A DNA stretch of 64,000 bases from Micromonospora pallida (lineage in GTDB: Bacteria; Actinomycetota; Actinomycetes; Mycobacteriales; Micromonosporaceae): NCBI RefSeq assembly GCF_900090325.1, contig NZ_FMHW01000002.1, forward strand, positions 682,001 through 746,000, written 5' to 3'. Every line of letters starts with the position of its first letter. Positions within the stretch are counted from its first letter, which is position 1. The translations under genes and the position numbers were made by a program. Shown here in pieces: positions 1-64,000 of this stretch. The notes beneath the pieces were generated by a model. It was not told the DNA's origin. It did no database searches and saw only the letters and a list, made by a program, of their open reading frames with translations.

Positions 1-3000
1 GCACGGCCGCCGGGTTCGGCGCCCGTCGCTGCCCGTGCCACATCAGTTCCTGCTGGTACGTCGCCGGCGCGCTCTCCTCGACCGGCGCGGCCCTCGTTTC
101 GGGCGCGACCTCCCCGCGTGGCGCGACCTCCGCGTCGGGCGCGGCCGGCTCGACCGGTGCGCTACGTCCGGTCGCCGGGCTCTCCTCGACGGGGGCAGAT
201 GGTCCGGTCGGGGTGGTCTCCCCGGTGGGGGCGGTAGTGGTCAGGGCGGTCGTCAGGGCCCGGATGCCGGGCGCCTGGAGGACCCGGTGCACGCCGACCT
301 CGGTGCCGAGCAGTCCGGTCAGCCGGTTGGCGAGGCGGACGGCGGCCAGCGAGTGTCCACCGGCGGCGAAGAAGGGTACGTCCAGCGGCAGTCGGGACAC
401 GCCCAGCTCGGCGCACCAGGCGTCGTGGACGAGCTGTTCGGTGCCCGGCTGCGGACGCTGGTCGCCGGCCGGCGCCTCCGGGGCAGGCAGCCGGGCCACG
501 TCGATCTTGCCGGTGCCCCCGGTGGGCAGCACGTCCAGCAGCACCCACGCCCGGGGCACCAGGTACGGCGGGAGCCGGTCGGCCAGGGCGGCGGTCAACC
601 GGGCCGTGCGTTCGGCCGGTGGCTCGCCGTCGTCGACCGGCACCACGTACGCGGCGAGGTACGGCTCGTCGCCCCGGTCGTGCCGGGCGACGACGGCGGC
701 CTGCCGCACGCCGGTCAGCCCGGCGAGCACAACGGCTGCCTCACCCGGCTCGACCCGGTGGCCGGCGATCTTGACCTGGTCGTCGAGGCGGCCGAGGAAC
801 TCCAGGTTCCCGTTGCCGCGTACCCGTACCCGGTCACCGGTGCGGTACATCCGCGCTCCCGGCACTGGCGAGTACGGGTCGGGCGGGAAGGCGGCGGCAG
901 TCTCCGCCGGCCGACCGAGGTAGCCCCGGGCCAGCCCGTCGCCGCCCACGTACAGCTCGCCCACCGCGCCGGGCGGGACGGGCCGGCCGTCCGGGTCCAG
1001 CACGTACAGCCGATGGTCGGCGGCGGACACGCCGATGTCGACCGGGCCGGTCCCGTCGGGCGGCACCGGCCCGGCGGTGGTGACGATGGTGGCCTCGGTC
1101 GGGCCGTACGCGTTGATCACAGTGGCGGGGAAGCCGGCCGGCGGCCGGCGGCGGAGCTGGCTGCCCCCGACCACCAGGGTCCGCAGCGTGGCGGCGGGTG
1201 GCGTGGGCAGCGCGAAGACCAGCTCCGCCAGGGGCGCCGGCAGGAATGCCACGGTCACCCGGTGTTCGGCCCACCAGGCGCGCAGCGCGGCCGGGTCGGC
1301 GCGCACCGCGTCCGGTACGAGGTGGACGGTCGCCCCGGCGGCGAGCGCCGGCCAGATCTCGGCGAGGTTCGCGTCGAACCCGAGTCCGAGCCCGTGGGCG
1401 ACCACGTCCGAGCCGGTCAGCCCGAGCGCCTCCGCGTGCCAGGTGACCGACCGGACGGCCGCGCGGTGCGGCACCAGCACCCCCTTGGGGTGTCCGGTGG
1501 AGCCAGAGGTGTAGACGCACCAGGCCAGGTGCTCCGGGCCGAGGCCGGCGGTCGATGCGGGGCCGGCTGTCCGGAACGCCGGGAGGGTGTTCGACTGCGG
1601 GGTGGCCGCCGGCGACCGATCCTCGTCGGCATCCTCGTCGACCGTGAGTTCGGTGACCTCCTCGACCGTGAGCCGGGGCGGGTTCGTCGGGTGGTCGACC
1701 GCCGTCGAGGTGACCAGCAGCCGGGCGCCGCTGTCGGCGAGCAGGGCGGCCAGCCGGGCGGGCGGCAGATCGGGGTCGAGCGGCAGGAACGCCGCCCCGG
1801 CCAGCAGCACCCCGAGCTGCGCCGCGACCAGTTCCGGCCGGCGGGGCAGCAGCACCGCGACCAGGTCGTCCGCCCCGACGCCGGTGGCGGCGATCCGGCC
1901 GGCCAGCGCCTCGGCCCACACCCGCAGCTCCCGGTACGTCCAGCGGCTCCCGCCGCCGACCACCGCCGGTGCGTCCGGCGTCCGACCGGCCTGCCGGAGA
2001 ACCAGATCGTCCAGTCGACCGGCCTGCCCGGGGACAAGCTCGGGGCGTTCACGGACCGGCTCGGGGCGTTCACCGGCCGGATCGGCTCGGTGGCGGGCCG
2101 GGGCCGGCCGCGCGGCTGTCCCGTTCGGCGCGGCGTCTTGCCCGACGGCGTCGGCCAGCCGGGACAGCGGGAGGTCCGGGTTCCGGGTCAGCCGGTCGAG
2201 CATCCCGAGCCAGTCGTCGAGGAACCGGCGTACGGTCACCGGATCGAACACCTCGGTCCGGTACTCGACGTGGCAGCGGACGGTGTCGGTGTGCGACAGG
2301 TAGACCATGAGGTCGACCGGGGCCTTGTCCAGCCCCACCGGCAGCGGTTCGGCGGTCACCTCGGGCAGGTCGAAGGCGAACGCGCCACCGGTCTCGTACT
2401 CCACGACGACGTCGAAGAGCGGATTCCGGCCGGCCTCCCGGTGCGGGGCGAGCGCACGAACCAGGGCGTCGAACGGTACGGCCGCGTGTTCGTACCCCTC
2501 GGCGGCGGTGGCCTGGGTGCGGGCGAGCACCTCACGGAAGGTCGGGTCGCCGGTGAGGTCCAGGCGCAGCGGCAGGGTGTCGACGAAGAAGCCGACCAGG
2601 TCGGCGGTGCGGTCGTCCCGGCCGCTGAACCCGGTGCCGACCACCAGGTCCGGCTGGCCGCTGAACCGGAACAGCATGACGCCGAACGCGCTGAGCAGCG
2701 TGGTGAACGGGGTGACCCGTTCGGCCCGGCTGAACCGCCGGATCCGGTCGGTCAGCTCGGCCGGAACCTCGGTGAAGACGCTCCGGCCGGCCGCGGAGGG
2801 CAGCGCCGGGCGGGGCAGGTCGGAGGGGAGGACGAGGGTGGGAGGTGGGGGGTCGAACCGGGTCAGCCAGTACCCCAGGTCCTTGTCGTCGACGTCGCGG
2901 CGTCCGGCGGCGGCCCGGGCGAGATCCGGGTAGCTGACCGGCAGGTCGGGCAGCTCCGGGGTCGTACCGGTCACCCGGGCCCGGTAGGCGGCGGAGACCT

Positions 3001-6000
3001 CCCGGGTGAGCACGGCGTACGAGGTGCCGTCGGTGGCGAGGTGATGGAACGCCAGCACCAGCACGTGGTGCTCGGCGGAGAAGCGCAGCAGGGTGAACGC
3101 GAACACCGGCCCCTCGGCCAGGTCGAAGACCCGCCGGCTCTCCCCGGCCATCGCCGCCGCGACGGCCGACTCCGCCGCCTCTCCGGTCACCTCCCGTACC
3201 GGCTCCTCCGCCGGCCCAGCCAGCTCCCGTACCGCCTTCTTCGCCGGCCCAGCCAGCTCCCGTATTGGCAGCTCCACCGGCACCGTCGGCCGGACGACCT
3301 GGCACGGCTCGCCGTCGACCTCCCGGTACGTGGTGCGCAGCGGCGCGTGCCGGGCCACCACGTCGGCCAGCGCGCCACGCAGCGCCGCGACGTCCAACGG
3401 ACCGCGCAGCCGCACCGCCACCGCCTCGGTGTAGGCGGGCGTGCCAGGGTGGAGCTGCTCCGTCAGCCACAGCCGGCGTTGGCCGGGCGTGAGCGGGGCG
3501 GTCTCCTCGCGGTCCACCGCCCCGCCGGCCACCGGCGCGGTACGGCGGCGCGGCGTGGCCCGGCGCAGCACGTCGATGAAGGGCAGCCCGGCCCGGACGG
3601 CCGGGGCGGGCACGCCGAAGTCCACGAAGCAGGCGATCTCGTCGGCGCCCGCGTCGAGCACCGCGTCCAGCACCGGTCGGCAGCTCTCCGGGGTGCCGAT
3701 CAGCGCCCGCTGCTCGCAGTATCGCTGGTACGCCCGGGACAGCATGAACCGGACGTCGTCGTCCGGGGTGTCGGCCAGGTCGATGCTCATGCCGAGGCTG
3801 TTGACCACCTGCCCGAGCAGGTGCAACGACGAGCGCAGGTACGCGCAGAACGGCTCGAACGCCGCCTCGCGTACCCGGTCGAGGTCGTCGCCGAGGTACG
3901 TGTGCAGCAGCACCACCACCCGGCCGGCGGCCGGGTCGAGGCCATGCTCGGCGCGGGTACGCCGGTACAGGGCGATGTTCTCGGCGAGCTGGGCGACGTC
4001 CTGGGTCATCAGGTTCGTGACCACCCCGACGTCGCGTCGCGCGGCCTCCCGGTAGCTGTCCGGGTTGCCGACGATCGCGGTGAAGAACGGCGGGGCGTCC
4101 TGCACCGGCCGGGGGAAGAGCCGGACGTCGATCGGGTCGCCACTGCCGGACCGGGCGGCGACCGCATCGCCGCGCCAGAGCCGGCGCACCGTCTCCAGGT
4201 GCTCGTACATCACCTGCTTGTGCCGGCCGAAGTTCTCCGGCTGGAAGACGAAGTCGTTGGCGTGCCAGCCGGGCGCGCAACCGAGCCCGACCCGGCCACC
4301 GGAGAGGTTGTCCACCATGGACCACTCCTCGGCCACCCGGACCGGGTGGTGCAGGGGCAGTACGACCGAGCCGGCGTTGAGCCGGATCCGGCTGGTGCGT
4401 ACGGCGAGTGCGGCGGCCAGCACCGACGGGTTCGGGAAGATGCCGCCGAACGAGTGGAAGTGCCGTTCCGGGAACCACACCGCGTGGAACCCGTGGGTGT
4501 CGGCGTACTGCGCGGCGTCGAGGATCAGGCCGTACCGGTCGTCGGCGTCCTGGTCGGGATAGTCGCCGAAAAAGTACAGGCTGACGTCGACACTGTCCGC
4601 GCCCGGCCCTGGTTCTGCGTCTGGCCCTGGTTCTGCGTCTGGCCCTGGTTCTGCGTCCGGCCCCGGGTCCGCGCCCGGCTTCGGTTCCGTAGCGGGCTGC
4701 GGGTCGGGGCCCGGTGGCACCCTCGTCGGCACCGGCCTCGGAGCCGACGTCGGGACAGCAGCCGGCGCCGGGGCGGAGTCCCTTGCGGGGACGGAGCTCT
4801 GTGTGGGGATGGCGCCTTGTGCGCCGGTGGCGGCCGTGGCAGGCAGAGCGCCAGCCGGCAGAGCGCTGACCGGCAGAATGCCGGCCGGCTGGCCTGCCGC
4901 TCTGAGCAGGGCGAGTTGCTGCTGCATCAGGTCGAGTTGGCGGTGGACGATGGCGCTCAGGTCGTGCGCCGGCACCGCCGGCACTGCCGGCATCGTCGGC
5001 ATCGTCGGCCTGAGCGTGCCGGTCTCCGCAGCCTCTCCCGGTCGTGCGACACCCCCTCGATCAACTCCAGATGCGGCGAGTCGGGGTGTCCCGGGTGCGT
5101 CGACACCCCGACTTGCCGTATCTCGAGGCACCCCCACCCGAGACAGGCCAGGCCCGCTCGAAGAAGGGCCGGTCGGGGAGAGGCCGGTCGGGGAGAGGGC
5201 GGTCTGGGCGGGGTCGGTCGGGGAGGGGGCGGAGCCGGTGACGATGCGTTCGGCGAGTCGACGTGGCGTGTCGACAGTCTCGAAGAGGTCCCGGATCGGG
5301 ACCCGTACCCCGTGGGCCTGGTCGATCTCGCGAGACATGCTGATCAGCAGCAGCGAGTCCGCGCCGAGGGCGAAGAAGGTCTCGTCGGGGCCGACCGCCG
5401 TGACGTCCAGCCCCAGCTTGTCGGCGGTTAGCGTACGCACCCAGTCCAGCACCGCCTCGTCGGCCACCAGGTCACTGGCCGACGGCTCCCCGGTCAGCAC
5501 CGGCTGCCCGGACACCGGGCCGGCGACCGGGGCTCCGGCCACCGGAGTGGATGCCTCGGTGTGGGCGGCGGGGGCCGGGGCGGTGACCGGGGCTTCGGTC
5601 AGCGGGGCGGCAGTGTCGGGTACGGCGTCCGGTCGAGCGGCCCGCACCGCCGGAGCCGGGCCGTCGGCGGTCCGCGCTGCGCGGGCACGGGTACCCCCTG
5701 TCGGGTCCGGGTCGGGGTCGATCCAGTAGCGGCGGTGCTGGAACGGGTACCCGGGCAACGACACCCGGCGTCCCCCGCAGCCTTCGGTGATCGCCGTCCA
5801 GTCGACCGGTGCGCCCGCGCAGTACAGCTCCGCCACGGCCCGCCATACCCCGTCGATCGGGTCGGCGTCGCGCCGCTGGGACGGCACCCAGGTCGCCGTC
5901 GACCGGGTCGCCCGGGCCAGCCGGGTGAGGGCGGCGTCCGGCCCGGCCTCGATGATCGTCCGGCAGCCCTGGTCGACGATCGTCCGTACGGCGGCGTGGA

Positions 6001-9000
6001 ACTCGACGGCCCCGCGGGCCTGCCAGTACAGGTGCTCGGCGTCCGGCTGCCAGCCCGGCTCGCGGACTCGCCCGTCGACGGTGCTGACCACGGGCAGTCG
6101 GACCGGCCGCAGGTCGACCCGACCGGCCAGGGCGGACAGCTGGTCCCGGAGCGGCTCGATCGCCGAGCTGTGGAAGGCGCGGGTCACCGGCAGCCGCCGG
6201 GTCGACAGTCCCCGCCGCGCGGCCCGGTCGGCGACGGCAGTGACCTCGTCGGGCGACCCGGCCAGTACGTGCCGGTCGGGGCCGTTCACCACGGCCACCT
6301 CCACGGTGCTGCCCACCACCAGGTCGTCGACGGTCGCCCGGTCGGCGAGCACCGCCAACATCGCACCCGGCCCCAGCGCGTCCTGCATGAGTCGGCCGCG
6401 CCAGGCGGCGAGGCGTACCGCGTCGGCGAACGGCAGCGCGCCGGCCACGGCCAGGGCGGCGTACTCGCCGACGCTGTGGCCGAGCACGAGTTCCGGGACG
6501 ATCCCCCAGGAGCGCCAGAGTTCGGCCAGGGCCAGCCCGACGACGACCAGTACCGGCTGGGCCAGGTCGGTGGGGACCCCGGCGGGGTCGTCGGGGGTCT
6601 CCCGCAACCGGGCGAGCAGGTCACCACCGACCGCGTCCCGGTACGCGGTGGCGGCCTCCGCCAGGACGTCCCGGACCACCGGGAACCGTTCCGCGAGCGG
6701 CAGCAGCACCGGGCGCAGGTCGCCCTGCCCGGGGAAGGCCAGGGCCAGCGGTCCGGCGGGTACCGACCCGGTGACCACCGTGTCCGGGATGGCGGTGCCG
6801 CCGACGACCCGGTCCAGTGCCGAGGCGAGAGCGGCGGGGGAGTCGCCCCGTACGACGAGGCGGTGGCGCAGGTGCCGGCGACCCCGTCCGGCGGTGGTCA
6901 CCAGGTCGGCCAGCATCAGGTCGGGGTGGGCGCGTAGGTGGTCCCGGTGGCGTGCGGCGAGCGCGGTGAGCGCCGCCGGGTCGGCCGCCGACAGCGGTAG
7001 CAGGCCGGGTGCGGGGGACGTGGTGGCGGCTGGTGGGGCGACCTCGGCGGGCGGCTGTTCGACGATGACGTGGGCGTTGGTGCCGCCGACGCCGAGGGCG
7101 CTCACCGCCGCGCGGCGCGGCGTGTCGCCGACCGGCCAGCCGATGGGGCTGGTGGTGACGGTGAAGGGGGCCAGGTCGACCACCGGCCGGGTGAAGTTGA
7201 TCTGCGGGGGAAGCTGGCCGGTCCGGACCGCCAGCACCGCCTTGACCAGGCCGGCCATGCCGGCGCAGCTGTCCAGGTGGCCGATGTTCGCCTTGACCGA
7301 GCCGAGCAGCGGCCGGGCCGACGCGTACGCCTCGGCGAGGGCGTGGTGTTCCACCGGGTCGCCGAGCGCGGTGCCGGTGCCGTGCGCCTCGACGTACCCG
7401 ATGGACGCGGCGGACACGGCGGCGTTCCGCAATGCCTGCCGGATCACCTCGACCTGCCCGGTCACGCTGGGCGCGGTGAAGCCCACCTTGCCCGCGCCGT
7501 CGTTGTTCACGGCCGAGCCGAGGAGCACCGCGTGCACCGGGTCCCCGTCGGCAACGGCGCGGGCGTACGGCTTGAGCACCACCGCCGCGACCCCGTTGCC
7601 GCCGACGGTGCCGTCCGCGGCAGCGTCGAAGGGACGGCACTGGCCCTGCGCGGAGAGGATCGAGCCCGGCGTGTGGTGGTAGCCGGTGACCTGGGGGACG
7701 TGCACGGCGACCGCGCCGGCCAGCGCGAGGTCGGCGTCCCCGGCGAGCAGCGCGCGGGCCGCCAGGTGCACCGCCACCAGCGAGGTGGAGCAGGCGGTCT
7801 GTACGGTGATCGCCGGACCGGTCAGGCCCAGCCGGTACGCGACCCGGGTGGCGAGGAAGTCCGGCTGGTTCCCCAACGCCGCGCCGACCACGGTGGCCGG
7901 GTCGGCGGCGCGGGTGGCCGCGTCGAGGTTGTTCCGCAGGTAGGTGTGGTGGGTGTAGAGGTTCATCCCACCACCGGCGAACAGCCCCACCCGGGCCCGG
8001 TCGCGGTCCCCGGCGTACCCGGCGTCCTCCAGGGCGTGCTGGCAGGTCTCCAGAAATAGCCGGTGCTGTGGGTCGAGCAGTTCGGCCTCCCGGGCGCTGA
8101 TGCCGAAGAAACCCGCGTCGAAGCCGGCGACGTCGTCGAGCACCCCGCTGGCCGCGACGAACCCGGGGGCGTCGGCGTCCGTCACCCCGGCGGCGGCCAG
8201 TTCGTCGGGGGTGAAGAAGCGGACGCTCTCCACCCCGGCGAGCAGGTTCGACCAGAACTCGTCCACGCTGGCGGCGCCGGGGAAGCGGGCCGCCATTCCG
8301 ATGATTGCGATCCGGTGGTCCCGGTCGACCGGGGCCGGGCCGGCGGAGTCGGCGGGGGCGGTGTCGGTGAGGTGCCGGACGAGCGCGTCGACGGTCGGGT
8401 GCGCGAAGAGCGTCGGCGCCGGGACCGGCCGGCCGAGGACCTGCTCGAGCCGGGACCGGAACCGGACGATCTCCACCGAGCCGATGCCGAGTTCCCAGAA
8501 CGGCAGCTCGCTGTCGACCGGGCCGTCGAGCAGGTCGCCGAGCGCGTCCAGGACCGTCCTGCGCACCGTCGTCCGGCCGGGTGGCCCGATCGGGAGCGAA
8601 GCCGGCGCGGGGACGCTCGAGACAACGGGGGACGGGGAGGGCGGCGCGGGAGCGGATGGGGCAGCCGGGTGCGGAACGGGCGTGGGGGAAGGCAGCGGGG
8701 GAGCAGTCGGGGCAGCCAGGGGTGGGGAAAGCGACGCGACTGGGGGCGGGACCGGTGGGGTGGTGGCGGTCGGGGCCGGGCCGGGTCGGCCGGTGTCGAA
8801 CTCCCCGGCGGTGAACCGGCGGCGCAGCGCCGCCCGCTGGATCTTCCCCCCGGTGGTACGGGGAAACTCCTCCGCACGCACCGCCACGACCCGGGCCGGG
8901 GCGGTGCCCCAACGGCGGGCGACGGCGGCGGTGACGTCCCGGGCCACCTCCTGCGGTGACCGTCCTGCGGCGGGGTCGGGCACGTGGAACACGACCAGGG

Positions 9001-10522
9001 ACTCGCTCCCGGTGCGGGAGTCCGGTACGCCGCAGGCGGCGACCAGCCCGGCGGCCACCCCGGGCACCGTCCCGGCGACCTGCTCGACCTCGTGGCAAAG
9101 CAGGTTGTGTCCGTTGAGGATGATCAGGTCCTTCTCCCGGCCGGTGACGGTGATCCGTCCGTCCACCAGGTACGCGAGGTCGCCGGTGTCCCACCAGCCC
9201 CCGGGACGCAGGGCGGCCCGGGTCGCCTCGGGGTCGGCGAGGTAGCCGGGGGTGAGCCGGGGCGAGCGGACCTGGAGCCGACCGATTCGCCCCTCGGGCA
9301 GCACCTCGTCGTCCGGGTCGACGATGCGCACAGTGGCACCGGGGGCGGGCGCGCCGACGGCGAGGAACTCGACGCAGTCGGCGGGGTCGTCGTCGGCGGT
9401 GGCCCAGGCCAGGTCACCGTCGAGGCTGGCAATGCGGACCCGCTGTCGGCAGCCCGGCTCGGCCAGGGACGCGAAGGTGATCGCGGTGCTGGTCTCGGAC
9501 ATGCCCCAGGCGGGGGTCATCGCGGCTACCGGCACGCCGGTCGCCGCCACGAACGCGTCGAAGGTCTCCGGCAGGCACTGCTCGCCGCCGCTGACCATCC
9601 GCCGGACGTGCCCCAGCTCCCACCGGCGGTGGTCCGGGTCACGGACCACCGCGTCGGCCACCAGCCGGAGTCCGAAGTTCGGCGCCCAACTGTGGGTGAC
9701 CCGGTGTCGGCGCATCAGCTCGAGCCAGCGCAGCGGATCGGCCAGCACCCGCTCGGTGTCGACGTGCACGCTGGTCGCGCCGAGGAACACCCCGCCGAGG
9801 TGGTAGAGGAGCAGCCCGGCGACGTGGTCCACCGGGAGCCAGTTGAGCAGCACGTCGCCGGGGCGGATGTCGAGCATCTCCCGCGCGCCGACGGCGTACT
9901 GCGACAGGCCGAGGTGGGTCAGTGGGATGATCTTCGGGGTGCCGGTGCTGCCGGAGGAGAGTTGCAGCACCGCCACCTCCTCCGGCGTGGCCCGGTGGTC
10001 CCCGTCCGGCCGGGGCCGGTGGCCGTCGACCAGCTCGGTCACGGTGACGACCCGTCCGCCGAGCGGCAGGTGACGCAACCCGGCCGCGTCGACGGTCCCG
10101 GCGACGACGAGTGGTTCGCCCAGCGTCCGCCAGACGTGCCGGAGCGCGTCGAGCGCCGGGGAGTTCCCGGCGTGCTCGGGCCCGGCGGCGGTGGTCAGCG
10201 GAGCCACCCCGGCCAGCACGCAGCCGAAGAACGCCGGCCAGTACTCGACGGCCGCGCCGACCCGCAGGATCGCGTACCCGCCGGCGGGCACGCCCCGCGC
10301 CCGCAGGCCGTCGCGGACCGCGCGGGCCCGGCCGAGCAGGTCGGGGTGGGCCAGGAACTCGGTGCCGCCGTCGGCGGCGACCAGGTGCAGGCCCGCGTCG
10401 GGGAACCGGTCCGCCGCGCGGGCCAGCGCCTCGCCCACCGTCCGGGGGTGCGTCGGGTCGTCAGGCAGGTCACTGCCGTGGCTGACGGCGGGACGGCGGT
10501 CGGCGGGCTGGGGAGGGGTCAC
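1..10522 (-). CDS. Hybrid PKS-NRPS megasynthase with acyl-AMP ligase loading and luciferase-like monooxygenase, 3' end outside window
   Basis: One uninterrupted reading frame of at least 3507 residues. Order by approximate residue: acyl-AMP ligase 1-570 (SSGSTGTPK near 188); ACP1 with LGIGSVE, Ser 682; ketosynthase 735-1155 with Cys 911, His 1047 and His 1082; acyltransferase 1255-1575 with GHSVGE Ser 1350 and AFHS at 1449-1452, the malonyl-CoA type; ACP2 with GADSLLL, Ser 1723; Pro/Ala-rich linker; luciferase-like flavin monooxygenase 1978-2310; condensation domain with HHLATDG at 2493; adenylation domain 2840-3300 (YTSGSTGHPKG at 3004); PCP with GGHSLAA, Ser 3391. It should activate an acid, extend it once with malonate, oxidise the beta-keto intermediate and join it to an amino acid. 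My manual alignment of the adenylation pocket gives roughly D-A-A-F-V-G-A-I-V-K, which I cannot assign. No KR, DH or TE is seen. The GTG start overlaps the MFS stop (GTGA), with GAGG about 10 bases upstream. Confidence 0.9.
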   Translation of the reverse strand, partial: MTPPQPADRRPAVSHGSDLPDDPTHPRTVGEALARAADRFPDAGLHLVAADGGTEFLAHPDLLGRARAVRDGLRARGVPAGGYAILRVGAAVEYWPAFFGCVLAGVAPLTTAAGPEHAGNSPALDALRHVWRTLGEPLVVAGTVDAAGLRHLPLGGRVVTVTELVDGHRPRPDGDHRATPEEVAVLQLSSGSTGTPKIIPLTHLGLSQYAVGAREMLDIRPGDVLLNWLPVDHVAGLLLYHLGGVFLGATSVHVDTERVLADPLRWLELMRRHRVTHSWAPNFGLRLVADAVVRDPDHRRWELGHVRRMVSGGEQCLPETFDAFVAATGVPVAAMTPAWGMSETSTAITFASLAEPGCRQRVRIASLDGDLAWATADDDPADCVEFLAVGAPAPGATVRIVDPDDEVLPEGRIGRLQVRSPRLTPGYLADPEATRAALRPGGWWDTGDLAYLVDGRITVTGREKDLIILNGHNLLCHEVEQVAGTVPGVAAGLVAACGVPDSRTGSESLVVFHVPDPAAGRSPQEVARDVTAAVARRWGTAPARVVAVRAEEFPRTTGGKIQRAALRRRFTAGEFDTGRPGPAPTATTPPVPPPVASLSPPLAAPTAPPLPSPTPVPHPAAPSAPAPPSPSPVVSSVPAPASLPIGPPGRTTVRRTVLDALGDLLDGPVDSELPFWELGIGSVEIVRFRSRLEQVLGRPVPAPTLFAHPTVDALVRHLTDTAPADSAGPAPVDRDHRIAIIGMAARFPGAASVDEFWSNLLAGVESVRFFTPDELAAAGVTDADAPGFVAASGVLDDVAGFDAGFFGISAREAELLDPQHRLFLETCQHALEDAGYAGDRDRARVGLFAGGGMNLYTHHTYLRNNLDAATRAADPATVVGAALGNQPDFLATRVAYRLGLTGPAITVQTACSTSLVAVHLAARALLAGDADLALAGAVAVHVPQVTGYHHTPGSILSAQGQCRPFDAAADGTVGGNGVAAVVLKPYARAVADGDPVHAVLLGSAVNNDGAGKVGFTAPSVTGQVEVIRQALRNAAVSAASIGYVEAHGTGTALGDPVEHHALAEAYASARPLLGSVKANIGHLDSCAGMAGLVKAVLAVRTGQLPPQINFTRPVVDLAPFTVTTSPIGWPVGDTPRRAAVSALGVGGTNAHVIVEQPPAEVAPPAATTSPAPGLLPLSAADPAALTALAARHRDHLRAHPDLMLADLVTTAGRGRRHLRHRLVVRGDSPAALASALDRVVGGTAIPDTVVTGSVPAGPLALAFPGQGDLRPVLLPLAERFPVVRDVLAEAATAYRDAVGGDLLARLRETPDDPAGVPTDLAQPVLVVVGLALAELWRSWGIVPELVLGHSVGEYAALAVAGALPFADAVRLAAWRGRLMQDALGPGAMLAVLADRATVDDLVVGSTVEVAVVNGPDRHVLAGSPDEVTAVADRAARRGLSTRRLPVTRAFHSSAIEPLRDQLSALAGRVDLRPVRLPVVSTVDGRVREPGWQPDAEHLYWQARGAVEFHAAVRTIVDQGCRTIIEAGPDAALTRLARATRSTATWVPSQRRDADPIDGVWRAVAELYCAGAPVDWTAITEGCGGRRVSLPGYPFQHRRYWIDPDPDPTGGTRARAARTADGPAPAVRAARPDAVPDTAAPLTEAPVTAPAPAAHTEASTPVAGAPVAGPVSGQPVLTGEPSASDLVADEAVLDWVRTLTADKLGLDVTAVGPDETFFALGADSLLLISMSREIDQAHGVRVPIRDLFETVDTPRRLAERIVTGSAPSPTDPAQTALSPTGLSPTGPSSSGPGLSRVGVPRDTASRGVDAPGTPRLAASGVDRGGVARPGEAAETGTLRPTMPTMPAVPAVPAHDLSAIVHRQLDLMQQQLALLRAAGQPAGILPVSALPAGALPATAATGAQGAIPTQSSVPARDSAPAPAAVPTSAPRPVPTRVPPGPDPQPATEPKPGADPGPDAEPGPDAEPGPDAEPGPGADSVDVSLYFFGDYPDQDADDRYGLILDAAQYADTHGFHAVWFPERHFHSFGGIFPNPSVLAAALAVRTSRIRLNAGSVVLPLHHPVRVAEEWSMVDNLSGGRVGLGCAPGWHANDFVFQPENFGRHKQVMYEHLETVRRLWRGDAVAARSGSGDPIDVRLFPRPVQDAPPFFTAIVGNPDSYREAARRDVGVVTNLMTQDVAQLAENIALYRRTRAEHGLDPAAGRVVVLLHTYLGDDLDRVREAAFEPFCAYLRSSLHLLGQVVNSLGMSIDLADTPDDDVRFMLSRAYQRYCEQRALIGTPESCRPVLDAVLDAGADEIACFVDFGVPAPAVRAGLPFIDVLRRATPRRRTAPVAGGAVDREETAPLTPGQRRLWLTEQLHPGTPAYTEAVAVRLRGPLDVAALRGALADVVARHAPLRTTYREVDGEPCQVVRPTVPVELPIRELAGPAKKAVRELAGPAEEPVREVTGEAAESAVAAAMAGESRRVFDLAEGPVFAFTLLRFSAEHHVLVLAFHHLATDGTSYAVLTREVSAAYRARVTGTTPELPDLPVSYPDLARAAAGRRDVDDKDLGYWLTRFDPPPPTLVLPSDLPRPALPSAAGRSVFTEVPAELTDRIRRFSRAERVTPFTTLLSAFGVMLFRFSGQPDLVVGTGFSGRDDRTADLVGFFVDTLPLRLDLTGDPTFREVLARTQATAAEGYEHAAVPFDALVRALAPHREAGRNPLFDVVVEYETGGAFAFDLPEVTAEPLPVGLDKAPVDLMVYLSHTDTVRCHVEYRTEVFDPVTVRRFLDDWLGMLDRLTRNPDLPLSRLADAVGQDAAPNGTAARPAPARHRADPAGERPEPVRERPELVPGQAGRLDDLVLRQAGRTPDAPAVVGGGSRWTYRELRVWAEALAGRIAATGVGADDLVAVLLPRRPELVAAQLGVLLAGAAFLPLDPDLPPARLAALLADSGARLLVTSTAVDHPTNPPRLTVEEVTELTVDEDADEDRSPAATPQSNTLPAFRTAGPASTAGLGPEHLAWCVYTSGSTGHPKGVLVPHRAAVRSVTWHAEALGLTGSDVVAHGLGLGFDANLAEIWPALAAGATVHLVPDAVRADPAALRAWWAEHRVTVAFLPAPLAELVFALPTPPAATLRTLVVGGSQLRRRPPAGFPATVINAYGPTEATIVTTAGPVPPDGTGPVDIGVSAADHRLYVLDPDGRPVPPGAVGELYVGGDGLARGYLGRPAETAAAFPPDPYSPVPGARMYRTGDRVRVRGNGNLEFLGRLDDQVKIAGHRVEPGEAAVVLAGLTGVRQAAVVARHDRGDEPYLAAYVVPVDDGEPPAERTARLTAALADRLPPYLVPRAWVLLDVLPTGGTGKIDVARLPAPEAPAGDQRPQPGTEQLVHDAWCAELGVSRLPLDVPFFAAGGHSLAAVRLANRLTGLLGTEVGVHRVLQAPGIRALTTALTTTAPTGETTPTGPSAPVEESPATGRSAPVEPAAPDAEVAPRGEVAPETRAAPVEESAPATYQQELMWHGQRRAPNPAAV
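3191..3275. repeat. 33-bp tandem repeat inside the condensation domain
   Basis: Two full 33-bp copies (3191-3223 and 3224-3256) and a partial third (3257-3275). On the minus strand they encode an 11-residue unit starting LAGPA and ending VRE. The copies differ at a few bases, so the duplication is not brand new, and the reading frame is kept. The repeat lies in the N-terminal half of the condensation domain, before the HHLATDG motif. Confidence 0.8.
4605..4658. repeat. 18-bp tandem repeat in inter-domain linker
   Basis: Three 18-bp copies (4605-4622, 4623-4640, 4641-4658), nearly identical. On the minus strand they encode a repeated six-residue unit of Gly, Pro, Asp, Ala and Glu in the linker between ACP2 and the luciferase-like monooxygenase. 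A flexible acidic Pro/Ala tether of this kind is normal between assembly-line domains. Confidence 0.8.
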
Positions 10523-11793
10523 GAGGCTACCTCGGCTGGTTGACGACGTGCTGCGGCCCGGAGGCGGACGTGGACGACGAGGAAGGTGAGCGCGGCGGCC
10601 AGCGCCAGCCCGTGGGCGGCCCCGACGACCGGCAGCGGCGGGAACCGGTCCAGCAGCACGGCGCAGACGATCATGCCGAGTCCGAAGCCGGCGTTCTGCG
10701 CCGCGCTGGCGAAGCCGAACAGGCGGGCGCGTAGGTCGGCGTCGACCGCCTGGAGTCGGGTGGTGTAGCTGATCTCGGCGTACCCGTCGGCCGCGCCGGC
10801 CGCCAGGGTCACCGGGACCAGCAACCAGACCGGCAGGCCGGTGAAGGCGAGCACGAAACAGACCGACATCAGGCAGGTGGCCACCCCGAAGGGCAGCTCC
10901 GACGGTCCCCGCCCGACGCGCTTCGCCCGCCAGGCGGCCCAGCGGCCGGCGAGCAGACTGCCCGCCGCCCAGGCGGTGGTGAAGATCGCGGCGAACGTGG
11001 CGGGGGAGTCGGGGCGGACCAGGGTCGCGTACACCGGCAGCCCGACGTTGTGCGACGCGGAGCCGAGGGCGTCGGCGGCGCGTACCGCGATCATCGCCGG
11101 GACCACCGGGGCGACGGCCTGGAGCAGACCGAACCGACCGGGCGCGCGGAGCCCGGCGGTAGGCGGCCCGGCGGCGGCCGGCCCGGCGGCGGCCGGTCGG
11201 GCGACGGCGGTGGTGCGCCGGGCCACCGGGAGCAGGAGCAGGGCGGAGAGGAGGTAGGTGCCGGCGTCGACCAGGAACGCCACGTGGTAGCCGAGCCAGC
11301 CGACGAGCACCCCCGCCGAGGCGAAGCCGAGCAGCATCCCCACCGAGCGCAGCGTCACCACCAGGCCGTTGGCCCGGGTCAGCCGGTCCGGACCGACCAT
11401 CGTGGGCAGGTGCGCGCGCATCGCCACGCCCCAGATCGTCTGGCCCGCGCCGAGCGCCACCGCGAGCCCGTACAGCACGGTGTTCCGCACCCCGGCGGGA
11501 GCCGCGACGAGCAGGACGAGCGTGCCGGCCGCGACCAGGTCGGCGCCGATCATCAGGTACGGGCGACGCTGCCGGCCGGCGAGCCGGCCCGCGACCGGAC
11601 CGGCGAGGAACCCGGCCGCCAGACGGACGGCCATGAAGGCGCCGGTCTGCAACGTGGAGCCGGTCAGGTGCAGGACGAACAGGCCGAGCGCCACCAGGTT
11701 CAGGAAGCTGCCGAAGGTCGACACGGCGTGCGCCGTTGCCACGAGCCGCACCTCGTGCCACGACCGGTCCATCGCTGCTGCTCCGCCCACCAC
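10519..11793 (-). CDS. MFS transporter, probable exporter of the adjacent cluster's product
   Basis: A 424-residue protein with about a dozen hydrophobic segments and an inter-segment GRLAGRQRRPY loop, as in the major facilitator superfamily. A Pro/Ala/Gly-rich loop near residues 195-215 probably separates the two six-helix halves. It resembles the drug and siderophore exporter branch (EntS-like). It is the gene immediately upstream of the megasynthase and its stop overlaps the megasynthase GTG by four bases, so the two are very likely co-translated and the role is probably product efflux or self-protection. The GTG at 11793 has a GGGGGGAG ribosome site 7 bases upstream; an in-frame ATG at 11772 is the alternative start. 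Confidence 0.85.
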   Translation of the reverse strand: MVGGAAAMDRSWHEVRLVATAHAVSTFGSFLNLVALGLFVLHLTGSTLQTGAFMAVRLAAGFLAGPVAGRLAGRQRRPYLMIGADLVAAGTLVLLVAAPAGVRNTVLYGLAVALGAGQTIWGVAMRAHLPTMVGPDRLTRANGLVVTLRSVGMLLGFASAGVLVGWLGYHVAFLVDAGTYLLSALLLLPVARRTTAVARPAAAGPAAAGPPTAGLRAPGRFGLLQAVAPVVPAMIAVRAADALGSASHNVGLPVYATLVRPDSPATFAAIFTTAWAAGSLLAGRWAAWRAKRVGRGPSELPFGVATCLMSVCFVLAFTGLPVWLLVPVTLAAGAADGYAEISYTTRLQAVDADLRARLFGFASAAQNAGFGLGMIVCAVLLDRFPPLPVVGAAHGLALAAALTFLVVHVRLRAAARRQPAEVAS

Positions 11794-11903
11794 CGACTCG
11801 CTCCCCCCGATGCGTGACTGGCAATCATGCCGGCGCCGTCAATGCATTTCAATTCCCGGATGCCGGACGTCCGCCCGGTGACCGGGCCGGCGTGGCAATT
11901 GGG

Positions 11904-11909
11904 CAGAAT
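11904..11909 (+). promoter_or_regulatory. Candidate -10 box of a leaderless promoter for the TrmH gene
   Basis: CAGAAT lies six bases before the GTG at 11916, and no purine-rich ribosome site is present. This matches the spacing of the other candidate leaderless promoters in this window. Confidence 0.45.
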
Positions 11910-11915
11910 CCTCCG

Positions 11916-12725
11916 GTGTCCGTCCACCAGATCACCGACCCTGACGACGACCGGATCGCCGACTACCGGGCGTTGACCGACGTCGAGCTGCGCACCCGGT
12001 GGGAGCCGCCGCACGGACTCTTCATCGCCGAGGGAGAGCTGGTGCTGCGGCGGGCGCTGCGCGCCGGCTACCCGCCCCGCTCGTTCCTGGTCGATGCCAA
12101 ACGGGTCGACCAGCTCGCCGACCTCGACACCGGCGACGCCCCGGTCTACGCGGCCACCCCGGACGTGCTGGAACGGGCCACCGGCTTCCACGTGCACCGG
12201 GGGGTGCTCGCCTCGTTCCGCCGCCTGCCGCTGCCCAGCCCGGCGGACCTGCTCGCCACCGCCCGACGGGTGGTGATCCTCGAGGACGTCAACAACCACA
12301 CCAATTTGGGCGCGATCTTCCGGGCGGTGGCCGCGCTCGGGGTGGACGGGGTGCTGCTCTCGCCGTCCTGCGCCGACCCGCTCTACCGGCGCAGCGTACG
12401 GGTCAGCATGGGTGAGGTGTTCGCCGTGCCGTACGCGAAACTGGAGCCCTGGCCGGACGGCCTGGCGCAGGTCCGCGCGGCCGGCTTCACGGTGCTGGCG
12501 ATGACCCCGGCCCCGGACGCGGTGCCGATCCAGCGGCTCACCGCCGACCAGCGCGCCCGCGCCGCCCTGCTGCTCGGCGCGGAGGGCGCCGGACTGAGCC
12601 GGGCCGCGCAGGCCGCCAGCGACGTCCGGGTGGTCATCCCGATGCGTCGCAACGTCGACTCGCTCAACGTGGCCGCGGCCACCGCCGTGGCCTGCTGGGA
12701 ACTGGGCCGCGACGACCCGCTCTGA
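11916..12725 (+). CDS. TrmH/SpoU family RNA 2'-O-methyltransferase
   Basis: A 269-residue protein with all three SPOUT (SpoU) motifs: NNHTNLGAIFRA near residue 127 (motif 1), LLLGAEGAGLS (motif 2), and IPMRRNVDSLNVAAATA (motif 3, forming the knotted AdoMet site). Residues 1-110 form an N-terminal RNA-binding domain typical of rRNA methylases such as TsnR and RlmB. It should methylate a ribose 2'-OH in rRNA or tRNA; the exact site cannot be read from the sequence. The reading frame extends upstream to 11736, but the GTG at 11916 is preferred because the upstream part overlaps the divergent MFS gene and a -10-like box sits just before this GTG. It ends one base into the alternative start of the PucR gene. 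Confidence 0.85.
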   Translation: MSVHQITDPDDDRIADYRALTDVELRTRWEPPHGLFIAEGELVLRRALRAGYPPRSFLVDAKRVDQLADLDTGDAPVYAATPDVLERATGFHVHRGVLASFRRLPLPSPADLLATARRVVILEDVNNHTNLGAIFRAVAALGVDGVLLSPSCADPLYRRSVRVSMGEVFAVPYAKLEPWPDGLAQVRAAGFTVLAMTPAPDAVPIQRLTADQRARAALLLGAEGAGLSRAAQAASDVRVVIPMRRNVDSLNVAAATAVACWELGRDDPL

Positions 12726-12762
12726 TGACGTCGGGCCTGGTCAGCCGATACTACCCGCGCGG

Positions 12763-12768
12763 TAGCGT
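12763..12768 (+). promoter_or_regulatory. Candidate -10 box (TAGCGT) for the PucR-type regulator
   Basis: TAGCGT is separated by seven bases from the GTG at 12776. No Shine-Dalgarno sequence precedes that GTG, so a leaderless transcript starting at or next to the start codon is the simplest reading. Confidence 0.5.
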
Positions 12769-12775
12769 GTCGCCC

Positions 12776-14440
12776 GTGTTCCCTACCGTGCGTGAGGTGC
12801 TGGCGCTGGACCCGGTCCGGCACGGTGCACCACGCCTGGTGGCCGGGGAGGCGGCGGTGGACCGGCCGGTACGGTGGGTGCACGTCGCCGAGGTGCCGGA
12901 CATCGCCACCCTGCTGCGCGGCGGCGAACTCGTCCTCACCACCGGCATCGGACTGCCCGCCGACGACGCGGGACTGCGCGCCTTCATCGACACGCTCGCC
13001 GAGGTCGAGGTCTCCGGCCTCGTCGTCGAGTTGGGCCGCCGGTACGTCGGCGCGGTGCCCCGGGTGATGGCCGCCGCCGCCGCGCGGCGCGGACTACCCC
13101 TGGTGGAGCTGCGCCGGGCCACCCCGTTCGTCCGGATCACCGAGGCGGTGCACGCCCTGATCGTCGACGCGCAGCTCCACGAGCTGCGGGCCACCGAGGA
13201 GATCCACCAGCGGTTCACCGAACTCTCCGTCTCCGGGGCCGGCCCGCAGGAGGTGGTCCGGCAGGCCGCCGAACTGGCCGGCTGCCCGGTGGTGCTGGAG
13301 AACCTAGCCCGCCAGGTGCTCGCGTACGACCCGGCGGGGGAGAGTGCCGAACTGCTGCTCGACGGCTGGGAGCAGCACTCCCGGCGGATCCAGCCGGCCG
13401 GGCGGACCGCGTACGACGCGGACAGCGGCTGGCTGGTCACCACCGTGGGTGCCCGGGAACAGGACTGGGGACGACTGCTGCTGCGCTGGCCCGGCCGGGA
13501 GATTGCCACCGCCCCGCCCGACGGGGTCACCCCGCCGACCCGGCTGACCATCCTGGTCGAGCGGGCCGCCTCCACCCTGGCGCTCGGCCGCCTGATCCGC
13601 CGGGACGCCGAGGGGCTGGAACGGCAGTTGCACCGGACCCTGCTCACCGCCCTGCTGGACCACTCCCGCCCGGTCGACGAGGTGGCCCTGCGGGCCCGCG
13701 CGATCGGGGTGACCCTGGACCGGCGGCACCTGGTCGGCGTGGTGGTCCGGCACCGCGCCGACCAGGTGCCGGACGAGACGGGCTCGGCGCGGCTGCGGGA
13801 CCTGGCTGAGGCGGTCGGCCAGGCGTTGCGCGAGGCGAAGCTGACCGCGTTGACCAGTGCCCTGGACGACCAGGCGGTCGGCGCGCTGCTCGCCCTCCCC
13901 GAGTCGGCCGTCGAGCCGAAGGCCCTCGCCGCGTTTGCCGCCGCGTTGCGCCGGATCCGGGTCGACGCCCGTCCGGCACCGGGCGGGCCGGGGGCGGTGA
14001 TCGTGGCGGCCGGGTCCGGGGTAGGCACTCTGCGGGAGGCGTACCGGTCGATGGTGGAGGCGCGGCAGGTCGCCGACGCGGCCCGTCGGGATCGGCGGGA
14101 CCTGCCGGTGTTCCGGTTGCCGCACGTCGGCCTGGCCGGACTGTTGCACCTACTGCGGGAGGACCCCCGGGTGCAGACGTTCGTGGAGCGGGAACTGGGG
14201 CCGCTGCTGGCGTACGACGCCCGACATCCCCGGGACCAGTTGCTCGGGACGCTGCGCGCCTACCTGGAGCAGGGCCGGAACAAGTCCGCGGGGGCGGCTG
14301 TCGCGCACCTGTCCCGACCGGCGTTCTACGAGCGGCTGGCCCGGATCGCCCGGATCCTCGACGCCGACCTGGACTCGGTCGACGTCTGTCTCTCCCTGCA
14401 CGTCGCCCTGCTCGCCCTGGACGCCGTCCGCACCCGCTGA
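12776..14440 (+). CDS. PucR family transcriptional regulator
   Basis: A 554-residue protein. The N-terminal PucR domain begins FPTVREVLALDPVRHG and covers about 130 residues; a GGDEF-like CdaR segment follows; the C-terminal helix-turn-helix (HTH_30 type, around HPRDQLLGTLRAYLEQGRNK) ends the protein. Members control purine, amino-acid or polyamine catabolism genes. There is no adjacent catabolic operon here, so its target is unknown. An in-frame ATG at 12725 would add 17 residues and overlap the TrmH stop, but the family usually begins at FPTV and a TAGCGT box precedes the GTG at 12776, so that start is chosen. Confidence 0.85.
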   Translation: MFPTVREVLALDPVRHGAPRLVAGEAAVDRPVRWVHVAEVPDIATLLRGGELVLTTGIGLPADDAGLRAFIDTLAEVEVSGLVVELGRRYVGAVPRVMAAAAARRGLPLVELRRATPFVRITEAVHALIVDAQLHELRATEEIHQRFTELSVSGAGPQEVVRQAAELAGCPVVLENLARQVLAYDPAGESAELLLDGWEQHSRRIQPAGRTAYDADSGWLVTTVGAREQDWGRLLLRWPGREIATAPPDGVTPPTRLTILVERAASTLALGRLIRRDAEGLERQLHRTLLTALLDHSRPVDEVALRARAIGVTLDRRHLVGVVVRHRADQVPDETGSARLRDLAEAVGQALREAKLTALTSALDDQAVGALLALPESAVEPKALAAFAAALRRIRVDARPAPGGPGAVIVAAGSGVGTLREAYRSMVEARQVADAARRDRRDLPVFRLPHVGLAGLLHLLREDPRVQTFVERELGPLLAYDARHPRDQLLGTLRAYLEQGRNKSAGAAVAHLSRPAFYERLARIARILDADLDSVDVCLSLHVALLALDAVRTR

Positions 14441-14445
14441 CCCGC

Positions 14446-14856
14446 TCAGTCAGGCCCGCCGCCTGGTCGATCGGAACGGGAACGGTGCGACTCCCGAAGG
14501 TCCTGGATGACGACCTGCCCTGTTGCCAGGGTGTCAACGCGGCAGTCCGGGCCGAGCAGGGAGCCGTAGTAGCCCAGCCGAGGCATTCCCTCCCCGTTCC
14601 AGGGGGCGCACTGATCGTCCGCCACCGAGAACGAGAGATCGGCGTAGACCTGAGCGTTGACCCATGGCGTGTGCATCGGAGCAACCACCGTGGCCGGGTG
14701 CAGGGCGTGACCCAGCACAGCGGTGAACACCCGCGTCGCGAGCTTCGGATTCTCCCGCGCCACCCCGAAGTACATACTGGGCCTTCTGCGTACGGACTCG
14801 GCGGGCTCCAATACCTGGATGTGTTCGCGGCCGTACTCCCTCGGGCTCCCCGTCAT
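14446..14856 (-). CDS. Short protein with a GyrB-like N-terminal segment, function unknown
   Basis: A 136-residue protein. Near its start it reads HIQVLEPAESVRRRPSMYFG, closely resembling the conserved opening of DNA gyrase subunit B and ParE, where HIQVLEGLEAVRKRPGMYIG precedes the GHKL ATPase fold. The rest has no gyrase-like ATP-binding motifs that I can see and is far too short for a GyrB. It could be a small actinobacterial family that borrowed the segment, a gyrase-interacting protein, or a relic. The ATG at 14856 is chosen because TAGCGT sits seven bases upstream. The gene converges on the PucR gene with five bases between stops. Confidence 0.6.
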   Translation of the reverse strand: MTGSPREYGREHIQVLEPAESVRRRPSMYFGVARENPKLATRVFTAVLGHALHPATVVAPMHTPWVNAQVYADLSFSVADDQCAPWNGEGMPRLGYYGSLLGPDCRVDTLATGQVVIQDLRESHRSRSDRPGGGPD

Positions 14857-14863
14857 TGGAGCC

Positions 14864-14869
14864 ACGCTA
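14864..14869 (-). promoter_or_regulatory. Candidate -10 box (TAGCGT) for the GyrB-like gene
   Basis: On the minus strand TAGCGT is followed by GGCTCCA and then the ATG at 14856. Hexamer and spacing match those before the PucR gene. Confidence 0.45.
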
Positions 14870-15037
14870 CGCCAGCGGTGATCTTGTCCCCGGTCCCACG
14901 ACACCGATACACCCGGCATGTACCGCAGTGCCTACCAGCGCTGACGGAGAAGTGACACTGCATCGACAACGGTGGCGGTCGCCGCGCACAATGCAGGGCT
15001 CACCGGATGTGCCGAGCCGATGGTGAGGGGTGGACGG

Positions 15038-16159
15038 ATGGCAGAGCCGGATCGTGCGCCGGTGCCGCGTACCGGGCAGGCGACCTCCCTGGTCCGAGAA
15101 CTGTTCTGGGTGGTGCCGACGGTGCTCGCCGCCGTCGGCGGCACGGTGTTCCTGCTCTCCAACCGGGCCTGGGGCGCGGACGCGGCGGCGATCATCGGCT
15201 TTCCGCTCAGCGTGGTGGCGATCATCGTCGCCATCCTCATCGACCGGGGCGCCTTCAAAGCGCCCTTCCTCAAGGTGCCGCGCGACCGGCGGCGTACCTG
15301 GAAGTGGGCGGCGGCGTTCACTGTGGTCGTGATGCTGGGCACGGTCACGGTCTGGTGGATCCGGCGCGAGCCCGACCCGTTCGACTACCTGTCCGGCGAG
15401 GTCCGTATCGGCTATGTCGCCTACGAGTACCAGGGCTGGCACACCGATGACAGCAGCGGTGTCCCGGAGGGCTTCGACGTGGACCTGGCTCGGGATATCG
15501 AGGCGCATTTCCCGGACGCCCGAATCAGCTGGGTGGACCTGACCACTGTGGAAAACCGGATCCTGGCGTTGCGGGGCGAGTGGAGCAAGGCCGGCTCGCG
15601 CGTGAGGCAGGATCCGGTGAAGCTGGTCGTGTCGAACTTCAGCATGACACCGGAGCGGGCGGAGCGGATCGACTTTGCTGGGCCGTACTTCGTCGACGCC
15701 CAGGCGTTCCTCAGCCGGGACCCGAGCATCACCACCATCTCGAAGATCCCCCGAGGCCGGGTGTGCGTGCTGAAGGGGTCGCGTAGCGACGAGAAGCTCA
15801 CCCAGATCGGCTGGAACCCGCTCCGGGAGGACTCGCTGGCCGCCTGTGTGGCCGAGTACCACGCGGACCGGGTCGACGCGGTCTCCGACGACCGATCGCT
15901 GATCGCTGGCTTCGCGAAGGCGATCGGGCTGCCGCCGCCAAGCCCGCTGAATTATGGCGCGGAGAAGTACGGCGTGGGCATGCCGGACAACATGCCCCGC
16001 CTCTGCGCCGAGGTCAGTAAGGTCATTGACGACTTCCTGAAGTACAGGTGGTCGGACTCGTTCCGTGCTCACCTGACCCCGTTCGGCCTGTCCGAGGAGA
16101 GGTACGTACGCCCGACTTCGACCGACCCGTGCCAGCCCGCCGCACCCTGGTACGACTGA
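15038..16159 (+). CDS. Membrane-anchored solute-binding protein, family 3 type
   Basis: A 373-residue protein. Three hydrophobic segments lie in the first 115 residues (around LFWVVPTVLAAVGGTVFLL, AAIIGFPLSVVAIIVAILI and WAAAFTVVVMLGTVTVWWI). An extracellular domain follows that resembles amino-acid-type periplasmic binding proteins (PBPb): RIGYVAYEY, a VPEGFDVDLARDIE motif, and SMTPERAERIDFAGPYF. Such domains bind amino acids or similar small ligands. No permease or ATPase is nearby and there are three membrane helices instead of a lipobox, so it may be a sensor or scaffold and not a transporter subunit. ATG 15038 is chosen for GAGGGG seven bases upstream; an in-frame ATG at 15020 is possible. 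Confidence 0.75.
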   Translation: MAEPDRAPVPRTGQATSLVRELFWVVPTVLAAVGGTVFLLSNRAWGADAAAIIGFPLSVVAIIVAILIDRGAFKAPFLKVPRDRRRTWKWAAAFTVVVMLGTVTVWWIRREPDPFDYLSGEVRIGYVAYEYQGWHTDDSSGVPEGFDVDLARDIEAHFPDARISWVDLTTVENRILALRGEWSKAGSRVRQDPVKLVVSNFSMTPERAERIDFAGPYFVDAQAFLSRDPSITTISKIPRGRVCVLKGSRSDEKLTQIGWNPLREDSLAACVAEYHADRVDAVSDDRSLIAGFAKAIGLPPPSPLNYGAEKYGVGMPDNMPRLCAEVSKVIDDFLKYRWSDSFRAHLTPFGLSEERYVRPTSTDPCQPAAPWYD

Positions 16160-16260
16160 CCGCCAGCGGACCGACGAGAGCGCGACGGGGCGGGGCTCAG
16201 GTGAGCGCGACGAGTGCCTTATCGTACACCGAAGAGGGAATTCGACCCGCTCGCGCCCCA

Positions 16261-16266
16261 TACGCT
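16261..16266 (+). promoter_or_regulatory. Candidate -10 box (TACGCT) for the VOC gene
   Basis: TACGCT is followed by CGAGAT and an ATG at 16273. This supports 16273 as the original start, although the downstream VOC homology lies in a different frame. Confidence 0.45.
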
Positions 16267-16272
16267 CGAGAT

Positions 16273-16711
16273 ATGGCGATTCAACGAATGGACCACGTCG
16301 GTCGTTGTCGACGATCTCGAGGCTGCTATCGCGTTCTTCGTCGAACTTGGCATGGAGTTGGAGGGCGAGACGCCGGTCGAGGGCCGTTGGGTGGACCGGG
16401 TCGTCGGCCTCGACGGCGTCCGGGTCGACATCGCGATGATGCGGACACCGGATGGCCACGGCCGGCTTGAGTTGACGAAGTTTGATGCGCCGACGGCGGT
16501 CAGCGGCCAGCCGGAAAACGCACCGGCGAACACACTGGGCATCCGCCGCATTATGTTCGCCGTCGACGACATCGAGGACGTCCTTGCCCGTCTGCGCGCC
16601 CATGGTGCCGAACTCGTCGGTGAGGTGGCGCAGTACGAGGAGAGCTATCGGCTCTGTTACGTCCGTGGCCCCGAGGGCATCATCGTCGCACTGGCCGAGC
16701 AGCTCAGCTGA
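16273..16711 (+). pseudogene. VOC (glyoxalase/bleomycin-resistance fold) protein with an N-terminal frameshift
   Basis: From the ATG at 16273 the translation begins MAIQRMDHVG, the usual first strand of a VOC protein. About ten codons later (near 16303) the homology moves to another frame and continues VVVDDLEAAIAFFVELGMEL to the end at 16711, including GIRRIMFAVDDIEDVLARL and YVRGPEGIIVALAEQ. Adding two bases or removing one near 16303 would restore one continuous protein of about 146 residues. Either the gene is inactivated, the sequence has an error, or translation uses a GTG at 16214 in the second frame with an unrelated N-terminus. VOC proteins bind a metal and act on small molecules; the substrate is not evident. 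Confidence 0.65.
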
Positions 16712-16772
16712 AGGCTGCCGAAGGCCCGTTCATCCAAAGAATCATCCGGGCACTGATAGCTCGCAAAAGCTC

Positions 16773-16807
16773 GTCGAGTCCCGCCGATTGGCTCGGCGGG
16801 ACTCGAC
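16773..16807. terminator. Perfect 15-bp hairpin, bidirectional terminator
   Basis: GTCGAGTCCCGCCGA (16773-16787) and its exact reverse complement (16793-16807) are separated by the five-base loop TTGGC. It lies between the convergent VOC gene and the secreted-protein gene, where a shared terminator is expected. There is no long U-tract, as is common in actinomycetes. Confidence 0.75.
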
Positions 16808-16847
16808 ATATTGCCACATCGGATTCATCAATCAAATCGAGGTCGAT

Positions 16848-17321
16848 TCACTGCACCTGAAGACTGTCGGTCGTGGCGTTGCCGTAGTGATTGTATTGAG
16901 CATCGTAAACCCCCACCGAAGCGGCATATGCTCCCCTGGAGCGCGGGATCGCGCAGAGGTTGGTTGCGGTATGCCAGACCTGCCCCGCCGGGATGACCAA
17001 GTTGGTCCAACCACCATAAGGATACTGAGGGCACGTGCCTGTGGAGCCATTGACAAAGTACGAGAGAGTGACTGTGTCGACCTGCCAGTTGGTGGAGCTC
17101 GCATTGCCGAAATGCACGGTGAAATAGACTTCGTTGTTGTCCGCCCAAGCGCACGTCTGCCAGTAGCGGTTGGGGCTCGTCGTAGCGTACTGGTAGCCGG
17201 TGCAAATGCTGCCAGAGCCGCCTGGCGGGACGATGACATCGGCGTGGGCGGGCGCGGCGACCGCAGTTGCGGCGACCACGCCCATGAGTCCAGCCAGCAG
17301 CCTCCGAGTAACTCGCTTCAT
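16848..17321 (-). CDS. Secreted protein of unknown function
   Basis: A 157-residue protein with a clear Sec signal peptide: basic MKRVTRR, a hydrophobic core, and a likely cleavage after AHA near residue 28. The mature part is rich in Tyr, Asn, Thr and Ser, has four cysteines that could form two disulphides, and is predicted to be mostly beta strand. I do not recognise the family. ATG 17321 is preferred over the GTG-like position at 17384 because the signal peptide starts there and CGGGGGAAAAGA precedes it. The gene is visibly less GC-rich at third positions than its neighbours, suggesting horizontal transfer. Confidence 0.7.
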   Translation of the reverse strand: MKRVTRRLLAGLMGVVAATAVAAPAHADVIVPPGGSGSICTGYQYATTSPNRYWQTCAWADNNEVYFTVHFGNASSTNWQVDTVTLSYFVNGSTGTCPQYPYGGWTNLVIPAGQVWHTATNLCAIPRSRGAYAASVGVYDAQYNHYGNATTDSLQVQ

Positions 17322-17520
17322 TCTTTTCCCCCGATTCAGACGACGAGACAAGCCAGGGCCGGAAGTTCCCGCCGGTGAGTGCAAAAACTAATGCATTCCT
17401 CTTGCGAGGTTGGCAACACCCATCAGGCGACATGGATATTGAAGCATGGCTATCGATGATTCGCTACCCATGCACCTTGATGGCCGATCTCACAGCCGGC
17501 GTCAACCGCGCACCAACCAC

Positions 17521-20400
17521 TCAGAGTCGGTAGCGGCAGGCGAGGTCGACCTGTGGACTGGTGGTGCCGGTGCTGGGGATCTCGACGTAGTAGCTGAAGC
17601 CGTTGTCCAGGCCGGCGACCGAGATCGTCCACTCGTACGGAGACACGGACTGCGGCGAGGACTGCCAGGCACCGGTGCCAACCCGGTAGTGCAGCGTGGC
17701 CGGCACGTCCGAGTCGACCTGCACGTACGCGTGGTAGCGCCGCCGGTCGGGCTTGACCAGCAGCATCCCGCGCACCTTGCCGACACCCGTGACGGTACGG
17801 ATGTCGTAGTCCTTGGCCGTCGGATGCGACGGTGTCGCGGGTGCTTCGGTGTGCAGGGCGTTGACGTCCAGTCCGGCGAGGTTGAGTCCGGAGACGACGA
17901 TCCCGACCAGGCCCTTGCCCGGGACGGTCACCGTGATCGAGTTGTTGGTGACCGTGGCGGTCGTCGACGTGCCGTCGGCGGCGTACACCTTCGCCGGGTA
18001 CGTCGACGCGGTCATGTTCAGTTTCGCCGCGTCGAGGGTGACCGTGACGGTCGCGGCGTTGCTCGAGGTGTTGGTCAGACCGACCGCGTACTGGGTGTTC
18101 CCCGCCCGGGCCCCGATCCAGTTGACCACGTAGTTGTTCACCGTGACCAGGCCACGCGGCATCCACAGCCAGGCATTGGTGACGTCGAAGAACCGGCCGG
18201 GCCGGTGCCCGTACGTGTGGTAGCGGAAGAACGCGTACGTCGCCTCGAACTCGGCGGGGAACTCGATGCGTCCGCCGGACGCGAGCCACTGCTCGGTCAG
18301 CAGGTAGTCGATGGTCAACCCGAGCACGGCCGGGATGTGGTGGAAGAAGATCCGGGTCGCGCCCGTCGGACCCTGGGTCGGGAAGTCCGGCTTCATGTGC
18401 GTCACCGAGAACTGGTGCAGGTAGTAGCCGGGGTAGTTCGTGTAGCGGCCGATGACGGCGTTCGCGGCGATGTTGGCGAGCAGCGGGTCGTTCACGTAGC
18501 GGGACAGCCGGAGCAGGAACGGCGCCCACATCGGCAGCAGCGTGTGCCCACCGGTGATCGGCCGGTAGGTCGGTACCGCCTCGAAGGTCAGGCCGGTGAC
18601 GTTCAGCTTCCAGTTGTCGGCGGACTCCGGCGGCGGCGGGTTCGGCCCCGGGTAGTCCGGCAGGACGTCGGAGTCTTCCGCCCAGCGCACGCCGGTCTCG
18701 GTGACCCAGGTGCCGGTGGGCACCGTGGTCGTGCCGTGCACGACCGGCCGTACGTAGTGCTGGGTGACGAACCGCTGCGCCTCTTTGTACGCGGCGTCCA
18801 GGAAGCGTTGTTCGCCGGACTCCTCGTACAGGTCGAGGAGTTCGATCCACGCCTTGGAGAAGTAGTACTGGAAGTCGCCGGAGTCGACGGTGGTGTCGTA
18901 CCCGGTCAGGATTCCCTGGGTGCTGATGTAGTCGTCGGCCCGGGTCTTCGCGGTCGCCAGGTGGGTCGGGTCACCGGTGAGGCGGTACGCGTTCACCGGC
19001 GTCGCCATCGGCGGTCGCCGGAACGCCGAGTCCCGGGCGCCGTTGAGGTGCTGGGTGGCGGCCCACTCGATGCCACCGGACATGCCGCGCATCATCCGGT
19101 GCAGCGGGACGAGGGTCGACGTGTCGAACGGAATGCCGCAGATGCGGTGCGCGTCGGGCATCCAGGAGTAGCGGTCGCGCGACACGTGGAACTCCACGAC
19201 CGGCAGGGCGTGCGAACCGTAGAGGGTGTCGTCGGCGGTCAGGTAGTACGCGGAGAGCAGGGCGCCGGCGGTGGCCTGCCGGGTCGCCTTGTCGTTCTCG
19301 ATGTCGGCGAACGACTTGGCCCGGTCCCACCAGCCGCTGTAGCTGGGGGTGAACGTCACCGGGTCGGTCGTCGCCGGGCCGTCCTTCACCAGGTCGATGA
19401 GGTTGTGCAGGGTCGCGGTCAACGACGTGCCGTAGACGTTGGCGCGGTAGTTGGTGAGCCCGTACTCGTTCTGCACGAGCTGCTTGTACGCCTCGTACAG
19501 CCCGACCGGCTGGGCGCGTAGCTGGAACGTGAAGGAGTACGGCGTACCGGCCGTCATCCGCGAACGCGTCCCGAACTGCGGCGCGAAGATGATCGGCTGC
19601 ACCTCGGCGGACTCGTTGCGCAGCGACATCCCGTACCGCTGGCTGTCGATCCCGTCGTTGTGTTCGCTCTCGAAGACGATCTCGTCGGCCGGGAGTGCGA
19701 CACCCCAGGTCCAGGTGGTGCTGCCGATCTGGTGCTCGACGAGGGAGGCGGGCACCGGCAGGTCGAGCGCGCCGAGGGACTCGACCGTCTCCACGACCCG
19801 TGCGTGCTGCCGGGGGCCGCACAGCACCTCGGTCACGGCGCTGGCCGCGAGGCCGGTGAACGCCTGGTGGCCGACCATGTAGTTGATGCTCGCCGCCGGG
19901 GTCAGCGTCACCGTCGCCTCGGGGTGGGAGCCGGCCACCGACCAGTCGACCACCAGTTGGCTGCCGTCGGGCAGGCCGGCGGTGAGTCGTACGGTCTTGG
20001 CGTCGACGGCGGCCAGGGTGTCCCAGGTGACCCACTTCGGCACCGTGGAGGTGTAGTAGTCGGTGCGGTTGGGGGTGCCGTGGGTGCACATCACCCACTG
20101 CTCGCCGAAGCGTTCCGACTCGGTGGTGATCAGCGGCTGCCACTGGCCGCCTGCCACGCACCAGAGATCTCGGACCACCGTCTTGCCGCCGGTCCAGGTC
20201 GCGGTACGGAAGGTCAGGCGGTATGTGGCGTTCTCGATGGTGATCGGTGTGCCGTAGGTGATGCCTGTGGGCGGCGCGGCGCGCAGCGGTGAGGTCCGGG
20301 AACCCGCCTGCGCGGCGGTGCCGATCCACGGGGCCGTCGCCATCCCGAACGTTCCCGCTGCGGCGATCTTCAACATGGCCCGCCGGTTCACTCTCTCCAC
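17521..20400 (-). CDS. Large Tat-exported protein, putative alpha/alpha-barrel carbohydrate-active enzyme
   Basis: A 959-residue protein. It opens with a twin-arginine signal (VNRRAMLKIAAAGTFGMA), so it should be exported folded. Residues about 50-330 look like a beta-rich domain; about 340-780 contain repeated aromatic helical segments (YSGWWDRAKSFADIENDKA, DSGDFQYYFSKAWIELLDLY, YLHQFSVTHMKPDF) that resemble six-hairpin or alpha/alpha-toroid glycosidases and polysaccharide lyases; the C-terminus (about 790-959) looks like beta-sandwich or Fn3-like modules. I cannot assign a GH or PL family or identify catalytic residues. The GTG at 20400 has GGAG five bases upstream. An extended frame to 20559 lacks support. 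Confidence 0.7.
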   Translation of the reverse strand: MERVNRRAMLKIAAAGTFGMATAPWIGTAAQAGSRTSPLRAAPPTGITYGTPITIENATYRLTFRTATWTGGKTVVRDLWCVAGGQWQPLITTESERFGEQWVMCTHGTPNRTDYYTSTVPKWVTWDTLAAVDAKTVRLTAGLPDGSQLVVDWSVAGSHPEATVTLTPAASINYMVGHQAFTGLAASAVTEVLCGPRQHARVVETVESLGALDLPVPASLVEHQIGSTTWTWGVALPADEIVFESEHNDGIDSQRYGMSLRNESAEVQPIIFAPQFGTRSRMTAGTPYSFTFQLRAQPVGLYEAYKQLVQNEYGLTNYRANVYGTSLTATLHNLIDLVKDGPATTDPVTFTPSYSGWWDRAKSFADIENDKATRQATAGALLSAYYLTADDTLYGSHALPVVEFHVSRDRYSWMPDAHRICGIPFDTSTLVPLHRMMRGMSGGIEWAATQHLNGARDSAFRRPPMATPVNAYRLTGDPTHLATAKTRADDYISTQGILTGYDTTVDSGDFQYYFSKAWIELLDLYEESGEQRFLDAAYKEAQRFVTQHYVRPVVHGTTTVPTGTWVTETGVRWAEDSDVLPDYPGPNPPPPESADNWKLNVTGLTFEAVPTYRPITGGHTLLPMWAPFLLRLSRYVNDPLLANIAANAVIGRYTNYPGYYLHQFSVTHMKPDFPTQGPTGATRIFFHHIPAVLGLTIDYLLTEQWLASGGRIEFPAEFEATYAFFRYHTYGHRPGRFFDVTNAWLWMPRGLVTVNNYVVNWIGARAGNTQYAVGLTNTSSNAATVTVTLDAAKLNMTASTYPAKVYAADGTSTTATVTNNSITVTVPGKGLVGIVVSGLNLAGLDVNALHTEAPATPSHPTAKDYDIRTVTGVGKVRGMLLVKPDRRRYHAYVQVDSDVPATLHYRVGTGAWQSSPQSVSPYEWTISVAGLDNGFSYYVEIPSTGTTSPQVDLACRYRL

Positions 20401-20592
20401 GACTTCTCCTTCACGTTGCGCCGGGACGGAACCGGGACGACGCGGGCTGCGCGCGGCTGGCAGTGGCGGTACGGACCGCGACGGCTGCTGGCGGGCGCAG
20501 TCGTGTCCCCGGATGCGCGGCATCAATGTGAAGGTGTAATCCACGTAGTGCCGCGTCACCCGGCTATCGACGAATCAGTGAACTGTTTCGCA

Positions 20593-20623
20593 GAAGCTTC
20601 ATCCATGTTTCGGATCATGTCAA
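20593..20623 (-). promoter_or_regulatory. Candidate promoter and operator upstream of the Tat-exported protein
   Basis: Reading the minus strand, TTGACA (20618-20623) is a perfect -35 hexamer, and the palindrome GAAGCTTC (20593-20600) lies where the -10 region and operator would be. GAAAC motifs flank it. The stretch is AT-richer than its surroundings. It is about 190 bases before the GTG at 20400, which implies a long leader. Confidence 0.35.
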
Positions 20624-20926
20624 TGCCATGTGGGTCATCAACTCCGTCGATACCCGCAGGCCGGCGGGGTCGGCCGGCAACCGGTGGGCAGGATGGCAGG
20701 GCCGGCCGGCGGGAGGGCGCCGTCGGTGCAGGGTGCGGTGGGGAAGGTCGTCGACGTGACGTAACCGGGGGGCGTGGAACCCCGCCCGGTGAGGTGTGGG
20801 CAGCTCGACGGGCCAGACGCGGCAACACCGTCGAGCCTGCGGGGGACGGTCCCGGCCAGACCGGTCCGGCTGAGCCTGGCGGCCGGTGCCGCCACTGCCG
20901 GTAGATGGCCTGGCCGGGGACTCCGG
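20624..20926. other. Stretch without a recognisable gene
   Basis: Roughly 300 bases between the promoter region of the exported protein and the end of murL. It holds several G/C-rich inverted repeats (for example near 20830-20870) but I see no convincing coding sequence or RNA gene. It may contain the terminator of murL. Confidence 0.5.
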
Positions 20927-22276
20927 TCAGGTGAGCGCGTCGAGGGCCTTGGCGTACGCCGGGGGAACGAAGTTCGGTCCGCCCGGGGTGAACACGTCGG
21001 AGTCGGCCGCCGTCGACCAGGCGGTGTCCGGAACCGCCTCGACCAGGGCACGGACCACCGGCGCGTCCCGCCACTGCTCCTGCCCGGCCAGGAGGCTCAA
21101 CGCCACCACCGACTCCTCGACCTCGCCGACGCACTCGAACGGCTTGTGTCCGTCCACCCCGAGCAGTTCCCGGTAGCCGGGGAGCTGCGTGTCGTCGGCG
21201 AGCAGGTCACCGCCGAAGATGTGGGTGATCCGTTCGCGGGGCATGAACGGGGCGAGGGCGAGGAAGACGAACCGGCACTTCGGACAGTCCCGGCACCAGC
21301 GGGCGCTCGGGTCGTGCAGCTTGAACGCCGCGTTGCAGCTCGTCACCACGTCGTCGTACCGGGTGAAGGCGGCGAAGAGCCGGGCAATGTGCAGCTCCGA
21401 CAGGGAACGCAGCAGCGAGAAGTAGGGCTCGGTGAGCCCGGCCCGCTCGGCGAGCGCGGCCCGCAGCAGCCCCTCCGCCGCGACGCCCTTGGACCACTGG
21501 TGGTTGATCTCGTGACCGTTCCAGATCAGGTTCGGGTCGGAGGCGGAACGCTCGTTGGACATCACCACCGGGCCGAGCCCGTGCAGCACGGCGGTGGCGA
21601 CGGCGATCAACGAGTTGATCGCGGTGACCGGGATGTGCCCGTTGAGCGCACCCGCCTTGTTCAGCTCGAACAGCGTCGGGTCGAGCCGCCGCCGGGCCGC
21701 GAGCGCGGTCAGCCCGGACGCCGCGTTGACCGCGTCGATGACGTGGTTGGGGTTGACCGAGAACGGCACGGGGTCCATACCGGCCCGACGCAGCGCCTCC
21801 AGGCTGACGATGGAGTCCTTCCCACCACCGACCGCCGAGAGGGGACGCCGGTCGCTGGTGTCCACCGGGGGCGCCGGAGGCACCGAACCGGTCGGGATCT
21901 CCGGGGTCAGCTCCAGCACGTACGGGAGCTGGTTGCGGTAGGCGTACTCGGCGAGGCCCTGGGTGTAGACGGCGGTGAGCCAGGCGGCGGCGGCCGGGCC
22001 CAGCGGCGCGGGCGCGACCAGGCGGGGCGGGGCGGCGGCCTTGTAGTAGCTCACCCCGGCGGCCAGGTGCAGCAGGTCGAGCACCCGGTCGAGGGTGGCG
22101 AGGGTGGCCTCGGAGGGCGGCCCGGGCGGCGGCGGAAGGGTGATCACCTCGGTGAAACGCAGCTCGCCGTCCGGGCCGGTCAGCGCGTAGTCCAGCCGTA
22201 CCTCGCCGGTGGCCGGGTCGATCGAGCGGGACGGGAAGGTGAAGGCGTCCATCCGCCGGAGCTGTTCGTTGGGCAC
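20927..22276 (-). CDS. murL: UDP-N-acetylmuramoyl-L-Ala-L-Glu epimerase (MurL)
   Basis: A 449-residue protein. Near residue 180 it carries SAVGGGKDSIVSLEALRRAG, a PP-loop-like nucleotide motif seen in ATP-dependent enzymes of this family; near the C-terminal third it has CRDCPKCRFVFLALAPFMPR with three spaced cysteines. MurL uses ATP and Mg2+ to convert the terminal L-Glu of UDP-MurNAc-L-Ala-L-Glu to D-Glu, replacing glutamate racemase. The identification is strongly supported by the divergent murD2 gene, whose product makes exactly this substrate; the pair was first described in Xanthomonas and occurs in Micromonosporaceae. The start is GTG 22276, five bases after TAGTAT; ATG 22252 is an alternative. 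Confidence 0.85.
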   Translation of the reverse strand: MPNEQLRRMDAFTFPSRSIDPATGEVRLDYALTGPDGELRFTEVITLPPPPGPPSEATLATLDRVLDLLHLAAGVSYYKAAAPPRLVAPAPLGPAAAAWLTAVYTQGLAEYAYRNQLPYVLELTPEIPTGSVPPAPPVDTSDRRPLSAVGGGKDSIVSLEALRRAGMDPVPFSVNPNHVIDAVNAASGLTALAARRRLDPTLFELNKAGALNGHIPVTAINSLIAVATAVLHGLGPVVMSNERSASDPNLIWNGHEINHQWSKGVAAEGLLRAALAERAGLTEPYFSLLRSLSELHIARLFAAFTRYDDVVTSCNAAFKLHDPSARWCRDCPKCRFVFLALAPFMPRERITHIFGGDLLADDTQLPGYRELLGVDGHKPFECVGEVEESVVALSLLAGQEQWRDAPVVRALVEAVPDTAWSTAADSDVFTPGGPNFVPPAYAKALDALT

Positions 22277-22281
22277 ACGCC

Positions 22282-22287
22282 ATACTA
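22282..22287 (-). promoter_or_regulatory. Candidate -10 box (TAGTAT) for murL
   Basis: On the minus strand TAGTAT is five bases before the GTG at 22276. It sits in the 54-base gap between the divergent murL and murD2 starts, so both promoters must share or overlap this short region. Confidence 0.5.
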
Positions 22288-22330
22288 GGCCGTGACAAAT
22301 GAGCCCGTACCCGGCTGGAGGAGATCCCCT

Positions 22331-23674
22331 GTGCGCCTGTCTGACCTGCGCGGACGTTCCGTGGCCGTCTGGGGCACCGGCCGGGAGGGCCGGGCGGCGG
22401 TGACCGCCGTCGCCGCGCACGGCCCGGCGGAGCTGGTCGCTGTCGACGACAGCGCGAACTTCCTGTCGCTGGACTGGTCCGGGGCATTGGCCGAGGTCGC
22501 GCCGCTGGTCGTGGGGGAGGAGGGCTTCGCCCGGCTGGCCGCCGCCGACGTGGTGGTCCGCTCGCCGGGGGTGCCGCAGACCCACCCGTGGCTGGTCGAG
22601 CTGCGCCGTCGGGGCGTCACCGTCACGGGCGGCAGCGCGCTCTGGATGGCCGACCACGCCGCGCGCACCGTCGGGGTCACCGGCAGCAAGGGCAAGAGCA
22701 CCACGTCCAGCCTGATCAGCCACCTGCTCACCGCCGTCGGCCAGCCGAACGTGTTCGGCGGCAACATCGGGGTGCCGCTGCTCGACCTGCCCGACGCCGA
22801 GCTGTACGTGCTGGAGCTGTCCAGCTACCAGTGCAGCGACCTGACCGACTCGCCCCGGGTCGCGGTGGTCACCGCGCTCTTCCCCGAGCACCTCGACGCG
22901 CACGGCGGCGAGCAGGAGTACTACCGGGACAAGCTGAACCTGCTCGCGCACGGGCCGGAGACGGTAGTGGTCAACGGCACCGACGAGCGGCTCGCCGCCG
23001 AGCTGGGCGACCGTCCGGCGGTCCTTGTCGGCCGCCCGGACAGCTTCCACGTCGCTCCCGGCCCGGACGGCACCCCGTGGTTCCACGCCGCCGACCGGCC
23101 GCTTTTCCCGCGTACGACGCTGCCGCTGGTCGGCGCGCACAACGCGGGCAACCTCTGCGTGGCCCTGGCGGTGCTGGACGCGCTCGGCGTGGACGTGCCG
23201 GCCCGCTCGGACGAGGTCGCGACGGCGGTCGCCGCGTTCCAGGGGCTCGCCCACCGGCTCAGGGAGATCGCCAACTCCTCCGGCCTGACCTTCGTGGACG
23301 ACTCCCTCGCCACCAACCCGCACGCGGCGATGCACGCCATCGACGCGTACGAGGGCCGCCCGTTGACGGTGATCGTCGGCGGCAACGACCGAGGGCTGGA
23401 CTACACCCCGTTGCGGGAGCACCTGACCGAACGGGAGATCACCGTGATCGGCATCCCGGACAGTGGCCCCCGGATCGTCGAGACCCTCGCCGGGTTGCCC
23501 CGGGTGCGTACCGAACTTGCCGACGACCTGGTCGCCGCGGTGCGGCTGGCCCGCAAGCTCACCCCGGCCGAGGGGGTGGTGCTGCTCTCACCGGCCGCGC
23601 CCAGCTACGGCCGGTTCCGTAACTTCGAGCACCGCTCCGAGGTCTTCGCCCAGGCGGTACGGGAAACCGCCTGA
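22331..23674 (+). CDS. murD2: UDP-N-acetylmuramoyl-L-alanine--L-glutamate ligase (MurD2)
   Basis: A 447-residue Mur ligase. N-terminal Rossmann-like motif VAVWGTGREGRAA, P-loop GVTGSKGKSTTSSL near residue 115, HLDAHGG, and C-terminal VDDSLATNPHAAMHA with GGNDRGLDY, all in the expected order. Normal MurD adds D-Glu; MurD2 adds L-Glu to UDP-MurNAc-L-Ala, and MurL then epimerises it. That reading rests on the divergent murL next door; from sequence alone the ligase could be called MurD-like. GTG 22331 has GGAGGAG seven bases upstream, better than the in-frame GTG at 22292. The enzyme acts in the cytoplasm in peptidoglycan precursor synthesis. Confidence 0.85.
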   Translation: MRLSDLRGRSVAVWGTGREGRAAVTAVAAHGPAELVAVDDSANFLSLDWSGALAEVAPLVVGEEGFARLAAADVVVRSPGVPQTHPWLVELRRRGVTVTGGSALWMADHAARTVGVTGSKGKSTTSSLISHLLTAVGQPNVFGGNIGVPLLDLPDAELYVLELSSYQCSDLTDSPRVAVVTALFPEHLDAHGGEQEYYRDKLNLLAHGPETVVVNGTDERLAAELGDRPAVLVGRPDSFHVAPGPDGTPWFHAADRPLFPRTTLPLVGAHNAGNLCVALAVLDALGVDVPARSDEVATAVAAFQGLAHRLREIANSSGLTFVDDSLATNPHAAMHAIDAYEGRPLTVIVGGNDRGLDYTPLREHLTEREITVIGIPDSGPRIVETLAGLPRVRTELADDLVAAVRLARKLTPAEGVVLLSPAAPSYGRFRNFEHRSEVFAQAVRETA

Positions 23675-23737
23675 TCCGACCCGGCCGCCACCAGGCATGA
23701 TGGTCCGCTGGTGGCGGACGGAAGGCGGGGATGCGGC

Positions 23738-24514
23738 GTGGGCGTCGCGGTGGTCGACACGGACTGGCCGAAGGCCCGGCGCGCGGTACTGACCGACGCG
23801 CTCGGGGTCGGCGTGGCGGTCGGTGCGTTGGGGTTGTCGTTCGGGGCCCTCGCCGTAGTGGCCGGGTTCTCCGTACTCCAGACCTGCGCGCTGTCGCTGC
23901 TGATGTTCTCCGGAGCGTCACAGTTCGCGGTGATTGGGGTGCTGGCGGCCGGCGGCGGGGCGGTGACCGCCGCGACGACCGCCGCCCTGCTCGGCGTCCG
24001 TAACGCGCTCTACGGGCTGAACCTCTCGACGCTGCTGCGGGTACGCGGCCTGCGTCGGCTGTTCGGCGCGCAGCTCGTCATCGACGAGAGCGCGGCCATG
24101 GCGCTGGTCCGCGAGGAGCCCCGGCAGGCGCGGCTGGCGTTCTGGGCCACCGGTGTCTCGGTCTTCGGCTTCTGGAACGTGGCCACCCTGGCCGGGGCGC
24201 TCGGCGCGCAGGTGCTGCCCGACCCGGAGGTGCTCGGGCTCGACGTGGCCGCGCCGGCCGCCTTCCTCGCCCTGCTTGCCCCCCGACTGCGTAATCGGCG
24301 ACTCTGGCTGGTGGCGCTGGCTGCGGCGGCGACCGCGCTGGCCACCGTGCCGGTTCTGCCCAGCGGACTGCCTATCCTTGCCGCCGGCCTGGTCGCGGTG
24401 GTCGCGGCGCTGTTCGCCGGTCGTCGCGCCGCCGACGCGGCTCCGGTCGATGGTGTGGCCCCGGTCGACGGTGCGGGCCGGGCCGAGCGCGCAGGCCGGG
24501 GCGGTGACCGGTGA
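23738..24514 (+). CDS. azlC: AzlC family branched-chain amino acid exporter, large subunit
   Basis: A 258-residue membrane protein with six to seven hydrophobic segments. It carries the AzlC signature region SLLMFSGASQFAVIGVLA and the conserved GVRNALYGLNLS loop. AzlC and AzlD form a two-component exporter of branched-chain amino acids and analogues. The next gene is azlD, overlapping at TGATG. The C-terminal 30 residues are a Pro/Ala/Gly-rich cytoplasmic tail. GTG 23738 follows GGCGGGG by seven bases; an in-frame GTG at 23711 would add nine residues. Confidence 0.85.
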   Translation: MGVAVVDTDWPKARRAVLTDALGVGVAVGALGLSFGALAVVAGFSVLQTCALSLLMFSGASQFAVIGVLAAGGGAVTAATTAALLGVRNALYGLNLSTLLRVRGLRRLFGAQLVIDESAAMALVREEPRQARLAFWATGVSVFGFWNVATLAGALGAQVLPDPEVLGLDVAAPAAFLALLAPRLRNRRLWLVALAAAATALATVPVLPSGLPILAAGLVAVVAALFAGRRAADAAPVDGVAPVDGAGRAERAGRGGDR

Positions 24515-24813
24515 TGTGGACCGCGATCCTGCTCGGCGCGCTCGGGGTCTACCTGCTCAAGCTCGTCGGGATGGCCGTGCCCCGGTCGGTGCTGGAACGG
24601 CCGCAGGTCGAGGAGGTGTCCGCGCTGTTGCCGGTGGCGCTGCTCGCCGCGCTGGTCGCGGTGCAGACCTTCGGCAGTGGATCCGGCCTGGTGCTGGACG
24701 CCCGTGCGGCTGGCGTGGCGGTGGCCGCAACGGCGGTGCTGCTGCGCGCGCCGTTCCTGGTGGTGGTCGCGCTCGGCGCGGGCACCGCCGCCCTGCTGCG
24801 CCTGCTCACCTGA
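24514..24813 (+). CDS. azlD: AzlD family branched-chain amino acid exporter, small subunit
   Basis: A 99-residue protein with four hydrophobic segments and the typical LKLVGMAVPRSVLERP region of AzlD. It is the small partner of AzlC and is translationally coupled to it: its ATG shares a base with the azlC stop (TGATG), or it may begin at the GTG three bases earlier. Confidence 0.85.
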   Translation: MWTAILLGALGVYLLKLVGMAVPRSVLERPQVEEVSALLPVALLAALVAVQTFGSGSGLVLDARAAGVAVAATAVLLRAPFLVVVALGAGTAALLRLLT

Positions 24814-24899
24814 GCACTGCTCACCGCAGCGCGCCGCTCGGCAGCCGTGCTGGGCGCACCTCGAGCCGACCGCCGTGCCACCCGCCCGCCCGGCGGGGG

Positions 24900-24955
24900 T
24901 GGTAGGAGGGGTCCCCTGCTCCTCAAAATGCGGTAACAGGGGACCCCTCCTACCA
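24900..24955. repeat. Palindromic intergenic repeat, copy 1
   Basis: TGGTAGGAGGGGTCCCCTG (24900-24918) and its perfect 19-base reverse complement (24937-24955) flank an 18-base centre that ends AAAATGCGGTAA. The segment AATGCGGTAACAGGGGACCC recurs at 55667-55686 in a second palindrome. It lies between the convergent azlD and GNAT genes and could also act as a terminator, but the shared centre sequence goes beyond terminator function. Confidence 0.85.
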
Positions 24956-25024
24956 CGGCAACCCGAGCAGCGCGCCGCTCAGCCGTGCGCAGGTCAGCGC
25001 AGCCCGGTTCGACCGCTGCGCGGC

Positions 25025-25513
25025 TCAGCCGAGCGCGGCGGCCGCCGGGGTCAGTTCGGCGACGATCTCGTCGCCGTCAACCACGCCGGTCGGGACGAAC
25101 CGTATCGACTCGTAGAGGTGTCGGGCCGCGCTGTTCTCCGGGTGGTACGACAGCCGGATCGCCCGGCACGCCGGCTGGGCGGCCAACCAGGCGGCCAGGG
25201 TCCGTACGACGGCCCGTCCGACTCCCCGGCCCTGCTCGCCCGCGTCGACGACCATGCCCCCGATCCAGTACGAACCGTCGTCGTCCACGCCCCACATGAC
25301 ATGCCCGACGACCGTCTCGTCGGCGTGCACGCCCAGCGACGTCCAGACCTCCTCCCGGCTGGACAGGAGGAGATAGCGGGCAGCCAGGGCGGCCACGAAC
25401 CGGCGCTGGTCGTCCCGGGGCGCGACATCCGCGACGGCCCGCCAGGTGCGGTCGTCCACCGGGCGGAGGGTGACGTGCCGTCCGGTCGTGTCGCGGAGTC
25501 CGTAATCGATCAT
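25025..25513 (-). CDS. GNAT family N-acetyltransferase
   Basis: A 162-residue protein with GNAT folds: TLRPVDDRTWRAVADVAP at the N-terminus, GGMVVDAGEQGRGVGRAVVR as the acetyl-CoA pyrophosphate-binding motif (Q/RxxGxG/A), and SYHPENSAARHLYESIRFVP as motif B. It resembles spermidine/diamine and RimI-like acetyltransferases, but the acceptor is unknown. TACCAT (25520-25525) followed by six bases precedes the ATG, indicating a leaderless transcript. Confidence 0.8.
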   Translation of the reverse strand: MIDYGLRDTTGRHVTLRPVDDRTWRAVADVAPRDDQRRFVAALAARYLLLSSREEVWTSLGVHADETVVGHVMWGVDDDGSYWIGGMVVDAGEQGRGVGRAVVRTLAAWLAAQPACRAIRLSYHPENSAARHLYESIRFVPTGVVDGDEIVAELTPAAAALG

Positions 25514-25519
25514 CGGACG

Positions 25520-25525
25520 ATGGTA
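25520..25525 (-). promoter_or_regulatory. Candidate -10 box (TACCAT) for the GNAT gene
   Basis: On the minus strand TACCAT is followed by CGTCCG and the ATG at 25513. No ribosome site is visible. Confidence 0.45.
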
Positions 25526-25575
25526 GGCCGGGCGGCCCGCCGACCGCGAGGAGGTTTCCCTGGCCGGATCGGGGC

Positions 25576-27045
25576 TCATCGGGACCGGAGCAGGCGCAGC
25601 AGGGCGGCCCCGGCCAGGTACGCGACCAGCGCCGGGACGGGTAGCCCCAGCCACTCCGGGGCGTTCTTCGGGGTGACCGCGTTGATCAGCAACGCGAACG
25701 CCAGGGCCGCGAAGCCAGCGACCGCGAGTGCCCCGCGCAGCCGGGTCGGCCACCGCGCCCCGGGCAGTCGGTCCCGCCATTGCGCCCCGCGTAGCCGGGT
25801 CGGCCACCGCGACCCGCCGTCGGGCCGACGCCCTGCGGGTGCGGGCGGGCCACGGCGGTCGGCGCGGAGCGCCTCGGCCTCCCGGCCGGGTGCCGCCGGG
25901 CCCCGGCGTCGGCCGGCGCGGACCTCCACCCGGCCGAAGACCGCGACCAGCGCCGCCAACACCACGAGGAGCATCAGCAGCCACGGCACCCGCCAGGCCA
26001 GCCAGGCCGCCGAGCCGACCGGCGAGGTGGGCAGCAGGCCTACCGCGTCGAGCCCGCCGACCAGCAGGATCGCCGCGCTCACGTGCCAGAGGAAGACGGT
26101 CAGCACCACGGCGTTCACCGCGATCACCGCCTGCCACGGGCGGGAGCGGCGCAGCCACCGCTCGGCCGGGTCGCGGAGCAGCATGACCAGCCCGAGTTGG
26201 GCGATGGACAGGACGAGTAGCGCCAGGCTCGGCGGCGCGGCGTTGTCCATGCGCTCACCGGGGATGTTGATCATGCTCACCGGATAGGGGCCGACGGTGG
26301 TCAGCAGCACCAGCACGACCAGCCCGCCGGCCAACAGCGGCCACCCGGTCCGTGGACTCGGCGTCAGCCGGCGCAGCGGCCGGTCGACGCCCTGCCGGGC
26401 GTCGTACCAGGCGTAGCCGAGCTGATGCACGGCGAGCCAGCCGAACAGGTAGTTACCGAGGGCGAGGTCGGCCGGGCCGGTGGCCCGACCCAGGTCGCCG
26501 AGGGCCACCAGGGCAGCCAGCGCCACCGGTACGGCGAGCCCGAAGCGCTCGTGCAGGGCGTACGTGAGCGAGGTGAGCGGGACGACGAGCAGGTACGCGG
26601 CGAGGAACCACAGCGGCACGGTGGCGAACCAGACCACGGTGCGCACCCACGAGGGATCCGCACCGGCCAGCCGGGCGACCAGGGCCCCGCCGGTGAGCAC
26701 CAGGACCAGCAGGGTGGTCGGCCGGACCAGCCGGCCACTGCGGTCGAGCAGCCAGTCGGTGGCGTTGCCGCCCCGGCGTCGGCGGGCGGCCAGCGAGGCG
26801 GCGTTGGCGTACCCGCCGACGATGAAGAAGATCGGCATCACCTGGACCAGCCAGGTCAGCGGGTACGCCCAGGTCAGCTCCGGCAGGGCGGAGTGCGCGG
26901 TCGGGCGGCCGGCCGCGTCGTGGCCGATCACGATGATCGTCCAGTGCCCGAGCACGACCATGGTGATCGCCGTCGCCCGGAGGAGGTCCACGTACCGTTC
27001 CCGGTCGGCGGGCGTCCGCTCCGCGAGCTGCCGCAGGCGGCGCAT
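25576..27045 (-). CDS. Membrane acyltransferase, acyltransferase 3 family
   Basis: A 489-residue protein with about eleven hydrophobic segments. The N-terminal region has DLLRATAITMVVLGHW and later MPIFFIVGGYANAASLAARR, both typical of the acyltransferase 3 (OafA/OatA-like) family, where the His is catalytic. These enzymes move acetyl or other acyl groups to surface sugars or lipids. A cytoplasmic Arg/Pro-rich loop near residues 380-435 contains a repeated RWPTRLRGA unit. TAACCT (27052-27057) is six bases before the ATG and overlaps the stop codon of the upstream sugar kinase gene. Confidence 0.8.
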   Translation of the reverse strand: MRRLRQLAERTPADRERYVDLLRATAITMVVLGHWTIIVIGHDAAGRPTAHSALPELTWAYPLTWLVQVMPIFFIVGGYANAASLAARRRRGGNATDWLLDRSGRLVRPTTLLVLVLTGGALVARLAGADPSWVRTVVWFATVPLWFLAAYLLVVPLTSLTYALHERFGLAVPVALAALVALGDLGRATGPADLALGNYLFGWLAVHQLGYAWYDARQGVDRPLRRLTPSPRTGWPLLAGGLVVLVLLTTVGPYPVSMINIPGERMDNAAPPSLALLVLSIAQLGLVMLLRDPAERWLRRSRPWQAVIAVNAVVLTVFLWHVSAAILLVGGLDAVGLLPTSPVGSAAWLAWRVPWLLMLLVVLAALVAVFGRVEVRAGRRRGPAAPGREAEALRADRRGPPAPAGRRPDGGSRWPTRLRGAQWRDRLPGARWPTRLRGALAVAGFAALAFALLINAVTPKNAPEWLGLPVPALVAYLAGAALLRLLRSR

Positions 27046-27051
27046 GGCGTC

Positions 27052-27057
27052 AGGTTA
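27052..27057 (-). promoter_or_regulatory. Candidate -10 box (TAACCT) overlapping the sugar kinase stop codon
   Basis: On the minus strand TAACCT is followed by GACGCC and the ATG at 27045. Its first three bases are the TAA stop of the kinase gene, so the acyltransferase may have its own start inside the end of that gene. Confidence 0.45.
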
Positions 27058-28065
27058 TGCCACCGTCGGCGAGCCTGGTAGGGGATCGGCCTGAAGCAGT
27101 GTGTGCAGGGCCCCGGGATCGGCCACCTCGGGCAGGTCACGGGCGGCGAGCCAGGCGGCGGCCGCCGCGCCGTCCCCGGCGTACCGCAGGGGTGCCGCCG
27201 GCCAGCGGCGGCGTAGCTCGGCCCGGAGCGCGGTGGCCAGCGGAGTGTCCCCGGTGAGCAGCCCGCCGCCGAGGACGAGCGGGTCGGTGGCCTCCGGTGG
27301 GCGGATCCGGGACACGCTCTGCGCCAGGTGCCCGGCGGCCTCGGCGATGAGCGCGACGGCGGTCGGCTCGTCCCGACGGGCGGCGTCGACGACCAGCGGG
27401 GCCAGCCGGGCCAGCTCGATCGGGGGACGGCGGGTGACCGCCTGGACCAGCGCGTCGACGGTGTCCCGGGGGCGGGGCGCGATCTCGGCATGGCCGAGCA
27501 GTTCGGTGAGGACGCCGGTGCCGAGCGGCCCCGGCCGGTGGGCGCGGTCCAGGTCGGCCAGCACCCGGCGGACTGCCTCACGGCCCAGCCAGAAGCCGGA
27601 GCCGGCGTCGCCCAGCAGCCAGCCGTGTCCGTCCGCGACCCGGTCCAGTCGCAGGTCGCGGACCTGGGCGGCGATCGCCCCGGTCCCGGCGATGAGCACC
27701 GTGCCGCCCGGGGCGGGGGTGCCGGAGGCGTAGGCGACCAGGGCGTCACTGTGCAGGGCGTACGGGCAGCGCAGTCCGGCGTCGCGCCAGGCCCGGTCGA
27801 AGGCGTCCCGTCCGGCGGGGTCGGCGAGGAGGCGGCCCACCCCGGCGAGCCCGATCACCCCGGCGACGACGCGGGCGGGGTCGGTGCCGGCCAGTGCCGC
27901 GCGCAGGGCGGTGAGGAGTTCGGAGGCGGCCCGGTCGGCGCCGTGGCTGGTGGGGTTGCCGCCTCCGGCACGTCCGGTGCCGAGGCGTTCACCGGTGGTG
28001 GTGACCACGGCGACGCGGGTGGAGGTGCCGCCGACGTCCAGGCCGACCACGACGTTGCCGGACAT
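27055..28065 (-). CDS. N-acetylglucosamine kinase-type sugar kinase (BadF/BadG/BcrA/BcrD ATPase fold)
   Basis: A 336-residue ASKHA-fold kinase. Phosphate-1 loop VVGLDVGGTSTRVAVV at the N-terminus, adenosine-region VLIAGTGAIA near residue 123, and the GDAGSGFWLGREAVRR motif near 152, as in N-acetylglucosamine kinases of the BadF family. It probably phosphorylates GlcNAc (or a related amino sugar) imported by the adjacent ngcEFG system, and shares a divergent promoter region with the RpiR regulator. ATG 28065 has GGGAGG upstream. Substrate specificity is inferred from context. Confidence 0.8.
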   Translation of the reverse strand: MSGNVVVGLDVGGTSTRVAVVTTTGERLGTGRAGGGNPTSHGADRAASELLTALRAALAGTDPARVVAGVIGLAGVGRLLADPAGRDAFDRAWRDAGLRCPYALHSDALVAYASGTPAPGGTVLIAGTGAIAAQVRDLRLDRVADGHGWLLGDAGSGFWLGREAVRRVLADLDRAHRPGPLGTGVLTELLGHAEIAPRPRDTVDALVQAVTRRPPIELARLAPLVVDAARRDEPTAVALIAEAAGHLAQSVSRIRPPEATDPLVLGGGLLTGDTPLATALRAELRRRWPAAPLRYAGDGAAAAAWLAARDLPEVADPGALHTLLQADPLPGSPTVA

Positions 28066-28169
28066 GCCGATGAACCTCCCGCTGCTCGCCGTTGGGGCGA
28101 TTCATGCTGGTCGACGGGGGTGCGGCTGGCAAGGCCCCCGGAGACCACGGAGGGTGTGGTCCAGGTAAC

Positions 28170-28243
28170 AGTTTGAAAACTTCGCCCACGCCCTTGACAC
28201 GGAGGGGCCTTTAGTAAGAACTTTTACCACTAACAGTTAATAC
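28170..28243. promoter_or_regulatory. AT-rich divergent promoter and operator region between the kinase and rpiR genes
   Basis: In the 201-base gap, TTGACA (28194-28199) is a good -35 for the rightward genes. It is followed by an AT-rich block (28210-28243) with the imperfect palindrome GTAAGAACTTTTAC and further TAA/TTA repeats. A second palindrome, AGTTTGAAAACT, lies at 28170-28181 on the kinase side. AT-rich palindromes are typical operators for RpiR/MurR regulators; the local base composition is unlike the rest of the window. Confidence 0.55.
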
Positions 28244-28266
28244 TCTTTTCTGAAAGGTGGGCCTCG

Positions 28267-29226
28267 ATGGTCGATCACGGGGCGGACGCCACCACCGCCG
28301 CGGTGGTCGACGCCGACGGGGCCGACCGACGGGGTCCGCTCGGGGTCGCCTCCGACGGCGTGCTGGCCCGGGTCCGGGCCGGGACGGAGGAGCTGACCGG
28401 GGCGCTGCGCCGGGTCGCCGAGCACGTGCTCAGCGACCCCGAGGGGGCGGCCCGGGCCACCATCGTGGAACTGGCCGAACGCAGCGGCACCTCGCCGGCC
28501 ACGGTCACCCGGTTCTGCCGGGCGATGGGCTTCGAGGGCTACGCCGACCTGCGGCTCGGCATCGCCGCTGAGACCGGCCGGGCCCGCTCGGCGGGCTGGA
28601 CCGTCGACATCGGCCGGGAGATCCAGCCCACCGACCCCCTGGCGCGGGTGCTTGAGCAGATGATGGCCGCCGACACCCGGGCCATGCACGACACGGCCGC
28701 GCTGCTCGACCTCGCCGAGGTGGAACGGGCCGCGGTGGCCATCGCCGGAGCCAGTCGGGTGACCATCTTCGGGGCCAGCGGCAGCGCGCTGGTCGGCCAG
28801 GAGATGCAGTTCAGCCTGCACCGCATCGGGGTGGCCGCGTGGGCCTGGAACGACGTGCACGAGGGACTGGCCAGTGCCGCGCTGCTGCGCCCCGGTGACG
28901 TGGCGCTGGGCATCTCGCACACCGGGCAGACCCGGGAGACCATCGAGACGCTCGCCGAGGCCGGCAGCCGGGGCGCGACCACCGTGGCGCTGACCGGCTT
29001 CCCCCGCTCGCCGCTGGCCGAACTGGCCGACGTGGTGCTGCTCACCGCCAGCCAGGCCACCACCTACCGGCCCGACGCGCTCTCCGCTCGGCACCCCCAG
29101 CTCGTGGTCCTCGACCTGCTCTACGTCGCGGTCGCACAACGCACCCACGACCGTGCCCACGCGGCCTTCCGGCGTACCGCCCAGGCCGTCGACGGGCACA
29201 AGGCCGCCCGGGCGGCCCTGCCATGA
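28267..29226 (+). CDS. MurR/RpiR family transcriptional regulator
   Basis: A 319-residue protein with an N-terminal helix-turn-helix of the RpiR type (ATIVELAERSGTSPATVTRF near residue 70) and a C-terminal SIS sugar-phosphate-binding domain (VTIFGASGSALVGQEMQFSL, GISHTGQTRETIETLAEA). Such regulators respond to sugar phosphates. Its position between the GlcNAc kinase and ngcEFG suggests that it senses GlcNAc-6-phosphate or a related phosphosugar and binds the AT-rich operator region just upstream. GAAAGGTGG precedes the ATG. Confidence 0.85.
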   Translation: MVDHGADATTAAVVDADGADRRGPLGVASDGVLARVRAGTEELTGALRRVAEHVLSDPEGAARATIVELAERSGTSPATVTRFCRAMGFEGYADLRLGIAAETGRARSAGWTVDIGREIQPTDPLARVLEQMMAADTRAMHDTAALLDLAEVERAAVAIAGASRVTIFGASGSALVGQEMQFSLHRIGVAAWAWNDVHEGLASAALLRPGDVALGISHTGQTRETIETLAEAGSRGATTVALTGFPRSPLAELADVVLLTASQATTYRPDALSARHPQLVVLDLLYVAVAQRTHDRAHAAFRRTAQAVDGHKAARAALP

Positions 29227-29357
29227 CCCGCGTCCGGTGGCCCACCGGGCGCCCCCACCGCAGCACCTGACCCGACCCCCGCCCGCAGCGCCCGGTGACC
29301 GCACCGCCGGGCCGACCGACCTTCCCGATCCGACTTCCAGGTCAAGGAGAGACGACG

Positions 29358-30791
29358 ATGTCCGTTAGCCCCGAACTCCCGGCCGAGCTGAGCCGCCGTA
29401 CCGTGCTGCGCCGCGCCGCCGCCGTGGGCATGCTGACCATCCCGGCCGCCGGCCTGCTCAGCGGCTGCGTCGGCGGCGGCGACGACGAGCCGGTCGACCA
29501 GGCCGCCGGCGAGAAGTCCGCCACCAACCCGCTGGGTGTCAAGGAGGACGCCGCCCTGGAGGTGGTCATCTTCAACGGCGGTCTGGGCACCAAGTACGCC
29601 ACCGACATCCACATCCCGTCGTACCAGAAGGCGTTCCCGAAGGCCGAGGTGAAGCACTCGTCCACCGAGGAGGTCGCCACCGTCCTCCAGCCCCGGTTCA
29701 CCAGCAACACCCCGCCGGACATGGTCAACAACGCCGGCTCGAAGCTGATGGACCAGGGCGCGCTGGTGCAGGCCGGTCAGGTGCAGGACCTCACCGAGCT
29801 GTTCGACGCCCCCTCGCTGGACGACCCGTCGAAGAAGGTGCGCGACACGCTCATCCCGGGCACCGTCGAGCAGGGCACCTTCAACGGCAAGCCGTACGTG
29901 CTGAACTACGCGTTCACCGTCTTCGGCCTCTGGTACGACAGCGCGCTGTTCGCCAAGAACGGCTGGACCGCCCCGAAGAACTGGGCCGAGTTCACCGCGC
30001 TCTGCGACAAGATCAAGGCCGCCGGCATCACCCCGTACTCGTACGCCGGGGCGAACGCCGCCTACTACCAGTACCTCGTCCTGCTCACCAGCGCCGCCAA
30101 GATCGGCGGCCCGGACGTGCTGAAGAACATCGACAACCTGGAGGACGGCGCCTGGCAGGCCGAGCCGGTCAAGCAGGCCGCCGCCGCGTGGGCCGAGATC
30201 GGCGCCAAGTACGGGAACAAGGCGCACCTGGGCCTGAAGCACACCGAGGTCCAGCTCCAGCAGAACCAGGGCAAGGTCGCCTTCTACCCCAGTGGCTCCT
30301 GGCTGGAGAACGAGCAGGCCAAGGACACCCCGCCCGGCTTCAAGTACGCGGTCGCGCCGGTGCCGAGCGTGACCGCCGGCGACGCCCTGCCGTCGACCGC
30401 CATCTACGCGGCGGCCGGCGAGATGTACTTCGTCGCGGCCAAGGGCAAGAACCCGCGCGGCGGCATGGAGTACCTGCGGCACATGCTCTCCAAGGCCGGC
30501 GCGAAGGGCTTCACCGAGCTGACCAAGGTGCTCACCGTGGTCCAGGGCGCGGTCGACGGCGTGGAGATCTCGCCCGGCCTGACCAGCGGCAACGCCATGC
30601 TGGCCGCGGCCGGCAAGGACTACTTCAGCTACCGCTTCGACGCCTGGTACAAGAAGCTCGACGACGAGGCCCGCGCCGCGACCAACGAGCTGATGTTCTC
30701 CGGCGGCACCGCGCAGAAGTTCTGCGACCGGATGCAGAAGGTCGCCGACGCGGTGAAGAAGGACTCCTCCATCGAGAAGTTCCGGCGCTGA
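29358..30791 (+). CDS. ngcE: N-acetylglucosamine/diacetylchitobiose ABC transporter substrate-binding lipoprotein (NgcE-like)
   Basis: A 477-residue family 1 sugar-binding protein. Twin-arginine-type leader (LSRRTVLRRAAAVGMLTIPA) and lipobox LLSGC, so it is probably exported by Tat and anchored as a lipoprotein. The mature protein shows the open/close sugar-binder pattern: VVIFNGGLGTKYATDIHIPS, PPDMVNNAGSK, YDSALFAKNGWTAPKNW. The overall sequence looks like NgcE of Streptomyces, which binds GlcNAc and chitobiose. SD AAGGAGA precedes the ATG. It is followed by two permease genes. Confidence 0.85.
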   Translation: MSVSPELPAELSRRTVLRRAAAVGMLTIPAAGLLSGCVGGGDDEPVDQAAGEKSATNPLGVKEDAALEVVIFNGGLGTKYATDIHIPSYQKAFPKAEVKHSSTEEVATVLQPRFTSNTPPDMVNNAGSKLMDQGALVQAGQVQDLTELFDAPSLDDPSKKVRDTLIPGTVEQGTFNGKPYVLNYAFTVFGLWYDSALFAKNGWTAPKNWAEFTALCDKIKAAGITPYSYAGANAAYYQYLVLLTSAAKIGGPDVLKNIDNLEDGAWQAEPVKQAAAAWAEIGAKYGNKAHLGLKHTEVQLQQNQGKVAFYPSGSWLENEQAKDTPPGFKYAVAPVPSVTAGDALPSTAIYAAAGEMYFVAAKGKNPRGGMEYLRHMLSKAGAKGFTELTKVLTVVQGAVDGVEISPGLTSGNAMLAAAGKDYFSYRFDAWYKKLDDEARAATNELMFSGGTAQKFCDRMQKVADAVKKDSSIEKFRR

Positions 30792-30819
30792 GTCGGGGCT
30801 GAACGGAGACGAGACGACC

Positions 30820-31731
30820 ATGCGGCATGGCAGGTACCCGTTCATCGTCGGCTTCCTGGCGGCGCCGGTCGCGATCTACGTGACCTTCGTCCTCGGGCCG
30901 TACGCCCAGGCCTTCTACCTCGCCACCACCAACTGGCGGGGGGTCAGCGCGAACCCGGAGTTCATCGGCCTGGAGAACTTCACCCGGCTGTTGGACGACG
31001 ACGTCTTCTGGAAGGCCATCCGACACCACGGGCTCCTGCTGCTCGCCCTGCCGCTGCTCACGATCGCCCTCGCGCTCTTCTTCGCCTTCCTGCTCAACGT
31101 GGGCGGGGGAAGCCGGGGCGGCGTGATGACCGGGGTCTGGGGGTCGAGGTTCTACCGGGTGGTGTTCTTCTTCCCCCAGGTCCTGGCCGTGGTCATCGTC
31201 GGGGTCATCTTCAGCCGGGTCTACGCCCCCGACGACAGCGGCCTGCTCAACGGGGCGCTGGGCGCGGTGGGCATCGATCCGGTGCTCTTCATGGCCGACC
31301 CGGACATCGCCCTCTGGTCGATCATCGCGGTGCTGGTCTGGCAGGCGGTCGGCTTCTACGTGGTGCTCTTCTCCGCCGGCATGTCCTCGGTGCCGAAGGA
31401 CATCTACGAGGCGGCCATCATCGACGGCGCCGGCCGGGCGGCGATGTTCTTCCGGGTGACCCTGCCGCTGCTCTGGGACACCCTCCAGGTGGCCTGGGTC
31501 TACCTGGGCATCGCCGCCTTCGACGCGTTCGCCATCGTGCAGGTGCTCTCCGTCGACCAGGGCGGTCCGGACGGGGCGACCACCGTGCTCGGCATGGAGA
31601 TCTACCGCAACGCGTTCAGCTACTCCCAGTTCGGCTACGCCTCGGCGATGGGCGTGGCGCTGTTCTTCCTGACGATCACGTTCGCCGCGCTCACCCTGCG
31701 CGTCAGCAAGCGTGACACGATCGAGCTGTAG
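30820..31731 (+). CDS. ngcF: Sugar ABC transporter permease (NgcF-like)
   Basis: A 303-residue membrane protein with six hydrophobic segments and the ABC permease EAA loop IYEAAIIDGAGRAAMFFRVTLP near residue 205. It is of the MalF type and pairs with the downstream NgcG-like permease to import N-acetylglucosamine or chitobiose delivered by NgcE. It starts 28 bases after ngcE and has GGAGACGAGACGACC before the ATG. Confidence 0.85.
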   Translation: MRHGRYPFIVGFLAAPVAIYVTFVLGPYAQAFYLATTNWRGVSANPEFIGLENFTRLLDDDVFWKAIRHHGLLLLALPLLTIALALFFAFLLNVGGGSRGGVMTGVWGSRFYRVVFFFPQVLAVVIVGVIFSRVYAPDDSGLLNGALGAVGIDPVLFMADPDIALWSIIAVLVWQAVGFYVVLFSAGMSSVPKDIYEAAIIDGAGRAAMFFRVTLPLLWDTLQVAWVYLGIAAFDAFAIVQVLSVDQGGPDGATTVLGMEIYRNAFSYSQFGYASAMGVALFFLTITFAALTLRVSKRDTIEL

Positions 31732-31742
31732 AGGCGGCACCG

Positions 31743-32672
31743 ATGACCACGGAGATCGCACCCAGCGCGCCGGCCGCCCCGGCCGGGTCCGCCCCGGCGG
31801 GCCGTAAGCACAGTGCCGCCCGACGGCAGCGCTCCGAGGTGGGGCTGCTCACCGGGCTGGGCCACCTCGCCCTGCTGGTCTGGGCGATCCTGGTGATCGC
31901 CCCGCTGCTCTGGACGATCCTCGCCTCGTTCAAGAGCAACACCGAGATCTTCCTCGGCAACCCGTTCGCGCTGCCCGGGAAGTTCGGTTTCGACAGCTAC
32001 GCCCGGGCGTGGAGCGAAGCGAACGTCGGACGGTACTTCCTCAACAGCGTCTTCGTGGTGACGCTGAGCACCACCGGCACGATGCTGCTCGGGGCGATGG
32101 CGGCGTACGTGCTGTCCCGCTACCCGTTCCCGGGCAACCGGGTGATCTACTACCTGTTCGTCTCCGGGCTGGCCTTCCCGGTCTTCCTCGCCCTGGTGCC
32201 GCTCTTCCTGGTGGTCAACAACCTCGGGCTGCTCAACACCTACACCGGACTGATCCTGGTCTACATCGCGTACTCGCTGCCGTTCACCGTCTTCTTCCTG
32301 GCCGCGTTCTTCAAGACGCTGCCGACCTCGGTGGCCGAGGCGGCGATGATCGACGGGGCCTCGCACACCCGGCTGTTCTTCCAGGTCATGATGCCGATGG
32401 CCCGGCCGGCCCTGGTCAGCATCGCGATCTTCAACGTGATCGGGCAGTGGAACCAGTACCTGCTGCCGGTGGCGCTGATGCAGGGCGAGGGGGCGGACCG
32501 AAAGTGGGTGCTCACCCAGGGCATCGCCAGCATCTCCACCTCCGCCGGCTACCAGGCCGACTGGGCGGCGCTCTTCGCGGCGCTCACCCTCTCCATCCTG
32601 CCCATGATCATCGTGTACGCGTTCTTCCAGCGGCAGATCCAGTCCGGCCTCACCGCCGGGGCGGTCAAGTAG
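31743..32672 (+). CDS. ngcG: Sugar ABC transporter permease (NgcG-like)
   Basis: A 309-residue MalG-type permease with six hydrophobic segments after a 40-residue Ala/Pro-rich cytoplasmic N-terminus. EAA loop: VAEAAMIDGASHTRLFFQVM. It completes the ngcEFG operon. No ATP-binding subunit follows; in Streptomyces this system uses the shared ATPase MsiK, which is the likely case here. Confidence 0.85.
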   Translation: MTTEIAPSAPAAPAGSAPAGRKHSAARRQRSEVGLLTGLGHLALLVWAILVIAPLLWTILASFKSNTEIFLGNPFALPGKFGFDSYARAWSEANVGRYFLNSVFVVTLSTTGTMLLGAMAAYVLSRYPFPGNRVIYYLFVSGLAFPVFLALVPLFLVVNNLGLLNTYTGLILVYIAYSLPFTVFFLAAFFKTLPTSVAEAAMIDGASHTRLFFQVMMPMARPALVSIAIFNVIGQWNQYLLPVALMQGEGADRKWVLTQGIASISTSAGYQADWAALFAALTLSILPMIIVYAFFQRQIQSGLTAGAVK

Positions 32673-32673
32673 T

Positions 32674-32865
32674 TCACCGTGGTCGCGGCGGCGGCTGCCC
32701 GATCCCCGTCAGGTAGCCCCGCGCGGTCCGGGCCGCCGTGCAGTCGGCCACCCGACAGATCGGGCAGCGCCCGTCGTCGCCGGGCCGGTGGTCGCGCAGG
32801 ATCCACCGCGCCGACAACGTGAGCCGGTTCTGGATCTGGGCGGGGGAGAGCGACGCGCCGGTCAT
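32674..32865 (-). CDS. Small Cys-rich protein coupled to the XRE regulator
   Basis: A 63-residue protein with a C-terminal CPICRVADC cluster (CxxC followed by a third Cys), which could bind zinc. Its ATG overlaps the stop of the upstream XRE regulator gene (ATGA), so the two are almost certainly made together. I do not recognise a named family. Possible roles are a partner or anti-regulator of the XRE protein. Confidence 0.65.
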   Translation of the reverse strand: MTGASLSPAQIQNRLTLSARWILRDHRPGDDGRCPICRVADCTAARTARGYLTGIGQPPPRPR

Positions 32866-34058
32866 CGCCCGGTGAACCCGACCGCCGTGGCCAGTCGCGC
32901 GACGTCGGCCGGCACCGGTCCGCCACGCGCCAGTTCCCCGAGCACGGTACGCCCGGCGGGGCGTGTGCGGACCTCGGCCGGTGCGGTCCGATCCGCCTCG
33001 ACCAGTGCCCGGCAGGCCCCGTCCAGGTCCCCGGTCAGCAGGTACGCCCGCGCGGCGTCGAGCAGGTGCGCCGCGCGGTGTTCGGCGGACAGCCGTCGCC
33101 AGGACTCGCGGGTGATCACCTGTTCGTGGCGGACGACCGCCTCGGCGCTTCGCCCCAGCTCGACGGCGGCCACGACCCGGGCCAGTTCCACCGTGGTCGG
33201 ATCGAAGACGACCCAGTGTTGACCAACCCCGTCGCCGACCTGCTCGGCGATCTCGGCGGCTTGGTCGACCAACTCCCGGGCGCTTGGCGCGTCGCCGCAG
33301 GATGCGGCGGCGAGTGCGGCTTGGAGCAGCAGTGCTCCGCAGACGGCGAGTTCGTCGTGCGGACCGTCCTGGGGCACGGCGGGAGCGATGCGGTGGGCGG
33401 CGGCGATCGTCGCGGCCATCGCGAGCCGGCCCCTGCCGATGGCGCGTAGTGCCTCGCCGAGCTGGATCGTGCCGGTGGCGATGAGCAGCGACTGGTCGGC
33501 GGCGGACACGGCGCGGTCGGCGGCGAGCCAGGCCAGGCCACCCTCACCGCATTTCACCAGCACCGACGCGGTGATCCGGTACACCTGCACCAGCAGCGCG
33601 GTCGCGTCCCCGCCGTGGTGGGCGCGTTGGGCGTCAACGATCAGGGCGGGCAGTGTCCGCAGCAGTTGCGGGTATCGGGCGTGCCGGTAGGTCAACCAGG
33701 CGTGCTCCACGCTCCGCGCCAGTTCCGTAGGCGGCGGCGTCGGACGGGCATCCGGCCCGGTCAGGGCGGCGTCGTAACGAGCGAGGGCCGCGCGTACCCC
33801 GTCCACCCCGGCGCTCGCGTCGTTCGCCCCGACCGGCGGGGTGGCTTCCCGGCCGAGCAGCACCAGCGGATCGACGCGGAGGACGGCGGCGACATCCTGG
33901 ATCACCGAGAACCGGTCCAGCGTACGGACGCCTCGCTCCACCTTGTCGACCCAGCTCGCAGACTTGCCCAACCGGTCGGCGAACACCTGCTGCGTCATGC
34001 CCCGCCGCGTCCGCCACTGCGCCACCCGGCGTCCGATCGGCAAGCCGCTCCCCGCCAC
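32862..34058 (-). CDS. XRE family helix-turn-helix regulator with long TPR-like C-terminal region
   Basis: A 398-residue protein. The N-terminus has a typical XRE helix-turn-helix (PIGRRVAQWRTRRGMTQQ, followed by KSASWVDKVERGVR). The remaining 300 residues are Ala/Leu-rich helical repeats, as in actinomycete regulators with TPR-like sensor domains. Targets unknown. Start choice is uncertain: GTG 34058 follows the stop of a small upstream frame by four bases; an in-frame TTG at 34109 would extend it by 17 residues. The upstream frame (34063-34125) has a good ribosome site, so either it is a leader peptide or a frameshift separates it from the regulator. Confidence 0.75.
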   Translation of the reverse strand: MAGSGLPIGRRVAQWRTRRGMTQQVFADRLGKSASWVDKVERGVRTLDRFSVIQDVAAVLRVDPLVLLGREATPPVGANDASAGVDGVRAALARYDAALTGPDARPTPPPTELARSVEHAWLTYRHARYPQLLRTLPALIVDAQRAHHGGDATALLVQVYRITASVLVKCGEGGLAWLAADRAVSAADQSLLIATGTIQLGEALRAIGRGRLAMAATIAAAHRIAPAVPQDGPHDELAVCGALLLQAALAAASCGDAPSARELVDQAAEIAEQVGDGVGQHWVVFDPTTVELARVVAAVELGRSAEAVVRHEQVITRESWRRLSAEHRAAHLLDAARAYLLTGDLDGACRALVEADRTAPAEVRTRPAGRTVLGELARGGPVPADVARLATAVGFTGR

Positions 34059-34062
34059 GCCG

Positions 34063-34125
34063 TCACCGCCGATCTGCTGGTTCGTCGACTGGTCGGAAGG
34101 GATCGCCAAGGAATGCGTCGTTCAT
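34063..34125 (-). other. 20-codon leader ORF upstream of the XRE regulator
   Basis: ATG 34125 is preceded by AAAGGTG at good distance and encodes 20 residues beginning MNDAFLGDPFRPVDEP, ending in TGA four bases before the GTG at 34058. In the other frame the same DNA reads as an N-terminal extension of the XRE protein. It could be a coupling leader peptide or the original N-terminus cut off by a frameshift. Confidence 0.4.
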
Positions 34126-34345
34126 CGCGGTCACCTTTCGACGGGCGGTGCCGGCCCCGGAGTGCCCCGGGTCGCCGAGCCGGACCGCTACGACTCTGGT
34201 CCTCGTTCACGAAACCTCATCCGCTACCCCCTGTCAAGTTGTAAAGGGCGATGATGGCGATTGAATAGCCTGATGGCCAGTGCTTTTGGGTGACCGATGC
34301 GGGGGTTGCACATTCGAAAGAGGGTGTACTGATGATGCTTCAAGT

Positions 34346-34567
34346 ATGGTCCGAAGGAGGTTGTACGGCTCGGCAGAGCTACAGGAGCGCCTGGGCGTCT
34401 CGCGCGTCCGGGTGGTTCAGCTCACCAGCCGTCCGGACTTCCCGGAGCCCTTCGATCGACTGGCCGGCGGTTCGGTGTGGCTGGTCGAGGACGTGGAAGC
34501 CTGGATCAGCGAGCACCAGCCGTGGAAGGCCAGAGGGGCGGACGAGCCCCCGCCGCCAGAAGACTGA
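34346..34567 (+). CDS. Small helix-turn-helix protein, AlpA/excisionase-like
   Basis: A 73-residue protein with a MerR/AlpA-type winged helix-turn-helix: LYGSAELQERLGVSRVRVVQ, then PDFPEPFDRLAGGSVWLVED and VEAWISEHQP. Proteins like this act as excisionases, phage regulators or small transcription factors. No integrase or attachment site is evident nearby. ATG 34346 is chosen because homology starts there; the GGAGG that follows it is inside the gene. Confidence 0.7.
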   Translation: MVRRRLYGSAELQERLGVSRVRVVQLTSRPDFPEPFDRLAGGSVWLVEDVEAWISEHQPWKARGADEPPPPED

Positions 34568-34657
34568 ACCGCGAATGATGCCCCCGGCGATCAGCGTTCC
34601 AGTCGGCGGCGTGGGACGCCCCACGGTGAGGGAGGAAGCAGGTTAAGGGTCCTGCCC

Positions 34658-34663
34658 TACGCT
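34658..34663 (+). promoter_or_regulatory. Candidate -10 box (TACGCT) for the DUF6924-like gene
   Basis: TACGCT is followed by GCCCTC and the ATG at 34670, with no ribosome site, consistent with a leaderless transcript. Confidence 0.45.
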
Positions 34664-34669
34664 GCCCTC

Positions 34670-35095
34670 ATGATCGCTCTGCCGGAGACGTGGTGTGTTC
34701 CCGTCGTGCGGGGGGACTTCCGCGACGACGGTGTGTGGGAGCGGCTCAAACAGGAGATCGCCAGTCCCACGGACGAGGGCTTCGTGGCCGGGGTCGAGTT
34801 CGTCGAGGACCGCGCGCTGATCGGTCTCGGTGCGGTGGCCATCGCGGCCGGTTATCCCCGCGCGTATCCGGGCCGGTATCGGCACCCGGTGGTGTTCGTC
34901 GTGGACGCGGTCACGGTCGCGATGCCGGAGCACCCGCTGCTCGTCGTCAATCTCAACGAAGGGGTCGGGACAGGACCCTTCCGGGCGTTGCCGCGGCAGG
35001 TCCAGTCGATCGAGAACAATCTGTCGATTGCGAACATGGACTTCTTCGAGTTCGCGCGGGCGACGGACCCGGACGGCGTCTTCCGGGGTTTCTAG
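34670..35095 (+). CDS. Conserved hypothetical protein, DUF6924-like
   Basis: A 141-residue soluble protein. It opens IALPETWCVPVVRGDFRDD and contains FVAGVEFVEDRALIG and LPRQVQSIENNLSIANMDF, a pattern I associate with the actinobacterial DUF6924 family, although I cannot confirm it. The segment HPLLVVNLNEG and the final DFFEFARATDPDGVFRG look like conserved core strands and helices. No function is known. It stands alone, with TACGCT six bases before its ATG. Confidence 0.6.
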   Translation: MIALPETWCVPVVRGDFRDDGVWERLKQEIASPTDEGFVAGVEFVEDRALIGLGAVAIAAGYPRAYPGRYRHPVVFVVDAVTVAMPEHPLLVVNLNEGVGTGPFRALPRQVQSIENNLSIANMDFFEFARATDPDGVFRGF

Positions 35096-35355
35096 CCGCA
35101 GCTCCGCCAAGGGCGCATAGACGGGGCAGCTCGACAGCGTCGCAGATCCATGTGCCCTTCCGGCGACTCCACCACCGGCCGCACCGGGTCAGCCGACGTC
35201 CGGACCTCGACCCGGCCCGCGCCGACGCGCGTCGTCCCGCCCCGCCCGCCTGTCGTTTCCGTCCAAGACCCGGCCGGGCCCGGCCGATAGCCTCGGGACG
35301 CGGCCGGGACGATCTGGCCGAGGTGTGGTGCTCGACGACGGATGCGGAGATTGTG

Positions 35356-35931
35356 GTGACGCGCGAACTGGTGTGGACCGGGTTCATTTCGCTCGACGGG
35401 ATCGCGGACTCGCCCGGGGGGACGGCCGAGGGACACCCGGCCGGGGGATGGGTGTTCCGGACGCCGTTCGATCCGGAGTCCTTCTCCCTCAAGAGTGAGG
35501 AGCTTCAGGAGACCACCGCGCTGATGTTCGGACGCCGCAGCTATGAGGCGTTCGCCTCGGTGTGGCCGCAGTCCGACGACCATGTGGCCTACCGGGACCT
35601 TCCGAAGTACGTGGTGTCCACGACGCTGGACGACGGCGCGCTCGTCGACGGGTGGGGCGAGCAGCACATCCTGCGCTCGGTGGAGGACGTCGTCGCCCTC
35701 AAGAAGACCGACGGTGGGGCGATCTTCGTCCACGGCAGCGCCGAGTTGGCCCGCAACCTGGCCGACGCCGGTCTCGTTGACCGGTACAACCTCCTGGTCT
35801 TTCCGGTGCTGCTCGGCGAGGGGAAGAGCGTGTTCCCCCGGCGTGAGCAGGAGGAGCAGCGGCTAGCGTTGCGCGATTCCGCTGCCTACCCCAACGGTGT
35901 CCTCAAGGTCGTGTACGACGTCGTCCGATAG
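35356..35931 (+). CDS. Dihydrofolate reductase family protein (RibD C-terminal fold)
   Basis: A 191-residue protein beginning VTRELVWTGFISLDGIADSP, with ALMFGRRSYEAFASVWP, LPKYVVSTTLDD and GAIFVHGSAELARNLADAGL, the usual sequence blocks of the YyaP/YwjB and RibD-C reductase-like proteins. They bind NADPH; the substrate is usually unknown. GTG 35356 lies six bases after GGAG; GTG 35353 is also possible. Its 3' end overlaps the convergent AraC gene by 69 bases. Confidence 0.8.
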   Translation: MTRELVWTGFISLDGIADSPGGTAEGHPAGGWVFRTPFDPESFSLKSEELQETTALMFGRRSYEAFASVWPQSDDHVAYRDLPKYVVSTTLDDGALVDGWGEQHILRSVEDVVALKKTDGGAIFVHGSAELARNLADAGLVDRYNLLVFPVLLGEGKSVFPRREQEEQRLALRDSAAYPNGVLKVVYDVVR

Positions 35932-36624
35932 GTGCGACAACCCGATCGCACCGCCGAGGCGGCCCCGGAGCTGGCCGGCGGTGCGTCCCACGTACCGTCG
36001 TAGTGCCCGCGCGAGGTGCGGTTCGTCGTAGTAGCCGAGCAGATCCACCACAACGCTCACCTCCTCGCCGGAGGACAGCAGGTCCGCGGCGGTCCGGGCG
36101 CGTTCGATCTGCCCGACGGCACCGCGGGTGAGCCCGGTGATGGTACGGAACCTCCGCTCCAGGGTCCGGGACCCTCCCGCGGGGAGACGGCCGTCCAGCG
36201 CCGCCGTCACCAGCGGGTCCCGCACGAGGACGCCGGTGCGGACGAGCCGCGCCACCAGCGCTTCGGCATCGTCGTCGACGCGCGGCGTCTGCCAGCGCTC
36301 GCCGTCGAGCCAGAACCGCCCCGCCGTCGTGTCGGGCAGCTCCAACCCCGAATTGACGAACGACGACGTGGGAGCCATCCGCAACGCGGTGCCGACGGCG
36401 AACTGGATGCCGAGGAAACGGGCATCCGCCGGAACCGGCGCCGTCCGGGTGCGCTCCTCCGGACCCGTGACAGCCGCGTACGACATCCCGTCGCTCTCCC
36501 AGAACACGAGCCCCCAGGTCTCGCTCGCGACCGAGGTCATCTGCGACACGCCCGCGCTGCGGCTGGCCCACACCGAGGAGATCCACGGAGACTCCGAGGA
36601 TCGCGAGGTGATCACCAGTCCCAC
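35863..36624 (-). CDS. AraC family transcriptional regulator
   Basis: A 253-residue protein. The C-terminus has an AraC-type double helix-turn-helix: GLTRGAVGQIERARTAADLL, followed by VVDLLGYYDEPHLARALRRY and GRTAGQLRG. The N-terminal 150 residues form a ligand-sensing domain of unknown specificity. GTG 36624 is chosen for TAGGGT seven bases upstream. The gene overlaps the convergent DHFR-fold gene by 69 bases and is divergent from the polymerase gene. Confidence 0.8.
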   Translation of the reverse strand: MGLVITSRSSESPWISSVWASRSAGVSQMTSVASETWGLVFWESDGMSYAAVTGPEERTRTAPVPADARFLGIQFAVGTALRMAPTSSFVNSGLELPDTTAGRFWLDGERWQTPRVDDDAEALVARLVRTGVLVRDPLVTAALDGRLPAGGSRTLERRFRTITGLTRGAVGQIERARTAADLLSSGEEVSVVVDLLGYYDEPHLARALRRYVGRTAGQLRGRLGGAIGLSHLSDDVVHDLEDTVGVGSGIAQR

Positions 36625-36631
36625 GTCGGAA

Positions 36632-36637
36632 ACCCTA
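36632..36637 (-). promoter_or_regulatory. Candidate -10 box (TAGGGT) for the AraC gene
   Basis: On the minus strand TAGGGT is followed by TTCCGAC and the GTG at 36624. It lies in the 54-base gap to the divergent polymerase gene. Confidence 0.45.
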
Positions 36638-36678
36638 CGACGCGCACCGACCGGTGCGTGTCGTAGGGCGGGGGCAGG

Positions 36679-38355
36679 ATGGGGGACGTGCTGGTCGCGG
36701 TGGTGGCGGGGGAGGGCGGCGGGGGCGTGCTGTGTCCGCTGCGCGCCGACGGGAGCCCGGCCGGTCCCGCCGAGCCGGTCGACGACCTCGCCGCCGGCGT
36801 CGCCGTTCGGGAGCGCGCCGACCGGCCCCGCTGGGTGTGGGCGTCGGGCGCGACGGTCTACCCCGCGCTGTTGCGGGCGGGCGTCCGCGTCGAGCGCTGC
36901 CACGACGTCGAGCTGACCGAGGCCCTGCTGCTCGGCCACGCCGGGCGTTGGGGCGAGCCACGGTCGCTCGCGGCGGCCTGGGCACGGCTGACCGGCACGC
37001 CGGTGCCGCCCGACCCGCCGCCGCGCCCGGCCGCGCCGCCCGGTGACGGACAGGGCGCGCTCTTCGACGCGCCGTCCGGGCCGCCCGGTCCGGGCATCGA
37101 GGCGTTGATCCAGGTGTACGCCGACCAGCTCGCCCGGATCGCCGTCACCGCCCAGCCCGGCCGGTTCCGGCTGCTGGTGGCCGCCGAGTCCGCCGGTGCG
37201 CTGATCGCGGTGGAGATGGGCACGGTCGGCCTGCCCTGGCGGCCCGACGTGCACGACGCCATCCTCACTGAGCTGCTCGGCGAGCCGTCGCCGGTGGGCG
37301 GGCCGCCACGCCGGCTGGCCGAGCTGGGCGCCCGGATCGCCGAGGCGTTCGGGCTGCGCCAGCTGCACGCCGACTCCCCGGCGGAGCTGCTGCGCGCCTT
37401 CGCCCGGGCGGGCATCGACCTGCCGAACACCCGGGCCTGGGTGCTGCGCGGGGTGGAGCACCCGGCGGTGCCGCTGGTCCTGGAGTACAAGGAGCTGTAC
37501 CGGATCTGGACGGCGCACGGCTGGGCCTGGCGCGACGCCTGGGTCCGTGACGGCCGGTTCCGCCCCGAGTACGTGCCCAGCGGCGTGGTCTCCGGCCGGT
37601 GGGCCACCCGGGGCGGCGGGGCGTTGCAGATCCCGAAGGTGATCCGTCGGGCGGTGGTGGCGGATCCGGGCTGGCGGTTCGTGGTCGCCGACGCAGGCCA
37701 GTTGGAGCCCCGGGTGCTCGCCGCGGTCTCCGGCGACGCCCGGCTGGCGGCGGCCGGTGGGGCCGGTGACCTCTACGCCGCCCTGGCCCGGGATGCCTTC
37801 GGCGGTGACCGGGGCCGCGCGAAGCTGGCCCTGCTCGGGGCGATGTACGGCCAGACCGGCGGGGCGGCGGTGCCGGCGCTGGCTGTGCTGCGCCGGCACT
37901 ATCCCACCGCGTTCGGGTACGTGGAGGCGGCGGCCCGTACCGGCGAGGCGGGCGGGCTGGTCCGTTCCTGGCTGGGACGGACCTGCCCGCCGGGCGGGTT
38001 CGTCGACCCGGACGCCGAGGACGCCGACAGCGGCTTCGACCCGCAAAGCTCCCGGGCCCGGGCGGCCCGCTCCCGGGGGCGGTTCACCCGCAACTTCGTC
38101 ATCCAGGGGACCGCCGCCGAGTGGGCGTCCACCCTGCTCGCCACGCTGCGGACCGCGCTGGCCGGCACCGACGCGGAGCTGGTCTTCTTCCAGCACGACG
38201 AGGTGGTCGTGCACTGCCCGGCCGGGCAGGCGGACGCGGTGGCCCGGGCGGTGGGCGACGCGGGCGCCCGAGCGTCGGCGCTGCTGTTCGGCGACACCCC
38301 GGTCCGGTTCCCGCTGGACCTGTCGGTGGTCGACTGCTACGCCGACGCCGACTGA
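36679..38355 (+). CDS. Family A DNA polymerase with degenerate 3'-5' exonuclease region
   Basis: A 558-residue protein, shorter than PolA because it lacks the 5' nuclease domain. The polymerase motifs are present: VVADAGQLEPRVLAAVSGD (motif A, with DAGQLEPR in place of DYSQIELR), RGRAKLALLGAMYGQTGG (motif B with R, K and YG) and FQHDEVVVH (motif C). The N-terminal 190 residues align with a 3'-5' exonuclease but lack clear catalytic Asp/Glu motifs. This is the actinobacterial second family A polymerase, probably a repair or translesion enzyme. A GGGGGCAGG stretch precedes the ATG. The motif A change is notable. Confidence 0.8.
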   Translation: MGDVLVAVVAGEGGGGVLCPLRADGSPAGPAEPVDDLAAGVAVRERADRPRWVWASGATVYPALLRAGVRVERCHDVELTEALLLGHAGRWGEPRSLAAAWARLTGTPVPPDPPPRPAAPPGDGQGALFDAPSGPPGPGIEALIQVYADQLARIAVTAQPGRFRLLVAAESAGALIAVEMGTVGLPWRPDVHDAILTELLGEPSPVGGPPRRLAELGARIAEAFGLRQLHADSPAELLRAFARAGIDLPNTRAWVLRGVEHPAVPLVLEYKELYRIWTAHGWAWRDAWVRDGRFRPEYVPSGVVSGRWATRGGGALQIPKVIRRAVVADPGWRFVVADAGQLEPRVLAAVSGDARLAAAGGAGDLYAALARDAFGGDRGRAKLALLGAMYGQTGGAAVPALAVLRRHYPTAFGYVEAAARTGEAGGLVRSWLGRTCPPGGFVDPDAEDADSGFDPQSSRARAARSRGRFTRNFVIQGTAAEWASTLLATLRTALAGTDAELVFFQHDEVVVHCPAGQADAVARAVGDAGARASALLFGDTPVRFPLDLSVVDCYADAD

Positions 38356-38400
38356 CGAATGAACTCAGGGTGCGTTGTGGAGTGCAGACCGGAGCGGCTG

Positions 38401-38769
38401 TCAGTAGTCGTGGAGGGACGAGACCCGGTTGTCCCACGCGTCGCCGAAGTTCTTGCCGCCGACGTACGGATCCGAGTGCCGGATATCCCCGGCGTACCCG
38501 GGCAGGTCCCAGAAGTCCCAGTGGTGGCCGCTGTTGTTGAAGAAGCTCTCGATGTTGTTGTTCATCCCGGTGGGGCCGTTGCTGTCACCCAGGTCGGCGT
38601 CACCGACCGCGAAGACCGCCATGGTGCCGGACCCGTTGGGGCCGGTGAACACACACATCCTGTTCTGCGGGCAACGGTCGTACCCCGTCGCCGCGTGGGC
38701 TGGCATGGCCGTGACGCCTACCAGCGCCGCCGCCATCGACGTGGCGGCGAGAACGTTCCTCAGTCGCAT
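38401..38769 (-). CDS. Secreted peptidase inhibitor family I36 protein
   Basis: A 122-residue protein with a Sec signal peptide (MRLRNVLAATSMAAALVGV, likely cut after AHA near residue 26). The mature part has CPQNRMCVFTGPNGSG, the typical beginning of Streptomyces-type metalloproteinase inhibitor (SMPI, family I36) domains, which adopt a crystallin-like Greek-key fold with one disulphide. It should act outside the cell. GAGGGTGTCTCC precedes the ATG. It is convergent to the polymerase gene. Confidence 0.8.
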   Translation of the reverse strand: MRLRNVLAATSMAAALVGVTAMPAHAATGYDRCPQNRMCVFTGPNGSGTMAVFAVGDADLGDSNGPTGMNNNIESFFNNSGHHWDFWDLPGYAGDIRHSDPYVGGKNFGDAWDNRVSSLHDY

Positions 38770-39061
38770 GGAGACACCCTCATCTCATCGTGGGTAGCGC
38801 GGCGAATGCACATCGGTCGACCTGGCATCGCGACCGTCCCTCCCCAGTGGTGCGCGTCCGCCAACCGTTGGTGCCGGGAGCGTCCACTCGGGGGCGAAGG
38901 CTGGCGCAAGACAGGATGGCAGATCCGATCGGGTGCTGCCGGGTGAGATGTTCGTGGGTCTTCATGACCGGGCCGGTCAGTGTCAGTTGCCATGTCTGCG
39001 TTGTACTAAATATCCGATTCGCCCCCGCCACCGAACGGGCGCGATGGTCGTTGCACCCGGT

Positions 39062-39670
39062 GTGCGAATCGCAGGAATGATCATCGCCGCAGGCGGGGGG
39101 CGGCGGATCGGCGGACCCGAGGCGCTGCTGTGTCTCCGGGAGCGGCCCCTGGTGGACCGGATGGTCGAGACGATGACCAAGGCGGACTGCGCCCCGACCG
39201 TGGTCGTGCTCGGCGCGGCCGCCGACGAGGTGCGCCGCACCGCCGACCTGGACGGGGCGACGGTGGTGGTGAACCAGGCCTGGGGCACCGGCGTCGGCTC
39301 GTCCATCCGGGCCGGGCTCGCCGCGATCACCGACGAGGCAGTCGAGGCCGTCGTGGTGGTCCCGGTGGACATGCCCGGCCTCACCGTCGAGGCGGTCCGT
39401 CGGGTCGTTGCCCTGCCGTACCCGGACGTGCTGGTCTGCGCCACCTACGGCGGACTGCGCGGCTACCCCATGCTCTTCGGACGGCGGCACTGGCCCGGCA
39501 TCGCCACCCTGGCCCGGGCGGACGTCGGCGCGCGGCCGTACCTGCTCGCGCACAAGGAGCTGATCGTCGACATCGCCTGCGACTCGGTGGCCGACGGCAG
39601 CCGGGTCGACTCCCCGGAGCTGATGTCGCTCTACGGGCTCACTGTGCCCCCGCAACGGGTGGGTGCCTGA
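39062..39670 (+). CDS. MobA-like nucleotidyltransferase with substituted active-site lysine
   Basis: A 202-residue protein of the MobA/MocA molybdenum cofactor nucleotidyltransferase fold. The nucleotide-binding loop reads MIIAAGGGRRIGGPEALLCL, and VVVPVDMPGLTVEAVRRV is the metal-binding DxP region. In active members the loop contains a lysine (GGPKALL); here the same place is glutamate. It may use a different mechanism, have another role, or be inactive. No molybdenum genes are adjacent. The start is uncertain: GTG 39062 is favoured, ATG 39044 is an alternative; neither has a clear ribosome site. Confidence 0.7.
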   Translation: MRIAGMIIAAGGGRRIGGPEALLCLRERPLVDRMVETMTKADCAPTVVVLGAAADEVRRTADLDGATVVVNQAWGTGVGSSIRAGLAAITDEAVEAVVVVPVDMPGLTVEAVRRVVALPYPDVLVCATYGGLRGYPMLFGRRHWPGIATLARADVGARPYLLAHKELIVDIACDSVADGSRVDSPELMSLYGLTVPPQRVGA

Positions 39671-39684
39671 GCCCGCCCGCCGCG

Positions 39685-40371
39685 ATGTCGCTGGCCGCGA
39701 CCCGGCCGCCCGCCCGCCGGGCGGTGCCGCTGGTCGTCGTCCTGGTGCTGGCCGCCTGCCACCGACCAGCCCCACCACCCCCGCCATCTCCGCCGTCGCC
39801 CACCGCGCCCGCCTTCGTCAGCGAGATCCGGCCGGTCACCGAGGCGGACGTGGCACGTAGCTGGCGGCCGGGCTGCCCGGTCGGACCGGACCGGCTGCGG
39901 CTGGTCCGGCTGAACCACTGGGACTTCGCGGGACAGCCGCGCGTCGGCGCCCTGGTCGTGCACGAGGCGGTCGCCGCCGAGGTGGTGACCGCCTTCGACA
40001 CCCTCTTCCGGCAGCGGTTCCCGATCCGGCAGATCCGCCCGGTGGACGACTACGCCGGTGACGATGCCGCGTCGATGGCCGCCGACAACACCTCCGGGTT
40101 CAACTGCCGTCGCGCGGTGACCGAGGGAGCGGCGAGCTGGTCGACCCACGCGTACGGGCGGGCGATCGACGTCAACCCGGTGGAGAACCCGTACCTGTTC
40201 GGCGGCCAGGTGCTCCCGCCGGCCGGCGCCGCGTACGTCGACCGGGGCGCGTACCGGCCGGGGATGGCCGTGCCGGACGGCGTGCTGGTCCGGGCCTTCG
40301 CCGCGGTCGGCTGGTCCTGGGGTGGGGTCTGGGCCAACCCGGACTACCAGCATTTCACCACCGGCCGCTGA
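39685..40371 (+). CDS. M15 family peptidase-like lipoprotein
   Basis: A 228-residue lipoprotein (lipobox LAAC near residue 26, followed by a Pro-rich spacer). The C-terminal domain has SWSTHAYGRAIDVNP, the SxHxxGxAxD zinc motif, and VWANPDYQHF with the final His, as in M15C D-alanyl-D-alanine carboxypeptidases and L,D-endopeptidases. It should act on peptidoglycan at the outer face of the membrane. ATG 39685 is 15 bases after the MobA-like gene stop. Confidence 0.8.
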   Translation: MSLAATRPPARRAVPLVVVLVLAACHRPAPPPPPSPPSPTAPAFVSEIRPVTEADVARSWRPGCPVGPDRLRLVRLNHWDFAGQPRVGALVVHEAVAAEVVTAFDTLFRQRFPIRQIRPVDDYAGDDAASMAADNTSGFNCRRAVTEGAASWSTHAYGRAIDVNPVENPYLFGGQVLPPAGAAYVDRGAYRPGMAVPDGVLVRAFAAVGWSWGGVWANPDYQHFTTGR

Positions 40372-40435
40372 CGCCGTAGCACACGATCTGCCCTGGTCAC
40401 CGGCCGTAACGTATTGAAACCAGCCGGCAACACCC

Positions 40436-40488
40436 TTGACATCCATGAATGACTTCGCCAGGATCCGAAAATGTTGTAAGCGCTTTCA
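40436..40488 (+). promoter_or_regulatory. Promoter and LacI-type operator of the sugar operon
   Basis: TTGACA (40436-40441) and CAGGAT (40459-40464), spaced 17 bases, form a near-consensus housekeeping promoter. Just after the expected transcription start lies TGTAAGCGCTTTCA (40475-40488), a LacI/GalR operator with the central palindrome AAGCGCTT. A repressor bound there would block transcription. The LacI gene at the end of this locus is the obvious candidate. Confidence 0.8.
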
Positions 40489-40556
40489 GTCTGCGCCCGC
40501 TTCGGCCCGCCGTCCGAATGGCCGAACCCGGGCCGGTTGCATTGGAGGTTGTCCCC

Positions 40557-41816
40557 ATGGCGACGTGGACGCGGCCGTTGGCCGCGCTCGGACTCGCCGC
40601 TGTCCTGCTGGTCGCCGGCTGCGGCCGGGACGAGGACGGCGGCGCGGAGGGCCCCGGTAAGAGCATCGGCGAGGGCAAGGCGACCGGCGAGGTCACCGTC
40701 TGGGCGATGGGCACCGAGGGCGAGAAGCTGGGCGTCCTCGCCGACGCTTTCATGAAGGAGAACCCGGACGCCAAGGTCAAGGTGACCCCGATCCCGTGGG
40801 ACGGGGCGCACGACAAGATCGCCACCGCGATCGCCGGCCGGCAGACCCCCGACATCAGCCTGATCGGCACCACCTGGATGGGGGAGTTCGCCAAGACCGG
40901 TGGCCTCGACCCGGCCCCGACCGACCTGGTCACCAAGGACGACTTCTTCCCCGGCGCCTGGGACACCACCGTGGTCGACGGCACCTCCTACGGCGTCCCC
41001 TGGTACGTCGAGACCCGCCTGCTCTACGTCAACAAGGCGGTCGCGACGAAGGCCGGGATCACCACCGCCCCGCAGACCTGGGAGGACCTGAAGACCGCGA
41101 TCACCGCCCTGAAGACCAAGGGCGGCGCCAAGTGGGGCGTCTCCTTCCCGCCCGGCGGCACCGGCTCCTGGCAGACGGTGCTCCCGTTCGTCTGGCAGAA
41201 CGGCGGTGACATCCTCTCCGGCGACACGTTCGCCCTCGACAGCCCCGCCACCGCCGAGGCGCTCGGCTACTACCAGTCCTACTTCGCCGAGGGCCTGAGC
41301 CCGAAGGACCTTCCCCAGGGGACGCTCGAACCGGAGTTCGTCAAGGGAAACATCGGGGCGTTCGTCTCCGGCCCCTGGCACATCGGCATCCTCAAGGAGC
41401 AGGGCGCGGCCGACAACTTCCAGCTCTGGCACATGCCGAAGCGGCAGGCGGCCACCTCGTTCGTCGGCGGCGGCAACCTCGCGGTCTTCAAGGACGCCAA
41501 GAACCGCGACGCGGCCTGGAAGTTCGTCGAGTACCTGTCCCGCCCGGACGTGCAGATCACCTGGTACCGGACGGCGTCGGACCTGCCGTCGGTGAAGAAG
41601 GCGTGGGACGACCCGGTGCTGGCCGACGACCCGCACCTGGCCGCGTTCGGCACGCAACTGGAGGACGCGAAGTCGCCGCCGGCGATCGCCACCTGGGAGC
41701 AGGTCGCGGTCGGCATGGACGCCGAGGTGGAGAAGCTCACCAAGACCGGCGCCAGCCCCGAGGACACGGCCCGCGCGATCCAGCAGAAGGCCACCTCGAT
41801 CGGGACGGGAGCCTGA
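40557..41816 (+). CDS. Sugar ABC transporter substrate-binding lipoprotein
   Basis: A 419-residue family 1 binding protein. Signal peptide with lipobox VAGC near residue 22, then EVTVWAMGTEGEKLGVLADA, the usual first strand of extracellular sugar binders, and TPDISLIGTTWMGEFA and PGGTGSWQTVLPFVWQNGGD. It delivers an oligosaccharide to the two permeases downstream. SD GGAGG is nine bases before the ATG. The ligand is inferred from neighbours to be a glucan fragment. Confidence 0.85.
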   Translation: MATWTRPLAALGLAAVLLVAGCGRDEDGGAEGPGKSIGEGKATGEVTVWAMGTEGEKLGVLADAFMKENPDAKVKVTPIPWDGAHDKIATAIAGRQTPDISLIGTTWMGEFAKTGGLDPAPTDLVTKDDFFPGAWDTTVVDGTSYGVPWYVETRLLYVNKAVATKAGITTAPQTWEDLKTAITALKTKGGAKWGVSFPPGGTGSWQTVLPFVWQNGGDILSGDTFALDSPATAEALGYYQSYFAEGLSPKDLPQGTLEPEFVKGNIGAFVSGPWHIGILKEQGAADNFQLWHMPKRQAATSFVGGGNLAVFKDAKNRDAAWKFVEYLSRPDVQITWYRTASDLPSVKKAWDDPVLADDPHLAAFGTQLEDAKSPPAIATWEQVAVGMDAEVEKLTKTGASPEDTARAIQQKATSIGTGA

Positions 41817-41817
41817 C

Positions 41818-42729
41818 GTGACGGCACCGGGCCGGACCCGCGTCGGGCGGGGCGGCGCGACCCACCGGGGGCTCACCGGCTGGGCGTTCGCGCTGCCGTT
41901 CGCCGTACCGTTTGCGATCTTCCTGGTCGGCCCGGTGCTCGTCTCGTTGCTGATGAGCTTCACCGACATCCGCCTGGCCGACCTGCGCAACCCGTTGGCC
42001 GTGGAGTTCGTCGGATTCGAGAACTACCTGCGGCTGGCCGACGACGAGGTGTTCCTGAAGTCGGTCCGGAACACCGCGCTGGTGGTTCTCCTCGGCATCC
42101 CGCTCACCCTGGGGCTCGGCCTGGCCGTGGCCCTCGGGCTGAACTCCGGGCTGACCCGGTTCAAGGCGCTGTTCCGGGTCGGCTACTACCTGCCGGTGGT
42201 GACCAGCATCGTCGCCGTCTCGGTGGTCTGGCGGTTCGTCTACCAGAAGGACTCCGGGCTGGTGAACGGCTTCCTCGGGCTGTTCGGGATCGCCGGCCCG
42301 AACTGGCTGGAGAGCACCACCCTGGCCCTGCCCGCGCTGATCGTGATGATCGTCTGGCGGGGGCTCGGCTTCCAGATGGTGATCTTCCTGGCCGGGCTCC
42401 AGGCCATCCCCGAGCAGCTCTACGAGGCCGCCCGGATCGACGGGGCCAGCGCCTGGCAGCAGTTCCGGCACATAACGCTGCCGATGCTCAAACCCACCCT
42501 GCTGCTCTCCACCGTCATCGGCACGGTCGGCCTGATGCTGGTCTTCGAGGAACCCTTCGTGATGACCCAGGGCGGGCCGCTGCACTCCACCGTCTCCGTC
42601 TCGCAGTACGTCTACAGCCAGTTCGGGTTCGGCAACTACGGCTACGCCTCCGCGATGAGCTACGTGCTCTTCCTGGCCGTCGCGGCGCTCGGCGTGGGCT
42701 GGTTTCGCCTGCTCAAGTCGGACTCCTGA
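41818..42729 (+). CDS. Sugar ABC transporter permease, MalF type
   Basis: A 303-residue membrane protein with six hydrophobic segments and EAA loop LYEAARIDGASAWQQFRHIT near residue 200. It begins with GTG one base after the binding-protein stop (TGACGTG), so translation is coupled. Partner of the downstream MalG-type permease. Confidence 0.85.
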   Translation: MTAPGRTRVGRGGATHRGLTGWAFALPFAVPFAIFLVGPVLVSLLMSFTDIRLADLRNPLAVEFVGFENYLRLADDEVFLKSVRNTALVVLLGIPLTLGLGLAVALGLNSGLTRFKALFRVGYYLPVVTSIVAVSVVWRFVYQKDSGLVNGFLGLFGIAGPNWLESTTLALPALIVMIVWRGLGFQMVIFLAGLQAIPEQLYEAARIDGASAWQQFRHITLPMLKPTLLLSTVIGTVGLMLVFEEPFVMTQGGPLHSTVSVSQYVYSQFGFGNYGYASAMSYVLFLAVAALGVGWFRLLKSDS

Positions 42730-42739
42730 GGAGCGGCGC

Positions 42740-43642
42740 ATGGCCACCCCCGCGATCGACGACGCCACCGTACGGCCAGCCGAGCACCGGCCCGCCCCGG
42801 CGACGCGCCGTACCCGCCGTTCCCGCGACCGGGTCGCGTCGACCGTCCTGCACCTGCTGCTCGGCGCCGGCCTGCTGCTGATGGTCGGCCCGTTCCTGTG
42901 GATGCTGGTCTCGTCGATCAAGCCCGAGGGCGAGGTCCGCCGGGTGCCGCCGACCTGGTGGCCCGAGGCGGCCACGCTGGAGAACTACCGGGAACTGTTC
43001 GGCCGGATGGACTTCCCGCAGTACTTCACCAACTCGGCGGTCGTCGCGACCCTGGTGACCGTCGGCAACGTCCTGATCTGCGCGGCCACCGGGTACGCCC
43101 TGGCCAAGTTGCCGTTCCGGGGCCGGCGCGGCCTCTTCGCCGCCGTGATCGGGACGATCATGGTGCCGCCGGTGGTCTGGTTCATCCCGGTCTTCGTCCT
43201 GGTCAGCAACCTCGGCCTGGTCAACACGTACGCGGGCCTGGTGCTGCCGAACATCGCCCAGGCGATCAACGTCTTCCTGATGCGGCAGTTCATGCTCTCC
43301 GTACCCGACGAACTGTTGGAGTCGGCGCGGATCGACGGGGCCGGCGAGTGGCGGATCTTCTGGCGGATTGTGCTGCCGCTGTCCCGACCGGCCATGGCCA
43401 CCGTCGGGATCCTCACCTTCCTCGGCTCCTGGAACAACTTCCTCTGGCCGCTCGCGGTCGCCACCACCGAGGACAAGTACACCCTGCCGGTGGCGCTCGC
43501 GCTCTACAGCGTCGGGCAGAACGAGGCCCGGTACGGGCTGCTGCTGGCCGGTTCGGTCGTCGTGGTGCTGCCGATCCTGCTCGTCTTCCTGGTCCTGCAA
43601 CGCCACTTCGTACGGGGCATCGCCACCACCGGTCTCAAGTGA
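42740..43642 (+). CDS. Sugar ABC transporter permease, MalG type
   Basis: A 300-residue permease with a 35-residue basic cytoplasmic N-terminus and six hydrophobic segments. EAA loop: LLESARIDGAGEWRIFWRIV. GAGGAGCGGC precedes the ATG, 10 bases after the previous stop. No ATPase gene is linked. Confidence 0.85.
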   Translation: MATPAIDDATVRPAEHRPAPATRRTRRSRDRVASTVLHLLLGAGLLLMVGPFLWMLVSSIKPEGEVRRVPPTWWPEAATLENYRELFGRMDFPQYFTNSAVVATLVTVGNVLICAATGYALAKLPFRGRRGLFAAVIGTIMVPPVVWFIPVFVLVSNLGLVNTYAGLVLPNIAQAINVFLMRQFMLSVPDELLESARIDGAGEWRIFWRIVLPLSRPAMATVGILTFLGSWNNFLWPLAVATTEDKYTLPVALALYSVGQNEARYGLLLAGSVVVVLPILLVFLVLQRHFVRGIATTGLK

Positions 43643-43667
43643 CCCCCACATCCGCAGGAGGTTCCCG

Positions 43668-45230
43668 ATGAAACGCAGGTCCGTGCTGACGCTGGCCGCC
43701 GGCGCGTCGGCGGCACTGCTCGTCCCGTCCGGGGCAGGCGCGGCCCCGGACGGCGGTCCCGTCGGTCCGCTCGCCGACGCCGACCGGCGACTGCTGCTGC
43801 GGTACGCGGCCGACACCTGGCGCTCGATGACCGCCATGGTGGACCCGGGCACCGGCCTGGTCGCCGACAACATCGAAGCCGACCTGGCTGCGGCGACCCG
43901 GTCCCGGTACACCTCGCCGACGAACGTCGGCTGCCTCATCTGGTCGGCCATCTCCGCCCGGGAACTGGGCGTGATCTCCCGGGGTGAGGCCCGCCGGTAC
44001 ATCCGGACGGCCCTGGACACGCTGTCCCGGCTGGAGCGGCACCCGTACTCCGGCATGTTCTACAACTGGTACGACCCGGCCGACGGCCGCCTGCTGCGGA
44101 GCTGGCCGATCGACGGCTCGCCGGTGTACCCGTTCCTGTCCAGCGTCGACAACGCCTGGCTGGCCGCCGCGCTGATGGTCGTCGGCAACGACGACCCGGC
44201 GCTGGCCGCGTCGGCCGGGCGGATCCTGGCCGAAATGGACTTCGGTTTCTACTACGACGCCAACGCCCGGGGCGCCGACTTCGGCGCCGGCCTGATGCGC
44301 GGCGGTTTCTGGCCGGAACGCCCGCCGAACGGCGGGGTGGAGGACAACTACCGGGGACGCGGCCCGAACGTCTGGTACACCGGCCACCACTACGGCACGC
44401 TCCACAGCGAGACCCGGATCATCAGCTACGTCGCGATCGCCCTCGGCCAGGTGCCCCGCGAGCACTACTTCGCCATGTGGCGCACCTTCGAGCCGAACTG
44501 CGACTGGTCCTGGCAGGAGATGAAACCGGTCGGCGAGTACGTCGAACACCTCGGCATCCGGGTCTTCGAGGGCGCATACCGGCACCGGGGCCGGCAGTAC
44601 GTGCCGACCTGGGGCGGCTCCATGTTCGAGGCGCTGATGCCGGACCTGCTCGTCCCCGAGGCGCGGTGGGCCCCGGACAGTTGGGGCCGCAACCACCCGG
44701 TGTTCGTACGCGGCCAGATCGACCACGGCCTACACGAGGCCGGGTACGGCCACTGGGGCTTCTCGCCGTCGTCGAACCCGGCCGGCGGCTACCGCGAGTA
44801 CGGCGTCGACCCGATGGGCCTGGACACCGACGGCTACACCAGCGACCAGGAACGTACCCGGGTCAACCTCGGCTTCGACGGGTGCCGGCCCGCCGACCCG
44901 CTCCCCACCAGCTACGGCGACGGTGTGGTGACCCCGCACGCGGTCTTCCTCGCCCTGCCGTACGCCCCGGACGAGGCGGTCGACCAGCTCGCCCGGCTCC
45001 GCGCCGACTTCGACTGCTACGGCCCCGGTGGCTTCCACGACGCGGTGGCGGTGCGCAGCGGTACGGTGGCCCACCGCCACCTCGCCCTCGACCAGGGGAT
45101 GGTGCTGGGCGCGCTGGGCAACCTGCTCGCCGGGGACACGCTGCGACGCCGCTTCGCCACGGGCCGGACGGCCGAACGACTCCGCCCGTTGCTCGGGATC
45201 GAGGAGTTCGCCGTACCCGCCGGGAACTGA
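43668..45230 (+). CDS. Secreted glucoamylase-family protein (PF10091-like), putative beta-glucan hydrolase
   Basis: A 520-residue protein with a Tat-like signal (KRRSVLTLAAG, cut near residue 28). The sequence matches the glucoamylase-like (PF10091) family: YTSPTNVGCLIWSAISAREL, LSRLERHPYSGMFYNWYDP, SSVDNAWLAAALMVVGND, and later EVGYGHWGFSP-like AGYGHWGFSPSSNPAGGY and YGVDPMGLD. Members include GH144 endo-beta-1,2-glucanases and cyclic beta-glucan enzymes. It probably releases oligosaccharides outside the cell for the importer encoded upstream. SD GCAGGAGG precedes the ATG. Exact substrate is an inference. Confidence 0.75.
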   Translation: MKRRSVLTLAAGASAALLVPSGAGAAPDGGPVGPLADADRRLLLRYAADTWRSMTAMVDPGTGLVADNIEADLAAATRSRYTSPTNVGCLIWSAISARELGVISRGEARRYIRTALDTLSRLERHPYSGMFYNWYDPADGRLLRSWPIDGSPVYPFLSSVDNAWLAAALMVVGNDDPALAASAGRILAEMDFGFYYDANARGADFGAGLMRGGFWPERPPNGGVEDNYRGRGPNVWYTGHHYGTLHSETRIISYVAIALGQVPREHYFAMWRTFEPNCDWSWQEMKPVGEYVEHLGIRVFEGAYRHRGRQYVPTWGGSMFEALMPDLLVPEARWAPDSWGRNHPVFVRGQIDHGLHEAGYGHWGFSPSSNPAGGYREYGVDPMGLDTDGYTSDQERTRVNLGFDGCRPADPLPTSYGDGVVTPHAVFLALPYAPDEAVDQLARLRADFDCYGPGGFHDAVAVRSGTVAHRHLALDQGMVLGALGNLLAGDTLRRRFATGRTAERLRPLLGIEEFAVPAGN

Positions 45231-45268
45231 CGCGCACCGCCACGGGGAGAGGAACGGGACGTGCTGCC

Positions 45269-45380
45269 GGCCTCTCCCCGGGCTTGCCGTCGGCCGGGGG
45301 CCGCCGTCGGCCGGGCCGGCCTCTTCCCGGGCCGCCGTCGGCCCGGCCGGCCTCTTCCCGGGCTGTCGTCGGCCGGGGCG
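45269..45380. repeat. G/C-rich degenerate tandem repeat between the glucoamylase and LacI genes
   Basis: About three and a half copies of a unit of roughly 31 bp, built of GGCCTCTTCCCGGGC and CCGTCGGCCGGG blocks with small changes and one shortened copy. It is noncoding and strongly self-complementary, so the transcript can fold. It could attenuate read-through from the operon into lacI. Confidence 0.65.
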
Positions 45381-45487
45381 TCCGGCACCGGTGGCCCAGG
45401 ACACGGCGGACCGGGGTGGCTGACCAGGGCGGATCCGACCGGACCGTAGCCTGGATCGTCGAGCACGTCGAGGACGCGGAGTGGTGG

Positions 45488-46528
45488 GTGACGAAACCGG
45501 ACAACCGGGCGAGCGGACGGCCAGACGGCGCGAACCGTCGTCGCCCGACCGTCTACCAGGTGGCGGATCTCGCGGGTGTATCGATCGCCACGGTCTCCCG
45601 GGCCCTGCGCCCCGACGAGCCGGTGGCGCCGGAGACCCGACAGCGGGTTCTGGCCGCCGCCCGGACCCTGAACTGGTGGCCGAGTCGGGCCGCGCAGACC
45701 CTCGCCGGGGACGCGCACGACGCGGTGGCGATCGTCATGCCCGACCTCGCCGGCCCCTACTACGCCCAGGTCGTCGCCGGGTTCGAGTCGGAGGTGGTCG
45801 GGCGGGACAGCGTGGTCATGGTGCTGGCCACCCACGGCCGGGCCGCGTCCGAGCGCCTGGTCCGGGAGCTCGCGTCCCGGATCGACGGGCTGGTCGTGAT
45901 GGGGGAGAGCTTCCCGGAGGAGATCCTCCACGAGTTGGCCGCGCAGGTGCCGCTGGTGCTGGTGGCCCGCCCGGCGTTGCCTGCCGTCACCACGCTGGTG
46001 TGCGAGAACGTCGAGGCGGCGGAGACGCTGACCCGGCACCTGTTCGACCACGGACGGCGGCGGCTGCGCTTCGTCGGGGACCCGGAGGGCACCCCGGACG
46101 TGTGGGAGCGGTGGACCGGGTTCGTCCGGGCGCACACCGACGCGGGCGTGGCGTTGGTCGACGGGCCGCTGGCCTGCGACCGCCTCGAACCGGAGAGCGG
46201 TTACCTGGCGGGTCTGGAGGTTCTCCGTGATCCGGAGGTGGACGCGGTGGTCTGCGCCAACGACGAACTCGCCTCCGGGGTGTACCGGGCCGCCGCCGAG
46301 CTCGGGCGGACCGTGGGCGAGGACCTCGCGGTCACCGGCTGGGACGACGTGACCCTCGCCGCGCACCTGTCGCCGCGCCTGACCACGGTACGTCAGCCGA
46401 TGCGCCAGCTCGGGGCCGCCGCCGGGCGGCTGCTCTTCGATCAGATCGGTGGCGCCCGGGTGTCGCCGCGTACCGTGCAGCTGGACACCGAGCTGGTGAT
46501 CCGACAGAGCTGCGGCTGCCCTGCCTGA
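45488..46528 (+). CDS. LacI family transcriptional regulator
   Basis: A 346-residue protein. DNA-binding domain at residues 20-70 (TVYQVADLAGVSIATVSRAL, hinge SRAAQTLAGD), followed by a periplasmic-binding-like effector domain (AIVMPDLAGPYYAQVVAGFE, VVCANDELASGVYRAAAELG, PRLTTVRQPMRQLG). It should repress the operon from the operator at 40475-40488 and respond to a sugar. GTG 45488 has GGAG six bases upstream. Being last in the operon, it may be autoregulated. Confidence 0.85.
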   Translation: MTKPDNRASGRPDGANRRRPTVYQVADLAGVSIATVSRALRPDEPVAPETRQRVLAAARTLNWWPSRAAQTLAGDAHDAVAIVMPDLAGPYYAQVVAGFESEVVGRDSVVMVLATHGRAASERLVRELASRIDGLVVMGESFPEEILHELAAQVPLVLVARPALPAVTTLVCENVEAAETLTRHLFDHGRRRLRFVGDPEGTPDVWERWTGFVRAHTDAGVALVDGPLACDRLEPESGYLAGLEVLRDPEVDAVVCANDELASGVYRAAAELGRTVGEDLAVTGWDDVTLAAHLSPRLTTVRQPMRQLGAAAGRLLFDQIGGARVSPRTVQLDTELVIRQSCGCPA

Positions 46529-46579
46529 GCGAAAATCGGTGCGCGTCCGTTGCGCGTCCGGGCGGCCGGGCAGGGCGGC

Positions 46580-47389
46580 TCAGACCTCCGTGGTGAAGCG
46601 CTCCAGCACGGAGGGTGCGACCAGGCCGATGGCGGCGAGGACGGAGACCACGGTGAGCACCGAACGGACCACCACGACCTCGGTCTTGCTGCCGGCGCGC
46701 AGCGCGATGCTGTTCGGCAGGCCGATCGGCGTCCACATTCGGCGCTTGATTGGGATGGGCCAGAGGATCGGCACCCCGGCCTTGGTGATCATGTCGCCGA
46801 TGATGTGCACGAAGCAGCCCACCCCCATGGCGAGCCCGATCATCGGATAGCCCCGGTCACCCGGCAGGTTCGCGAAGGTGTACCAGGCGGCGGCGGCCGA
46901 GGTCAGCGTGACGATCACCCAGCCGGCCCGCTCCGCCCAGCGGTCGAACAGGCCGCGCAGCGCCAGGCCGATCATGAAGAACAGGATGCCGACCACGGCC
47001 CACTTGCCGTACGCGGTGCAGAGCGCCGTGGTGCCCCAGCCGACCAGCGCGGTGAACGGGAGGGTGTGGGTCAGCGTCCGGTGCCCGTTGTTGCGCTTCG
47101 GGTCCCGGCTGAGCTTGGTGGCGTAGTAGACGCCGAGCGACACCTTCTCGATCACCTCGGCCAGGAAGAGCGAGAAGACGCCGAACGTCCGGGCGACCGT
47201 GGCACCGCCCTGGTTGCGGGTCACCTTGCCGGAGAGGTCGAGGTCGGGGAAGAGCGCACCGCCCGCGCAGACCGCCGTGCCGACGGCCAGCTCCAGCGTG
47301 GACTGGTGGTAGCCGGCGAAGTGCTGCATCGCCAACGAACCGGTCAGCCACACCGCCGCGCCGGACAGCGCGTGCGACGGTCCCATCAT
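46580..47389 (-). CDS. YdjM-like membrane-bound metal-dependent hydrolase
   Basis: A 269-residue protein with about six hydrophobic segments. It opens MMGPSHALSGAAVWLTGSLA and has FPDLDLSGKVTRNQ, NNGHRTLTHTLPF and GCFVHIIGDMITKAG; the conserved His and Asp residues are those of the YdjM (DUF457) family of inner-membrane proteins with a putative metal site. In E. coli ydjM belongs to the LexA regulon; no LexA box is recognised here. It is convergent to lacI. Confidence 0.8.
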   Translation of the reverse strand: MMGPSHALSGAAVWLTGSLAMQHFAGYHQSTLELAVGTAVCAGGALFPDLDLSGKVTRNQGGATVARTFGVFSLFLAEVIEKVSLGVYYATKLSRDPKRNNGHRTLTHTLPFTALVGWGTTALCTAYGKWAVVGILFFMIGLALRGLFDRWAERAGWVIVTLTSAAAAWYTFANLPGDRGYPMIGLAMGVGCFVHIIGDMITKAGVPILWPIPIKRRMWTPIGLPNSIALRAGSKTEVVVVRSVLTVVSVLAAIGLVAPSVLERFTTEV

Positions 47390-47533
47390 GTCGGTCGTCC
47401 TCCCCGGAGATCGTGATCGCCAAGTTACGGCACCCGGCCGACATTGTGGCTGTCGGGTTCTCGTTCGTTGCCAGTAGCGCCGTCCGGCCCGGACTGATCT
47501 CCGACCCGGGTTGACGGCCCACCCCGGCTGGCC

Positions 47534-47574
47534 TTAGGTTTTAGCCAAACATCGATCAACTTCGCTTACCTTGG
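47534..47574 (+). promoter_or_regulatory. Possible regulatory region with iron-box-like half sites
   Basis: The 307-base gap 47390-47696 contains TTAGGTT (47534-47540) and TTACCTTGG (47566-47574), which resemble the two halves of a DmdR/IdeR iron box but are separated too widely for a single site. I see no clear -35/-10 pair. It may hold the promoter of the esterase gene. Confidence 0.25.
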
Positions 47575-47696
47575 TCGGGTGGTCGATGGTTTCGCAGGAC
47601 CGCCTGCGCGTTCGGTGAGGCGGCTCCGAGGGCCCTGACCGCTGGCGGCAGCGTGGCCGCGCGGCGAGAAGCCCCGTCAGTTCCAGGGAGGAATCC

Positions 47697-48694
47697 ATGA
47701 CCGACGACAGTGTGGCCCACCGACGGGTGAACCGCCGTCGACTCCTGGCCGGCGCGGCGGGGGTCACCGCGGCCGGAGCGCTGGCCGGCCCCTTCCTCGG
47801 GTCGTCGGCGGCGAGCGCGGCGGCGGTGGACGGCCACGGCCTGCACATCGTCGGCCGCAACGAGAACGGCGGCCGGTTGCAGTACTACCGGTTCGCCACC
47901 GACGCGATCGCCTGGGACCCTGCCGTCAACGTCCTGCTGCCGGACGGCTACCACACCAGCGGCAAGCGTTACCCGGTGCTCTACCTGCTGCACGGCGGAG
48001 CGGCCGACTTCCGCACCTTCCACCTGCACGAGAACATCATCAACCTCACCGCCGGGCGGGAGATCATCGTTGTCATGCCGGACGCCTCGACCGGCTGGTA
48101 CTCGAACCCGGTGCGCAGCAACACCGGCCCCCGCAACTGGGAGACCTTCCACATCGCCCAGCTCCTGCCCTGGATCGACTCGAACTTCCGCACCTTCGCC
48201 GAGTACAACGGTCGCGCGGTGGCCGGCTTCTCGATGGGCGGATTCGGTGCCCTGAAGTATGCCGCGAAGTACTACGGCCACTTCTGCTCGGTCAGCTCCC
48301 ACTCCGGTCCGGCCAGCCTGCGCCGCGACCTCGGTATGGTGGTGCACTGGGCCAACACCACCTCGGCCGCGATGGACCTCGGGGCGGCACGGTCTACGGC
48401 GCGCCCTTCTGGGACGAGGCCCGGGTCAGCGCGGACAACCCCGTCCAGCGGATCCCCAGCTACCACAACAAGCGGATCTTCCTTGTCGCTGGCACGTCGC
48501 CGGACCCGATCAACTGGTTCGACTACGCCAACGAGACGCAGGTGCTCGCCGGCCAGCGGGAGTTCCGGGCCGCCCTGGCCCAGGCCGGCATCCCACACGA
48601 GTGGCGGGAGGCTCCCGGCGGGCACTTCTTCCGCCACGACCTCTTCCTCCAGGACCTCGACGGGATGCTCTGGCGCCTGCGGCGCGCAGGCTGA
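47697..48694 (+). pseudogene. Tat-exported alpha/beta-hydrolase esterase, frameshifted
   Basis: Begins with a twin-arginine leader (RRVNRRRLLAGAAGV) and an esterase D/antigen 85-like domain: PVLYLLHGGAADFRTFH, WIDSNFRTFAEYNGRA and GFSMGGFGALKYAAKYYG with the nucleophile Ser in GFSMGG. Near 48380 the frame changes: after AMDLG the homologous sequence continues in the next frame as GTVYGAPFWDEARVSADNP to GIPHEWREAPGGHFFRHD (with the catalytic His) and ends at 48694. The break is in the run CTCGGGGCGG; one extra G would give a continuous 332-residue protein. So this is either a one-base deletion in the genome or a sequencing error. As written, the product lacks its catalytic His. Confidence 0.75.
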
Positions 48695-48697
48695 CAT

Positions 48698-48745
48698 CGC
48701 CCCTGTTGCCACCGCCGGGGACCGCCGGTGGTGGCAACAGGGGCG
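48698..48745. terminator. Strong hairpin terminator after the esterase gene
   Basis: CGCCCCTGTTGCCACC (48698-48713) pairs perfectly with 48730-48745 (16 bp); the loop is 16 bases. It begins four bases after the esterase stop, the expected place for a terminator. Its arms contain CCCCTGTT, which resembles the arms of the palindromic repeat at 24900, but the centre is different. Confidence 0.7.
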
Positions 48746-48831
48746 CGGTCGACGGCATCCCCGCGCCGTAGTTCCGTTGGCTGCCGGACCAGAGCGTGGC
48801 TTTCGGCGTACCGGGTTGGCGCCATCGGCGT

Positions 48832-49371
48832 ATGTCGGGACAGATGCTGGCCGTAGGGCGGCGGGTCGTGTCACTGGCGGCGGTCGCCGTGCTCGCCCTC
48901 GTCGGGCTGACCGCCTGCTCGCCGTCGACCAAGGGCGTCACCGGGTTGTCCGTGGACGAGAACGGGCAACTGCTCGCCGTGCTGGCCTGGTGCACGAAGC
49001 AACCACCCGACACCGTTCTCCTCGACTACCTACCGCCGGAGACGGCGTCAGCCAGCCCGAGCGGGCCGCCGGACCTGTCCCTCGTGCTTTCCCGCCGATC
49101 GAAGTATGCCGTGCCGCAGGGGGCGACCCGGCCGGCCATGCTGCCGCTGGTCGACTTCCCACCCGAACTGGCCCACCACCCGGACACCGCTTTTCGGATC
49201 TTCGCAGTCGAAGACAGGAACAGCTTCAACCTGGAGCCGCTGTACTTCCGCCTCGGCGACCTGGCCGCGCTCGTTCCGGGTGGCGTCATGGTCGACGGCG
49301 GCGCCGAGTCGTGGGAGATCGTCTCCGCCGACGAGTTCGTCCGGCGTGGTCAGGAGGCGCCGGAGTGCTGA
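48832..49371 (+). CDS. Lipoprotein of unknown function
   Basis: A 179-residue protein with a signal peptide (AVGRRVVSLAAVAVLALV) and lipobox LTAC near residue 29. The mature part begins SPSTKGVTGLSVDENGQLLA and has two further cysteines, one at CTKQPPD and one at the C-terminus, which may pair. No family recognised. ATG 48832 is chosen because the lipobox then sits at normal distance; GTG 48796 is in frame. Confidence 0.65.
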   Translation: MSGQMLAVGRRVVSLAAVAVLALVGLTACSPSTKGVTGLSVDENGQLLAVLAWCTKQPPDTVLLDYLPPETASASPSGPPDLSLVLSRRSKYAVPQGATRPAMLPLVDFPPELAHHPDTAFRIFAVEDRNSFNLEPLYFRLGDLAALVPGGVMVDGGAESWEIVSADEFVRRGQEAPEC

Positions 49372-49381
49372 GCAGCGATGG

Positions 49382-50698
49382 TCATACAGCCAGCAGCCGC
49401 CCTTCCGGGATGGCGATCTTCGGCCGTCCGCCGGCCAGGGAAACAGCCGCCTGGCGCGTCCGCAGGGGCAGGTGTTCGCGGCGGGCGGTGGCGTAGCTGG
49501 CGGCGGTGGACGTGGCGATGGTGGTCCAGGCGTACCGCTCGCTGACCATGGTGCGGGCGTGGCGGGCGACCCGGCGGGCGAAGACCTCGTCGCTGACGAT
49601 CTGGTCGACCGCGCCGGCCAGGGCATCCGGGTCGCTGTGCGGGAAGGTCACCCCGGTCACCCCGGGCTCGACGATCTCGGCGAGGCCACCGGTCGCGGCG
49701 ACCGCCAGCGGTGCGCCGGCCGCCGCCGCCTCGAGGGCGATCATGCCGAACGGCTCGTAGAGGCTGGGCACCACAGTGGCGTCGGTGGCCCCGAGCAGCG
49801 CCGGGAGCCGGGACTCGTCGAGGAAACCGGTGAACCGGATTGTCTCCGCCAGCCCCAGGCCGTGCACCCGGGCCTGCAACTCGTGCCGGTACGGGCCGTC
49901 CCCGGCGATCACCACGCGCAGCCCGGGGTGCCGGCGGCGCAGCTGCGGTACGGCCTCCACGAGGTGCTGCACGCCCTTCTCGTAGACCAGCCGGCCGGCG
50001 TACCCGACCAGGGGACCGTCGGCGGCGAACCGGGCGCGGGCGACGGCGACCTCCCGGGGGCGGGCCTGCCAGGCCCGGTCGTCCACTCCGTTGGGTACCA
50101 CGTCGACCCGTGCGGCGGGCACGTCGAACAGGGTGGCGACCTGGTCGCGCATGTAGCCCGAGCAGGCGATGACGCGGGTGGAGGAGTTGCTGACCCAGTG
50201 CTCGACGCCATGGATGGTGCGGTTCATTTCGTCCGGCAGCCAGCCCTGGTGCCGGCCGGCCTCGGTGGCGTGGATGGTGGTGACCAGGGGCAGATCGAGG
50301 TGCTCGCTGATGGTGACGGCGGCGTGCGCGACCAGCCAGTCGTGGGCGTGCACCACGTCGTACTCGCCGGACTCGGCGGCGCGCAGCGCGGTGCGGGTGA
50401 GCGTGTGGTTGAACGCCATGGTCCAGGCGAGCAGGGCCGGGGTGGCCAGGGGGAACGTCACCGGGTCCTCGGGAGCGCGCAGGATCCGTACGCCGTCGGC
50501 GTACTCCTCGAGGGGCGCGCCCTCGATGTGCCGGGTGACCACGGTGACCTCGTGGCCGGCGGCGGCCAGGGCGACGGAGAGGGCGTGCACGTGCCGGCCG
50601 AGTCCACCGACGAGCACCGGCGGGTACTCCCAGGAGAGCATCAGCACCCGCTGGTGCCGGACGGGGTGGATGTCGATCACGTCGGCGTCCGGTGACAT
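49382..50698 (-). CDS. GT4 family glycosyltransferase, probable glycogen/alpha-glucan synthase
   Basis: A 438-residue GT-B enzyme. VLMLSWEYPPVLVGGLGRHV is the donor-binding N-terminal loop, YDVVHAHDWLVAHAAV follows, and PSLYEPFGMIALEAAAAG carries the E-x7-E motif. GDGPYRHELQARV and GYAGRLVYEKGVQ are also typical. It resembles GT4 glycogen synthases of actinobacteria (ADP-glucose to alpha-1,4-glucan). The downstream debranching enzyme and GH63 genes point to glycogen metabolism. AAGGGGGACGC precedes the ATG. Confidence 0.8.
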   Translation of the reverse strand: MSPDADVIDIHPVRHQRVLMLSWEYPPVLVGGLGRHVHALSVALAAAGHEVTVVTRHIEGAPLEEYADGVRILRAPEDPVTFPLATPALLAWTMAFNHTLTRTALRAAESGEYDVVHAHDWLVAHAAVTISEHLDLPLVTTIHATEAGRHQGWLPDEMNRTIHGVEHWVSNSSTRVIACSGYMRDQVATLFDVPAARVDVVPNGVDDRAWQARPREVAVARARFAADGPLVGYAGRLVYEKGVQHLVEAVPQLRRRHPGLRVVIAGDGPYRHELQARVHGLGLAETIRFTGFLDESRLPALLGATDATVVPSLYEPFGMIALEAAAAGAPLAVAATGGLAEIVEPGVTGVTFPHSDPDALAGAVDQIVSDEVFARRVARHARTMVSERYAWTTIATSTAASYATARREHLPLRTRQAAVSLAGGRPKIAIPEGRLLAV

Positions 50699-50882
50699 GC
50701 GTCCCCCTTGGAGTTGTCCCCCGCGCGGCGACGGCCTCCGCTGCCCGGATTCCCGTCGCCGCGTCCTGGTCGGGGCCAATCCTGCCGCCGGCTCGATAAC
50801 CGGCGGCGACGTCACCGTTGCGGCTGTGTAAAGCAGTCGATCACCGCCGCCCGGAGACGGCCGGGCGGCTCGGTACAGCGGT

Positions 50883-52826
50883 CTATCGGGTACGACGGCA
50901 GCGCAGCAGTTCGGCGACCGACCACGCCTGGAACGGGCAGCCGGTCGCCCCGTGCGGCGGCAGGCCGTCCGCCGTCTCGCTCACCGACCCCAGGCCGTAC
51001 TCGGTCAGGTGGGCCTCGATGCCGGTGAACAGCTCGTCGACGGGGAGCTTGCCCCGCCGGCAGGCGTCCACGTACGGGCCGAGCAGCCACGGCCAGACCG
51101 TGCCCTGGTGGTATCCGCCGTCCCGCTCGGCCGGCGAGCCCCGGTGCCGGCCGGTGAAGCCGGGGGAGTCGGGGGAGAGGCTGCGCGGACCGAGCGGGGA
51201 GAGCAGCCCGGCCGCCACCCGGCGCAGCGTCGCCTCGTCCGGCTCCAGCGGCGCGTACGGCAGCGACCAGGCGAGCAACTGGTTCGGGCGGAGCAGGTCG
51301 TCGTCGTGGTGCGGTGAGCCGCCAAGCGGGTACGCCGGGGCGGGCCCGTCCACCACGTCGTACAACCAGCCCGTCGGGGCGGGGAACCGCTTCCGGAACG
51401 CGGTCACCGCCCGGTCGTGCAGCCGGGCCAGCTCCCCGGCGTCCTGCCCGGCCAGCTCGGTCAACTCGGCGAGCCCGGCCAGCCCGTTGATCCACAGCGC
51501 GTTGATCTCGACCGGCTTGCCGACGCGTGGGGTCACCGGCACCCCGTACACCCGGGCGTCCATCCAGGTCAGCGCCGTTCCCGGGGTGCCGCCCTGGGTG
51601 AGCAGCCCGTCGGCCGGGTCGACCGCGATGCCGTACCGGGTGCCGGCCAGGTGCGCGTCGACCACGCCGCGCAGCGCCGGCAACAACTCGTCCCCGAGGT
51701 CGGTGTCCCCGGTGACGGTGACGTGCCGGCTCACCGCGTGCAGGAACCATAGCGTCGCGTCGACGGTGTTGTACTCCACCCGCCCGGTGTCGGCGGTGTT
51801 CGCCAGCATCCCCTCCGACAGCGTGGCCGCGTACGACCGCAGCAGCTCCCGCCCCTCGGTGGCCCGGTTGGTGCAGAGGAACAGCCCCTCGTACGAGATC
51901 ATCGTGTCCCGCGACCACGCCCCGAACCACGGGTAGCCGGCGACCACGTCGACCGGAGCCTGGCCGGTGCGCACCACGAACGCGTCGGCGGCCAGGGTCA
52001 GCGTCGCCTCCACCGAGTCGGCTGGCCGGGCGGCGGCCACCACCCGCCGGTTGCGTCGCCGGGCGGTCGCCACCACCTCGGTCGCCGGCGGTGGCTGCTG
52101 GTCGAGCTGGTCGGCCCAGGCCAGTACGGACACCGTGTCACCGGGACGCGCCAACTGCCCGGCGAACCGGCCCGCGTACCAGAGATCCTCCTCGGCGGGC
52201 AGGCCGCGGGCGGCCTCCTCGCGGTGGTGCACGCCCAGCCACCACTGGCCCTCCGGCGTCCAGTCCGGGCCGGCGAGGCGGAACGCGCCCTCGATCACGG
52301 CCCCGCCGTCGACCGGCTCCATCCGGGGCGTGGGACCGTCCGCGCGGCGCTCGCCGTGGGCGTCCCGCCAGGTGCATGCCGCCGCCAGTTCCAGGCGTAC
52401 CGGACCGCCGCAGACCAGCCGGTGTACCACCGCCACGCAGGGGCGTCCCGGCAGCATGGCCAGCTCCCGCTCGATGACCGTGTCCCCGATCCGCCACCGC
52501 CACCGGGGCAGGCCGTCGACCAGGGCGAAGTGTTCCAGCAGCTCGTATCCGCGTGGGTCGACGTCGCCGGAGGACCACTCGTGGGCGCCGAGGCGCACCT
52601 GCGCGCCGGAGGGGAGCAGCACCGACGCGTCCAGGCTGGCCAGCCCGACCCGCCGGGACGCCGGGGTTTCGCCGGCCACCACCAGCAACCCGTGGTAGCG
52701 GCGGGTACGCAGACCGCTGACCGTACCCATGGCGTAGCCGCCCCGACCGTCGGGAACCAACCACTCGCGGCTGGCTCCGCCGGTAAGCTCGGCACAAACC
52801 TGCGGACCGAAACCGATGTCGATCAA
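50883..52826 (-). CDS. Glycogen debranching enzyme (amylo-alpha-1,6-glucosidase)
   Basis: A 647-residue protein. The N-terminal domain reads SREWLVPDGRGGYAMGTVSG and TRRYHGLLVVAGETPASRRV, as in the GDE N-terminal domain; the C-terminal (alpha/alpha)6 domain has VVAGYPWFGAWSRDTMISYE, VEYNTVDATLWFLHAV and GGYHQGTVWPWLLGPYVDA, which are the GH133 hallmarks. It removes alpha-1,6 branch points of glycogen. It follows the GT4 gene on the same strand, 184 bases apart, and is divergent from the GH63 gene. Confidence 0.9.
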   Translation of the reverse strand: MIDIGFGPQVCAELTGGASREWLVPDGRGGYAMGTVSGLRTRRYHGLLVVAGETPASRRVGLASLDASVLLPSGAQVRLGAHEWSSGDVDPRGYELLEHFALVDGLPRWRWRIGDTVIERELAMLPGRPCVAVVHRLVCGGPVRLELAAACTWRDAHGERRADGPTPRMEPVDGGAVIEGAFRLAGPDWTPEGQWWLGVHHREEAARGLPAEEDLWYAGRFAGQLARPGDTVSVLAWADQLDQQPPPATEVVATARRRNRRVVAAARPADSVEATLTLAADAFVVRTGQAPVDVVAGYPWFGAWSRDTMISYEGLFLCTNRATEGRELLRSYAATLSEGMLANTADTGRVEYNTVDATLWFLHAVSRHVTVTGDTDLGDELLPALRGVVDAHLAGTRYGIAVDPADGLLTQGGTPGTALTWMDARVYGVPVTPRVGKPVEINALWINGLAGLAELTELAGQDAGELARLHDRAVTAFRKRFPAPTGWLYDVVDGPAPAYPLGGSPHHDDDLLRPNQLLAWSLPYAPLEPDEATLRRVAAGLLSPLGPRSLSPDSPGFTGRHRGSPAERDGGYHQGTVWPWLLGPYVDACRRGKLPVDELFTGIEAHLTEYGLGSVSETADGLPPHGATGCPFQAWSVAELLRCRRTR

Positions 52827-52910
52827 CTTTCCTCCAGTAGCGACGTGCTACACGCCACGACGACGGTGGCCCCGGTGGTCAAGCGACCGCGCGGCGTCGA
52901 AGATGTGCGG

Positions 52911-55574
52911 GTGATCACTGACGTGACCCCTCCTCTTCCGCCGTCCCCCGACGCCGAGCGGGCCCGCCTGGCGCAGGCCGACTCCGGCGAGCAGGACTGG
53001 CGCGCATGGGGTCCCTATCTGTCCGAACGGGCCTGGGGGACGGTGCGGGAGGACTACAGCGAACACGGTACGGCCTGGGACTACTTTCCTCACGATCATG
53101 CGCGGTCCCGAGCGTACCGGTGGAGCGAGGACGGCATGGCGGGCGTCTGCGACGACCGGCAGACGTTCTGCTTCGCGCTGGCGCTCTGGAACGGCCGGGA
53201 CCCGATCCTCAAGGAGCGGATGTTCGGCCTCGGTGGGGACGGCGGCAACCACGGCGAGGACGCCAAGGACTACTGGTGGTACGAGGACTCCACGCCCACC
53301 CACTCCTGGATGCGCTGGCGCTACCACTACCCGCAGGCTGCCTTCCCGTACGACGAACTGGTCGCGGAGAACGCGCTACGCGGCCGGGACGACACCGAGT
53401 ACGAGCTGGTCGACACCGGCATCTTCGACGACGACCGGTACTGGGCGGTGACCGTCGACTACGCCAAGGCCGGCCCGACGGACCTGTGCGTCCTGATCAC
53501 CGTCGCCAACCGGGGTGACCGGGCCGAGCGGCTGCATGTGCTGCCCACCCTCTGGTTCCGTAACACCTGGGCGTGGGGGTTGCCCGGCAGTGACCGGGTG
53601 CCCACCCTGGTCGGCACGGACAGCCGGCTGATCGGCGAGCACCGGGTGCTCGGCCAGCTCGTGCTCGCCGGGGATGGCGACCCGACGCCGCTGCTCTGCG
53701 ACAACGAAAGCAACGCCGAGCGGCTCTGGGGACTGACCAGCCGGTCCCGCTACCCGAAGGACGGCATCAACGACCACGTCGTCGACGGTGCCGACAGCGT
53801 CAACCCGGACCGCACCGGAACCAAGGGCGCGCTGCACTACGTACTGGATGTGCCGGCCGGCGGGCAGCGACAGATCCGGCTGCGGCTGACCCGGACCGCG
53901 CCGCCGCCGGCTGGCGCCCCAACCCCGGCCCTCGACCTGGGGGCCGACCTCGACGCGGTGCTGCGCCAGCGGCGGTTCGAGGCGGACCGGTTCTTCGCCG
54001 ACGTGATTCCGGCCGCCGCCAGCGAGGACGAGGCCCTGGTGGCCCGGCAGGCCATCGCCGGGCTGATGTGGGGCAAGCAGTTCTACCACTTCGATGTGAA
54101 GCGGTGGCTCGACGGCGACCCCGGCGGCACCCCGCCACCGGCCGGGCGGCGGCACGGGCGCAACAGCGCCTGGTGGCACATGAACAGCTTCGACGTCATC
54201 TCCATGCCGGACCCGTGGGAGTACCCCTGGTACGCCGCCTGGGACCTGGCGTTCCACTGCGTCAGCATCGCCCGGGTCGATCCCGGCTTCGCCAAGGACC
54301 AACTGCTGCTCCTGCTACGGGAGTGGTACCTGCACCCCAACGGGCAGATCCCGGCGTACGAGTGGGCGTTCGGTGATGTCAACCCGCCGGTGCACGCCTG
54401 GGCGGCGTTGAAGGTCTTCGAGATCGACGGGAGCCGCGACCACGAGTTCCTCGCCCGGGTGCTGCACAAGCTGCTGCTCAACTTCACCTGGTGGGTCAAC
54501 CGCAAGGACACCCGGGGCAGCAACGTCTTCGAGGGCGGATTCCTCGGGCTGGACAACGTCGGCCCGTTCGACCGGTCGGCGGCGCTGCCGGTGGCCGGGG
54601 TGCTGGAGCAGTCCGACGGCACCGGCTGGATGGCCATGTACGCGCTGAACCTGCTGGACATGGCGATCGTGCTCGCCGAGCGGGACCGGGCGTACGTCGA
54701 CGTCGCCACGAAGTTCTTCGAGCACTTCGCCTACATCGCCGCCGCCGCGTACGACCAGGGGCTCTGGGACGACGAGGACGCGTTCTTCTACGACGTGCTG
54801 TTGCAGGCCGACGGTACGAAGGTGCCGCTGAAGGTGCGCTCCGTGGTGGGGCTGCTGCCGCTGGCGGCGACCACCCGGCTCACCGCGCGTACCCTGCGCC
54901 GCCTGCCGGAACTGCACGCCCGGCTGCGCTGGTTCCTCACCAACCGCCCCGAGTACGCCGACGTGCTCGGCGCGCGCCGGATCGGCCCGGACGGCGGGCA
55001 GCAGCGGCTGCTGTCGATGGTCGGCCCGGAGCAGGTGGTCCGGTTGCTGGCGCGGATGCTCGACCCCGACGAGTTCCTCTCCGAGTACGGGCTGCGTACG
55101 CTCTCCCGGGCGCATCTGGACGAGCCGTTCTCGGTCACCCTCGGCGGGCAGGAGTTCAGCGTCGGCTACGAGCCGGCCGAGTCGACCAGCGGGCTGTTCG
55201 GCGGTAACTCCAACTGGCGCGGGCCGATCTGGATGCCGACGAACTTCCTGCTGATCAGCGCGTTGCGCGACTACGCCGCCTTCTTCGGCGACGACCTCCA
55301 GGTGGAGTACCCGACCGGCTCCGGGGTGAAGCACACCCTCGACGAGATCGCCGACGACCTCTCCGCCCGGCTGATCGCCCTGTTCACCCGGGACGGGTGG
55401 GGCCGGCGACCGATCTACGGGGCCTGCCAGCTCTTCCAGAGCCACCCGGACTGGCGGGACCTGATCGCCTTCCCGGAGTACTTCCACGGCGACAACGGCG
55501 CGGGACTCGGCGCGTGGCACCAGACCGGCTGGACAGCCCTGGTAGCCGACCTGATCCTCACCCTGCGCCGCTGA
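52911..55574 (+). CDS. GH63-like glycoside hydrolase (MGH1 type)
   Basis: An 887-residue cytoplasmic protein without signal peptide. It contains FPHDHARSRAYRWSEDGMAG, WWYEDSTPTHSWMRWRYHYP, MPDPWEYPWYAAWDLAFHC and GNSNWRGPIWMPTNFLL, typical of GH63 (alpha/alpha)6 glucosidases related to mannosylglycerate hydrolase (MGH1). It probably cleaves a short alpha-glucoside from glycogen turnover. The start is uncertain: GTG 52911 is used; GTG 52845, 52905 and 52923 are all in frame and none has a strong ribosome site. The reading frame continues far upstream only as an antisense shadow of the debranching gene. Confidence 0.8.
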   Translation: MITDVTPPLPPSPDAERARLAQADSGEQDWRAWGPYLSERAWGTVREDYSEHGTAWDYFPHDHARSRAYRWSEDGMAGVCDDRQTFCFALALWNGRDPILKERMFGLGGDGGNHGEDAKDYWWYEDSTPTHSWMRWRYHYPQAAFPYDELVAENALRGRDDTEYELVDTGIFDDDRYWAVTVDYAKAGPTDLCVLITVANRGDRAERLHVLPTLWFRNTWAWGLPGSDRVPTLVGTDSRLIGEHRVLGQLVLAGDGDPTPLLCDNESNAERLWGLTSRSRYPKDGINDHVVDGADSVNPDRTGTKGALHYVLDVPAGGQRQIRLRLTRTAPPPAGAPTPALDLGADLDAVLRQRRFEADRFFADVIPAAASEDEALVARQAIAGLMWGKQFYHFDVKRWLDGDPGGTPPPAGRRHGRNSAWWHMNSFDVISMPDPWEYPWYAAWDLAFHCVSIARVDPGFAKDQLLLLLREWYLHPNGQIPAYEWAFGDVNPPVHAWAALKVFEIDGSRDHEFLARVLHKLLLNFTWWVNRKDTRGSNVFEGGFLGLDNVGPFDRSAALPVAGVLEQSDGTGWMAMYALNLLDMAIVLAERDRAYVDVATKFFEHFAYIAAAAYDQGLWDDEDAFFYDVLLQADGTKVPLKVRSVVGLLPLAATTRLTARTLRRLPELHARLRWFLTNRPEYADVLGARRIGPDGGQQRLLSMVGPEQVVRLLARMLDPDEFLSEYGLRTLSRAHLDEPFSVTLGGQEFSVGYEPAESTSGLFGGNSNWRGPIWMPTNFLLISALRDYAAFFGDDLQVEYPTGSGVKHTLDEIADDLSARLIALFTRDGWGRRPIYGACQLFQSHPDWRDLIAFPEYFHGDNGAGLGAWHQTGWTALVADLILTLRR

Positions 55575-55582
55575 GGCGGCGC

Positions 55583-55639
55583 GGTGCGGGGTGGTTGGGG
55601 TGGTGCGGGCTGGTTGGGGTGGTGCGGGCTGGTTGGGGT
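55583..55639. repeat. 19-bp G-rich tandem repeat, three copies
   Basis: Three direct 19-bp copies (55583-55601, 55602-55620, 55621-55639) of GGTGCGGGCTGGTTGGGGT, the first with one change. It begins nine bases after the GH63 stop and runs into the palindromic repeat. The G-runs on the transcript could form quadruplex structures. Confidence 0.85.
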
Positions 55640-55702
55640 GGTTGCAGGGGACCCTTCCTCATCAGAATGCGGTAACAGGGGACCCCTGCTACCACCCCAA
55701 CC
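55631..55702. repeat. Palindromic intergenic repeat, copy 2
   Basis: Two 24-base arms (55631-55654 and 55679-55702) are complementary except for two mismatches. The centre contains AATGCGGTAACAGGGGACCC at 55667-55686, shared with copy 1 at 24928-24947. It lies between the convergent GH63 and copper-storage-like genes. The left arm is partly built from the 19-bp tandem repeat. Confidence 0.8.
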
Positions 55703-55726
55703 CAACCCACCTCACCCGGGGAGCGG

Positions 55727-56134
55727 TCAGCTGATCTCGGACAGCAACTGGCGGCAGGCGGACTCGCAGGAGCGGCAGGCCTCCGCGCAGAGCGCGCAGT
55801 GTTCGTGCATCCCGGCGTGGCTGGCGCACTCGTCCCCGCAGGCACGGCACGCGGTGATGCAGGCCGTCAACAGGCTGCGGGTGATGTTCGCGTCGTAGCC
55901 GGTGTGTCGGGACAGCACCCGGGCCGTCGCGGTACAGATGTCCGCGCAGTCCAGGTCAGTCCGGATGCACTTGGTCAACTCGGTGACGGCCGCCTCGCTC
56001 AGGCAGGCGTCGGCGCACGCGGTGCAGGCCTGGGCGCAGGCGTTCAGCTCGTCGATCACCCGAGCCAGCCGGGTGCGGTCCATGTTGATCTCCGCCGGAT
56101 ACGTCCTGAGCATCGGGTTTGTCATCGTTGTCAC
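55727..56134 (-). CDS. Four-helix-bundle Cys-rich protein, copper-storage (Csp/DUF326) type
   Basis: A 135-residue cytoplasmic protein with about 14 cysteines arranged along four helices in CxxxC patterns (ACAQACTACADACLSEAA, CADICTATA, CITACRACGDECASHAG, HCALCAEACRSCESACRQ). This is the pattern of Csp3-like proteins, which line a helical bundle core with Cys to hold many Cu(I) ions. It should sequester copper in the cytoplasm. GGAGGGG precedes the GTG at 56134; ATG 56125 is in frame. It lies convergent to GH63 and divergent from the HAD gene. Confidence 0.8.
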   Translation of the reverse strand: MTTMTNPMLRTYPAEINMDRTRLARVIDELNACAQACTACADACLSEAAVTELTKCIRTDLDCADICTATARVLSRHTGYDANITRSLLTACITACRACGDECASHAGMHEHCALCAEACRSCESACRQLLSEIS

Positions 56135-56263
56135 GTTCTGTCACCCCTCCCTGGGTCGTCGTCCTCCCCGACCCGGTACCCGTTGCGCGGCCCGGAAACC
56201 GGGATGAGCCCCGTCGGTCCCGCCGAGTACGGTGTTCCGGGCCGCGCACGGGAGGGGTGGAAC

Positions 56264-56968
56264 GTGGATCAGGGGCAGCGTCACCACGGCAGGGTGCTCG
56301 TCTTCGACGCCGACGACACGCTCTGGGAGAACAACGTCCTGTTCGAGCGGGTCATCGACGACTTCCTCGCCTGGGTGGACCATCCCACCCTCGACCGGGT
56401 CGAGATCCGCGGCATCCTCGACGACATCGAGCGGGCCAACACGGTGACCCACGGGTACGGCAGCACGGTGTTCCTGCGCAGCCTCGCCGAGTGCCTGGAG
56501 CGGCTGCGGGAGCGCCCGGCCACCGAGCGGGAGCGCCGGGAGATCGCCGACCTCGCGGCGGCCCTGGCCGAGCAGGAGGTGGAGCTGATGCCCGGCGTCG
56601 CGGAGACCCTCGACGAGCTGGCCGAGCGGCACGAACTGCTTCTGCTGACCAAGGGCGACCCGGAGGAGCAGCAGCGCAAGCTGGACGCCTCCGGGCTGCT
56701 GCACCACTTCCGGGCCGCGCACATCGTGAAGGAGAAGGACGCCGACACGTACCGCCGGCTGGCCCGGGAACACCCGTTCGACCCGGCGGTGGCCTGGATG
56801 ATCGGCAACTCCCCGAAGTCGGACATCCTGCCGGCGCGCGCGGCGGGGATGAACGCGGTGTTCATTCCGAATGACAACACCTGGGTGCTGGAGTACGACG
56901 AGGTGGACCCGGCCGACGACGGGGTGCTGCACCTCACCGCCTTCCCCGACCTGCTCCGGCACTTCTGA
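56264..56968 (+). CDS. HAD superfamily hydrolase
   Basis: A 234-residue protein. Motif I VLVFDADDTLWENNVLF, motif II ELLLLTKGDPEEQ, the motif III Lys in HIVKEKDADTYRRL, and motif IV GNSPKSDILPARAAGM. The nucleophile is the first Asp of DADDT. HAD enzymes of this type are phosphatases for small metabolites; the substrate is unknown. GTG 56264 has GGAGG about eight bases upstream. There is a short divergent region towards the Csp gene. Confidence 0.8.
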   Translation: MDQGQRHHGRVLVFDADDTLWENNVLFERVIDDFLAWVDHPTLDRVEIRGILDDIERANTVTHGYGSTVFLRSLAECLERLRERPATERERREIADLAAALAEQEVELMPGVAETLDELAERHELLLLTKGDPEEQQRKLDASGLLHHFRAAHIVKEKDADTYRRLAREHPFDPAVAWMIGNSPKSDILPARAAGMNAVFIPNDNTWVLEYDEVDPADDGVLHLTAFPDLLRHF

Positions 56969-57787
56969 AGACGTAGTGGGCGCCGGGGGTGCGCAGACCG
57001 TCGGGCCAGTCGGAGCAGCTGAACCGGCCGGGGCGGCGATGGCCGGTCGCCGGGGCCGTGCGATCGTGGAGTCCTGCGGGCGTCCCGCGCCGACGTTCCC
57101 CGGAATCCGGGTCGTTTTTCGGCCTCACGCAATTTCTGTAAACGCTCGGGAAGGCCGTTTTCTGATCACTAGCAGCGTCGCGGAGACCCGTACCGTTACA
57201 TCGACATGCCGTCTGTCGAGCTAGATGTTGCTCACTTTTTCCGCCGTCGGGATCGTCTTGTCCGGTGAATCGCGGTCTGCCTAGTCTTGGGGCCGCGTCG
57301 CCCGCTCGTCGGGGTGAGCCGGTAGACGCGCCAGGAGTCCGGTGATGGAGCACCGTGGAGCTGAGTGCATGCGGGGTCAGCTCGCCACACTGGGCCCGGT
57401 GTCGGGCGTCGTGCCACGCCCGCGGGCCTGACGGGCGGAAACCGCTGCCACGCTGGACGACTGGAGGTCAGGACCGGGGAGTTGCGGACCCGGTCCTGAC
57501 CGATCCTCACCCGTTTTCTCTTCACGCTCCCCTTGTTCTTCTCCTCATTCCGGTGGCAGGGCCGTTCCCTCCCGGAAATGAGAACGTTCTTCGGGTTCCC
57601 CGGGGCCGGTGAGATCGAGCTCCAGGGAAGCCCTCGATAGGCAAGGTATAGACGGACCCATCAGGATGTCCGCGCTGCTGTGCACCCAGTTCCATGAACT
57701 GGTGGTAATCGAGAGGAAACTCCTTTCCCCGCGATCTGCCCAGCCGAACCCAGCCCACAGCCATGTCAGGGGCGTCCGGGGGCGGCA
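56969..57787. other. Gene-poor region of about 800 bases
   Basis: No convincing protein gene is seen until the weak frame at 57522-57809. The stretch around 57200-57300 has below-average GC, and 57356-57390 holds a hairpin (GTGGAGCTGA pairing with 57378-57389 with a two-base bulge), followed by the stronger hairpin at 57466-57501. It may encode a structured RNA of about 250 bases or be the remains of lost genes. I compared it by eye with RNase P, tmRNA, 6S, SAM-IV and cobalamin elements and found no convincing match. Confidence 0.45.
57466..57501 (+). terminator. Perfect 13-bp hairpin with downstream T-rich stretch
   Basis: GGTCAGGACCGGG (57466-57478) pairs exactly with CCCGGTCCTGACC (57489-57501) around a ten-base loop, and CCGTTTTCTC follows within about 15 bases. 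It looks like a terminator of rightward transcription, although no rightward gene ends here, which raises the possibility of a noncoding RNA upstream. Confidence 0.6.
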
Positions 57788-57809
57788 TCATGCGCCCCAG
57801 CGCTTCCAC
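57522..57809 (-). CDS. Small hypothetical protein, possibly a decayed SUKH/SMI1-like protein
   Basis: A possible 95-residue product. The centre, VGWVRLGRSRGKEFPLDYHQ, recalls SUKH/SMI1-KNR4 domains, where W, LG, and FP-x-DY are conserved, but the rest does not fit and the tail is Arg/Pro-rich. SUKH domains are often immunity proteins to toxins. It overlaps the start region of the next minus-strand gene's 3' end by 22 bases. It may be a remnant or not be expressed. Confidence 0.3.
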   Translation of the reverse strand: MEALGRMMPPPDAPDMAVGWVRLGRSRGKEFPLDYHQFMELGAQQRGHPDGSVYTLPIEGFPGARSHRPRGTRRTFSFPGGNGPATGMRRRTRGA

Positions 57810-58240
57810 CAGGACCGGCGGTCGGGCGCGTCGGTGGCGGCTGGGGCCAGTGGGGACTGGGCGGTTGGCTTGCCGATAATCAGGCTGATCTCGCGGATGG
57901 CGCTGTTGACGAGGATGCCTTCACACTCCGGGTCGGTCGCGGCTATCTGGAGGAGGACCTCGCCGGACACGCCTGCGTTGAATCGGGGACCGAAGTTGCG
58001 TAGTGCTGCTTCGGGATCGGCGTATGCCAGCACGCGGGGCCGTCCGTCGCCGTGAGTGGTCCTGCCCGCACCAAGGTTGCCGTCAGCGATAAAATGCCCG
58101 TCGGTGGCGTGGACGGGTGCCCCGGTGGCCACGATGCCGACCGTGGAGGTCCGGAAGAGACTGAGAAAGCGTTCGTAGCTCTCTGGGGCCTTGGTTTCCG
58201 CGTACTCGGACATGACATCGGACAGTGGGGTGTCACTCAC
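57788..58240 (-). CDS. SseB-like protein
   Basis: A 150-residue protein. The pattern ESYERFLSLFRTSTVGIVAT, then RPRVLAYADPEAALRNFG and GEVLLQIAATDPECEGILVN, matches the SseB N-terminal domain (enhanced serine sensitivity protein). Function is unknown; in actinomycetes such proteins are often linked to type VII secretion or polymorphic toxins. GTG 58240 is preceded by TAGTTAT ten bases upstream; ATG 58213 is an alternative. It ends in a Trp/Lys-rich tail. Confidence 0.6.
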   Translation of the reverse strand: MSDTPLSDVMSEYAETKAPESYERFLSLFRTSTVGIVATGAPVHATDGHFIADGNLGAGRTTHGDGRPRVLAYADPEAALRNFGPRFNAGVSGEVLLQIAATDPECEGILVNSAIREISLIIGKPTAQSPLAPAATDAPDRRSWWKRWGA

Positions 58241-58370
58241 GCGGCGGACGATAACTACTCGCCACGTGTGCAACAAGCCTGGGCGTGCGCACTGCCGGGT
58301 TGTACGGCGAGGGTTCGCGGAATCGACGGGTGGGCTGGCAGGGACGAGGAAAACGCTGCCTCGGTCCGGG

Positions 58371-58376
58371 TAGCCT
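58371..58376 (+). promoter_or_regulatory. Candidate -10 box (TAGCCT) for the DUF4184 gene
   Basis: TAGCCT is followed by six bases and the GTG at 58383, the same arrangement as at the other candidate leaderless genes. Confidence 0.45.
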
Positions 58377-58382
58377 GCCGCG

Positions 58383-59105
58383 GTGCCGTTGACGTTTCCC
58401 TCTCATCTCGCTCCGGTGCTGCCCCTGAAGCTCTGGTTCCCCCGGTGGTTCGACGGGGTGGCGCTGGCCGCTGGATCCGTCGCGCCGGATGTCGCGTACC
58501 TCGCGCTGGGAACGCGGGCCGAACTGCCCGACACCCACTCGCTGTCGGCTCTGATCTGGTGGTGTCTTCCCGTGGCGTTGGTCTACACCTGGATCGTGCG
58601 TCGGACAGTTCCGGCCGTCGCCGCTCATCTGCCGGGTAGGTGGTCGGCCGTTGGCGGCTTGGGGCAGGTTCGCCACGCCTGGTGGATCATGATCACGTCC
58701 GCGCTGGTCGGCGCGGCCAGCCACCTCGGGTGGGACTGGCTGACCCATACGGACGGCTGGCTCCAAGCCTTGTTCGGAATCGACTGGTACGAGGCCACGG
58801 GAATCGCCTGGTGGACGGTGTCCGATCTGCTCAGCACCGTACTCGGCGCCGGCGTCGTCGCTCTGGTGATCGTGCGGCGTCCCGACCTGTTCATGACGGG
58901 CACGGGACGGAGGCCGGTTCGAACGGGCCCGTTTTGGCTGGTGGCGCTCCTGTCGTTCGTCGTGGGCCTGGCGGTTCTGCCCTTTCTGCCGGCCGCGGGA
59001 CAGCTCGGCGCGACCGGGGTGCGGTTGTTGCACCTCGTCGGGGGCAGCCTGCTCGTCGGTGTCCTGGTGGAGAGGGTGAGAAGCCAGTTCCGTGATCGAG
59101 CCTGA
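58383..59105 (+). CDS. DUF4184 family membrane protein
   Basis: A 240-residue protein with about six hydrophobic segments. It starts PLTFPSHLAPVLPLKLWFPR and continues GVALAAGSVAPDVAY, which is the DUF4184 signature. His and Asp residues in the first third resemble the YdjM-like metal-dependent membrane hydrolases. No function has been assigned. A TAGCCT box precedes the GTG. Confidence 0.8.
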   Translation: MPLTFPSHLAPVLPLKLWFPRWFDGVALAAGSVAPDVAYLALGTRAELPDTHSLSALIWWCLPVALVYTWIVRRTVPAVAAHLPGRWSAVGGLGQVRHAWWIMITSALVGAASHLGWDWLTHTDGWLQALFGIDWYEATGIAWWTVSDLLSTVLGAGVVALVIVRRPDLFMTGTGRRPVRTGPFWLVALLSFVVGLAVLPFLPAAGQLGATGVRLLHLVGGSLLVGVLVERVRSQFRDRA

Positions 59106-59257
59106 GCAGAAGCGTCTCCCGAAGTGGTGGTGTTACATCGACACGCCGGCCAGCTGATTGATATTCGCCACTGACAGGCATTTTCTATTGGCTTGTTTGC
59201 TATTTGCTGCTTGCTTAGGGTGAAGGCGCGCTCAAGGTTCAACGGGGGAGCGGTGAC

Positions 59258-59395
59258 ATGCAACTTCAGATTCGACTGTTGGTCACCGTGGAGCTGAGCG
59301 TCGATGGCCGGCCGGTCGCGGTGGGCGGCGCCAAGTAACGGGCGACGCTCGCCGGCCTGGCGCTGGAGGGGTGCAGGAGCGGCTGGCCGCCGCGT
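59258..59395 (+). pseudogene. Remnant of a SARP/AfsR-type (BTAD) regulator gene
   Basis: ATG 59258 follows GGGGGAG at good distance and encodes 26 residues, LQIRLLVTVELSVDGRPVAV then GGAK and a TAA stop. Regulators of the AfsR/SARP family begin in the same way and continue GGxKQRALLAALLL; here the codon after Lys is TAA, which is one base from CAA (Gln), and the frame then reads RATLAGLALE before the similarity is lost. So the gene has both a nonsense change and a large 3' deletion. Confidence 0.6.
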
Positions 59396-59448
59396 GCGCC
59401 GTCGTCTGGCCAGTGTCGGATTCGGCCCGTGTCGCTCGGGGCCTGAGG

Positions 59449-59724
59449 TCAACCGGCGTAGCCGCGCACGATCGCCACGGCGACCCGGCAGAACTCGTCC
59501 ATGTCGGGGGTGAACCCGGCGGCGATGTCGGGGTGCAGCCCGGCGCGGGTCTCGTCCAGCAGCCGTTGGCAGACCTGCTCGACCGGCTCGCCCGCGTAGT
59601 CGGCGCGGACCCGGTCGGTGGCCGCCCGCAACGCCGAGGTGAGCTGGTCCTCCAGCGGTCCCCGCAGCTTCTGCTGAACCGGGTCCAGTCCCCTCGGGTC
59701 GAGGGTGACGTGTGGCTCCGACAT
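59449..59724 (-). CDS. Small hypothetical protein next to the RusA-like gene
   Basis: A 91-residue soluble, mostly helical protein (SEPHVTLDPRGLDPVQQKLR at the N-terminus, then two amphipathic helices, ending FCRVAVAIVRGYAG). AAGGGAGCG precedes the ATG. It lies 47 bases downstream of the RusA-like gene and is probably in the same transcript. No family recognised. Confidence 0.55.
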   Translation of the reverse strand: MSEPHVTLDPRGLDPVQQKLRGPLEDQLTSALRAATDRVRADYAGEPVEQVCQRLLDETRAGLHPDIAAGFTPDMDEFCRVAVAIVRGYAG

Positions 59725-59771
59725 CAACGCTCCCTTCGTCGGCGTCCGCGGTACCCCACCGCGGGCGTCGG

Positions 59772-60203
59772 TCAAACCACGGGTGGTAACTCCGCGACCC
59801 GTACCTGGTAGGAGAACTCCGCCGCCGGCTCCTCGGTGTACGACAGCCGGCGGATCTGCCGGTCGTCGGTGTAGAGGGCGACGTCCACCAGTACGCCCAG
59901 GTGGGCGAGCCCGATGGTGGCGATCCGCTTCTTGTCCGCGAGGACGGCGCAGATCCCGCCGAGCAGGGTGCTGGCGTCGGAGGTGCGGTGCCCGGGCGGG
60001 CTGCGCAGGGTCAGGTCGATCTCCACCGGCCCGGTCAGCGCGGTCCAGCCGGTGCGCTGTGCGGCGGCGCAGGCCGCCGCGAGCAGGGCGCGTACCCGGG
60101 TGGCCTGTCGGTGGCCGGCGGCGAAGATGGACAGGGCTTCGGTCCGGACCGGAGGCAGGCCGCTCACCTCGAACGTCAGGGCGAGAGCCCGGGTCTCCTG
60201 CAC
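59772..60203 (-). CDS. RusA-like protein
   Basis: A 143-residue protein. PVEIDLTLRSPPGHRTSDAS, GGICAVLADKK and VDVALYTDDRQIRRLSYTEE follow the layout of RusA Holliday-junction resolvases, in which a strand-rich core is followed by an Asp, then DDxQI. The second half of the usual DxDN motif is replaced (SDAST), so catalytic activity is doubtful. GTG 60203 has GAGGAGG about eight bases upstream. The pairing with the 91-residue protein may be conserved in the genus. Confidence 0.55.
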   Translation of the reverse strand: MQETRALALTFEVSGLPPVRTEALSIFAAGHRQATRVRALLAAACAAAQRTGWTALTGPVEIDLTLRSPPGHRTSDASTLLGGICAVLADKKRIATIGLAHLGVLVDVALYTDDRQIRRLSYTEEPAAEFSYQVRVAELPPVV

Positions 60204-60342
60204 GGCGGCACCTCCTCGGGAGGGATCCTGCCCGACCAACGGCACCCGGGACGGGAGAACCGCGATCGTCCACCGAACGGGCGGCCGGGAAGGAACGGAG
60301 GAGAACGGCGGCCGGGAACGGGCCGTCAGCGAGGGCGGGCCG

Positions 60343-61167
60343 TCAGCGGGGCGGGGGGAACGCACAGAACTCGTTCCCCTCCGGGTCGGTGAGGATCCAC
60401 CAGTCGATGTCGTCGTCCGGCTCGCGCAGCAGGGTCGCGCCGGCGTCGAGCAGCGCCGTGCAGTTGGCGCCGGTGAGCTCCACGTCCCAGTGCATCCGGT
60501 TCTTGGCCGTCTTCGGCTCGGGTACCGGGGCGAAGACCCAGTAGTCCCAGGGGAAGCCGGCCCCGCCGACCACCGAGGCGGCCCCGTCGGCGTCGCGCTC
60601 GATCCGGCCGCCGAGCACCTGGGCCCACCAGGTGGCCTGGGCGATGGCGTCCCGGGCGTCGACGACCAGCTCGAACGGCCCGGCTGTGCTGCCGGGCCGG
60701 GGCGCGGGCGTACGGTCCGGCTCGAACGGCGCGGCCGTACGGTCCGGCCGGGGTGCGGGCGTACGGTCCGGTCGGGGCGCGAAGGCGCAGAACTCGTTGC
60801 CGTCAGGGTCGGCGAGCACCCACCAGCCGACCTCGGCGTCCGGCTCGCGGACCAGCCGGGCTCCGGCGGCCAGCAGGTCGGCCGGGTCGGGTCGGTCCAA
60901 CCGCAGGTCCAGATGGACGCGGGTCTTGCCGGTACGCGGTTCCGGCACCCGGTTCACCCAGATCGACTCTGGGCCGGGATGGCCGGGCCGGCCGTCGACC
61001 CGGGTGTCCCCGTCGCGGAGGTCGACCAGGCCGCCGCCGAGGATCCGGGCCCAGAAGTTACCGAGCGTGTGCGGGTCGACGGTGTCCAGGCAGAGGTCCT
61101 TGAACCGGGCGAGCACCGGCCCGCTCTCGTCGGCCCGCGCCGGGGCCCGACCGGGGGCGGCGGTCAC
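60343..61167 (-). CDS. VOC family protein with two glyoxalase-like domains
   Basis: A 274-residue protein with two VOC units. Unit 1 contains FKDLCLDTVDPHTLGNFWA and VREPDAEVGWWVLADPDGNE; unit 2 has PFELVVDARDAIAQATWWAQ and DIDWWILTDPEGNEFCAF. A 35-residue Arg/Pro/Asp linker made of a repeated DRTPAPRP unit joins them. Paired VOC domains form one metal site per pair. The function is probably detoxification or resistance; the ligand is unknown. It overlaps the upstream gene by four bases (GTGA). Confidence 0.75.
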   Translation of the reverse strand: MTAAPGRAPARADESGPVLARFKDLCLDTVDPHTLGNFWARILGGGLVDLRDGDTRVDGRPGHPGPESIWVNRVPEPRTGKTRVHLDLRLDRPDPADLLAAGARLVREPDAEVGWWVLADPDGNEFCAFAPRPDRTPAPRPDRTAAPFEPDRTPAPRPGSTAGPFELVVDARDAIAQATWWAQVLGGRIERDADGAASVVGGAGFPWDYWVFAPVPEPKTAKNRMHWDVELTGANCTALLDAGATLLREPDDDIDWWILTDPEGNEFCAFPPPR

Positions 61168-61742
61168 CGCCGGCCTCGCTTGATCTCGTGGAAGGCTGGC
61201 ATCCGCACCAGCGGCAGCAGGGAGTCCCACAGCAGCAGCGCCTCGTCGGTGCCGGGCACCTCGGTCACGATCGGTCCGTGCACGCCCCGCTCCGCGTCGG
61301 GCAGGGTCAGCACCGGGGAGCCGATGTCCGGTCCCGCCGAGGCGTACGCCAGCGCGTGCGACTCGCGTACCGCCTCGTCCCAGCGGTCGTCGTCGAGAGC
61401 CGGCGCGTCCTCCTGGAGGCCGGCCGCCTCGACGGCCTCGGTGATCGCCCGGTCGGCGAGCGGGCTGCCGACGTCGTGGCTGCGGGCACCGAGTTCGGCG
61501 TAGAAGCGGGCGGTGTCGTCGCCGCGTCCCTGCGCGCGCAGCGCCTCGACCAGCCGTAGGGCCCGGCTGGCGGCGGCGAGCGCCTCGGCGAACTGTGGGG
61601 CGACCCGCCCCTCGTTGAGGATGGCGAGGCTGAACGCCCGCCACTCGATCCGCAGATCCCGGGCCTGACCCACGGTCACCAGCCAGCGGGAGGTGCGCCA
61701 GGTGTGTGGGCAGGCCGGGTCGAAGAAGAAGGTGACGTCCAT
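61164..61742 (-). CDS. DsbA-family protein, Rv2466c-like, lacking the second active-site Cys
   Basis: A 192-residue thioredoxin-fold protein with DVTFFFDPACPHTWRTSRWL near its start. Mycothiol-dependent nitroreductases such as Rv2466c have CPWC followed by a similar TSRW motif; here the second Cys is Thr (CPHT). The helical insertion and the C-terminal SPVLTLP and GPIVTEVPG segments fit the family. It may use one Cys with mycothiol, or bind without redox cycling. TACGCT (61749-61754) lies six bases before the ATG. It is transcribed with the VOC gene. Confidence 0.7.
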   Translation of the reverse strand: MDVTFFFDPACPHTWRTSRWLVTVGQARDLRIEWRAFSLAILNEGRVAPQFAEALAAASRALRLVEALRAQGRGDDTARFYAELGARSHDVGSPLADRAITEAVEAAGLQEDAPALDDDRWDEAVRESHALAYASAGPDIGSPVLTLPDAERGVHGPIVTEVPGTDEALLLWDSLLPLVRMPAFHEIKRGRR

Positions 61743-61748
61743 CGGGCG

Positions 61749-61754
61749 AGCGTA
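61749..61754 (-). promoter_or_regulatory. Candidate -10 box (TACGCT) for the DsbA-family gene
   Basis: On the minus strand TACGCT is followed by CGCCCG and the ATG at 61742, consistent with a leaderless transcript. Confidence 0.45.
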
Positions 61755-61983
61755 GACCTCACCTGATCACCCCGCAGTCCCGATGTTTCGTCCATGGATG
61801 TCCGGTTACTGGGGCGCCAGGGTCGACCAGGTTTCGTCGCGGGACGTTACGGGCAGTGAGGGGGCCACGAAACGCCCGCGGGACGGACCGATCCGCAACC
61901 GGTGCCGTCCCGCATCGTCTCGCCGCGCGCCGGGGCGCGGTTCCCATCCCCGGATGTGTGCCGTACGAAGAGGGGGAGGGGCG

Positions 61984-63270
61984 ATGAGCGAGCCTGACGG
62001 TGCCGGGACCCGGCGCCGGTCACGGGCCCGCGCGGTGGCGGTGGCCACCGCGTTGACGCTGCTGGCACCGACCGCCGCATGCAGTTCCGGCGGGGACGGC
62101 GGACCGCCGACGATCAACCTGTACTACCCACCTGAGCAGAACCTGCAGAAGGTGGTCGACGACTGCAACGCGCAGGCGCAGGGCCGGTACCGGATCGCGT
62201 ACCAGGTGCTGCCCCGGCAGGCCGACGAGCAGCGGGTGCAGATGGTCCGGCGGCTGGCCGCGCAGGACAGCGGCATGGACGTGCTCGGTCTCGACGTGAC
62301 CTGGACCCAGGAGTTCGCCAGCGCGGACTGGATCCGGGAGTGGACCGGCGAGAACCGGGCCGAGGTCGAGAAGGGCACCCTGGAGGGCCCGCTGGCGACG
62401 GCCCGCTACGAGGACAAGCTCTTCGCCGCGCCGAAGAACACCAACGTCCAACTGCTGTGGTACCGCGCCGACCTGGTGCCGCAGCCGCCCAAGACCTGGG
62501 ACGAGATGATCGAGCAGGCCCAGAAGCTGAAGGAGCAGGGCAAGCCGCACCAGGTGCTCACCATGGGCGCGCAGTACGAGGGCCTGGTCGTGCTCTACAA
62601 CGCCATGGTCGCCAGTGCGGGCGGGAAGATCGTCAGCGACGACGGCGAGAAGGCCGTGATGGACGACGGCGCGGTGCGGGCGCTGGAGCAGCTCAAGCGG
62701 CTGGCGACCTCCGGGGTGGTCTCCCCGTCGTTCAGCAACGCCACCGAGGATCCGGTCCGCCTGGAGTTCCAGGCCGGCAACGGCGCCTTCCAGGTCAACT
62801 GGCCCTTCGTCTACCCGGCGTTGCAGGAGGCCGACCCCGATCTGGCCAAGCAGGTCAAGTGGGCCCGCTACCCGGGGGTGGACGCGGAGACGCCGAGCCG
62901 GGCCACCATCGGCGGGGTCAACATGGCGGTCAGCGCCTACTCGAAGTACCCCGAGGAGTCCTTCGAGGCGGCCACGTGCATCCGCAACGAGAAGAACCAG
63001 AAGTTCTCCGCGGTGAACGACGGAGTGCCACCGACCATCGAGGCGCTCTACGACGACCCGGAGATGGCCGAGGCGTACCCGATGAAGGAGACGATCCTCG
63101 AGGAGTTGAAGGAGCCGTCGACCCGGCCGCTCACTCCGGCGTACCAGAGCATCTCCACGGTGACGTCGGCGATCCTCTCCCCGCCGTCCGGCATCGACCC
63201 GGAGCGGACCGCCGACGAGCTGCGCGGGGCGGTCGCCGACGCCCTGGAGTCGAAGGGGGTGCTCCCGTGA
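61984..63270 (+). CDS. LpqY-like sugar ABC transporter substrate-binding lipoprotein
   Basis: A 428-residue lipoprotein (lipobox TAAC near residue 36). NLYYPPEQNLQKVVDDCN and LPRQADEQRVQMVRRLAAQD, with MDVLGLDVTWTQEFASADWI, closely follow the pattern of mycobacterial LpqY, the trehalose receptor of LpqY-SugABC. The permease gene that follows supports this. Trehalose recycling is the likely role; other disaccharides are possible. AGAGGGGGAGGGGCG precedes the ATG. Confidence 0.8.
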   Translation: MSEPDGAGTRRRSRARAVAVATALTLLAPTAACSSGGDGGPPTINLYYPPEQNLQKVVDDCNAQAQGRYRIAYQVLPRQADEQRVQMVRRLAAQDSGMDVLGLDVTWTQEFASADWIREWTGENRAEVEKGTLEGPLATARYEDKLFAAPKNTNVQLLWYRADLVPQPPKTWDEMIEQAQKLKEQGKPHQVLTMGAQYEGLVVLYNAMVASAGGKIVSDDGEKAVMDDGAVRALEQLKRLATSGVVSPSFSNATEDPVRLEFQAGNGAFQVNWPFVYPALQEADPDLAKQVKWARYPGVDAETPSRATIGGVNMAVSAYSKYPEESFEAATCIRNEKNQKFSAVNDGVPPTIEALYDDPEMAEAYPMKETILEELKEPSTRPLTPAYQSISTVTSAILSPPSGIDPERTADELRGAVADALESKGVLP

Positions 63271-63328
63271 GCGAGCTGACCGGAAGGTGCCGTCCCCGGG
63301 GCGCCGCCGAAGCTGGGGAGGTGAGGGC

Positions 63329-64000
63329 ATGAGCGTCAACACCACGCCGGCCGCCGAGACGACGGGTCGGTCGTCGGGCCGGCACACCGCCGCCACCGGC
63401 TCCCGTCGTACCGACCGGGCCCGGCTGAGTGAGAACAAGCGGGCCGAGCGGCGGCTGGGGTGGCTGCTGTGCGCCCCGGCGGCGCTGGTCATGGTCGCGG
63501 TGACCGCGTACCCGATCCTCTACTCGGTCTGGCTGTCGTTGCAGCGCTTCGACCTGCGCTTCCCCGACGAGCGGGAGTTCGTGGGACTGGAGAACTACGC
63601 CACCGTGCTGACCAACGACTTCTGGTGGACGGCGTTCGGGGTGACCATGCTGATCACGGTGGTCACGGTCGCCGTCGAGCTGGTACTCGGCATGGGGTTG
63701 GCGATCATCATGCACCGGACGCTGGTGGGCCGGGGCATCGTCCGCACCTCTGCGCTGATCCCGTACGGGATCGTGACCGTGGTGGCGGCGTTCTCCTGGC
63801 GGTACGCCTGGACGCCGGGCACCGGCTACCTGGCGAACCTGTTCGGTGAGGGCGCTCCGCTGACCGAGCGGGCCAGCTCGCTGGCGATCATCATGCTCGC
63901 CGAGATCTGGAAGACCACGCCGTTCATGGCGCTGCTGCTGATGGCGGGCCTGGCGCTGGTGCCGGAGGACCTGCTCAAGGCGGCCTCCACCGACGGTGCG
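63329..64000 (+). CDS. SugA-like sugar ABC transporter permease, 3' end outside window
   Basis: At least 224 residues of a MalF-type permease. A 45-residue basic cytoplasmic N-terminus is followed by hydrophobic segments starting at WLLCAPAALVMVAVTAYPIL, and EFVGLENYATVL is typical of this class. The EAA loop (LLKAASTDGA) is reached at the window edge. GGGGAGG lies nine bases before the ATG. It should pair with the LpqY-like protein, with SugB and SugC genes expected to follow. Confidence 0.8.
   Translation, partial: MSVNTTPAAETTGRSSGRHTAATGSRRTDRARLSENKRAERRLGWLLCAPAALVMVAVTAYPILYSVWLSLQRFDLRFPDEREFVGLENYATVLTNDFWWTAFGVTMLITVVTVAVELVLGMGLAIIMHRTLVGRGIVRTSALIPYGIVTVVAAFSWRYAWTPGTGYLANLFGEGAPLTERASSLAIIMLAEIWKTTPFMALLLMAGLALVPEDLLKAASTDGA

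Follow-up and report, generated by a model that had tools for sequence, protein, structure and literature searches.

The window analysed here, a stretch of 64,000 nucleotides from the 7.76 Mb genome of Micromonospora pallida, begins within a 3905-aa single chain encoded on the minus strand. The chain starts at a GTG codon at window position 10522 and, with no stop codon from there through base 1, ends at contig position -1195, i.e., 1195 bases to the left of window base 1. Its full domain order is acyl-AMP ligase-ACP-KS-AT(malonyl)-ACP-LLM-C-A-PCP-C, where LLM denotes a luciferase-like monooxygenase (Table 1). Pfam assigns to the chain two AMP-binding stretches, three PP-binding domains, two condensation domains, a KS, an acyltransferase and a luciferase-like monooxygenase, and finds no KR, DH, aminotransferase, thioesterase or reductase domain across the 3905 residues. 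The motifs that were sought are all intact: TACSTS, HGTGT and NIGH in the KS; GHSVG and RAFHS in the AT, the latter of which we take to mark the malonyl type; the serines of the three carrier domains; and HHLATDG and HHLNGDG in the two condensation domains.

Table 1. Features of the two-gene unit in window coordinates; negative numbers lie to the left of base 1.
Feature	Position	Strand	Basis or remark
In-window part of the 3905-aa chain	1..10522	-	ORF; continues to -1195
C2, terminal condensation domain (HHLNGDG), first residues	1..70	-	Rest left of the window, to -1192
PCP (GGHSL)	203..445	-	Pfam, motif
Amino acid adenylation domain, code DAAFVGAIVK	473..2020	-	Pfam; code positions placed by hand
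C1, condensation domain (HHLATDG)	2123..3535	-	Pfam, motif
LLM, TIGR04020 (MupA/Atu3671 family)	3557..4597	-	NCBIfam, 473.4 bits; PuwE 6ket, 414 bits
Pro/Ala-rich linker of ~210 residues, aminotransferase site in relatives	4598..5227	-	No Pfam domain there
ACP2 (GADSL)	5228..5470	-	Pfam, motif
AT, malonyl type (RAFHS)	5813..6775	-	Pfam, motifs
KS	7043..8335	-	Pfam, motifs
ACP1 (GIGSVE)	8348..8575	-	Pfam, motif
Loading acyl-AMP ligase domain	8753..10465	-	Pfam; nearest solved 6ulw, McyG
MFS exporter, 417 aa, first gene of the unit	10519..11772	-	4-base overlap with the chain

The preliminary description of this DNA had read one unbroken chain in the order ligase-ACP-KS-AT-ACP-monooxygenase-C-A-PCP, with a malonyl-type AT and no ketoreductase, and this is borne out by Pfam and, for the monooxygenase, by NCBIfam TIGR04020. 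The adenylation pocket that it gave, D-A-A-F-V-G-A-I-V-K, is the same on re-reading, with the positions placed by hand. The PCP, which was taken as the end of the chain, is not its end: that reading stopped there because the window does, and the DNA left of base 1 adds most of a second C domain at the chain end, on which the release step depends.

The length of the ORF says little by itself in favour of the chain, since the same GC-rich DNA carries an antisense ORF of 1809 aa on the plus strand (window 2-5431; 1858 aa with the left neighbour included), which is probably a mirror artefact. What establishes the chain is its domain matches together with the presence of the same chain in relatives. 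The relatives also rule out a frameshift or an assembly join, and the chain is real and intact. Among the 120 best matches listed for a query of chain residues 1685-3905, from a search that scored only the 1507 candidates sharing most words with the query, Micromonospora sequences come closest, that of M. sagamiensis at 82% over 87% and that of M. echinospora at 76% over the whole query. The best-conserved domains in two genus orthologues are the LLM (95.7 and 90.8%) and the KS (92.1 and 85.2%), with the other eight at 69-86%.

The loading domain was at first assumed to be of the fatty-acyl type, and this assumption has been weakened. Its best solved relatives are 6ulw (321 bits), presumably StsA, a keto-acid-selecting enzyme, and McyG 4r0m (277 bits); the fatty acyl-adenylate ligase 3pbk scores 128 bits, and 7r7e/f/g, named polyketide synthase and by our assumption also FAALs, 131-133 bits. 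The pocket motif is DHVAG, which resembles DHIGG of 6ulw and DHVGA of McyG and does not match the FAAL-type HDMG, and the NCBIfam fatty acyl-AMP ligase model gives 285.5 bits, below its cut-off of 600. FAALs have an insertion between subdomains that hinders CoA transfer; loader residues ~330-375 align with both 6ulw and 7r7f with no long deletion, and McyG is shorter there. An alanine occupies the site aligned by hand with Asp235 of amino-acid A domains. The kinship with 6ulw and McyG, the DHVAG motif and this alanine point to a starter that is probably a short non-amino acid. Loading by an acyl-AMP ligase, as first described, fits these matches, and the ligase is not clearly of the fatty-acyl kind. 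One difference from the nearest solved relative is that StsA has a KR after the loading domain; no KR was found by Pfam between the loading domain and ACP1 of the present chain, where a keto-acid A-KR-ACP module would have it. Two relatives, L090 and G000b, have a KR at this place.

For comparison of the unit across genomes, a single scan with the LLM domain yielded 148 loci, of which the best 80, i.e., the nearer relatives, were combined with 19 hand-picked loci (among them G000b, a second copy in the same genome) and the window to give 100 rows; one more stretch, L080, was left out as too short. Seven rows contain no called LLM gene (L087, L154, L155, L157, L160, G066 and G112), which leaves 93, including two duplicates (L088=G109 and L150=G083b). 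For domain assignment, phmmer was run with queries from the window itself plus three taken from relatives; genes were called with a simple composition script, and broken calls occur. LLM matches at E up to 1e-140 are present in 16 of 151 genomes of the genus, 11 of them (own genome included) at 81% identity or above. At the looser limit of E up to 1e-60, which also lets in stand-alone enzymes, there are matches in 36 of 150 genomes of the bacterial family. The LLM-chain family recurs in several actinomycete genera.

Three of these relatives differ from the window chain in their domain make-up. The second family chain in the same genome (G000b; G000:C2:2143494-2157389, minus strand, 4631 aa as called) has the order loader-KR-ACP-KS-ACP-AMT-LLM-C-A-PCP, where AMT is an aminotransferase, and is preceded by an MFS gene and followed by a separate C gene of 522 aa; no AT was found in it by domain comparison. 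The chain of Streptantibioticus silvisoli (L090:551-14506, plus strand, 4652 aa) reads loader-KR-ACP-KS-AT-ACP-AMT-LLM-C-A-PCP and is accompanied by a separate 512-aa C gene. The relative in G036 (L042/L043) lacks a whole A domain between C1 and PCP and has other NRPS genes a few kb away; either it is served by an A domain in trans or the copy is dead.

The terminal C domain is a regular part of these chains. In the window chain it is the last domain, its HHxxxDG motif is intact, and neither a TE nor a reductase domain is present. By the script's assignments, the PCP is followed by a C domain, either fused or encoded by the next gene, in 83 of the 93 rows, or in 81 when the multimodular outgroups L158 and L159 are left aside (67 fused and 14 in the next gene). 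The HHxxxDG motif is kept in all 67 fused domains and in 12 of the 14 separate ones, L137 and L153 having HHxxxDA. The 10 rows without such a domain include four that run off their contigs (L089, L097, L119 and L139), three that are fragmented, with a piece of a C domain further along (L098, L102 and L148), one in which a fused C domain, its motif ending in DA, follows a PCP that has no A domain (L156), one with its C gene two genes further on (G037), and one that seems to have no terminal C domain (L142).

The product is probably released either through capture of a free amine or through cyclization, in that order of preference. The solved C domains closest to C2 are those of Txo2 (178 bits) and Txo1, which we take to be elongating domains, while TqaA, presumably a fungal cyclizing C domain, reaches about 36 bits. 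These scores speak against closure of a ring by C2 with no amine captured, to a morpholine-2,5-dione through the alpha-hydroxyl or to a 3-hydroxy-3-acyl tetramate by a Dieckmann-type reaction, as does the terminal C domain being kept also by the aminotransferase-bearing relatives, whose intermediate is different. An alpha-hydroxy-beta-keto amide would nonetheless hold both of the nucleophiles needed, no third gene is common to the neighbourhood of the unit in the loci compared, and cyclizing release C domains are discussed in the part of PMC8739492 that was available. We regard ring closure in place of amine capture as unlikely, though the next best reading. It is less probable still that C2 passes the chain on to an NRPS module whose gene lies elsewhere, so that the visible chain would be the first half of a longer pathway: C2 does resemble the C domains of Txo2 and Txo1, and other NRPS genes lie within the fetched stretches of G036 and G126, but the unit often occurs without other NRPS genes and in varied surroundings, and the terminal C domain is a separate gene after the chain in 14 rows. 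Amine capture by C2 remains our first choice.

The gene that overlaps the start of the chain encodes an MFS protein, which scores 118.7 bits against the NCBIfam H+ antiporter model TIGR00900, below its cut-off of 319.6. In 65 of the 93 rows, an MFS relative is among the first four genes upstream on the same strand. Some of the other 28 rows end at a contig edge or have broken genes, but others are whole (G017, G040a, G007 and G040b), and the exporter is therefore not universal. The limits of the unit were approached through its flanks, namely a 728-aa gene and the gene at 11916. In three genomes of the same genus (G003, G082 and G123), these flanks are separated by 2.8-3.4 kb that hold other small genes, and neither exporter nor chain was found in the fetched 19.9 kb stretches, which indicates that the unit is accessory. 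In G278, the exporter and the chain lie between the same two flanks, which supports these two genes as the core. G269 shares the right flank and two small genes to the left of the chain; the 728-aa gene is absent from its fetched 19.9 kb. These two small genes, next to the chain end (window -2773 to -1291; 265 and 230 aa), were found neither beside the chain in G278 nor in the three empty sites, and so are perhaps not part of the pathway.

The region between ACP2 and the LLM, where a PuwE-type module has an aminotransferase, gives no aminotransferase match by Pfam or phmmer in the window chain. Pfam identifies a class-III aminotransferase at this place in L090, and with that domain as the query phmmer finds one in 65 of the 93 LLM genes. 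The aminotransferase-bearing genes include chains of Streptomyces and Kitasatospora organized as MFS, KS-AT-ACP and AMT-LLM-C-A-PCP-C; in the fetched stretches of these loci (among L093-L149) no loading domain was seen. Six of the 28 genes without an aminotransferase are cut or broken calls (L102, L112, L136, L139, L146 and L148), and the remaining 22 (two of them duplicates) include chains of Micromonospora, Catellatospora and Amycolatopsis. On a maximum-likelihood tree of 53 of the 93 LLM domains, from which two identical rows were left out and the other 38 thinned (mostly Streptomyces), the presence or absence of the aminotransferase changes at least four times; bootstrap trees give 4-5 changes, and two changes are forced by well-supported branches. 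G000b, which has both the aminotransferase and the KR of the loading module, is placed next to chains that lack the aminotransferase, at modest support values (80/87 and 80/91).

With no aminotransferase in the chain, the beta-keto group should remain. That LLMs persist and are still similar after loss of the aminotransferase suggests that they do not need a beta-amine. Amination by an aminotransferase acting in trans would instead lead to a 3-amino-2-hydroxy acyl dipeptide of the kind represented by microginin and bestatin. The in-chain aminotransferases of the 65 genes lend this some plausibility, but only one of 389 proteins around 20 aminotransferase-less loci matches an aminotransferase (at the edge of the G126 stretch), and the flank comparison points to a unit of two genes, so that we hold amination in trans to be improbable.

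The ketone expected to remain brings us to the LLM, which in the preliminary description probably acts on a beta-keto thioester on ACP2, an assignment that fits the present comparisons, and for which it had offered either alpha-hydroxylation or a Baeyer-Villiger reaction. The domain scores 473.4 bits against TIGR04020 (cut-off 244.45), covering model positions 1-340 of 341. Its nearest solved relative is PuwE (6ket), with 414 bits over residues 3-346, and the next reaches 99 bits; 6ket would correspond to the oxygenase part of PuwE. A reading of the LLM as an F420-type reductase was rejected, since the F420-linked enzymes among the matches listed reach 22-40 bits, compared with 414 for PuwE. 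Membership of the MupA/Atu3671 family and closeness to PuwE make alpha-hydroxylation, by homology, the best reading and likelier than Baeyer-Villiger chemistry, so that of the two options the first gains and the second loses. Oxygen insertion of the Baeyer-Villiger type, which would yield an O-acyl glycolyl unit or else shorten the chain, is very improbable, as a diketocamphane monooxygenase, which we take to be a Baeyer-Villiger enzyme, scores 24 bits, and as the LLM family is common to aminotransferase-bearing chains, in which an ester would presumably remove the very ketone that is to be aminated. The 3-amino-2-hydroxy pattern of puwainaphycin is assigned to the aminotransferase and oxygenase domains of PuwE in the accessible portion of PMC4219810, whereas Baeyer-Villiger-type chemistry is credited to some LLMs in the accessible portion of PMC8739492, which counts against alpha-hydroxylation.

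Taken together, these features make it reasonably probable that the two genes form a pathway of loading, extension by one malonate, alpha-hydroxylation, addition of one amino acid, release by the terminal C domain and export by the MFS protein. The carboxylic acid that the loading domain activates and transfers to ACP1 would be one that lacks an alpha-amino group, with short branched, aryl or alpha-keto acids as the likeliest candidates; the KS and AT would then add one malonate unit. Hydroxylation by the LLM would follow, at the alpha carbon of the ACP2-bound beta-keto thioester, and C1 would join the acyl unit to one amino acid, perhaps a hydrophobic one, on the PCP. Finally, the terminal C domain would pass the product to a free amine or, next likeliest, close a ring, and the MFS protein would export it. 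We infer this chemistry, including export, from the domain assignments. More tentatively, and as a proposal that we would not expect to hold in every part, the unit may represent a class of minimal accessory two-gene Micromonospora pathways to alpha-hydroxy-beta-keto acyl amino acid derivatives, with a reductone-like and possibly metal-binding head and a dedicated terminal-C release, that arose by aminotransferase loss from a line making 3-amino-2-hydroxy acyl units. If this origin is true, the LLM works on the beta-keto form, and hydroxylation would precede amination throughout the family.

The pathway looks complete with two genes, so that it lends itself to expression and a direct reading of its product. 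Setting natural chains that have the aminotransferase beside those that lack it could decide whether hydroxylation or amination comes first in pathways to 3-amino-2-hydroxy acids, and would also reveal how a terminal C domain acts on so short a chain.

No description of this architecture was found in the literature searched, a licence-limited set of papers covered mostly at listing level; the parts are known, and it is their combination and the product for which that literature gave no description. The closest likeness is to PuwE, which also has an LLM-type oxygenase between PKS and NRPS modules. As far as the available part of its description goes, PuwE consists of a PKS module, an aminotransferase, a monooxygenase and an NRPS module and belongs to a longer lipopeptide pathway, whereas the present chain has no aminotransferase, one amino acid and a terminal C domain. 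Judged by its description in the part of PMC12971057 at hand, fabrubactin FbnE is similar in being a flavin-dependent monooxygenase proposed for alpha-hydroxycarboxylate units, although fabrubactin is a siderophore with other chelating groups. The floridanemamide and tychonamide pathways (Athmu residue), with a predicted alpha-keto-acid starter and an aminotransferase-monooxygenase pair according to the excerpted text of PMC13252402, resemble L090 and the second copy in the same genome. They make long peptides and have thioesterases, as that excerpt describes them, while the window chain has no KR, aminotransferase or TE. The window chain is thus a variant of the known LLM-bearing PKS-NRPS type, one without an aminotransferase and with a terminal C domain in place of the thioesterase.
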